Positions 1 to 33,897 of a stretch of 33,897 nucleotides of DNA are shown one piece after another. The stretch is taken from the NCBI GenBank assembly GCA_946185495.1, contig CAMHJT010000012.1, positions 1-33,897 of the forward strand. Reading direction: 5' to 3'. Position 1 is the first letter of the stretch; each line of letters opens with the position of its first letter. The DNA comes from an uncultured Clostridiaceae bacterium. GTDB lineage: Bacteria; Bacillota; Clostridia; Lachnospirales; Lachnospiraceae. The position numbers and the translations under genes are program-made. A model generated the notes under the pieces. That model was given only the letters and a program-made list of their open reading frames with translations, had not been told where the DNA came from and searched no databases.

Positions 1-698
1 TTTAACATCTCCTGCCGGTACGTCTTTTGATCCACATCCGAGGCGTCCGCATAGAAACCACACAGGAACGAGGGCGTAAATTTCTGCATTTTCTTCGTAT
101 CATACGGCGCGAGCCCTTCACTGATGCTGTCCGCAAAATCAGCGGAAGCGTCATGGGACAGTCCCTCATAATCCACGTTCAGATTTCCGGCCAGATTATA
201 ATGCTCCGTAATGATATAATCGCCGCTTCTGTGTTCTTTTTTTCCCTTCAGGCAGATCTCGCCTTTCTGCTCCACATTGTAGATCCAATACGGCATGTAG
301 ATTCCCCGGAACCCGTCGATCTTGCTCTCGTCCTTCAACTCCTTCGGCGCGAACCAGGATTTCCGCATCAGTTTGGCATAGGCCTTCTTGCAGTCCTCCT
401 TCGAAACGGAAAACGGGATCACATAGGCCGGCCGCGCCTGGCGGTTCAACCTGCTGTTTAGAATCGTGGAAGCCCCGCAGAAGCTGCAAAAGCCCGCGGC
501 CGTATTATCCATGCTGTAAATGCTGCCCCCGCACTGCGGACAGGTAAATGAATTCACATCATAGAAATCATTTTCCTCCGCGTCACTCTCCTTCTCCATG
601 CTATACGGATCAAACTGCGCTTCGCAGGATCCGCAACGCAGCTGCCCGGCGCCAATATCATACCGCAGGCCGCCGCCGCAATTTGGACATTCGTACAT
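1..698 (-). CDS. Zinc-ribbon protein, 5' part (runs off window start)
   Basis: The minus frame is open from an ATG at 698 to the window edge (232 codons), so the C-terminus is missing. GGAGG lies 7 bases before the ATG. Two zinc ribbons are plain: Cys4/Cys7/Cys22/Cys25 (CPNC, CGSC) and Cys53/Cys56/Cys71/Cys74 (CPQC, CSFC). After them comes a beta-rich part with YVIPF near residue 92 and a GIYMPYWIY motif near 140. This arrangement is known from TFIIB-type zinc-ribbon proteins of Firmicutes, often annotated as DNA-helicase-like or viral-core-like, whose function is unsettled; some have a C-terminal membrane segment, which would lie outside the window. A promoter candidate lies upstream at 778-806. 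I am sure that the gene is real, less sure of its role. Confidence 0.85.
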   Translation of the reverse strand, partial: MYECPNCGGGLRYDIGAGQLRCGSCEAQFDPYSMEKESDAEENDFYDVNSFTCPQCGGSIYSMDNTAAGFCSFCGASTILNSRLNRQARPAYVIPFSVSKEDCKKAYAKLMRKSWFAPKELKDESKIDGFRGIYMPYWIYNVEQKGEICLKGKKEHRSGDYIITEHYNLAGNLNVDYEGLSHDASADFADSISEGLAPYDTKKMQKFTPSFLCGFYADASDVDQKTYRQEML

Positions 699-777
699 CT
701 CATTTCCTCCATCTTTCCTCATGCTCCGGAATCATCTGAATTCCTCACATTCAAATTATGTTACCATTGCTGGCACT

Positions 778-806
778 ATTCTACCACATTTATTCCCCTT
801 ACGAAA
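778..806 (-). promoter_or_regulatory. Promoter candidate for the zinc-ribbon gene
   Basis: Reading the minus strand: TTTCGT (801-806) as a weak -35, 17 bp, then TAGAAT (778-783) as -10. It leaves a leader of about 75 nt before the ATG at 698. The -10 is good and the -35 poor. Confidence 0.45.
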
Positions 807-814
807 GATAAAAA

Positions 815-869
815 GTGTGAACAACACTCTCCCGGAAGACCTCCGGTTACTGTACCCTCCGCCAATACG
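815..869. repeat. Direct copy of the addA 3' boundary (other copy 1027-1077)
   Basis: Positions 815-869 and 1027-1077 share GTGTGAACAACACTCTCCCGG exactly, then a near-identical run ending in CCGGTTACT, a variable 6-10 bases, and CCAATACG. The second copy runs through the stop codon into the last codons of addA, so the first looks like a displaced copy of that boundary. Confidence 0.75.
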
Positions 870-910
870 CAGTTTTCCGGTTACTATACCCTCCGCCAAT
901 ACGCAGTTTT
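843..910. repeat. 34-bp tandem duplication
   Basis: Two adjacent 34-bp units, 843-876 and 877-910, differ at one base (g/a). Each begins CCGGTTACT and contains CCAATACGCAGTTTT, so each resembles the addA 3' end at 1055-1080. No coding role is seen; the longer plus-strand frame across it (598-1032) looks repeat-derived. Confidence 0.85.
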
Positions 911-1047
911 CCGGGAGAGTTTTGATTCACACGAAGGGATATTTGCGAACGCCGGTCCTTGGTGAGCCGACAAAGGAGGCGAACCTAGTACCGCTGCGTG
1001 AGCAACCAAGCGCAAGCGTGCCCGAAGTGTGAACAACACTCTCCCGG
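911..1047. repeat. Inverted-repeat element downstream of addA
   Basis: The arms are 911-932 (CCGGGAGAGTTTTG...) and 1027-1047 (...CACTCTCCCGG). They pair over about 21 bp with one mismatch and one gap, around a spacer of about 95 bp. A transcript of either strand could fold into a long hairpin, so it may end addBA transcription, but there is no T-run. I see no target-site duplication. Confidence 0.6.
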
Positions 1048-1060
1048 AAAACGTCCGGTT
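963..1060 (-). repeat. Dispersed intergenic repeat, copy A
   Basis: On the minus strand this reads CCGGACGTTTTCCG, then GTTCACACTTCGGGCA, a variable middle, and AGGTTCGCCTCCTTTG..GGCTCA. The same blocks in the same order occur about 29.6 kb away at 30643-30741 on the plus strand. The variable middle is flanked by conserved ends, as expected of a structured or REP-like element. Confidence 0.7.
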
Positions 1061-1065
1061 ACTCA

Positions 1066-4000
1066 TCAACCAATACGGATCTCCCGTCCCAGGCAAAAGG
1101 AATAGAGGTAGGTCTCCGCCACTTTAAGCCCCGTCATCTGCTCCAGCGTATCCCGGTAATAGCCAAGCTGCACCCTGTACCGCTCTGCCAGCTCTTTTTC
1201 TCCGTCCTGTCCGACCTGGTCCGTCTTGTAATCCAGAAGGATCAGGCTGTCTCCCTCCCGGAAATAGGCGTCTATGATACCCTGCACCACCACCTTGCAT
1301 TCCTCCTGCCCTTCAAAGTCGCATTCTCCTGTCTCTGCCAGCTTCGAGGCGGGAACTCCGATAATGAACTGTTTTTCCTTGTAGAACATCTGCCGCCCGG
1401 CCGCTTCCCGCATCCGTTTTCCAAGCGGAGAGCACAGCAGCGTCCAGACAGATTCCTCTGAAATAAACTCCCTGGTCTCCTCCGGCAGCCGTTCTTCATC
1501 CCACAGCTTCTCCAGCGCTTCCCTGACCTGCTCCCTGGTCTTAAGTCTGGACAGGTCCAGCAATTCCATCAGCTTATGCATCCAGGTTCCCCTTTCTCCC
1601 GCATTCATCTTACGTTCCTCCTGGATGAACCGAGGAACCGGATCCTTTCGTCTCCGTCCATTTCCCCGCCGGGTGGATTCTGCCTGCTTTTCCCCCGGAG
1701 CCGTGCCACTGTCAGCGGCCGGCCGGTTCCCGGGCAGGATAGTCGCGCTCTCTCCTGCGGCGTGCCCGGAGACAGGCTCCGTCTTCCCTTCCTCCGCTAC
1801 CGCGCTTTTCATCTCATAAATACGCTGGATCTCCGTCACCGCCATCTTCGACTTCTGCGATGTCAGCGCCTCCCGGCGGTATTTCCACGCAAAGTGCTCC
1901 TGAAGCCGCTCCAGGTTCGTCCTTTCTCCATCCCTCAGGGCCTCCAGAAGCCGTTCCCTTTCCATCTGCTGCTCTGCCGCGCCTGCGAGATGCTCCACCA
2001 CGAGGTTCTGATAATCGTAAAGCTGCACCTTCAGGCGGAAGGACGGATCGGTAAGCTCAGCGTTTCGCTCATAGACCGCGGAAACAGTCTCCTCCCCTTT
2101 CTGATCCATTCTGGCAGGGAGCTGGTACATTGCCTTATGAAACGCCTCATGCCGCATCAGCGCAGCCACAACCAGCTCCAGATAACTGTTCGCGGCGCGC
2201 ACGATGCCATATGGAAGCTTCGTCCCGCTCCAGTCCGCCGCATCCCGGTTCTTTTTGACCAGCGAGGGAATATCTCTGGTGACTCCAGTAAGGATCAGCT
2301 TCTCCTTTGCCCTTGTCAGCCCGACATAGAACACCCTGAGCTCCTCCGCGAGATTCTCCGTAGTCATCAGGGCTGCCACCGCCTTTCTGGAGATCGTGTC
2401 CTTACGCCACCGTTTTGACACATCCACATATTTTGCGCAGACATAGTAGTCCGGATGAATAATCAGCGGCGTGCGCGTATCCGTCAGATTGAATTTTTTT
2501 CCAAGCCCTGCAACAAACACCACAGGAAATTCCAGACCCTTGCTCCGGTGGATGCTCATGATCCGCACGGCGTCCTCCCCGCCTGCCGGCATGGGATCCC
2601 CGCCGAGGGCGATAGACCTGTCCTCCAGCTGCTCCACATACCTCAGGAAATGAAAGATGCCACAAAAGCCCTCCGCGCCGAAGCTTTCCGCCTCTGACAG
2701 CAGAAGCTCCAGATTCCGCGTCCGCTGGCTGCCCCCCGGCATAGCCGCCGTATAATAGTAATAGCCGGTATCGTAATAGATATCCCGCAAAAGCGCAGCC
2801 GCCGTCTCATACTTCATCCGGTCACGGATCTGCTCCACCAGCTCCACAAACGCCGCGCATTTTTCGCTGAGCTTCCGAAGGTCTTCCTCCTCCAGAACCG
2901 GAGTCTGTTTTTTCTCAGGCAGGGGGATTTCCTCCACCGGAGCTTCCTGCCCTTCCGCCGCCTGCAAACTCCGGGACGCCGCCTGCCCGTCCTCATCCTC
3001 CTGCTCCCGGAAAAACTCATCCAGTTCCTTCCCGAACAGCCGAAGATCCATTCCAAGGCATTCCCTAAGCCACTGCTTGTGCTTTCCGGAAACCGTTCCC
3101 CTGAAAAGCCGTGCCAGCCAGAAAACTGTCTGATATAAATACCGTACCGGAAGGCGGTTTTTCACAAGCTTAAGCTGTGCGAGCTCCCGCTCCTTCATAT
3201 GCCCGAAATATCCCCGGAGCGCCGCTGCCGCCTCCACATCCTGAAACGGGTTGTCCGCCACGCGCAGAAGGCTCAGCACCAGACGGATCTCCGGCGTGTC
3301 AAAATACCCGTTCTCATTCTGCACCCGCACCTCGATCTGCCGTTTTTTCATAATTTCCGTAAATACCGAAGCGAAACGGGAGGGCGAACGGAACAGGATC
3401 ACGATATCCCCCAGGCGCACATCCCGGATCGCTCCCGTCTCTCCGTCCGTCACCTGAAAGGCCGGCTCCCCTTTCCAGCCCATCAGCCTCTCGATCCTTC
3501 CGGCGATCAGGGAGGCCTCCAGCTCGATCTTCCCGATGTCATTCAGCTCCTCGTCAAGCACCTCCTTCTGACTGCCGTCGCTCTCAGGCGCCTCGCCGGA
3601 AACATCGTATTCCCTGCTCTCCCCGATCAGCAGCTCGACGCTGTCGTCCGGGGATTCCGGGAACCCGCGTCCCGGCACCAGGGCTTCCTCCGCTCCATAG
3701 TCGAGCCCTCCGATCTCAGCTCCCATGATCTGCTGGAACACATAATTGATCCCGTACAGGACATTGGAACGGCTCCGGAAGTTATTTTTTAACAAGAGCT
3801 TCCTGCAGACCGCCCCCTCCTCCGAAGCATACCGGTGGTACTTGTCCATAAACAGGTCCGGCCTTGCCATGCGGAAGCTGTAAATGCTCTGCTTGACATC
3901 CCCGACCATGAAAATGTTGTACTGTCCCCCCGGAATGCGCGATACGCAGTGCAGGATCGCCTCCTGTAAAAAATTGCTGTCCTGATACTCATCGATCAGG

Positions 4001-5181
4001 ATCTCCCTGAAATCCTCCGAGAGCTCCTGCCCGATCCGGCTCGGAACCGGACTTCCGTCTTCGCCATACCCCTGGCAGAGAATCTGCAGGGCAAAATGCT
4101 CCACATCGGAAAATTCCAGCACGCCCCGCTTCAGCTTGCGCTCCAGGAAGCACTCCCGGAACCTGTCCGTGGCATCCAAAAGCGCGCTGAGCATGGGCGC
4201 CTGTTCCTCCATCTGGCCAAGCACATTCTCAAACGGCACCGAAAAGGGCGCCAGCAGGTCATTTACCTCTTTCTTGTAGGCTGTCCGCATTTTATTGATC
4301 TGCTCCGCGATTTGCTTGTCATACACATCTGTCTTCTTCGCCCTTGCCATTGTATCAAATTTTTCCCCTGCCAGCGCACGGAGAACCTGCCACGAATCAG
4401 CAGAACTAATCTGCCGCAATTTTTCCTGATCCGCCTTAAGAGTGCACGTCATATGGGCAGGCGCGTTCGGCTGAGCTAACAGCTTCAATACGCGGTCAAT
4501 CCTCCGGATGATGTCCCTGCACAAAAGGCCTGCCTCTGCCAGATACCCCTGCATATAGGAGAGCTTCATAAACGCTGCCTCATCCTCTGCCCGAAGCGCC
4601 TCCCTAGCCATCCTCGTCCACTCCTCCGGCCTGGGATAGCTTGCGCTGATCTCATAAACCTTCCGGATGTAAGCCTCGATCCGCTCGTCCCGTTTATCCT
4701 CCGAAAAGGCCTCCGAAAAGCTGACAAAATCAGGATGCTCCGCATAGAATTCCTCCATGGTCTCCTTAAGCGCCTCCTCCCGCAGCAGGCCGATCTCGCC
4801 GGCCTCCCCGATCCTGACGGCCGGATCCAGCCCAAGCACATGAAAATGCTCCTTCACCACCCGGTAACAGAAGCTGTCGATGGTCTGGATGTTGGCGTGG
4901 CCAAGCGCGTTTATCTGCTCCTGAAGATGCATGTCATCCGGGTGCTCTGAAAGCAGGCGTTCCAACGCGTTTCCAATCTTCTCCTTCATCTGGGCTGCCG
5001 CCGCCTTCGTAAAGGTTACGACCAGCAGCTCATCCACATTCACAGGATCCGCCGGGTCAGATATCATCTCAAGGATCCGCTCCACTAAAACCGCGGTCTT
5101 GCCGGAGCCTGCGGCAGCGGACACCAGCAGGTTTCCATTTCTAGCGTCTATGATCTTTTTCTGGTCATTTGTCCAATTCAT
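1066..5181 (-). CDS. addA: ATP-dependent helicase/nuclease subunit A
   Basis: AddA is the UvrD-like helicase and nuclease of the AddAB complex, which resects double-strand breaks for recombination. The start is the ATG at 5181 (MNWTNDQ), with GGGAGGA before it, overlapping the addB end by 17 bp; the longer frame upstream lies inside addB. Visible motifs: Walker A GSGKT at residues 25-29; DEYQDS near 395; VKQSIYSF near 427; the SIHRSKGLEF motif; FYVGLTRAKEK near 950; and the RecB-type nuclease core with GIIDAY near 1300 and LLDYKTD near 1315. At 1371 aa it is longer than the usual 1200-1250. The excess includes two charged low-complexity stretches, one near 715-760 and a Gly/Glu/Ala-rich one shortly before the nuclease domain. 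All catalytic motifs look intact. Confidence 0.97.
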   Translation of the reverse strand: MNWTNDQKKIIDARNGNLLVSAAAGSGKTAVLVERILEMISDPADPVNVDELLVVTFTKAAAAQMKEKIGNALERLLSEHPDDMHLQEQINALGHANIQTIDSFCYRVVKEHFHVLGLDPAVRIGEAGEIGLLREEALKETMEEFYAEHPDFVSFSEAFSEDKRDERIEAYIRKVYEISASYPRPEEWTRMAREALRAEDEAAFMKLSYMQGYLAEAGLLCRDIIRRIDRVLKLLAQPNAPAHMTCTLKADQEKLRQISSADSWQVLRALAGEKFDTMARAKKTDVYDKQIAEQINKMRTAYKKEVNDLLAPFSVPFENVLGQMEEQAPMLSALLDATDRFRECFLERKLKRGVLEFSDVEHFALQILCQGYGEDGSPVPSRIGQELSEDFREILIDEYQDSNFLQEAILHCVSRIPGGQYNIFMVGDVKQSIYSFRMARPDLFMDKYHRYASEEGAVCRKLLLKNNFRSRSNVLYGINYVFQQIMGAEIGGLDYGAEEALVPGRGFPESPDDSVELLIGESREYDVSGEAPESDGSQKEVLDEELNDIGKIELEASLIAGRIERLMGWKGEPAFQVTDGETGAIRDVRLGDIVILFRSPSRFASVFTEIMKKRQIEVRVQNENGYFDTPEIRLVLSLLRVADNPFQDVEAAAALRGYFGHMKERELAQLKLVKNRLPVRYLYQTVFWLARLFRGTVSGKHKQWLRECLGMDLRLFGKELDEFFREQEDEDGQAASRSLQAAEGQEAPVEEIPLPEKKQTPVLEEEDLRKLSEKCAAFVELVEQIRDRMKYETAAALLRDIYYDTGYYYYTAAMPGGSQRTRNLELLLSEAESFGAEGFCGIFHFLRYVEQLEDRSIALGGDPMPAGGEDAVRIMSIHRSKGLEFPVVFVAGLGKKFNLTDTRTPLIIHPDYYVCAKYVDVSKRWRKDTISRKAVAALMTTENLAEELRVFYVGLTRAKEKLILTGVTRDIPSLVKKNRDAADWSGTKLPYGIVRAANSYLELVVAALMRHEAFHKAMYQLPARMDQKGEETVSAVYERNAELTDPSFRLKVQLYDYQNLVVEHLAGAAEQQMERERLLEALRDGERTNLERLQEHFAWKYRREALTSQKSKMAVTEIQRIYEMKSAVAEEGKTEPVSGHAAGESATILPGNRPAADSGTAPGEKQAESTRRGNGRRRKDPVPRFIQEERKMNAGERGTWMHKLMELLDLSRLKTREQVREALEKLWDEERLPEETREFISEESVWTLLCSPLGKRMREAAGRQMFYKEKQFIIGVPASKLAETGECDFEGQEECKVVVQGIIDAYFREGDSLILLDYKTDQVGQDGEKELAERYRVQLGYYRDTLEQMTGLKVAETYLYSFCLGREIRIG

Positions 5182-8100
5182 TCGATCTGTCCTCCCTTCC
5201 CTGAGCGAGAATCCTGGCCCGGGCTTCCCCGTTCTCCAGCTTTTCCCGCACCCTGTACTGATTTCCACCCAGTCCGGGTTCAAACCGGCACACGTTCTGG
5301 AAATCACAGAATCCGCAGGGAGACTGCAGGTCACCCTTTTCCGGATTCATGGCAATATCACCGCAAAAGATCCGTGTCCCCATCTCAGCCATACAGCTGC
5401 TGACATACCCGGATATCGATAAAAGCTGTTCAGAGGTTGTAAGCGCCTTATTGGTCGCGGCAAGCTCTCCATTCTTGTTGTATTTAACAGGCACGACTTC
5501 CCCCGTTTTGCCGTCCAGCAGCGAAAGGCAGGTTTCATCCTGATTTACCAGCCCTGTCATCCTGCTCTCCTTCGCCCTGTGCGCCTCCATTTTCTGCTCC
5601 TCATCCTCCTCGATCACGGGATCCTGGATATGATAGTAAAACATTCCTGCCGGAACGATCTCCTTTCCCGGATACTCTTTCTGCAGAAACTCACGGATCA
5701 CGCTCATATACACGGTGAGCTGAAGCTGTTTCCCCGCATAGATCTGTTCGAAATCTATGTCCTTGCTGCCTGACTTATAGTCGATCACCTTGAAATAAAC
5801 CTTTCCGTCCCTCTCCAGGATATCCACCCTGTCCACGACGCCCTTAAGCTTCATCAAAATCTCCTCCGGCAGCTTTATGCTCGCATAAGGAAGCTGGTCA
5901 TCCGCCTTGAATTCCTTTTCGATCAGAGACGGAACCATGCTCCCCTTTCTGAGATGCCCGCAGAGGTTTTTCAGAGTCCGAAAGGCAATGCGGACCAGCA
6001 CATCCCTCTGGTGTCCGAGCCGGCTGCTGCTGTCAAACAGGGTCGGGCTGACCTCCTCCGCCACGCTGACCGTCAGCTCTTTTGCCACGCTTTCAAGCCG
6101 GTCATCCGTAAGCGTTTTGATGTCCGTCCCTTCCTCCGCGCATTTCCGGAAAAACTGCTCCAGGACTCCATGCAGGATCGTTCCGACCTGCGCCGCCTCC
6201 ACCTTGTACTCCTCCCGTTTTGACAATGCAAGCCCGTACTGCAGAAAATAGCGGTAGGCGCAGCCGGCGTAGGTCTCCAGCCTGGACACGCTCTGCTCCC
6301 CGCCTCCGTACAGGGAACGCGCGAGCGAGGGATTAAGCGTCTCCGGCCGGTTATCATACAGATATCCACGAAGGATCTGAGTCATGCGCTCCGGACAGCT
6401 CCGCTCCATCATGTCATAAACTGACGCATCACTCCCCGGATGGCCAAGCTCCTCCACAAACCGCTCCTCCAGCCCTGCAGGGGTGGTCGGGAGATAGCCG
6501 TCCATGAACTCCTCCGCCCTGTACTCTGAAAGCTGCGGGAAAATGGAGCGAAGCCGGTTCACATACGGGGAAGGCTGCATCGGCTCCTGCTTCTCACCGG
6601 AACGTCGAACGATGAGATAGACCGCCTCCGAAGCCTGCGTCACCTGCAGATACCAGTAATACTGCTGGTCGAACATTTTATCCCTGCTGTCCGGCGCAAG
6701 CGGCAGATGAAGCGCCTCCAGCCGCTCCCGTTCCCTGTCCAGCAGTATGCCCTGCCCCGACGGCTTCTTCGGGATCAGCCCCTCGTTCATGCCGGCCACA
6801 AATACCACTTTTACATGCGCAAGACGGGTACGCTCCATATCGCCGACAACTACCTGATCCAGCGTGGACGGAATCACGCCCAGCTTCATCTCCCCGATGC
6901 CGGTCATCAGGATTTCCATAAAATGCTCCCGTTCGATCTCCTCCCCGCCGAGCAGATCCATCGTCTTATCCAGCACCTCGATCCATCTGCCATAGACCTG
7001 CCTGTATGCGGCTGCCTCAGAAAGCCGTCCCGTCTCCTCCAGCCTGCCTGCCCTCCACTCAAGCTGCCCCGCCATGTCCAGGCTGCAGGTAAATTGATAA
7101 ATCGTCCTGATATACTGCTCCGCTGTGGATTTCTTTTGTGAAAAAACCCCGGCCAGCTCCCCGATCTGATCCATGAAGCTCTGCCTGGCCTGATTGATCC
7201 GTTTAAGCCCCTTTTCGTTGCCCTTGAAATTGGAGGACCAGCGGCTGTATCCCCTGATCCCGTGTTTCAGGACATAGTTTTCCAGATCATAAATCTGGTC
7301 AGGATAAAGCCCGCCGGAACCCCGCCGCAAAAATCCGCCCTTCAAAAACGCGAAGACGCTGTCGAAGGAAAAGTCCGTGCCAAACAGCTCCCCCACCGCC
7401 AGGATCAGCTCCGCCATGGGATTATGCCCCATCGGCTCCGTCTCATCCAGGAAAAACGGAATCCCATGCTGTTTCATCTTCTGCCTCCACAGCGGCGTCT
7501 GTTCCGCCAGATCCGCCGTGACCACAGCAAAATCCCTGTAGCTGTATCCCCGCTCCATCACACAGGCCTTGATCGTCTCCGCTACAAAGGAGATCTCCTG
7601 CGCGGCATGTTCGGCATAGACCAGCCGAACCGCCTGCGCCGGCTTCTCATAGGCCTTTACAGGGTACCGGAAAACCTGGCGTTCCAGATGCCGCAGCTCC
7701 TCCTTCGCCTCCTGCCGGTAATTATGGGAAAGCGCCACATGGGGCAGCACCTTGACGCCCTTATCCTTCGCAAGCTGCATCAGCTTATCCACAGCCTGAC
7801 CGGTCAGACGGAACAGCCCTTTTCCTCCGCACGCGTTTTTCCCAAACAGCTCCTCGTCCATCGTAAAGCTGAAATAGAGGCCGCCCGCCACCTGCATAAG
7901 CTCTGCCAGCAGGTCATACTGCACAGGGGTAAAGCCCGTAAAGCCGTCAAAATAAATCTGAGCCCCCTGCAGCAGCCTTGAGCTTCCCGCCACCTCCTTG
8001 AGCCTGGAAAGGATCTGTTCCGGCACCATATAGGAGTCCTTCAGCGCGGCGTCAAACTCCCTGCGGATCACCTTCAGGTCCTGAAGCTTGTGATAAAGGC

Positions 8101-8551
8101 TTTCGGATGGATCCAGCTGCCCGATCACCTCCCCAAGCGCCTGGTCTGTCACCTGATACTGGTAAAACTCTGACAGAATGGACTTGACCTCCTGCACAAA
8201 GCCATTCTTTTTCAGCATGGATCCATAATAGGGAAGCTCCTGCTGATGCTCCTTCATCACCTTCATCACCAGCATGCTCTTCCCATAATCGTCCAGCAGA
8301 TCCTCCGTATGCACGTTCAGCTCGTCAAACACCTGAAAGGCCAGCCTCGTAAAGCTTAAAATCGACACATCCATGGAACCCCCGTTCGGATGCAGCCGCA
8401 CCATATCCTGCTCTGCCGCAAGATTCGCCTGTTCCGGTAAAATAAAAAGAACAGGAGGATGCCCTTCCTGCATAGATGTCCGGATGATCTGCTGATAGAT
8501 GTACTCCGTTTTCCCTGTTCCACTCGCTCCAAGTATCAATTGTACGCTCAC
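5165..8551 (-). CDS. addB: ATP-dependent helicase/nuclease subunit B
   Basis: AddB is the partner subunit, with an inactivated helicase fold, a second RecB-like nuclease and a 4Fe-4S cluster. I choose the GTG at 8551 (protein MSVQLILGASG), because AAAGGAGGG sits 6 bases before it and the Walker A GASGTGKT (residues 8-15) then starts as in the family; the frame continues to 8680 without a better site. The nuclease core shows VDRVDI near 905 and VIDYKSG near 922. The cluster cysteines are GCAYRYF near 762 and CX2CX5C (CGFCDFQNVC) near 1082-1090. The length, 1128 aa, is normal. Gene order addB-addA and the overlap with addA indicate one transcript and coupled translation. Confidence 0.97.
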   Translation of the reverse strand: MSVQLILGASGTGKTEYIYQQIIRTSMQEGHPPVLFILPEQANLAAEQDMVRLHPNGGSMDVSILSFTRLAFQVFDELNVHTEDLLDDYGKSMLVMKVMKEHQQELPYYGSMLKKNGFVQEVKSILSEFYQYQVTDQALGEVIGQLDPSESLYHKLQDLKVIRREFDAALKDSYMVPEQILSRLKEVAGSSRLLQGAQIYFDGFTGFTPVQYDLLAELMQVAGGLYFSFTMDEELFGKNACGGKGLFRLTGQAVDKLMQLAKDKGVKVLPHVALSHNYRQEAKEELRHLERQVFRYPVKAYEKPAQAVRLVYAEHAAQEISFVAETIKACVMERGYSYRDFAVVTADLAEQTPLWRQKMKQHGIPFFLDETEPMGHNPMAELILAVGELFGTDFSFDSVFAFLKGGFLRRGSGGLYPDQIYDLENYVLKHGIRGYSRWSSNFKGNEKGLKRINQARQSFMDQIGELAGVFSQKKSTAEQYIRTIYQFTCSLDMAGQLEWRAGRLEETGRLSEAAAYRQVYGRWIEVLDKTMDLLGGEEIEREHFMEILMTGIGEMKLGVIPSTLDQVVVGDMERTRLAHVKVVFVAGMNEGLIPKKPSGQGILLDRERERLEALHLPLAPDSRDKMFDQQYYWYLQVTQASEAVYLIVRRSGEKQEPMQPSPYVNRLRSIFPQLSEYRAEEFMDGYLPTTPAGLEERFVEELGHPGSDASVYDMMERSCPERMTQILRGYLYDNRPETLNPSLARSLYGGGEQSVSRLETYAGCAYRYFLQYGLALSKREEYKVEAAQVGTILHGVLEQFFRKCAEEGTDIKTLTDDRLESVAKELTVSVAEEVSPTLFDSSSRLGHQRDVLVRIAFRTLKNLCGHLRKGSMVPSLIEKEFKADDQLPYASIKLPEEILMKLKGVVDRVDILERDGKVYFKVIDYKSGSKDIDFEQIYAGKQLQLTVYMSVIREFLQKEYPGKEIVPAGMFYYHIQDPVIEEDEEQKMEAHRAKESRMTGLVNQDETCLSLLDGKTGEVVPVKYNKNGELAATNKALTTSEQLLSISGYVSSCMAEMGTRIFCGDIAMNPEKGDLQSPCGFCDFQNVCRFEPGLGGNQYRVREKLENGEARARILAQGREDRSNELDK

Positions 8552-8580
8552 TGTCGTCCCTCCTTTTACTCTTTTCGTTG

Positions 8581-8634
8581 GAAAAATATATATTCTGCAC
8601 AAAACCGTTCTAAAAGTATATCGTTTCGCAGACG
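8581..8634. repeat. Intergenic repeat, copy 1 (upstream of addB)
   Basis: About 54 bp, matching 8763-8816 with small indels: GAAAAA-TAT, CTGC-CAAA, CCG, then AAAAGTA-ATCGTTTCGCA. It lies in the addB leader. Parts of it (GTATATCGTT, 8616-8625) recur inverted at 24822-24831. Confidence 0.65.
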
Positions 8635-8665
8635 CTTGTCGTTCTAAATCCCGTTCTTCCCTCAT

Positions 8666-8694
8666 ACAATATGATAACACAGGTAATTGCGAAA
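8666..8694 (-). promoter_or_regulatory. Promoter candidate for addB-addA
   Basis: On the minus strand TTTCGC (8689-8694), 17 bp, TATTGT (8666-8671), about 110 nt before the GTG start. Both hexamers are imperfect. The block TTTCGCAATTACCT here is repeated exactly at 24834-24847, so it may instead be a repeat or regulator site. Confidence 0.3.
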
Positions 8695-8762
8695 CTCAAA
8701 ATGCAGATTGAGGTTTTGTACAGCATCTATGTTTTTTCGCAGGCATCAGGAACGTTAGCCGG

Positions 8763-8816
8763 GAAAAAATATTGATCCTGCTCAAAGCCGATTGAAAAAG
8801 TACATCGTTTCGCAAA
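8763..8816. repeat. Intergenic repeat, copy 2 (upstream of 8851 gene)
   Basis: Direct copy of 8581-8634, starting 182 bp further along and ending 35 bp before the ATG of the next gene. It contains GTACATCGTTTCGCAAAC. No coding potential is seen in the 8552-8850 gap. Confidence 0.65.
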
Positions 8817-8850
8817 CATCTATGATAATAATACCAAATGGGGGAAGCAT

Positions 8851-9282
8851 ATGAGTGCTCAGACTAAAATCATTGTCATCAAGGCAAAAGAAATCATCTA
8901 TACTGCCATTTTTGTCATCCTGGGAATCATCCTGATCGCACTGCTGGTTCATATGTTCCGCGGAGAAAAGCAGGAAAACGCCCGGACGGCCGGTAAATAT
9001 GTCCCCGGCGTGTATTCCTCCACCATCTCCCTCGGTGAAAACACCCTGAATGTGGCCGTCACTGTCGACGAGGATACCGTAAGCAGCGTCCGGATTGAAA
9101 ACCTGGATGAGACTGTGACCACCATGTATCCTCTGTTAGAGCCCGCGCTTAACGAGATCAACCGCCAGCTTCCGGTAGTAGATCATGTAGATGACATCAC
9201 CTATTCAAAAGAAAACCAGTATACCTATATCATACTGAACCAGGCCATTAAAAACGCGCTGCGGCAGGCCGCCGCGGACTGA
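8851..9282 (+). CDS. Membrane-anchored FMN_bind-like small protein
   Basis: 143 aa, with GGGGGAAG just before the ATG. Residues about 12-33 form one membrane span (IIYTAIFVILGIILIALLVH), so the rest is probably outside the cell. From residue 49 the pattern YVPGVYSSTISLGENTLNV, VTVDEDTVSSVRI and then E-T-V resembles the FMN_bind fold (G-Y, beta strands, V-V-DG-I-V). The SGAT-type threonine used for covalent FMN attachment is not seen, so a cofactor is doubtful. The gene stands alone between divergent addB and a convergent neighbour. Family assignment is inference from pattern; the gene itself is convincing. Confidence 0.75.
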   Translation: MSAQTKIIVIKAKEIIYTAIFVILGIILIALLVHMFRGEKQENARTAGKYVPGVYSSTISLGENTLNVAVTVDEDTVSSVRIENLDETVTTMYPLLEPALNEINRQLPVVDHVDDITYSKENQYTYIILNQAIKNALRQAAAD

Positions 9283-9306
9283 AGGCGCGCGTTCTGCCCG
9301 TTTCCG

Positions 9307-9354
9307 GCAGGGAACCCGCTGTGTACCCTTACAACAGTACACCGGCTTCCCTGC
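9307..9354. terminator. Stem-loop between convergent genes
   Basis: GCAGGGAA...GTGTAC pairs with GTACAC...TTCCCTGC around a short loop. It sits between the ends of the 8851-9282 and 9380-10048 genes. There is no T-run, so it may be a weak bidirectional terminator or an end-protecting hairpin. Confidence 0.5.
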
Positions 9355-9379
9355 GCGGCGGAACTCACCACAATCCTCT

Positions 9380-10048
9380 CTACGCCTCCTTCGGCACAAT
9401 ATGCTCCCTGTCCTTATATATAGAATCAGATGGCACCACGCCCCTCACCATGCTTACGGGATAGACATTGCTATTCTGCCCCACCACGGTTCCCGGATTG
9501 AGCACTGTATTGCAGCCGATCTCCACATGATTGCCCAACATAGCGCCGAATTTTTTCAGCCCCGTATTGATGTCCTGCGAAGCGCCCTTCACATGGACAG
9601 GTGTCTTGTCCGCTTTGACATTGGAGGTGATGGAGCCCGCCCCCATATGGGAATAAAATCCAAGGATGGAATCCCCCACGTAATTATAATGGGGCACCTG
9701 TACATGATTAAACAGGATCACATTTTTTAATTCTGTGGAATTTCCCACCACGCAGTCATCCCCCACCAGGGCGTTACCTCTCACGAACGCGCCCGGACGC
9801 ACCTCCGTCCGCTCCCCGATAATACAGGGACCCGCGATATAGGTATTGGGATAGATCTTCGCGGACTTCGCGATCCAGATATTTCCCTCCCGCTCCTCAT
9901 AGCGCTCCTTTGGAAGCGTGGCCCCGATCTCCATGATATAAGCTCCGATTCCTGAAAGCGCCTCCCATGGATAGGTGAATTTTTCCAGAAGTCCCGCTGC
10001 CAGCGTCTCCTTTAGATCATACAGCTCTGTAATTTTCAATTGTTCCAT
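9380..10048 (-). CDS. GlmU-like left-handed beta-helix (hexapeptide) protein
   Basis: 222 aa; AAAGGA precedes the ATG at 10048. After an N-terminal helical part (1-50) the sequence forms hexapeptide turns: AKIYPNTYI, GPCIIGERTEV, GAFVRGNALVG and so on. VPHYNYVGDS followed by MGAGSITSN matches the GlmU acetyltransferase region, where the His acts as base. The uridyltransferase half of GlmU is absent, so this is not a full GlmU, although such proteins are often labelled UDP-GlcNAc pyrophosphorylase. A sugar-phosphate or nucleotide-sugar acyltransferase or binding role is likely. It is the last gene of the minus-strand envelope run, 123 bp after the VanW gene. Confidence 0.85.
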   Translation of the reverse strand: MEQLKITELYDLKETLAAGLLEKFTYPWEALSGIGAYIMEIGATLPKERYEEREGNIWIAKSAKIYPNTYIAGPCIIGERTEVRPGAFVRGNALVGDDCVVGNSTELKNVILFNHVQVPHYNYVGDSILGFYSHMGAGSITSNVKADKTPVHVKGASQDINTGLKKFGAMLGNHVEIGCNTVLNPGTVVGQNSNVYPVSMVRGVVPSDSIYKDREHIVPKEA

Positions 10049-10171
10049 TTTTCCCTGTTCCTTTCTTTTTTCTATGTAACCGTAAAGCCTCCGGCTTAAA
10101 CTGTGCCTGCCCTATCCTGCTTCGCGCAAACGGATTCGCAAGCCGGCGTCTGTCCCAAAGCAGGCGCCCCA

Positions 10172-11521
10172 TTACTGCCCCGTCCCTATCCGCGTTTTTC
10201 TCGGCACTGCATTATATTGCGATCCGTTTACCTTGACGGAATCCACCTTTTCCCCGTCCACGTAGATATTCTTCCAGACCTCCACGTAGTATCCGCGGTG
10301 TTCATAGGTGATCCGCTCCTCGCCGGCCGGCAGGGTCTCGTCATAGATCGTCTCCGGCTCTCCCGGCTCGAATTCCTCCATCACCTGGCTGTCAAATTCG
10401 ATCCGCCGGTTCGCCGGCCGCGTCTCATGGCCATAAATCGCCACGGACAGCACTCCGCCCCCCGCATACGCGTCAATATAGATCGGATATTCGGTATTGT
10501 TCGTGAACTTAAAATCCTGATACCCCTCCGCGATGGCCGCGTCCATTCCTTTTTTGACGTAATCCACGGTCATGGAATGGGGATACCTCTCATCCACCTG
10601 AAGCTCCGCCTCCAGGACGGCGTTATAAAGCGTGGTGGCAACCTGGCAGATCCCGCCTCCCAGCCCGTCCACGAGCTCGTCATTCACATACTGCCCGGCG
10701 TTGCCATACCCGTTCTCCTCCGTAAAGGGGGCCACGGTGTCATACACCGAAAACTGCTCTCCCGGCAGCACAACCTGATCCGCGATCTTGGAAGCCCCGA
10801 CAGTCAGATTCTGCACCCGTTCCGGCTTCCTGGTCTTGTATTCCGTGGAGCAGCGTCCAAGCAGGCTGTCGATCCCGTAAAAATCGTCCACCGTATATTT
10901 CGGGTGGGTCACCTCCGTCACAGCCTCCAGCTCAATGGAGGAAGCCGTCCAGACCTTCGCGAACGCCTTCTCCACCGCGCTGATGGTGCGGTCGATCATC
11001 AGGCTGACGCCATCCTCCCCCGCATAGACCACAAATTCTCCATTAATCCTGGCTGCCGACGCATTTTTGGCGGGCTTCATCAGATCCCACGCGTCCCCGG
11101 ACAGCCTGCTCTCCAGCACCGCATGGTCAAACCGCTTCACCGGTATCAGGGTGACATGGTCCTTCTCCAGCTCGCAGTGTTCACGGAACCGTGAAAGGAT
11201 CGTGCCGCCCCTGCCATAGGCGTAGGCCTTCTCCACAGCCTGCTCCACATCCACGCTGACATGCAGGTCGGACATCGGGATCTCATAGCTGCCGATCGGG
11301 CTTGTCAGCTTCAGCGTAAGGTCATCCATATTGCCAAGATAGTCCCGGTACGCGGCCTGTGCCTCCTCCTTTGTCATTCCCCCGGCAGACATCTGGTCCA
11401 GGTAGACACCCTCACAGATGACGCCCTCCGCAGATGACGCATACGCATATCCGCCCTGCCGGAAAAAAAGCACAGCGCACGCCAGAAGAACAGGGAACGC
11501 GTACAGCTTCAGGACCGACAT
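10172..11521 (-). CDS. VanW family protein with peptidoglycan-binding-like N-half
   Basis: 449 aa from the ATG at 11521; AAGGAC lies 8-10 bases upstream and the preceding gene's TAG ends at 11523, one base away, so translation is coupled. The longer frame to 11779 is an Arg-rich misreading of that gene's acidic tail. Residues about 4-20 are a signal or membrane segment (LYAFPVLLACAVLF). Residues about 40-210 look like the PG_binding_4 type repeat common before VanW. The VanW domain follows: VGASKIADQVVLPGEQFS, GYGNAGQYVNDELVDG, GGGICQVATTLYNAV, RYPHSMTVDYVKKGMDA and an EYPIYIDAY strand. A G5-like beta tail (ERITYEHRGYYVEVWKN) ends the protein. VanW function is not settled; it is linked to the cell wall and some vancomycin clusters, but no van operon is seen here. 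Confidence 0.93.
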   Translation of the reverse strand: MSVLKLYAFPVLLACAVLFFRQGGYAYASSAEGVICEGVYLDQMSAGGMTKEEAQAAYRDYLGNMDDLTLKLTSPIGSYEIPMSDLHVSVDVEQAVEKAYAYGRGGTILSRFREHCELEKDHVTLIPVKRFDHAVLESRLSGDAWDLMKPAKNASAARINGEFVVYAGEDGVSLMIDRTISAVEKAFAKVWTASSIELEAVTEVTHPKYTVDDFYGIDSLLGRCSTEYKTRKPERVQNLTVGASKIADQVVLPGEQFSVYDTVAPFTEENGYGNAGQYVNDELVDGLGGGICQVATTLYNAVLEAELQVDERYPHSMTVDYVKKGMDAAIAEGYQDFKFTNNTEYPIYIDAYAGGGVLSVAIYGHETRPANRRIEFDSQVMEEFEPGEPETIYDETLPAGEERITYEHRGYYVEVWKNIYVDGEKVDSVKVNGSQYNAVPRKTRIGTGQ

Positions 11522-11522
11522 C

Positions 11523-12797
11523 CTACTCGTCCTTCTCATCCGCCTCCAAAGCTTTCCCTTCCGCCCCAGCGTCCTCTCCATCGTCCGAACCGTCTTCCTT
11601 ATCCGCTGAAACGTCCGTCCCTTCGTCCTTCTCATTCGCTTCAACCTCTTTCCCGTCCGTCCCGGCGTCTTCCTCATCCGCCGAAACTTCCTCCTCGTCC
11701 TCGGGCTCAGCATCCTCTTCGTCCTCCTGGCTCGCAAGGTATTCTTCTTCGGAGATCTCTTCCAGCACCGCATTGTCATAGAGCAGGTTCATCACCCTCT
11801 CATAGAGGATCGCAGTACCGATCTCCTCATCCCCGTAATCCTCGCGGAATTCCTTTGCACTGTCGTACTCGTATTCCTGATAGATTCCATCCACAAACTC
11901 CTTGATGTCCTCTTCCGTGCATTTGAAGTCCTCCTTCTGGATGATGGCGCCGACCACAAGCTCCTGGTTCACCATGGATTCGATCTCCTTTTTGCGGTCT
12001 TCCTCCGTGATGCCGAAAAACTCAAGGTAATCCGAAGTCTCCATTCCCCACATGGCAGCCGTTTCCTCATTTTCCTCATCGTACTCCTTCTCGCATTTTT
12101 CATAGAGCGACTTGGGATACCCGTCAAAGGTGGAGTGTTCAACCATGTAATCCATGATCTGCGTCAGCGTAACGCTCCTGTACTCTTCCTCCTTTTCCGC
12201 CATCAGGTTGTCCCGGACGGAAGCCTCATACGCCTCTATGGAATCAAATTCCAGGTTCTCCTTGACAAACTCCGCCGTGTACTCCGGCAGGACCTCCTTG
12301 CTGATCCCGTGGAGCGTTACTTCTGCCGATACTTTTTTACCGACATCCTCATCATCCGCAAAGTCTTCCGTCAACACGGCGTCCACAGTTTTTTTCTCTC
12401 CGCCTTTCATGCCGACGAGCGCCCCTTCAATCTCCGGAAGAATCTCACCGTCTCCGATCACTGTCTCCTCACCCGAACCGGAATAATCCTCGGATACCTT
12501 TCCGTCAATTTTGACCTCATAATCAATGTTTACCGTATCTCCCTCCTGCGCAGACCGGTCGTTCACATCCTCAAGCTCCGCGTATTCCGAAAGCGTCTCC
12601 TCTACCGCTTCCCGGATGTCCTTCTCCGATACGCTGTAGCTCACCTTTTGGGCCTTAACGCCCTTATAATCGCAAAGCGTCACATAATCCGCGTATGTTT
12701 CATCCAGCAGATACTGGTCAGACGCCTTCTTTCCGCAGCCTGCCAGCGCAAGCACCGCAAGCATGCCGATTCCGCATAATACTCCTCTTTTCTTCAT
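11523..12797 (-). CDS. Trigger-factor-like FKBP lipoprotein with acidic tail
   Basis: 424 aa; AAGGAG precedes the ATG at 12797. The N-terminus is a lipoprotein signal with lipobox LALAGC, Cys21 being the lipidated residue. Residues about 85-175 form an FKBP-type peptidyl-prolyl isomerase domain (EGDTVNIDYEVKIDGK, IGDGEILPEIEGALVGMKGG). Residues about 175-350 match the helical C-terminal chaperone part of trigger factor. This is therefore trigger factor moved outside the membrane, a probable foldase for exported proteins, comparable in task to PrsA. The last 70 residues are Asp/Glu-rich with imperfect repeats (EDAG, EANEKDEGTD). The VanW gene follows one base downstream, so the two probably act together at the wall. 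Confidence 0.9.
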   Translation of the reverse strand: MKKRGVLCGIGMLAVLALAGCGKKASDQYLLDETYADYVTLCDYKGVKAQKVSYSVSEKDIREAVEETLSEYAELEDVNDRSAQEGDTVNIDYEVKIDGKVSEDYSGSGEETVIGDGEILPEIEGALVGMKGGEKKTVDAVLTEDFADDEDVGKKVSAEVTLHGISKEVLPEYTAEFVKENLEFDSIEAYEASVRDNLMAEKEEEYRSVTLTQIMDYMVEHSTFDGYPKSLYEKCEKEYDEENEETAAMWGMETSDYLEFFGITEEDRKKEIESMVNQELVVGAIIQKEDFKCTEEDIKEFVDGIYQEYEYDSAKEFREDYGDEEIGTAILYERVMNLLYDNAVLEEISEEEYLASQEDEEDAEPEDEEEVSADEEDAGTDGKEVEANEKDEGTDVSADKEDGSDDGEDAGAEGKALEADEKDE

Positions 12798-12961
12798 ATC
12801 CTGCTCCTTCCTGTCCTGATCTTTTCCTGTTCACCAGCCGCACATTTTCCTCCTGCCAAAGGGAAGGTTCATGGATCCCGTTTCTGCCCTGTACGGCAAA
12901 ATAAAAGCAACCGCCCCTGTCGCATCCCGACATGCAGGCTGATAAAAACCATATCTTCCGC

Positions 12962-15115
12962 TTACGGCAACGGATAACCCGCCGCCCTGTATAGCGCGTA
13001 CCACTCTGTCCTGGTCAGGCGGATCTCAGCCGCCTGGCAAAGCCGGGCCAGGTGCTCCGGATCCGTCGTCCCGGCCATCACCTGTATGCCTGCGGGATGC
13101 CGCAGGATCCACGCCACAGCTACCGCGGCAGGCGTAACTGCGTATCTTTCGGCCATTTCCTCCAGCAGCGCGTTGAGCTCCGGAAACCGGTCATTGTCAA
13201 GGAAGCTGCCCTGGAACATGCCATACTGCAGGGGCGACCACGCCTGTACCGTGATCCCCTGCATCCTGCAATAGTCAAGCACCGCCAGATCCCTCTGCAC
13301 CGCGCCCTCCAGATCTGTATTGACTTCAAGCCCCTGCCGGATCATGGACGCATGCATGAGCCCGAACTGCAGCTGGTTCACGATCAGCTTCTGCCTGCAG
13401 GCAGACTGCAGAAGCTCAATCTGGCCTGAATGAAAATTGCTGACACCGAACTCCCTGACCTTTCCGCTCTTATACAACTGGTCAAAGGCCTCCGCGATCT
13501 CCTCCGGCTCCATCAGGGCATCGGGCCTGTGAAGCAGGAAAAGATCCAGATAGTCCACCTTCAGCCTCTGCAGGCTGTCCTCCACGCTCGACAGAATATG
13601 CGCTTTCGACAGGTCATAATACCCGTCCCGGATTCCGCATTTCGTCTGAATCCTCATCCGCTCCCGCATTCCTTTGTTGGCGGCGAGCACCTTTCCAAAA
13701 ATTTCCTCGCTTCTGCCATCCCCGTAGATGTCAGCATGGTCAAACAGCGTAACGCCGTTTTCCAGTGCGGCGGCGATCAGCCGGGAAGCCTCCTTTTCTG
13801 TCCTGTCACCAAGCCGCATGCAGCCAAGCGCGATCCGGCTCGCATCCATGCCGGACTCTCCCAGGTTGAAAGCCATACGGCCGCCCAGCCGCTTGACGCC
13901 CGAAGGCTCATGGCCAATCTTATCCACGATTTTATCAGCCATTTTCATCAGCCGTCCGCGATGCGTCATCGTGACATGGTAATAAATGTTCTCCACCTTG
14001 TTTGCAAACTGTTCCGTAGAAAAACGCTCCGCCGTCTCCAGCGCGCATTTTTTGAACGTATCGTTCCGACCGGAATAGAGCAGCTGGTCCAATCCCTCGA
14101 AAAACGATGTCTCCTGCTCAAATCCAAACCCGTTCCTCCCGTGCTCCAGCACGCCCTCCAGACATGGATCCTCCCGCGCCAGCACCGGTACGCCGGACGC
14201 CAGCGCCTCAATATAGGTCAGCCCCTGCGTCTCGCTTGTGGACGCGGAGACAAAGACGTTCGCGAGCTGATAGTAATGACAGATCTCATCCCACGGCTTC
14301 GCGCCCGCAAACACGATCTGTTTTCTGTGCTTTAAAAGCCTGCACTTTCTTTCCAGCGCGCTCCGGTAGGGCCCGTCTCCAACGATCAGGAAGGTCACCT
14401 CCTGATGGCGGTCCATATAATGATTGAGGTACTGCATGACCTCATCGATATTTTTCTCCTCTGACACCCGTCCCAGGGACAGAACCACCCTGTTGCCCTC
14501 CGGAATTCCGAGCGACGCTTTCAGCTTCCGCTTTTTCGCCTCGCTGTCCTGCGGGTAGTAGCGCGAAAGCTCAATGCCGGTAGGAATCACATTGATCGGC
14601 GGCTTCACGCCGTAAAGCCGCATCAGCTGGGCAACCTTCTCCGTGGGCACGATCAGCTCCTCCGCCCCTCTCACGCTGAATTTGCTGAACTGCTTCGCAA
14701 ACTGCCTGGCCCGCTTGTCGCTGGAAATATATTTTTTGAGGTAATGGGTATAATCCTCATAAATCGTATGGTAGGTATGGACAACGGGAACCAGCAGCTC
14801 ATGCGCCATGATCCGTCCGAACATACCCACCGTGAACTCCGTGTTGGTGTGAATGATGTCCAGCTTCATCTTATGGATCTGATGCGCGATCTTCGGGCTG
14901 TAGATCATGCCGATCCTTCGCTCCGGAACCGGCTCCCACGCCTTGGACGGCACCCGGAAAACTCCCTTTTCCGGCTCCACCGCTTCAGGTGACTTCGTCG
15001 TGACCACATATACATTGTGTCCCTTCTTTTCCAGCTCCTGTTTTAATAAAAATACGGAGTTCGCAACTCCGTTTAACTCCGGATAATATGTATCCGTGAA
15101 CAAACCAATGTTCAT
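12962..15115 (-). CDS. Fusion: GT4 glycosyltransferase + aldo/keto reductase
   Basis: One open frame of 717 aa with GAGGAGGATC before the ATG at 15115. Residues 1 to about 395 are a GT-B, family 4 glycosyltransferase like diacylglycerol glucosyltransferases: LFTDTYYPELNGVANSV, TNTEFTVG, VHTYHTIYEDY, LSLGRVSEEKN and an EX7E motif in SETQGLTYIEALASG. Residues 414-717 are a complete aldo/keto reductase of YdhF type, starting like a free enzyme (MAFNLGESGMDASRIALGCM). The catalytic tetrad is present: Asp and Tyr in FDHADIYG, Lys in QTKCGI, His in LLLHRP. About 20 residues join them. No good ribosome site precedes the internal ATG at 13876 (only GGGCGG), so one polypeptide is likely. The usual state is two separate genes. 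Confidence 0.93.
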   Translation of the reverse strand: MNIGLFTDTYYPELNGVANSVFLLKQELEKKGHNVYVVTTKSPEAVEPEKGVFRVPSKAWEPVPERRIGMIYSPKIAHQIHKMKLDIIHTNTEFTVGMFGRIMAHELLVPVVHTYHTIYEDYTHYLKKYISSDKRARQFAKQFSKFSVRGAEELIVPTEKVAQLMRLYGVKPPINVIPTGIELSRYYPQDSEAKKRKLKASLGIPEGNRVVLSLGRVSEEKNIDEVMQYLNHYMDRHQEVTFLIVGDGPYRSALERKCRLLKHRKQIVFAGAKPWDEICHYYQLANVFVSASTSETQGLTYIEALASGVPVLAREDPCLEGVLEHGRNGFGFEQETSFFEGLDQLLYSGRNDTFKKCALETAERFSTEQFANKVENIYYHVTMTHRGRLMKMADKIVDKIGHEPSGVKRLGGRMAFNLGESGMDASRIALGCMRLGDRTEKEASRLIAAALENGVTLFDHADIYGDGRSEEIFGKVLAANKGMRERMRIQTKCGIRDGYYDLSKAHILSSVEDSLQRLKVDYLDLFLLHRPDALMEPEEIAEAFDQLYKSGKVREFGVSNFHSGQIELLQSACRQKLIVNQLQFGLMHASMIRQGLEVNTDLEGAVQRDLAVLDYCRMQGITVQAWSPLQYGMFQGSFLDNDRFPELNALLEEMAERYAVTPAAVAVAWILRHPAGIQVMAGTTDPEHLARLCQAAEIRLTRTEWYALYRAAGYPLP

Positions 15116-15227
15116 CTGATCCTCCTCTATGAAAACGGTTTATGAACCGCCTTTCCTATCTAGCTTCCAGAAGCCGGGATCTCCGACTCCCCTATTGCAG
15201 CGTTTTCCTGCCGCCCTGTCATTTCCG

Positions 15228-15893
15228 TCATGCAGAAACCGGGCTGTTCGCCCCCCCTATTCCATCCTCTGCCAGGCGAAACGTCTCCATCGCTTCCCTC
15301 GCGTTCTCCAGGCACTCGCACATGACCGGAGACAGGTTGCCGCATTTCCCGTTCATCAGCATATAGTACACCATCTCTCTGGAATAGGACGTCCTTCCCC
15401 GCGGGCCATGCAGCAGCACATCATACATATCCGCCAGCCCGACCAGCTGTGCCTCCACAGGAATATGCTCCCGCTTGTAGCCTTTGGGAAAGCCGGAACC
15501 GTCATACCGCTCATGATGGTAGAGGCAGACATTCCTGCAGATCCTGCAGAAATCCTTCCCCATAAAATCAAACAACTGCGGTATCATCTCGCTTCCCCTA
15601 ACAGTATGATCCCGGATCAGCCTCAGATCATTTTCCGAAAGGCACATGTCCCGTTCCGACAGCCTCACAGGCACCGCCAGCTTGCCGATGTCATGCAGTC
15701 CCGCCGCCTTCACGATCCACGAAAGGCGCTGCCCCGTCATGCCCGCTCTGGGATGCAGCCTGCCGTATTCCCTCGCAAGGATCTCCGTGTACCCCTGCAC
15801 ATACCGGATATGCCTGTCTGTATCCCCATGTTCGGCAAGAAGTCCTGACAAAAATTCCATAATATGCCTAAAATGTTCTTCCTCGCTGATCAA
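15228..15893 (-). CDS. HD-GYP-type phosphohydrolase
   Basis: 221 aa. The start is a TTG at 15893 overlapping the previous gene's TGA (TTGA), with AAAGGAG 8 bases upstream, so it is translationally coupled; the next ATG is residue 12. His67-Asp68 in AAGLHDIGKLAVP form the HD pair, DHTVRGSEMI follows at 95, and HHERYDGSGFPKG at 126-138 is the HD-GYP signature with Phe in place of Tyr in GYP. GLADMYDVL near 152-160 supplies the later metal Asp. HD-GYP enzymes hydrolyse c-di-GMP or related cyclic dinucleotides. No sensory domain is attached; the coiled-coil protein encoded just before it may be the partner. The substrate is inferred. Confidence 0.88.
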   Translation of the reverse strand: MISEEEHFRHIMEFLSGLLAEHGDTDRHIRYVQGYTEILAREYGRLHPRAGMTGQRLSWIVKAAGLHDIGKLAVPVRLSERDMCLSENDLRLIRDHTVRGSEMIPQLFDFMGKDFCRICRNVCLYHHERYDGSGFPKGYKREHIPVEAQLVGLADMYDVLLHGPRGRTSYSREMVYYMLMNGKCGNLSPVMCECLENAREAMETFRLAEDGIGGANSPVSA

Positions 15894-16594
15894 CCGAACA
15901 TCTCCTTTGCCTGCCGCTTTGCTTCTTCTATCTCTGACTGTTTTTTCTGTTCATCCTCCATTGCTTCCCTTTGCAGCCGCTCAAAGACCTCCTGCGCCAG
16001 CCTAAGCTCCTCCTGCCTCTTCCTCTCCGCGTCTTCCGCCTGCGGTAACGCTGCGGGAGCCTCTTTCCCGTTATGTGCCGACTGATATGCAGCCTCCTGC
16101 TTCATGCGCATTCCTTCCTCCACAAAGGAACTTACATCCACTCGGTTCTCCTGCATGATATGGTTGATCACATCCTGCTCATGCGCCATGCGCTTTGCCT
16201 TCTCCACCTGCGCAAGCTGCCCTGACAGCCGTTCCTCCTCCATGCGCTTTGCGATCTGCATCGCATCTGACTGCTGCCGCGCCATGCGCTTTGCCTTCTC
16301 CACCTGTGCGAGCTGCCCTGACAGCCGTTCCTCCTCCATGCGCTTTACGATCTGCATCGCATCTGACTGCTCCGGCACCTGACACGAAGCCTCCCGGTCC
16401 GGGGCGGACTGCCCTTCCTTCTCCTGCTGTAAAACGCTTTGTTTCCTCTTGGGCTGCTGCTCATTATCTATCTTGTACTCTGGCAGCCATGTAAATGTAT
16501 TACGCTTGACGATCGGGCATTTTTGCGGAACAAAACCAACATATGCCGCTTCCTGCGGCTTATGCTTGATCCGCTTCTTTTTCCAGTCCTCCAT
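15890..16594 (-). CDS. Coiled-coil protein with internal 32-residue duplication
   Basis: 234 aa, start at the ATG at 16594 behind GGGGAGG. I do not recognise a family. The N-terminal 50 residues contain paired Lys/Arg and a short VGFVPQKCP motif. From about residue 75 the protein is almost continuous charged helix (Glu/Lys/Arg/Gln), ending in EEAKRQAKEMFG. Two 32-residue units (QSDAMQI.KRMEEERLSGQ...) lie in tandem in the middle. No signal peptide or membrane span is seen. It overlaps the HD-GYP gene by 4 bp and shares its promoter, so a scaffold or partner for that enzyme is a reasonable guess. Confidence 0.8.
   Translation of the reverse strand: MEDWKKKRIKHKPQEAAYVGFVPQKCPIVKRNTFTWLPEYKIDNEQQPKRKQSVLQQEKEGQSAPDREASCQVPEQSDAMQIVKRMEEERLSGQLAQVEKAKRMARQQSDAMQIAKRMEEERLSGQLAQVEKAKRMAHEQDVINHIMQENRVDVSSFVEEGMRMKQEAAYQSAHNGKEAPAALPQAEDAERKRQEELRLAQEVFERLQREAMEDEQKKQSEIEEAKRQAKEMFG
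16183..16374 (-). repeat. 96-bp in-frame tandem duplication
   Basis: Copies start at 16183 and 16279 (period 96 bp = 32 codons) and differ at only a few bases. The near-identity, including third positions, indicates a recent duplication within the coiled-coil gene. Confidence 0.9.
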
Positions 16595-16642
16595 GCCGCA
16601 GACCTCCCCTCCGCTCTCCTTGATATACCGTCACTATTGTTC

Positions 16643-16671
16643 ATTGTATCATATCTCTGCCTAAATGAAAA
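16643..16671 (-). promoter_or_regulatory. Promoter for coiled-coil/HD-GYP operon
   Basis: Minus strand: TTTTCA (16666-16671), 17 bp, TACAAT (16643-16648), about 45 nt before the ATG at 16594. It lies in the divergent gap 16595-16878, which otherwise holds the trkA leader and no gene. For trkA only a weak pair TTTACA/TAATCT near 16797-16825 is seen. Confidence 0.6.
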
Positions 16672-16878
16672 TATTTTTCTCATTTCATTCCCTACAGACC
16701 ACAATCCGTTTTTCACAGTTCACCCTTCAGCCAAAACACAGGCTCCCGGAGGATAGTCCGGTATATGTCAGGCATCCTCTGTCTCCTTGTTCTGCTTTAC
16801 ATTTTAACCTAAAGATGTTAATCTTTTATATGTACTTGTATGTTCCGAATACATAATCCAGAAAACCATGGAGGCGTT

Positions 16879-18237
16879 ATGAATATAATTATTGTGGGCT
16901 GCGGCAGGGTGTCCTATACCCTGGTCGAGCAGCTGATCGGTGATAATCACAGCATCGTCGTCGTAGATGAAGACGATGCTAAGGTACAATATTTTACAGA
17001 AGAGCTCGACGTTATGGGCGTTGTAGGCAACGGAGTGGATTACCAGACGCTTCTGGAAGCCGGCATTGAGCACACGAACCTGCTGATTGCCGCCACCGGC
17101 GTGGATGAACAGAACCTGCTGTGCTGCGTGCTCGCCAAGAAGCTGGAGTTCTGCAAGACCATCGCCTGCGTGCGCAATCCCATTTACAATACCGAGATCG
17201 GATTTCTGCGCAAGGAATTGGGCCTTTCCATGATCCTCAACCCGGAGCTGATCGCTGCCAATGAGATCGCCCGCATCTTCCAGTTTCCGCCGGAGATCAA
17301 GATCGACACCTTTACCAGAGGACGGATCGAGCTTCTGCACCTGAAGATCACAAGGGACTGCCTGCTCAACAACTATCCCTTAAAATATATCCACACAAGG
17401 CTGAAATGCAATGTCTTAGTCTGCATTGTGATCCGGGAGGACGACGTTTTTATTCCAAGCATCGATTTTGTATTCCGGACAGATGACACCATCGTCATCA
17501 TCGCCAATCCCGCGGAGGCAGACTCCTTTTTCCTGAAGATCGGCCTGCATACCAGCCGGGCCCGCACAGCCATGATCGTCGGCGGCGGCACCGTCGGATA
17601 CTATCTGGCCAGGCGCCTTCTGGAGGTCGGGATCAAGACCAAGATCATTGAAATTGACAGCCGCCGCTGCAACGAATTGAGCGAGCAGCTTCCCGGCGCG
17701 TCCATCGTGAACGGGGACGGCTCAGATGAACACCTTCTGGCACAGGAGGGCATCGGAACTGTAGACGCGTTCGCGGCGCTCACCGGCATTGACGAGGAGA
17801 ATGTGCTGCTCTCCCTCTACGCCAAGGGCATATCCAGAGGCAGCATTGTGACCAAGATCAACCGCACCTATTACAGCGGCGTACTCAACAACATACAGCT
17901 TGACTCCGTGATCTTTCCGAGCTTCCTCACCGCGGACTACATCACAAAATATGTCCGCTCGATGAACCAGCGGACGGACAGCAATATGGAGAACCTGTTC
18001 AAGCTGGAAAACGGCCGGGCGGAGGCCCTGGAATTTTTTATCACCGAACCCTCCATCGTCACCGATACCCCGATCCGCCAGCTCAAGCTGAAATCGGACC
18101 TCATCATCTGCTCGATCACGCGAAACGGACATGTGATCATTCCGGGCGGACATGACGAGCTGAAGGTCGGAGACGCCGTGATCATCATTACCACGCGATC
18201 GATATTTTATGATATAAAGGATATAATAAAGCGATGA
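16879..18237 (+). CDS. trkA: Trk potassium uptake regulatory subunit
   Basis: 452 aa from the ATG at 16879 (MNIIIVGCG) with GGAGG 5 bases upstream; the frame opens 13 codons earlier without a ribosome site. It has the usual double RCK layout: Rossmann domain 1 (about 1-130), TrkA_C 1 (about 140-220), Rossmann domain 2 (about 232-360, MIVGGGTVGYYLARRL) and TrkA_C 2 (to 450). TrkA binds NAD(H)/ATP at the cytoplasmic face and gates TrkH. In the first Rossmann motif the third glycine is Ser (GCGRVS), while the second motif is canonical. The stop overlaps the trkH start by 4 bp (ATGA), so the pair is coupled. Confidence 0.96.
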   Translation: MNIIIVGCGRVSYTLVEQLIGDNHSIVVVDEDDAKVQYFTEELDVMGVVGNGVDYQTLLEAGIEHTNLLIAATGVDEQNLLCCVLAKKLEFCKTIACVRNPIYNTEIGFLRKELGLSMILNPELIAANEIARIFQFPPEIKIDTFTRGRIELLHLKITRDCLLNNYPLKYIHTRLKCNVLVCIVIREDDVFIPSIDFVFRTDDTIVIIANPAEADSFFLKIGLHTSRARTAMIVGGGTVGYYLARRLLEVGIKTKIIEIDSRRCNELSEQLPGASIVNGDGSDEHLLAQEGIGTVDAFAALTGIDEENVLLSLYAKGISRGSIVTKINRTYYSGVLNNIQLDSVIFPSFLTADYITKYVRSMNQRTDSNMENLFKLENGRAEALEFFITEPSIVTDTPIRQLKLKSDLIICSITRNGHVIIPGGHDELKVGDAVIIITTRSIFYDIKDIIKR

Positions 18238-19676
18238 ATCTGATCATTTTACTGTACATTATCGGCTGGGTCCTGCAGATCGAAGCGCTGTTTTTGACAG
18301 TGCCGGCCATTGTGGGAGTATGCTACCACGAATACAACTGCTCTATCTCCTATATGATTGTCGCAGTAGTCTGTCTGGTTTTAGGCTATTTTCTCCGCCA
18401 GCAGAAATTCGATGCCAATGATATCTATCCCAGAGAGGGGTTTGTAGCCGTCTCGCTGAGCTGGATCTTCCTAAGCCTGTTCGGATGCCTGCCTTTTTTG
18501 CTGACAGGGGAGATCCCAGGCTTTATCAACGCCTGGTTTGAGACTGTCTCCGGGCTGACAACGACCGGCGCCAGCATCCTCTCCGACGTGGAGGCTCTGT
18601 CCCATGCCAGCATTTTCTGGCGCAGCTTTACCCATTGGATCGGAGGAATGGGCGTATTTATCATCATGCTCGCCATCATGCCCTTAGCCGGCGCACACAG
18701 CATGAACCTGATGCGCGCGGAAAGTCCCGGTCCCTCCGTCGGCAAATTCCTGCCCAAGATCCGCGACACCGCGATCCTGACCTACGGTATCTACATCACG
18801 ATCACAGTCATCATCTGCGCCGCCTACCTGATCAGCGGAATGAGCCTGTTCGAGGCGCTGACCATGACCTTTGGAACCGTGGGCACCGGCGGCTTCGGCA
18901 TCTACAACGATTCCGCTGCCTCCTTCACGCCCCTTCAGCAGGATCTGATGACCATCTTCATGATCCTGTGCGGAGTGAATTATAATATATATTTCTGCCT
19001 AGTGTTCAAACGGTTTAAGGAGATCTTCTCCTTCGAGGAGGTGCGGACTTATTTCCTGATCATATTTGCCAGCTCTGGCATCATCGCGTGGAACATCCGG
19101 CACCTGTATCCCACCGTGGAGGAACGGCTCCGGCACGCGTTTTTCCAGGTAGGCTCCATCATCACCACCAGCGGGTTTTCCACAGTGGACTTTGACCTGT
19201 GGCCGCAGCTTTCCCGAAACATCATCATTCTCCTGATGTTTATCGGCGCCTGCGCTGGCAGCACCGGCGGCGGCATGAAAGTCTCCCGGATCCTCATCCT
19301 GCTCAAATCCGTCCAGGACGAGCTGCACCGGATCATCCACCCGCACCTGATCAAGAAAAAGCATTTCGACAACCGGATTCTGCCGGAGGAGACGCTGCGC
19401 TCCACCAATGCGTTTACAGCCATTTATTTCGTGATCTTCTTCATCTCCGTTCTGCTGATCGGAGTTGACGAGCTTGATTTTACCTCGGACTTTACAGCGG
19501 TCGCCTCCATGATCAACAACATCGGACCGGGCTTAAATTCGGTCGGTCCGACCTGCAATTTTGATGTGTACAGCACCTTTTCCAAATGTGTCCTGATCTT
19601 TGACATGCTGGCCGGGCGACTGGAGCTGTTCCCCGTGCTGATCCTGTTCATGCCGACCTGCTGGAAACGCTACTGA
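18234..19676 (+). CDS. trkH: Trk potassium channel/transporter subunit
   Basis: 480 aa integral membrane protein of the TrkH/KtrB superfamily, which imports K+. Four pore-loop filters are visible in order: SGLTTTGAS near 100, GTVGTGGFG near 220, ITTSGFSTVD near 312, and NNIGPGLNSVGP near 425. Hydrophobic spans flank each loop. The end (RLELFPVLILFMPTCWKRY) is the normal family terminus. The start is the ATG inside ATGA shared with the trkA stop. There is no strong terminator right after the gene; the big hairpin at 20024-20081 probably ends this unit. Confidence 0.97.
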   Translation: MNLIILLYIIGWVLQIEALFLTVPAIVGVCYHEYNCSISYMIVAVVCLVLGYFLRQQKFDANDIYPREGFVAVSLSWIFLSLFGCLPFLLTGEIPGFINAWFETVSGLTTTGASILSDVEALSHASIFWRSFTHWIGGMGVFIIMLAIMPLAGAHSMNLMRAESPGPSVGKFLPKIRDTAILTYGIYITITVIICAAYLISGMSLFEALTMTFGTVGTGGFGIYNDSAASFTPLQQDLMTIFMILCGVNYNIYFCLVFKRFKEIFSFEEVRTYFLIIFASSGIIAWNIRHLYPTVEERLRHAFFQVGSIITTSGFSTVDFDLWPQLSRNIIILLMFIGACAGSTGGGMKVSRILILLKSVQDELHRIIHPHLIKKKHFDNRILPEETLRSTNAFTAIYFVIFFISVLLIGVDELDFTSDFTAVASMINNIGPGLNSVGPTCNFDVYSTFSKCVLIFDMLAGRLELFPVLILFMPTCWKRY

Positions 19677-19792
19677 GAATCAACCCGCGCCGCTTTTCCA
19701 TCGAATCGTGTCGAAAGATACAGAAAAAAAGCGTGAAACGGCTGCATCCATTTGTGCCAAACTATGCTATGATACTTGCAGGAGGATACCAT

Positions 19793-20002
19793 ATGGAAGT
19801 ACAAGCCGATAAGCTCTTAATGAACCTGGAAGCAGAAGGCCAGCAGATTGCATCCTGCCGCAAAGCAGCCATGGAGCTGCTGAAGTCCGGCGGAGAAGTG
19901 GATTGTGAAAAAATGCAGTCCCTGTGCCGGCAGATCAATGAACATCTCACTGCATTCGATCAGATCAGTGAGCAGCTGGCCATCCTGGAAAACACCCGAT
20001 AG
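19793..20002 (+). CDS. Small helical protein, unknown
   Basis: 69 aa from the ATG at 19793, which has AGGAGG 8 bases upstream; an alternative start at 19733 lacks a ribosome site. The sequence is soluble and helical with heptad-like hydrophobics (LLMNLEAEGQQIASC, INEHLTAFDQISEQLAIL) and cysteines at about 22, 38 and 45. I do not recognise the family. It is separated from trkH by 116 bp and closed by the strong terminator that follows, so it may be the last gene of the Trk unit or have its own promoter near TATGAT (about 19768). Confidence 0.7.
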   Translation: MEVQADKLLMNLEAEGQQIASCRKAAMELLKSGGEVDCEKMQSLCRQINEHLTAFDQISEQLAILENTR

Positions 20003-20023
20003 GCAGGGAGCGCATCCCCGCGC

Positions 20024-20081
20024 AAAACGAAACCGGCAGCGGTTCAGATGATTGTCTGAACCGCTGCCGGTTTCGTTTTTT
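20024..20081. terminator. Very strong intrinsic terminator (bidirectional)
   Basis: AAAACGAAACCGGCAGCGGT... pairs with ...ACCGCTGCCGGTTTCGTTTT: 25-bp arms (20024-20048 and 20055-20079), a 6-nt loop and six T on the plus strand. It ends the plus-strand unit; on the minus strand it can also stop the GGDEF gene transcript, with a shorter T-run. Confidence 0.95.
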
Positions 20082-20146
20082 AATCCCGCAGCCCTCATGC
20101 CACGGACAGGCTGCCGTTTCCTGAAATCCGGCCCATACGCTGGTTC

Positions 20147-21598
20147 TCAGATCTTCTTCCCATGCATATGCATGCAGGCTGTCAGGTGCCTGGCCAGAAA
20201 ATACATGATCCCGCACTCATCCTCCTGCCAGAGCCGCTGGCTTCGCGGCTCCGCGCAGACCAGATACCCGTATAGCGTTCCCTCCAGTTCCATCCGGAGC
20301 ATCATCACCGCGCAGGTCTTCTGCCGTTCCAACGCCGCATACAACTTCGGACAGGGCTTTCTGAGCCCTTCGATCGTGCTGTCCGTATACAGATCCTCCG
20401 CCATCACCTGCGTGATATCGCTGACGTCCTCCTTCATGCCGGCGTCGCTGACAGACCTCATCACGCCTTCAGCATCGACATAGTACAGATAGCTGATCCG
20501 CAGCTCCTCCACCAGAACGGGCATGAGCGCCTTCAGCTGCTCCTCAAATCCCCGGGCAGCGTCCGCGCGCGCGATCAGCTGATGAATCACCGTATATACC
20601 CCGTGACGGACCTTATCCCTGATCTCAAGGCTTCCATATTTCTCCTCCACATAGATCACATAGCAGTTCCGCCCCTTGTCCTTGCCCCGGTATAGCGTCT
20701 TGTCGATCAGCTTAAACAGCGTATCAAAATCCCCCGCGTCCTCCGGGTAGGAAGCACAGCCGGAGGTGCCCGTCACAAACAGGCTGCTGCCTCCCGCAAT
20801 AAAATTCTTGCGGAGAATCCTCCGCTCCTCATAGAGCTCCTTAAAAAACCGCTTCTTATCCTCATATGACCTGTCCCGCAGATTGATGACCAGCAGCTCG
20901 TCCCCGCCAAACCTGCCCACAACGCCGTAGCCGTCCGTACACTCCGCCAGCTCCTTCGCCACATTCATCAGTACAAGATCTCCCACATGATGTCCATAGG
21001 TATCATTTATATACTTAAAATTATCCAGGTCGACGATCGTAAAGGTAAACGGCGTCCCGGACGCGATCAGCGCCTTGGCAAAATCCAGGATATAAGCTCT
21101 TGTAAAAATCCCTGTCAGGGAATCCAGCATCGTGTCAAGCCGCACCTCGTCCAAAAGCTGATCAAAATACGGATACCTCCTAAGCCTCTCCACCGTGTAC
21201 ATGGCCTGCGCCAGTTCCCGCTCATTCTTCCGCCGCATTACATCGGTAATATCAAGAAAACTGCCGACAAGGCCGATAATCTCTCCCTGCCCGCCGTAAA
21301 GCGGGCGCTTGGACGCGATGATGTCCCGCTCCTGTCCATGCACCATGCATTTGCCCTGCACCTTGTAGGTGCTCTCTCCCGCTAGCACCCGCAGTTCATC
21401 CTGCCTGAATGGTTCCGGATCGCTGTGCCATCCCATATCCTCATCTGTCTTTCCAATCAGCAGATCTGCCGACTCAAAGCCGTAAAAATCCAGGAATGCC
21501 TGGTTGGCGCCCACAAACCTTCTCTGCTTGTCCTTCCAGAACACGCAGTCCTGTGCCGTATTGATAATCTGCTCAAATGTGGAAGCTGTCATTCCCAT
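20147..21598 (-). CDS. PAS-GGDEF diguanylate cyclase with C-terminal GAF-like domain
   Basis: 483 aa. I take the ATG at 21598, because AGAGGA is 6 bases before it; the ATG at 21604 abuts that site. Order: PAS domain (about 5-120; TAQDCVFWKD, GANQAFLDFYG, VGSFLDITD), a linker helix, GGDEF domain (about 150-315; DSLTGIFTRAY, VDLDNFKYINDTYGHHVGD, GRFGGDELLV), then about 150 residues with a GAF-like pattern. The signature is GGDEL at about 231-235, a tolerated variant, with metal Asp in VDLDNF. The RxxD inhibitory site expected 5 residues upstream is absent (DGYG), so product inhibition is unlikely. It should make c-di-GMP in response to a PAS ligand. It lies 76 bp after the C39-like gene, probably co-transcribed. 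Confidence 0.93.
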   Translation of the reverse strand: MGMTASTFEQIINTAQDCVFWKDKQRRFVGANQAFLDFYGFESADLLIGKTDEDMGWHSDPEPFRQDELRVLAGESTYKVQGKCMVHGQERDIIASKRPLYGGQGEIIGLVGSFLDITDVMRRKNERELAQAMYTVERLRRYPYFDQLLDEVRLDTMLDSLTGIFTRAYILDFAKALIASGTPFTFTIVDLDNFKYINDTYGHHVGDLVLMNVAKELAECTDGYGVVGRFGGDELLVINLRDRSYEDKKRFFKELYEERRILRKNFIAGGSSLFVTGTSGCASYPEDAGDFDTLFKLIDKTLYRGKDKGRNCYVIYVEEKYGSLEIRDKVRHGVYTVIHQLIARADAARGFEEQLKALMPVLVEELRISYLYYVDAEGVMRSVSDAGMKEDVSDITQVMAEDLYTDSTIEGLRKPCPKLYAALERQKTCAVMMLRMELEGTLYGYLVCAEPRSQRLWQEDECGIMYFLARHLTACMHMHGKKI

Positions 21599-21674
21599 AT
21601 GCATTCCTCTTCTTTCTATAAATGTCCGGCCTGCACCATCCGGTATATAACAGATTCTTCAAAGGGTAACCTGT

Positions 21675-22865
21675 TTACTGCCCTTCTGTCTCCCCGTCCC
21701 CGGTCTGCTGTCCTTCCGTCCCGCCGTCCCCGGTCTGCTGCCCTTCTGTCTCCCCGCCCCCGGTCTGCTGTCCTTCCGTCCCGCCGTCCCCGGTCTGCTG
21801 CCCTTCCGTCTCGCCGTCCCCGGTCTGCTGCCCTTCCGTCTCGCCGCTCGCGGTTTTGATACCCGCGCCGATCGCCCACATATTGCAGATCTGGGACTCC
21901 AGCCTCTGGTAATCCCATCCCACGCTGCTGCGGGCCTCGCTGGCAGGATCATGCACGTAAAACAGGCCGTTCTCATAGCCGCAGATCAGAAGGAAGCTTC
22001 CCTTCTTCGTAAAATCGCCGGATTCCATAGAGCAGATGATCAGCTTGCCATTCTCCAGTGCCTCCACCATGCGCTCCTTGCTCAAGGACAGCTCCTCGGA
22101 GGTCAGCCCGAGCGCAACGGCACCCTCTGTCATCAATGTCCAGAAGGTTTCATTGTTCTCGCCCATGTATCCCTTCTCCATGCTGAAATCCGCAATCCGG
22201 ATCGGATTCATGCTTCCGTCCTTCATCAGCCAGGTATAGGCCATGGACAGGCAGCAGGGCGCGCAGCCTGTGATCGCCACCACGCTGCTCCCGTAATCCG
22301 CGTATCCCCAGCGCTCATCATACTGGAGGTAAAGCGGCACCTCCTTATCCGGCACGTCCAGGCTGAAATCCCCGTCAAATACGGTATTGATCTTCGCCGG
22401 ATAGCTGACCGCGTACTGCTTGAGCTCCGAATTCACTGCCAGATGCATAAGGATGCTGTCAGGATACACCGCAGCGCTCTCATAGACCGCATGAATGTCA
22501 CTGTCCGTCTTTCCCTGCTCCTTCAAAAGCGCAAGGGCTTCCTCCCTGTCTGCCGGAAGCTCCTTCGCAAGAATCTCCTCCGGAATATCCGCGCGGATCT
22601 CCTCCGTCGTTGCGGTCTCAATGCTCACCTCTGTGGTCTGCGCCTCCTTATCCTTCGACTTGTCGTGAAAATGCTTCCATATGCCCGTGATCATCTTAAT
22701 GATCCCGACCAGGATCAGAACCAGAACCAGAACCAGAATACTGATCCGGATGATGATCCTGCGCATCCTGCGCTTTCTCTTGCGCTCCCTTGCCTCACGC
22801 CTCCGCCTTCTGGCTCGTCTCTCCATTTCTATCTCTTCCGGTGTCAATGCTTCATAATCTTCCAT
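21675..22865 (-). CDS. Membrane-anchored C39-like (papain-fold) peptidase
   Basis: 396 aa from the ATG at 22865 (AAGGTGGG 8 bases upstream; a GTG four codons earlier is less likely). A very Arg/Lys-rich cytoplasmic N-terminus (15-36) precedes a membrane span (about 37-60), so the rest is extracellular. The C39-like domain starts at VPLYLQYDERWGYADYG. The probable catalytic Cys is in ITGCAPCC (about 201), with His in FYVHDPA near 305. Such proteins are classed as peptidase_C39_2; their substrates are mostly unknown. The C-terminus carries about six decapeptide repeats ETEGQQTGDG, probably a flexible surface tail. The domain call is good; activity is inferred. Confidence 0.88.
   Translation of the reverse strand: MEDYEALTPEEIEMERRARRRRREARERKRKRRMRRIIIRISILVLVLVLILVGIIKMITGIWKHFHDKSKDKEAQTTEVSIETATTEEIRADIPEEILAKELPADREEALALLKEQGKTDSDIHAVYESAAVYPDSILMHLAVNSELKQYAVSYPAKINTVFDGDFSLDVPDKEVPLYLQYDERWGYADYGSSVVAITGCAPCCLSMAYTWLMKDGSMNPIRIADFSMEKGYMGENNETFWTLMTEGAVALGLTSEELSLSKERMVEALENGKLIICSMESGDFTKKGSFLLICGYENGLFYVHDPASEARSSVGWDYQRLESQICNMWAIGAGIKTASGETEGQQTGDGETEGQQTGDGGTEGQQTGGGETEGQQTGDGGTEGQQTGDGETEGQ
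21678..21844 (-). repeat. 30-bp coding minisatellite
   Basis: About 5.6 copies of a 30-bp unit encode (G/E)-T-E-G-Q-Q-T-G-(D/G)-G. Units differ by single bases. Period divisible by 3 keeps the frame, so copy number can change without breaking the protein. Confidence 0.92.
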
Positions 22866-22920
22866 CCTTCGTCCCACCTTTTATCATAAATCCTCTTTAC
22901 TGCAACTGTATATCACAACA

Positions 22921-22948
22921 AGTATAACACGAAATCTGATAAAAGAAA
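22921..22948 (-). promoter_or_regulatory. Promoter for C39-like/GGDEF unit
   Basis: Minus strand: TTTCTT (22943-22948), 16 bp, TATACT (22921-22926) with an extended TGT just before the -10. About 55 nt before the ATG at 22865. Confidence 0.6.
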
Positions 22949-22992
22949 GTGAAAAAACAAAAAAATATTATTTTAATTCCATGCAGAGATTC

Positions 22993-23022
22993 TTGCGCTC
23001 CCCGAACAACCTGTGCTATATT
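22993..23022 (+). promoter_or_regulatory. Promoter for HerA-like ATPase gene
   Basis: TTGCGC (22993-22998), 18 bp, TATATT (23017-23022) with TGC directly upstream forming an extended -10. It leaves a leader of about 100 nt before the ATG at 23131. Confidence 0.55.
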
Positions 23023-23130
23023 AAAATAAGGTATTGCGGTCTGGCGGAGATCATGAACCGGAATATACCGCCGGATCAAACAACAATAACGACATGCTGC
23101 CTTGGAAATGGCAGCGCAAGGAGGTTTATT

Positions 23131-24804
23131 ATGTATAGTGATGGAAAAATATGGATCGGAACATCCAATGATGAAAAGGTATATATCTATCCGAAAATGG
23201 CAAACCGCCACGGGCTGATCGCGGGCGCGACAGGAACCGGCAAGACCGTAACGCTTAAAGTCCTCGCGGAATCCTTCAGCGACTGCGGCGTCCCCGTCTT
23301 CTTTGCCGATGTCAAGGGAGACCTGTCCGCGATGTGCTGTCCCGGCTCCGCAACCGCATCGATTCAGGAGAAGCTTACGTCCATGGGGCTTGCGCAGGCT
23401 GGCTTTTCCTTCCACGGATATCCCACAGTATTCTGGGATGTCTATGAGGAATTCGGACTGCCGCTTCGCACCACGATCTCGGAGATGGGACCGCTGCTTT
23501 TATCCCGCATCATGAACCTGACAGAGACACAGTCCAATGTGCTCACCGTTGTCTTCAAGATCGCCGATGACGAAGGGCTCTTACTGATCGACACCAAGGA
23601 TCTGCGCGCCATGTTGCAGTATGTGGCTGAGAATGCCTCGGAGTATTCCCTGAGATACGGCAATCTGGCAAAACAGAGCATTGGCGCCATCACCAGGGCT
23701 GTCGTGGCGCTGGAGTCGGAGGGGGGCGAGCTGTTCTTCGGCGAGCCTGCCCTCAATATCCGGGACTGGATCTGTACCGACTGCAACGGCAAGGGCATGA
23801 TCGAGGTGCTGGACTGCCGGAAACTGATCCAGAACCCTACCATGTACGCCACCTTCCTGCTCTGGATGATGTCGGAATTATTTGAGACACTTCCGGAGGC
23901 TGGAGACCTCGACAAGCCGCGGATGATCTTCTTCTTTGACGAGGCGCACCTTCTCTTTGAAAATGCCTCCAAGCCGTTAAAGTCCAAGATTGAACAGGTG
24001 GTCAAGCTGATCCGCTCCAAAGGCGTCGGCATTTATTTCGTCACCCAGAAGCCATCGGATATACCGGACGGCGTCCTTTCCCAGCTCGGCAATAAGGTAC
24101 AGCACGCTCTGCGCGCCTACACGCCCGCGGAACAGAAGGCTGTCAAGGCGGCAGCCCAGTCCTACCGCGTGAACGACGCCTTTGACACCTATACCACCCT
24201 GCTGGAGCTTGGCATCGGGGAAGCGCTCGTGTCAGTACTCGACGAACAGGGCGTTCCCACTATGGTCAGAAGATGCCAGATTCTTCCACCGCAGAGCCAG
24301 CTCGGCGCGATCGATGAAGCGATCCGACAGCGGGAGATCCAAAACAGCCCGCTCTATGTGCGTTACGCCGAAGCCTTTGACAGGGATTCCGCCTATGAAT
24401 TTCTGAACAGGCAGGCCATCCGTCAGGCTGAGGAACGGGAGCAGCAGGCACAGGCAGCCGCAGAGGAAAAACAGCGCCTCAAGGAAGAGGCGGCGGCCGA
24501 GAAGCAGCGCCAGCGTGAGGATGCCGCAGCCGAAAGGCAACGCCAGCGTGAGGAAGCAGCGGCCGAAAGGCAGCGGCTTAAGGAGGAGGCTGCAGCGCGA
24601 AAAGCCGAGGAAAAGAAAGCCGAGGCGAAGAACAAGGCCGTCAAGCAGACCATGAACCGCGTAGCAGGATCAGCGGCAGGCACCGTCGGCCGCGAGCTCG
24701 GCAACCAGGTAGGGAAATCCATCGGAGGAAGCTTTGGAAAACGGCTTGGCGGAAATGTGGGCGCCACGCTGGGACGCGGCCTGCTCAGTACTTTCTTGAA
24801 ATAA
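23131..24804 (+). CDS. HerA-like ATPase, DUF853 (YjgR-type)
   Basis: 557 aa from the ATG at 23131 with AAGGAGG 8 bases upstream; 50 earlier open codons lack a start signal. Walker A GATGTGKT at 32-39, VFFADVKGDLSAM (typical DUF853), Walker B MIFFFDEAHLLF near 266-277, then FVTQKPSDIPD and LGNKVQHALRAYTP. Residues about 430-510 are a long Ala/Glu/Gln/Arg coiled coil with a repeated QR-REEAAAE pattern; a Gly-rich tail (SIGGSFGKRLGGNVGATLGRG) ends the protein. DUF853 proteins are HerA/FtsK-like P-loop ATPases with no firmly known role. No NurA nuclease gene is adjacent, so a HerA-NurA pair is not supported. Confidence 0.93.
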   Translation: MYSDGKIWIGTSNDEKVYIYPKMANRHGLIAGATGTGKTVTLKVLAESFSDCGVPVFFADVKGDLSAMCCPGSATASIQEKLTSMGLAQAGFSFHGYPTVFWDVYEEFGLPLRTTISEMGPLLLSRIMNLTETQSNVLTVVFKIADDEGLLLIDTKDLRAMLQYVAENASEYSLRYGNLAKQSIGAITRAVVALESEGGELFFGEPALNIRDWICTDCNGKGMIEVLDCRKLIQNPTMYATFLLWMMSELFETLPEAGDLDKPRMIFFFDEAHLLFENASKPLKSKIEQVVKLIRSKGVGIYFVTQKPSDIPDGVLSQLGNKVQHALRAYTPAEQKAVKAAAQSYRVNDAFDTYTTLLELGIGEALVSVLDEQGVPTMVRRCQILPPQSQLGAIDEAIRQREIQNSPLYVRYAEAFDRDSAYEFLNRQAIRQAEEREQQAQAAAEEKQRLKEEAAAEKQRQREDAAAERQRQREEAAAERQRLKEEAAARKAEEKKAEAKNKAVKQTMNRVAGSAAGTVGRELGNQVGKSIGGSFGKRLGGNVGATLGRGLLSTFLK

Positions 24805-24816
24805 TAACAGGCATTC

Positions 24817-24860
24817 GCGAAAACGATATACTGTTTCGCAATTACCTGATTACCGGTAAT
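24817..24860 (+). promoter_or_regulatory. Inverted repeat and palindrome before the EAL gene
   Basis: GCGAAA (24817-24822) and TTTCGC (24834-24839) flank ACGATATACTG; then comes the perfect 12-bp palindrome ATTACCGGTAAT (24849-24860), immediately before the ribosome site. The block GTTTCGCAATTACCT matches 8681-8695 inverted. A repressor or activator site is possible. Confidence 0.4.
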
Positions 24861-24881
24861 ACATGGGGGGAGGATGCACAT

Positions 24882-26810
24882 ATGAAGCTTGTATATTTTG
24901 ATTATTGCGCTTTCTCGATCTTAATCGTCCTGATTGTGACTATGCTCCTCCGCAAAATGACCAGAGGATACAGCAACCAGATCTTTATCTTTTTGATGGC
25001 CGTATTCTCTGTGGCCGTTACGATGGATATCTGGGCAGTTACGCTGGATAATATGGGAGCAGGAAATCTCCTCTACAAATACATCTCCCATACCCTTTAC
25101 CTGATCACACGTTACTGCACCACGCCGGTCTATATTGTATATCTCATATCGCTTACGGACAACTGGCACCGGATCCATGTGGAAAGAACAATTCTGATCC
25201 TTGGATTTCCGCTAATGTTTGTAGTGTTCCTGCTGCTCGGCAACGCGTTTACAAAATTTATGTTCTATTTTGACGGGAAGGACGCCTATACCAGGGGAAC
25301 AGGGTTTATCCTGCTTTATGTACTCTCCGCCTTTTACCTGCTGTATGGCCTGATCTACCTGCTGCGTTACCGGAAGCTTTATCGCAAACGCCAGTGGATT
25401 TCCGTTCTGCTGATCTTTCCGCTTTCTGTCATTGCAGTTGTAGTACAGTTTTTTATCCCCAAAGCCCTGCTGGAAATGTTTTCGTCAGTCATCTGCCTGA
25501 TGTTCATCACCGCCATGGTACAGCGCCCGGAGGATACCGTGGATACGGATACCGGACTGCGCAAAAGCAGCGCCTATGGCGAGGATATGCACCGATGCTT
25601 CCAGACAGGCAAGCCGGCGGAGGTCATCGAAGTCAATATCGTGAACTACGATTCCCTGAGGGACATGCTGGGATATGACGGCATCCACTCGCTGATCGCG
25701 AAGGTCGCGCATACCCTGGAGGAGATTGACCGGCTCTGCCAGACACGGGCGGATCTGTACCATTTGGGGGACGGTGCCTTTCGCCTTGTGGTGAACCGGC
25801 GCCACTTTGACCACACCCTGGATTGCGCGAATCTGATCAATTCCGAACTGAAACAACGCATCCGTCTTGGCCAGACCGAGGCCAACCTCTCCGTCTGCGT
25901 CTGCGTGACCCGCTGTCCAAACGAGATAGCCGATATGGATTCCCTGATGGTATTTGAGCACGACATCAACGCCTCCGCCTATACCGGAGACGTGCTTTAC
26001 GCATCAGAGCTCTACCGCAAGGATTATTATGACGTCATGAAGGATATTGACCGGATCATTGAACGCGCTCTCTCCAGCCACAGGTTTGCGGTATACTACC
26101 AGCCGATCTATTCCGTCAACGAGAAAAAGTTCCGCTCCGCCGAGGCCCTGCTCCGGCTCAACGATGAAAAATACGGTTTTATCTCCCCGGAAATCTTTAT
26201 CCCCGCAGCCGAAAAAAGTGGAGCCATCCACAGGATCGGACGGTATGTGCTCGAGGAGGTATGCGCCTTCATCTCCAGCAGCATTTATAAAGAGCTGCAG
26301 CTTGAATACATCGAGATCAATCTATCCGTAGCGCAGTGCATGGAGAAAAACCTGTTCCGTGACGTACTCGACATCCTGCACAGATACCAGGTGCAGCCTG
26401 AACAGATCAATCTGGAGGTAACAGAGACCGCCGCGGCAATCTCCCAAAACACTATGATGAACAACTTGAAAAAGCTGACTGAAGCGGGCATACAGTTTTC
26501 CCTCGATGACTTTGGAACCGGTTATTCCAATATGCACCGCATCGCCTCCCTTCCCCTGCAGATCGTGAAACTGGATAAATCCTTCGCTGTCACGGAGGGC
26601 AACCCGAAAATGCGGATCGTGCTGGAAAACACCATCCGCATGATCAAGGCAATGCACATGAAGATCGTGGTGGAGGGCATTGAGACAGAAACCCTCGTGA
26701 AGCAGTTTTCCGCTCTGGAATGCGAGTATATTCAGGGCTACTATTACTCACGCCCCCTGCCCAGGGATGAATTCATCCGTTTTCTTCAGGAGTATCCCGC
26801 AGCCGGCTAA
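24882..26810 (+). CDS. Membrane c-di-GMP phosphodiesterase (degenerate GGDEF + EAL)
   Basis: 642 aa; GGGGGGAGG lies 7-8 bases before the ATG. Residues 1 to about 215 hold about seven hydrophobic spans, resembling 7TM or MASE-type sensor regions. A GGDEF-fold domain follows (about 225-370), but the signature is GDGAF near 296 and cannot be catalytic; it may bind GTP or serve as a scaffold. The EAL domain (about 395-640) keeps its active residues: AEALLRL near 420, EINLS, NLEVTET, DDFGTGYSN near 541, KLDKSF and VVEGIET near 596. It should hydrolyse c-di-GMP to pGpG. It starts 77 bp after the HerA-like gene on the same strand and converges on the next gene, 22 bp away. Confidence 0.94.
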   Translation: MKLVYFDYCAFSILIVLIVTMLLRKMTRGYSNQIFIFLMAVFSVAVTMDIWAVTLDNMGAGNLLYKYISHTLYLITRYCTTPVYIVYLISLTDNWHRIHVERTILILGFPLMFVVFLLLGNAFTKFMFYFDGKDAYTRGTGFILLYVLSAFYLLYGLIYLLRYRKLYRKRQWISVLLIFPLSVIAVVVQFFIPKALLEMFSSVICLMFITAMVQRPEDTVDTDTGLRKSSAYGEDMHRCFQTGKPAEVIEVNIVNYDSLRDMLGYDGIHSLIAKVAHTLEEIDRLCQTRADLYHLGDGAFRLVVNRRHFDHTLDCANLINSELKQRIRLGQTEANLSVCVCVTRCPNEIADMDSLMVFEHDINASAYTGDVLYASELYRKDYYDVMKDIDRIIERALSSHRFAVYYQPIYSVNEKKFRSAEALLRLNDEKYGFISPEIFIPAAEKSGAIHRIGRYVLEEVCAFISSSIYKELQLEYIEINLSVAQCMEKNLFRDVLDILHRYQVQPEQINLEVTETAAAISQNTMMNNLKKLTEAGIQFSLDDFGTGYSNMHRIASLPLQIVKLDKSFAVTEGNPKMRIVLENTIRMIKAMHMKIVVEGIETETLVKQFSALECEYIQGYYYSRPLPRDEFIRFLQEYPAAG

Positions 26811-26832
26811 GGAGATGCTGTTCCTGACGCCG

Positions 26833-27528
26833 TCATCCCCTCAGGACCTGGATCGAATACGCCGTTGACTGCGGCGGAATACTCGCTGTCATAAAGGCTG
26901 CATGCTCAATCCTGACACGCATTCCGGATCTGAGCCACTGCAGCGGGACCGGCCTGCCGGACACGTCGAGGATTGCTGTTTCCGGCGAGATCTGGAAACG
27001 GACGGCCGTTGCGGGATTGTGATGCCTGAATGTCAGAATGTACTGTCCCCTGACGCTGACCTCCGCTATCCGGGCAATCGTTGTCTCGGCTTTCACCGGA
27101 CGGCTTACAACCTGAATCAGGTATGCCTCCGCCTGTGGCGGAATACTCCTGGTCATCTCCGCGGAGAATGAGGCGTGAACCGTCATCCCCTCCGTAATCT
27201 CCTCCAACGGGATCCGCCTGCCGTGCTCATTCCGGACCATAGTCTCAGGTCCTGCCAGCAGGCTTACCGTATGCCTCGGACACCTCCTGATCGGACAATC
27301 TGTATATGTGATCGTAATCTCCACGCCGATTCGGCTGCGTGACACTTCATCGACCACCGCGTCCAGCACATTGATCACATCCGGATAATACGGCTGTTCC
27401 GGTTCGCAGCCGCAACCCTGCCCTTTCCGGCAGGAGCAGTCAGACCCGCTTAATTCCGCCCGTTCCATTTCCGGCTCCATTTCCGGCTCCATTTCCGGCT
27501 CCATTTCCAATTCTTCCCCGTCTACCAT
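26833..27528 (-). CDS. Hypothetical protein with two beta repeats and an EMEP-repeat N-terminus
   Basis: 231 aa; CAGGTG is 6-7 bases before the ATG at 27528. I do not recognise a named family. The N-terminus repeats Glu-Met-Glu-Pro about four times, then a Cys-rich segment (CSC, GCGC) follows at about 31-41. Residues about 60-150 and 150-231 are two copies of one domain: each has PET, G-R-PL, GM-V, and ends in SIPPQ.-AY-IQV. The repeats are beta-rich and look like small OB- or SH3-like barrels. No signal peptide is seen, so it may be cytoplasmic or spore-associated; that is a guess. Confidence 0.75.
   Translation of the reverse strand: MVDGEELEMEPEMEPEMEPEMERAELSGSDCSCRKGQGCGCEPEQPYYPDVINVLDAVVDEVSRSRIGVEITITYTDCPIRRCPRHTVSLLAGPETMVRNEHGRRIPLEEITEGMTVHASFSAEMTRSIPPQAEAYLIQVVSRPVKAETTIARIAEVSVRGQYILTFRHHNPATAVRFQISPETAILDVSGRPVPLQWLRSGMRVRIEHAAFMTASIPPQSTAYSIQVLRG
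27465..27508 (-). repeat. 12-bp coding tandem repeat (EMEP)
   Basis: CCATTTCCGGCT is repeated at 27465, 27477 and 27489, with a partial fourth copy to 27508. It encodes Glu-Met-Glu-Pro repeats, and in-frame length variation would be expected. Confidence 0.9.
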
Positions 27529-27680
27529 CTTTCACACCTGTGAACCATATTCCCTAACAGAGTATGCAGCCGGGGCGTCCGGCGTTCCCGTCACGGCCGC
27601 GCAGGACAGCCGGAGTCCACGCTTTCCGCAGAGAAGCCGGCCGGTCATAGCCGACAGCCTCCTGTAGACGGGTTTGCAAC

Positions 27681-27717
27681 AAAAAAGGGGATACCGCCTA
27701 CGCGATATCCCTTTTTG
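27681..27717 (-). terminator. Intrinsic terminator of the Sel1-repeat gene
   Basis: On the minus strand AAAAAGGGATA pairs with TATCCCCTTTTTT, followed by TGTTGC. It lies 46 bp past the gene end at 27763. The rest of the 27529-27762 gap holds no gene that I can support. Confidence 0.88.
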
Positions 27718-27762
27718 TATGCCAATTGCCATCCGATCCTTCAGACCGACGCTCCGGCTTTT

Positions 27763-30519
27763 TTACATGAATACCAGTCCCTCATCATCATCGTCATCCT
27801 TGCTGATCGCCAGCATGCCGTTATTGCTGGTGTTGGACAGCAACAGCGTCAGACCGACATTTCTGCCCGCTCTGTCGCCGGTTGCCACATAGATCTCACC
27901 GGACTCAACCAGGGTCAGCGCAATCTTCAGAGCCTGTGCCTTAAAGTTCATCAGCTCTCTCCTGTCATTGGAGCTTAACTTGAACAGGTACTGGTTCTTG
28001 GAGCTGATCAGCAGAATGCTGTACTTGTTCGTGGTTCCCTTCTTCGTCAGCATACCGGATCCAACCATTCTGGAGTTGGCAACCAGAATCTCTGAGTTAT
28101 CCTCCTCGCCGTACTCCCTGAAGATCAGGTTGAATACCTTGTTGTATTCCTCTTCCGTATCTACATGTACAGGCATCTCCGCTACCGCAAATTCTATGAT
28201 GGAATCAGCCAGCTTGATCTGTCCGCCCTCATCATTGATCATTGCTGTACAGCTCTTCGGTACCTGCAGGCGGAAGAACTTGTTCTGGATCACCTTGTCA
28301 GACGGGCTCTCCTTCGGGTTCAACAGCTCTTTGAACTTCTCCTCGATCATATGCATACAGGTCAGCGCGTCCACATCGCCTTCCCTTACAATATCCTTAA
28401 GTCCCTCGTAGAGATCTCTCAGACCCTGATCCAGCACGGACTTCGACGCCAGCACCTGCTTGAGCGCCGGAATCGATCCCTTCTTGGCCACAGCGGCATA
28501 CAGCCTGATCCGCTCCGCCTCTGACACGCCCTGCGAAATCTTATGCTCGATAACCTGGAACAGGTATTCCTTGCTGAAATCCTGATACCCTGCTTCATAC
28601 GCTTTAAAGAAGTAATCCAGACTCTTGATCGGTCCTGAATAGCCTTCCTTATTCTCCTGTGCCTGGCAATACGCGCCATATTCGTAGGCAGCCTCCACAC
28701 TTCCCAGATTGATCGCTGTGGAGAAGGCTTCTTCAATTTCCCTCTCGCTGGCCAGATAAAATACCTGATCCTTCTTATACATGGCAACCTTGAAAGCCGT
28801 ATCCGCATTACCTTCCTGAATTGCCCGCTCCCACGCGCTTACATTGTTCTGAAGCTGTGAAGGATCACCCAGACTCTCAATATCCTTGATATACGGTTCC
28901 GCATCGTAGATGCCGTTCTCAATCGCGCGTTTCAGGTAATCAAGCGCAAGCCTGCCATCCCGTCTGCCATCCGCCAGGCCGTAATAGTAAAACCGTCCCA
29001 GATAGAACGGAACACGCTTATGCTTCAGCTTGTCAGCTTTCTCATACCACTCCTTGGCAACCGCGTACTTTTTCAAATGCTGGTCATAAATATTACCGAT
29101 CAGGAACGCGAGATCCGGATCCTGATTGGAATTAAACAGCTGCTCCGCATAGCTGATCGTGCGGTTGATATCGTGATACGGGCTGGCCTCATCATAGTAC
29201 AGCTCAATGAACAGGTAGCTCGCTTTCGTGCTGCCGTTCTGAAGAGCAATCTTGGCATTCTGCATTGCCTTCTCATAATTGTCCATATTGTAGTAGTACA
29301 GCGCTTCGTTGTAATACTGGATCTCAGTACGGTTCGCACTCTTCTCACCGAGCAGGGTCGGCTTCACAAATGCAAAGGAGTTAGCCACCTCAAAAATAAT
29401 CTCATTGTACTGCTCCATAATCTCCATTGTAGAGCAGACAAATCTGAGACATGCCCACCGGTTCTTCTGCTTAAACGCAAAGGTGACGATTCCCTTGTCC
29501 TGCTCCTTGTGATGGAATCTCGCAGAAATACCGCTTGCATACTCCGTAATATAGGAAGAAATCTTTAACTCGACCTCAAACGCGTCATTCTGATAGATCA
29601 GGTAATCCTCAAGCTCTCTCTCTGAATCCTTCGGAACAGTCGTATAGTTCACATAGATCGCGAAATCCTTGTAGGTATGGCTCGGCGCGTAGTACTCCTC
29701 CTCAGAATCAGCGTCCACGCTCTTCACCCAGTCCTTCGGCAGCTTATGGATAAAGCCCTCCACCTGATCATGCACATATGTATACTGGTACTGCAGCTTC
29801 GAAGCATCCTGCGGCTTGTATCGCGGCTCAATGCCCTTGGCCTTACGCTTCTCAGCGATCTCGGAGTAAATCTTATCCTTCTCCTCAAATTCAATGCTGT
29901 CCGCATGTGTCTCCCTGTACTCCAACTGTTCCAGCGCTGCCTTTGCCTTGGAATCGCCCCTGTCGGCAAGCTTCTTATACCACTGCTTAGCCTTCTCAAA
30001 ATCGGGCTGGATCACAAAATCACCCTTGTTGCCATGGATATCGACCTTGTTCAATCCCTTCTCGTAGATATCTCCCAAACGCATATTCGCCTGGCCGACA
30101 CCCAGACTCGCAGCCTTCTCTAAATGGCTCACAGCCTTGTCAAAGTTCTGCATATCAAGCATCAGAAGACCGAGCTTATACAGCATGCTCCCATCCTCTA
30201 CCAGCTGGATGTACCGCTCATAATACGTCACAGCCTTATTCCGATCCGGTTCCGTCGCAATATCCTTGTACTTCCCGGTCTCATAGACTTCACCCAGAAT
30301 CTTCAACGCCTCACAGCCATACTGCTGGTACTGAGGATTCATCATGGCATCCTGTGCCAAACCATCCAGTGCGCTGATCGCCTCCTTGGAGATTCCATGC
30401 TCGACCAGCTCCATCGCCTTGTCGTGCTTTTTCTCCATGATCCTGGCCGCATTGTCCTCTTCCTTGCCCTGGCCGCGTTTTGAGCTGAATACCTGTTTAA
30501 TACGTGATAATAATCCCAT
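27763..30519 (-). CDS. Large Sel1/TPR-repeat protein
   Basis: 918 aa; AGGTG lies 6 bases before the ATG at 30519. There is no signal peptide; it opens MGLLSRIKQVFSSKRG, an amphipathic basic helix that might touch the membrane. Sel1/TPR-like helical hairpins occur in two blocks, about 30-200 (e.g. YYERYIQLVEDGS, ANMRLGDIYEKGL, AKQWYKKLADRGDSKA) and about 400-690 (AKEWYEKADKLKHKRVPFYLGRFYYYG). Between them (about 240-390) and at the end (about 760-905) are two related beta-rich domains, each with a FAF/FVAE-type core. Such proteins are scaffolds; the partner is unknown. The tail is acidic (five Asp in a row). It has a consensus promoter and its own terminator, so it is monocistronic. Confidence 0.9.
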   Translation of the reverse strand: MGLLSRIKQVFSSKRGQGKEEDNAARIMEKKHDKAMELVEHGISKEAISALDGLAQDAMMNPQYQQYGCEALKILGEVYETGKYKDIATEPDRNKAVTYYERYIQLVEDGSMLYKLGLLMLDMQNFDKAVSHLEKAASLGVGQANMRLGDIYEKGLNKVDIHGNKGDFVIQPDFEKAKQWYKKLADRGDSKAKAALEQLEYRETHADSIEFEEKDKIYSEIAEKRKAKGIEPRYKPQDASKLQYQYTYVHDQVEGFIHKLPKDWVKSVDADSEEEYYAPSHTYKDFAIYVNYTTVPKDSERELEDYLIYQNDAFEVELKISSYITEYASGISARFHHKEQDKGIVTFAFKQKNRWACLRFVCSTMEIMEQYNEIIFEVANSFAFVKPTLLGEKSANRTEIQYYNEALYYYNMDNYEKAMQNAKIALQNGSTKASYLFIELYYDEASPYHDINRTISYAEQLFNSNQDPDLAFLIGNIYDQHLKKYAVAKEWYEKADKLKHKRVPFYLGRFYYYGLADGRRDGRLALDYLKRAIENGIYDAEPYIKDIESLGDPSQLQNNVSAWERAIQEGNADTAFKVAMYKKDQVFYLASEREIEEAFSTAINLGSVEAAYEYGAYCQAQENKEGYSGPIKSLDYFFKAYEAGYQDFSKEYLFQVIEHKISQGVSEAERIRLYAAVAKKGSIPALKQVLASKSVLDQGLRDLYEGLKDIVREGDVDALTCMHMIEEKFKELLNPKESPSDKVIQNKFFRLQVPKSCTAMINDEGGQIKLADSIIEFAVAEMPVHVDTEEEYNKVFNLIFREYGEEDNSEILVANSRMVGSGMLTKKGTTNKYSILLISSKNQYLFKLSSNDRRELMNFKAQALKIALTLVESGEIYVATGDRAGRNVGLTLLLSNTSNNGMLAISKDDDDDEGLVFM

Positions 30520-30557
30520 TCCTTCACCTGCTTTCTTTGTATACTTTCACTGAAATC

Positions 30558-30586
30558 ATTGTATCACAGTGTTCCCCAAAGGGCAA
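30558..30586 (-). promoter_or_regulatory. Sigma-A-type promoter for the Sel1-repeat gene
   Basis: Minus strand: TTGCCC (30581-30586), 17 bp, TACAAT (30558-30563), about 40 nt before the ATG at 30519. Confidence 0.75.
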
Positions 30587-30642
30587 GCAGACATTTGAAA
30601 TCTTTGCAAGATTTCCGTTAAAACGTTACTATTTAATGCCTG

Positions 30643-30741
30643 ACCGGACGGTTTCCGACGGGAGTTTTGTTCACACTACGGGCAGGTATTCGTCGAATGC
30701 TTTCGCAACAGTTTACCAGGTTCGCCCCCTTTGGCTGCTCA
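30643..30741 (+). repeat. Dispersed intergenic repeat, copy B
   Basis: ACCGGACGGTTTCCG, GTTCACACTACGGGCA, a variable middle, then AGGTTCGCCCCCTTTG and GCTCA. It is the counterpart of 963-1060. It lies between the terminator of the FliD-like gene and the Sel1 gene promoter, in antisense to both. Confidence 0.7.
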
Positions 30742-30743
30742 TA

Positions 30744-30773
30744 AAAAAACAGCAGCCAAAGCTGCTGTTTTTT
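30744..30773. terminator. Bidirectional intrinsic terminator
   Basis: AAAAAACAGCAGC, loop CAAA, GCTGCTGTTTTTT: a 13-bp symmetric stem with A/T tracts on both sides, directly after the FliD-like gene stop at 30778. Confidence 0.93.
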
Positions 30774-30777
30774 CCTC

Positions 30778-31545
30778 TCAGAACAGGCTGTCCATCAGAT
30801 CGCCTGTGGAATACCTTGCCGATGTTCCGCCTGCGGTATACATGCGCGAATTGCCCAGCGCATTACTCATGCTCTTCTCAATCGTGCCGGACGCAGACTG
30901 GATCTTGTTCCCGAAAGAGCCCTCTCCGTTGAAAAGCGTCTTGACCGTATTCATATCCGCGTTCTTGAACTTCTCCTCGTCAATTGACAGGGTGTTGTCC
31001 GAATTGATCTTGATTCCGATCTCATTTAACAGTTTGCCGTTGCTGGACGCGGAACGCACCATGCCGAGCGTCTTGCGCAGCACAGAACGGTCATCACTCT
31101 TCGTGGAGTCCTTCACCACCTTGTTATAGGAGGATACCAGACTGTCCACTGCCTTGTAAATCTTTTCCTTATCGTAATCCGTCTTCGTCTCTCCGGTCTT
31201 CTCATCCTTGAGCTCAACCTTCTGGAACAGCGAGTCCTTCCCGGTCTTGGTCAGCGCACCGGCCGCCTTATTAAGCGCGTCCGCCTCACCCTTCAGGCTG
31301 GTCCTGGTCACCCTTGCAGCCTTCGCTTCCTCCTCGCTCTCTGTCTTATTCTGATCCGATCCATACTTCTTATAATACGCCTTGATCAGCTTATTATAAG
31401 ACCCCTTCGTCACCGAGGAGTACTCTGCCAGATCGATCCCTAACAGATTCCCGCTGCCTGCCTTGGACGGACTCTGCACATTCTGCAGCGCATAGGACGA
31501 ATTACTCTGGTAGGAATTACCCCAAATACTGTTGATCGATGCCAT
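30778..31545 (-). CDS. FliD C-terminal-like protein, orphan
   Basis: 255 aa from the ATG at 31545 (MASINSIWG) with AAAGGAG 8 bases upstream; an earlier ATG at 31584 also has AAAGGG, so the start is not certain. There is no signal peptide. The second half follows the FliD_C (flagellar cap) pattern: AVDSLVSSYNKVVKDS, DRSVLRKTLGMV, LLNEIGIKINSDNTLSIDEEKF, ADMNTVKTLFNGEGSFGN, then a helix ending in SRMYTAGG. A full FliD is about twice as long, and no flagellar genes are nearby, so a role as a filament cap is not supported. Proteins of this kind may act as adhesion or assembly factors, but the function is open. Confidence 0.82.
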   Translation of the reverse strand: MASINSIWGNSYQSNSSYALQNVQSPSKAGSGNLLGIDLAEYSSVTKGSYNKLIKAYYKKYGSDQNKTESEEEAKAARVTRTSLKGEADALNKAAGALTKTGKDSLFQKVELKDEKTGETKTDYDKEKIYKAVDSLVSSYNKVVKDSTKSDDRSVLRKTLGMVRSASSNGKLLNEIGIKINSDNTLSIDEEKFKNADMNTVKTLFNGEGSFGNKIQSASGTIEKSMSNALGNSRMYTAGGTSARYSTGDLMDSLF

Positions 31546-31602
31546 ACCCACCACTCCTTTGATCCCTTCCTGAGGAACCTCCATGTTCCCTTTCTGCTGG
31601 TT

Positions 31603-31833
31603 CTACCTTTCATTATACCACAAGATCCGCCATTTGCAATCAATAAAAATATAAATTTTGCATCTGCGGTTCTGCTGCTTTTCTGAATAAAACACAGTCA
31701 CAGCTTCGATCTGTGAAAATGATATACTTCCAATCTGCGTCTTCTTCCTGAAAATGTCAAGGGGAAGAACAATATAATTCTGCAAAAGCTCCAGTTTGAT
31801 TCCCGAATCTGACACTGCCGCAGTATGCAACAC
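31603..31833 (-). other. Doubtful small ORF or gene remnant
   Basis: An open frame of 76 codons (GTG start) reads VLHTAAVSDSGIKLELLQ... IFRKKTQIGS...CKIYIFIDCKWRI. It is protein-like in composition and the frame stays open upstream to about 31870, with no clear start. Its 3' end overlaps the FliD-like promoter. It may be the tail of a gene cut by a rearrangement. I do not recognise it. Confidence 0.25.
31612..31639 (-). promoter_or_regulatory. Sigma-A-type promoter for the FliD-like gene
   Basis: Minus strand: TTGCAA (31634-31639), 16 bp, TATAAT (31612-31617) preceded by TGG (extended -10). Confidence 0.85.
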
Positions 31834-31865
31834 CTCACCAAAACGATGTTGTATATATTGGCTTT

Positions 31866-32153
31866 TTAAACAGCATCAGGTATCAATGCTTCATCCCGTA
31901 TTGCGGTCACAGATCTGTCACCCTGAGCGATTCTTGTAAGCTTCTCAGCAAGAATCGGATCACACTCCTTTATTTTGTCAGGGATGAGATACTTGCCGTC
32001 ATTTTGCTTGAAAGTACCGTCTTTCTTCTTCTCCGCATCCAATACCGGAACACGATACCAGTTCACACCTATCGTAAACCCGTGTGCCTGCAAGCATTTC
32101 AATAATCCGATTATTCCGTAATCACCGATGTCCCCGGCATGTCTATCCTGCAT
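31866..32153 (-). pseudogene. C-terminally shortened 'DRHAGDIGDY' family protein
   Basis: 95 aa, AAGGTG 6 bases before the ATG at 32153. The opening QDRHAGDIGDYGIIGLLKCLQ is the N-terminus of a conserved bacterial protein family of unknown function that I recall as about 200-250 aa. FTIGVNWYRVP, DGKYLIPDKIKECDP and AQGDRSVTAI follow, then the frame stops at IPDAV just where the family sequence would continue. It is therefore probably truncated and non-functional, or an unusually short form. It begins 17 bp after the ADP-ribosylglycohydrolase gene on the same strand, suggesting that the two came in as one cassette. The full-length figure is from memory. Confidence 0.6.
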
Positions 32154-32170
32154 CCAATCACCTTTTTCGA

Positions 32171-33178
32171 TTATGACATTATGTATGCAAAATCATCGCA
32201 TAGCTTTTCAATCCAGTCTTTCGAGACGATCACATCAAGCCAGTCCTTCGGTATATTCTCATATCCATAGGCCAAACCGGCAAGCCCTCCGGCAACTGCT
32301 CCTACCGTATCGGTATCATCCCCAAGATTAACCGCCTTCAAAACACAGTCTGAAAAAGAATCCGAGTTTAGAAGACACCACACCGCCGCTTCAAGCGTAT
32401 GTACAATGTATCCGCTGCTCTTTATTTCAAAGTCCAGCAATCCCATAAATACTGACAGATCGCTTAGTCGTCCATACGAATCCATCTTGATTTCCGTTGA
32501 AAACGCTCCATTAAACCACGGATATATCTCCGATGCTTTGTCGTAAAAGTCCAATGTTCTGCTAACCGCATTCTGAACAGCTTCCAGCACAGATTTTCCT
32601 TCACGGTATATCAGTTCATGACAGATTGCCGTATGAATCATACAGCCGATCTGACTGCGCGGATGACCGTGTGTGAGTTTGGAAGCGTTGTGAGCGTCTT
32701 CCACTGCTTCCTCAAACATTGCGTCATGCCAGAACTCATCGTCCAGACAGGAATATAATGATACTGGCATTATTCTCATTAAAGAGCCATTCCCGTTATC
32801 ACGCTCACCGCATTCACCACAAGAAAGGGGATCCGTACCAGGTCTGTATCTTGCTATTGCCCGTGAACAGGTAATCCCTATATCAAAAACCCTGCCATGC
32901 GGAGTATAATCCCCGTTCAGCCGCCAATTTCGGAACTTCTCCATAATATTGTCATACCTGATTCCGCCATTTTCTATGATGCTATCTAATGTGGCCAGCA
33001 TCATGCTACTGTCATCAGACCATGTTCCTTTAGGCTGACTATGAGTGCCGTATTCACGCATATCCATCACAGGATCCGCTTTGCGTTCTGCTCTGCTTGT
33101 AAACTCAACAGGAACTCCGAGAGCATCACCAACAACTACTCCAAATATCCCCGCTTTTATCGCTTCCTTCGATTCCAT
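32171..33178 (-). CDS. ADP-ribosylglycohydrolase (DraG family)
   Basis: 335 aa; GGGAG is 10 bases before the ATG at 33178. DraG-type hydrolases remove ADP-ribose from proteins or nucleic acid using two Mg2+. Metal-site motifs are present: FGVVVGDALGVPVEF (near 13-27), GTWSDDSSMMLATL (near 51-64), NGNGSLMRIMP (near 128-138), LTHGHP, and LGDDTDTVGAVAGGLAGL (near 286-303), so it is probably active. No ADP-ribosyltransferase is visible nearby, so the substrate is unknown; defence, toxin reversal and NAD metabolism are all possible. Codons are more AT-rich than in the addAB-trk region, consistent with acquisition. Its start overlaps the tail of the broken gene at 33126-33617. Confidence 0.93.
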   Translation of the reverse strand: MESKEAIKAGIFGVVVGDALGVPVEFTSRAERKADPVMDMREYGTHSQPKGTWSDDSSMMLATLDSIIENGGIRYDNIMEKFRNWRLNGDYTPHGRVFDIGITCSRAIARYRPGTDPLSCGECGERDNGNGSLMRIMPVSLYSCLDDEFWHDAMFEEAVEDAHNASKLTHGHPRSQIGCMIHTAICHELIYREGKSVLEAVQNAVSRTLDFYDKASEIYPWFNGAFSTEIKMDSYGRLSDLSVFMGLLDFEIKSSGYIVHTLEAAVWCLLNSDSFSDCVLKAVNLGDDTDTVGAVAGGLAGLAYGYENIPKDWLDVIVSKDWIEKLCDDFAYIMS

Positions 33179-33617
33179 GATTCTTATTCTCCCTGACCTG
33201 CTTTAGCTTTTTATAAATATTAAATCGGATCTCTTCCAGCGTAGCGCCAAAGCCCCTCCCATCTTTCTGTATTGCCTTATTCAATTCCTCTTTCTTATCA
33301 TCCGGAATAAGCTCATACATCAAGCGACCGCAAGCACGTAAGATTTCTTTCCCGTACTCATGATCTTTATATTTTTCTCCCTATTCATGAAGATATTTGT
33401 AACTACTCAGCAGGTCTGCGCATTCACTGCGCAGACCGTGCCAAAACAGTATATTTTGCCGTGCAGCGGGTGAATTAGGATGCGCAAGCTTCACCCGCTG
33501 CGTAACTACTCAGCACCTGCTGAGTAGTTACAGATATTTTATATCCACCTCGGGATCTCCGCTGAGACCGCCGGTGATTTCTTTCATGATTGCTTCAAAA
33601 TCTTTATTTTCTGCCAT
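33126..33617 (-). pseudogene. Broken gene for a conserved helical (TPR-type) protein
   Basis: The ATG at 33617 has GGGAG upstream and a good promoter. The frame encodes MAENKDFEAIMKEITGGL...DIKYL, then stops inside the MITE (33399-33531). Deleting the MITE and one 8-bp duplication rejoins the frame as DIKYL-HE-stop-GEKYKDHEYGKEILRA, continuing ACGRLMYELIPDDKKEELNKAI to FNIYKK near 33213. The remaining TAG is probably a mutated CAG. After FNIYKK the reading drifts into the ADP-ribosylglycohydrolase start, so the large C-terminal part is lost. I recognise the opening as that of a Lachnospiraceae protein of about 300 aa with TPR-like repeats (from memory). Three lesions: insertion, nonsense codon, 3' truncation. 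Confidence 0.82.
33399..33531. mobile_element. 133-bp MITE, IS66-type ends, with 8-bp target duplication
   Basis: Perfect 17-bp terminal inverted repeats: GTAACTACTCAGCAGGT (33399-33415) and its complement (33515-33531). AGATATTT flanks it on both sides (33391-33398 and 33532-33539), an exact 8-bp target duplication. IS66-family elements are known for ends starting GTAA and 8-bp duplications. No transposase is encoded, so it would move only with help from elsewhere. Inside are three perfect hairpins: 33413-33437 (10-bp stem), 33463-33501 (12-bp stem) and 33502-33531 (14-bp stem, made by an extra copy of the end sequence). Confidence 0.9.
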
Positions 33618-33706
33618 GTTGGTTCTCCCTTCACGACTTATCTTCCGCATGGTTCATGATTCCTGCAAACACAGGAAGGCCGGTCCCGTTATGAACAATC
33701 GCATAT

Positions 33707-33735
33707 ATAATAGGCAAAAATTTTTGAATTTTCAA
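33707..33735 (-). promoter_or_regulatory. Promoter of the broken gene
   Basis: Minus strand: TTGAAA (33730-33735), 17 bp, TATTAT (33707-33712). A small hairpin TTCCTG/CAGGAA (33660-33677) lies in the leader. The promoter still looks intact, so the remnant and possibly the ADP-ribosylglycohydrolase gene may be transcribed through the MITE. Confidence 0.75.
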
Positions 33736-33769
33736 TGTTTATGGCAGCTCAAAGGCTGCGAAGTATGAG

Positions 33770-33897
33770 CAGCTAGTTATAGTGTGTCATGCCACCTTAC
33801 CCCTGTACATAGCCTGATGTGATTTCTGTTCGTCAGACCAGAGGTTTGCCTACAGCTTCCTTCAGATTCCACCTCGCGATGGACACCCTTGCTGTTC
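33770..33897 (-). other. Possible group II intron domain I fragment
   Basis: On the minus strand the text reads GGGTGTCCATCGCGAGG, GAATCTGAAGGAAGC, GGTCTGACGAACAGAAAT, GGCTATG, then GGGGTAAGGTGGCATGACAC. I recall this order from the 5' RNA part of clostridial group II introns. If so, the intron 5' end lies outside the window and the maturase gene that should follow is missing here, making it a remnant. This rests on memory, not on a search. Confidence 0.4.

Follow-up and report, generated by a model that had tools for sequence, protein, structure and literature searches.

The window, i.e., the whole stretch of 33,897 nucleotides that was analyzed, carries a 133-bp element at 33399..33531 (plus strand). 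Its first 17 bases, GTAACTACTCAGCAGGT, form the left terminal inverted repeat (L; 33399..33415, plus strand) and are the reverse complement of its last 17 bases at 17 of 17 positions, the latter forming the right terminal inverted repeat (R; 33515..33531, minus strand). An 8-bp target-site duplication, AGATATTT, flanks the element on the left (33391..33398) and on the right (33532..33539) and is exact in both copies; the element, ends, and duplication described in the original prediction were thus all recovered. Between the ends lie two stem-loops. Stem-loop A (33413..33437, plus strand; arms GGTCTGCGCA/TGCGCAGACC) is, like the ends, conserved across genera, and stem-loop B (33463..33501, plus strand; arms GCAGCGGGTGAA/TTCACCCGCTGC) has counterparts in other genera that form a stem at the same place from a different sequence. 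The right end is a 30-bp palindrome (33502..33531) made of two opposed terminal repeats, an internal end (I, plus strand) abutting R (minus strand). This palindrome is also found alone at other loci, with an 8-bp duplication of its own. Neither the internal end nor such hairpin-only copies were mentioned in the original prediction. At 133 bp, the element is too short to contain a transposase gene.

The target of the insertion was a small host gene, the remnant of which extends over 33166..33617 on the minus strand, next to a gene for an ADP-ribosylglycohydrolase. Two pieces of the disrupted protein had no match in Pfam. Once the element is removed, a minus-strand frame starting at 33617 spans the empty site, and the joined flanks translate as ...DPEVDIKYLHE*GEKYKDHEYG..., with an amber TAG two codons past the junction. 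The proposal that removal restores a coding frame therefore holds insofar as a frame crosses the empty site and fails at the amber codon. The reading frame, which had been put forward as a second line of support for the boundaries, thus does not fix them; they are set by the duplication and by comparison with the other copies. The element and its duplication together measure 141 bp, or 47 codons, so the insertion caused no frameshift, and it is the internal stops of the element that break the host frame. The amber beside the insertion site may also mean that the disrupted gene (33166-33617) was already decaying.

The host genome assembly comprises 2.9 Mb in 257 contigs and is 92% complete. Searching it with the 133-mer gave at least 58 matches (40 of 187 first-look candidates being scored), of which at least 40, the present copy counted, span at least 117 of the 133 bases with 86 to 100% identity; the remainder are 3 shorter pieces and 15 short matches that cover roughly 30 bases in the palindrome. 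The two nearest copies are 99% identical and have exact 8-bp duplications, in line with the recent insertion originally proposed. This genome contains 65 exact occurrences of the 13-mer tip (0 for a control read backwards), and the 15-mer with up to 2 mismatches occurs 205 times (2 for the control). By a rough ORF test, the insertions are mostly intergenic, with 2 of 37 lying within an ORF. Duplications were scanned in 143 overlapping loci, covering part of the genome, with end-like sequences required and intervals of 17 to 150 bp. A flush duplication with at least 7 of 8 bases matching was present at 48 of 450 TIR-TIR intervals, 27 times exactly. Seven controls in which the right flank was moved outward gave 0, 0, 0, 0, 0, 0, and 1 among 441 to 448 intervals; therefore, chance is excluded as the source of the duplications in this family.

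The own genome was the only one with the 133-mer among 40 genomes searched as relatives and the only one with the exact 13-bp tip among 26 of the genus (0 of 25 others). A 26-mer of the species' left end matched no record in genome_contigs, from which the species itself was possibly left out. With one mismatch allowed, the 17-mer matched 5 of 299 genomes of the family, own genome included. A single 17-mer match in genome G338 from the same search proved to lie at a locus without an element; the other matching genomes do show one. A degenerate 24-mer recovered 69 stretches from ten other assemblies, namely, Murimonas intestini, Blautia parvula (complete), isolate C64_1, a Butyrivibrio metagenome-assembled genome (MAG), five Lachnospiraceae MAGs, and one assembly titled Clostridiaceae. 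Among 71 left ends in these ten assemblies, the 8-bp duplication is exact at 41, off by one base at 11, and absent at 19, and controls with a shifted left flank gave 1, 0, 0, 0, and 0. Length is likewise kept: 39 of the 41 relatives with an exact duplication are 131 to 158 bp long, 35 of the 52 with an exact or one-off duplication measure 132 bp, and across genera the elements cluster at 132 to 134 bp. Copies of 134 bp in Blautia parvula fall into two subfamilies. SRR19759413_bin.28 and C64_1 carry a subfamily of 158 bp (loci L146, L149, L186, L190, and L195) that has a different sequence past the left end and exact duplications. The original prediction depended on other copies existing in the host and its relatives, and many were found.

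Relatives also occur on three human-gut scaffolds that lack annotation and bear a phage label; in two of them, an exactly duplicated 8-mer flanking an element of 133 bp can be read by eye. A plasmid collection gave no match except for one of 30 bases from Xanthomonas that bears the sequence of a relative. Among viral contigs, the 17-mer matched 12 times, never with an end pair and duplication; there was one match to stem A, with no adjoining end in the sequence shown, and two hairpin patterns gave no match.

Dispersed copies, fixed ends, flush 8-bp duplications, and relatives in ten other assemblies argue that the element is very probably a MITE, that is, a noncoding DNA transposon with ends sharing the core GTAACTRYTCAGC and mobilized in trans. 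The nonautonomous character originally assigned to it agrees with its shortness, its lack of a transposase gene, its inverted ends, its duplication of fixed length, and its dispersed copies. The 19 of 71 left ends without a duplication in other genera count against this reading. In the mechanism that we envisage, a transposase supplied in trans, presumably of the DDE type, would cut and join the ends at their core and would make an 8-bp staggered cut in the target, and gap filling would then produce the 8-bp duplication.

In the host-genome loci scanned, the duplicated insertions have two main sizes: 23 of 48 are 132 to 139 bp long, and 15 of 48 are 30 bp, the hairpin alone. The other ten range from 19 to 120 bp, a few with weak ends. 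One of the shortest, a 19-bp insertion-like piece, GTAACTACTCAGCAGTTAC (L040, 1007-1025), has an exact but A-rich 8-bp duplication and could be a chance occurrence in a low-complexity flank. Hairpin-only insertions with exact duplications are also present in Blautia parvula, at 27 bp (L204), 28 bp (L210), and 29 bp (L254). The last belongs to a distinct group of hairpins in that genome, 29 bp long and with CTTNT loops (G339; L252, L253, and L254), in which the 8-bp duplication is exact at L254 and, by eye, at L253 and is missing at L252. A different 29-mer, corresponding to the left end cut within the loop of stem A, is flanked by a duplication in the host genome (L031, 7 of 8 bases) and in Murimonas (L172, 8 of 8; L081, 7 of 8).

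Two explanations may be considered for the hairpin-only class. According to the first, hairpins of 27 to 30 bp were never mobile, and full copies collapsed after insertion through slippage from L to I, helped by the intervening stems; we give this explanation slightly less than an even chance. L is repeated directly by I at a distance of 103 bp, over 14 shared bases that in many copies include a single mismatch, and a deletion between their common GTAACT tips would leave exactly the hairpin with the duplication retained. Derivatives of 29, 40, 52, 58, 72, and 82 bp look like internal deletions, and the 5' arm of L210 is left-end-like, as a deletion would make it, so that this copy is a plausible hybrid. 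The base at position 7 speaks against collapse. At this position, A is present in 22 of 23 left ends of full copies and G in 20 of 23 of their inner arms, and the inner-arm G is kept in 13 of 15 solo 30-mers. A random switch point within the 14-bp repeat would be expected to leave A in about half of them (binomial P for 2 or fewer of 15, 0.004). This bias favors a break point precisely at the tip of the internal end, where a transposase would cut. Also contrary to collapse, a Murimonas-type 27-mer whose inner arm has hardly more in common with the left end than the GTAACT tip stands alone in Blautia parvula, and the 29-bp CTTNT-loop hairpins of that genome match no full copy among the loci read.

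Alternatively, the 30-bp hairpins may have been inserted as such, the 27- to 30-bp palindromes being themselves mobile and producing 8-bp duplications on insertion; this is a tentative proposal, to which we assign a somewhat lower probability than to collapse. Each element has three ends, with L at the left and I and R abutting in the right palindrome, and these would allow two inward-facing pairs: L with R, giving 133 bp, and I with R, giving 30 bp, which fits the two main sizes. The mobile palindromes might then be a second product of a three-ended MITE, perfect or nearly so and consisting of two opposed ends of 13 to 15 bp with almost nothing between them, a description that we hold just as tentatively. 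The position-7 marker favors a hairpin that moves by itself, although directional slippage could also yield such a bias. If the palindromes of 27 to 30 bp are mobile, they would be among the shortest known DNA transposons, and their ends would be too near each other to be looped by the transposase, which might instead need to work on an extruded hairpin. Insertions of the bare hairpin with clean duplications raise the question of the minimum length of a mobile transposon and may explain some of the tiny intergenic palindromes that are otherwise read as terminators or REP-like sequences.

Which enzyme mobilizes the MITE is a separate issue. The loci read contained no autonomous element bearing these ends, the own genome being 92% complete and fetched contigs below 3 kb reading as N; a collapsed insertion sequence (IS) could be missing from the 257-contig assembly. 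In the complete chromosome of Blautia parvula, exact ends lacking a near partner were followed inward, with the ORFs of one interval read, and no second end with a duplication was encountered at an IS-like distance. One end pair of 2112 bp in this chromosome (G339, 276860-278971) encloses apparently ordinary host genes and no transposase, and none of the far pairs with a near-matching 8-mer (L120, L161, L181, and L199) includes a proper second end. An IS256 parent was rejected for the host itself, as PF00872 (Transposase_mut) had 0 matches in its genome and in that of C64_1 (G340); the domain is present in G290 and G339. The mobilizing partner may lie in missing contigs or on another replicon, or it may have been lost.

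The original prediction named the element IS66-like, and an IS66-family transposase as mobilizer, with the MITE as an IS66 derivative, is in our estimation unlikely. What speaks for it is that the MITE shares the GTAA tip and the 8-bp duplication with 18 resolved IS66 elements of related genomes and that IS66 is common in the family (at least 136 of 397 genomes). Of three other carriers tested, two also have IS66 transposases that score above the cut-off (one match in G290 and four in G143, with G316 below the cut-off). In contrast, the IS66 transposase domain PF03050 had 0 matches in the host genome (92% complete), and the ends of the MITE differ from those of IS66 past GTAA. This comparison drew on 45 IS66 regions, 40 from among the matches listed plus 5 more, in which only ends with GTAA tips were searched for. 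In 18 of the 45, GTAA-tipped ends could be paired and were flanked by an exact 8-bp duplication, the other 27 having no resolved pair. Of the 18 resolved elements, 17 supplied 29 distinct ends; the remaining one, L216, shares its ends with L214. Past GTAA, the MITE ends agree with these at 4 to 7 of 12 bases at best, no better than shuffled tails do (P, 0.13 to 0.92). Furthermore, the regions searched, IS66 members included, yielded no full element with GTAACTRYTCAG ends, so the matching IS66 element that had been expected did not appear there. From these sequence comparisons, the tip and the duplication length stand as points of likeness, and the IS66 label itself is not established; we suggest dropping it until a partner is found.

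Two sets of candidate IS66 ends were discarded. The first came from an IS66 subgroup (L322, L323, and L325) that by eye is alike at 13 of 16 bases (GTAAATTCTCAGTACC), where shared flanks place the true ends 7 bp outside. The second consisted of end-like strings near IS66 genes (L299, L305, L307, and L315) that are located within other ORFs or point away from the IS66 gene. The ends of the subgroup start with GTATACGGTAAAT or similar and show no clear duplication; insertion in this subgroup is possibly target specific.

The element is predicted to fold into stem A, stem B, and the terminal 30-bp palindrome (z, -8.8 and -9.8). Across 29 own copies, with 28 distinct sequences, pairing holds in 97.0% of pair cells, and changes on both sides occur in 7 of 37 pairs, a value reached by 0 of 500 shuffles; for 16 copies from several genera, such changes occur in 6 of 24 pairs, reached by 10 of 500 shuffles. 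Since the shuffles ignore the relatedness of the copies and the structures were derived from the same sequences, these figures speak for kept pairing and not for an RNA function. REP/BIME and RUP/BOX-type intergenic palindromes are small, structured, intergenic, and of high copy number, as is the present element; unlike them, it is bounded by GTAAC...GTTAC and has clean 8-bp duplications. The strong fold, the paired changes in excess of shuffles in two alignments, and the mostly intergenic positions would be accounted for by a repeat of the REP/BIME or structured-RNA kind, kept for its function, rather than a transposon. This reading is nonetheless very improbable given flush duplications far in excess of controls, a gene interrupted at the present locus, and the lack of a matching family in Rfam (16 bits at E 0.98 for the best match, versus a gathering score of 91).

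Compared with bacterial MITEs as presented in the review PMC10969869, the family is similar in being short and noncoding, with inverted ends, a target duplication, dispersed copies, and size variants. It differs in having an internal third end that creates a terminal palindrome and a discrete class of 27- to 30-bp hairpin-only copies with duplications, and in that no parent IS was found. For comparison, QMITE1 copies as short as 39 bp are reported in the same review. Judging from titles and the beginnings of abstracts, none of the literature retrieved (including PMC10969869, PMC2229807, and PMC9769881) deals with the family, and 18 published texts containing the end sequence are, by title, unrelated to it. 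The element is a genuine, recently active MITE and a member of a Lachnospiraceae superfamily for which these searches returned no description. Across several genera, this superfamily has kept a length of about 133 bp and a layout of three hairpins, while the sequence of the middle hairpin changes.

Members of the family are in places arranged end to end, as with the two MITEs side by side at L205. Adjacent elements are separated by 7 bp at five junctions, one of them doubtful (L182, 2209), and by 8 bp at three; these junctions include L002 (1493-1501), L003 (1493-1501), L100 (1378-1386), L205 (2318-2326), L027 (1632-1641), L140 (6154-6163), and L182 (136-145). The only other spacings below 18 bp are 2 and 4, where by eye no proper ends are joined. 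The 7- and 8-bp spacings suggest re-insertion into the duplication of an earlier copy or one base off it.
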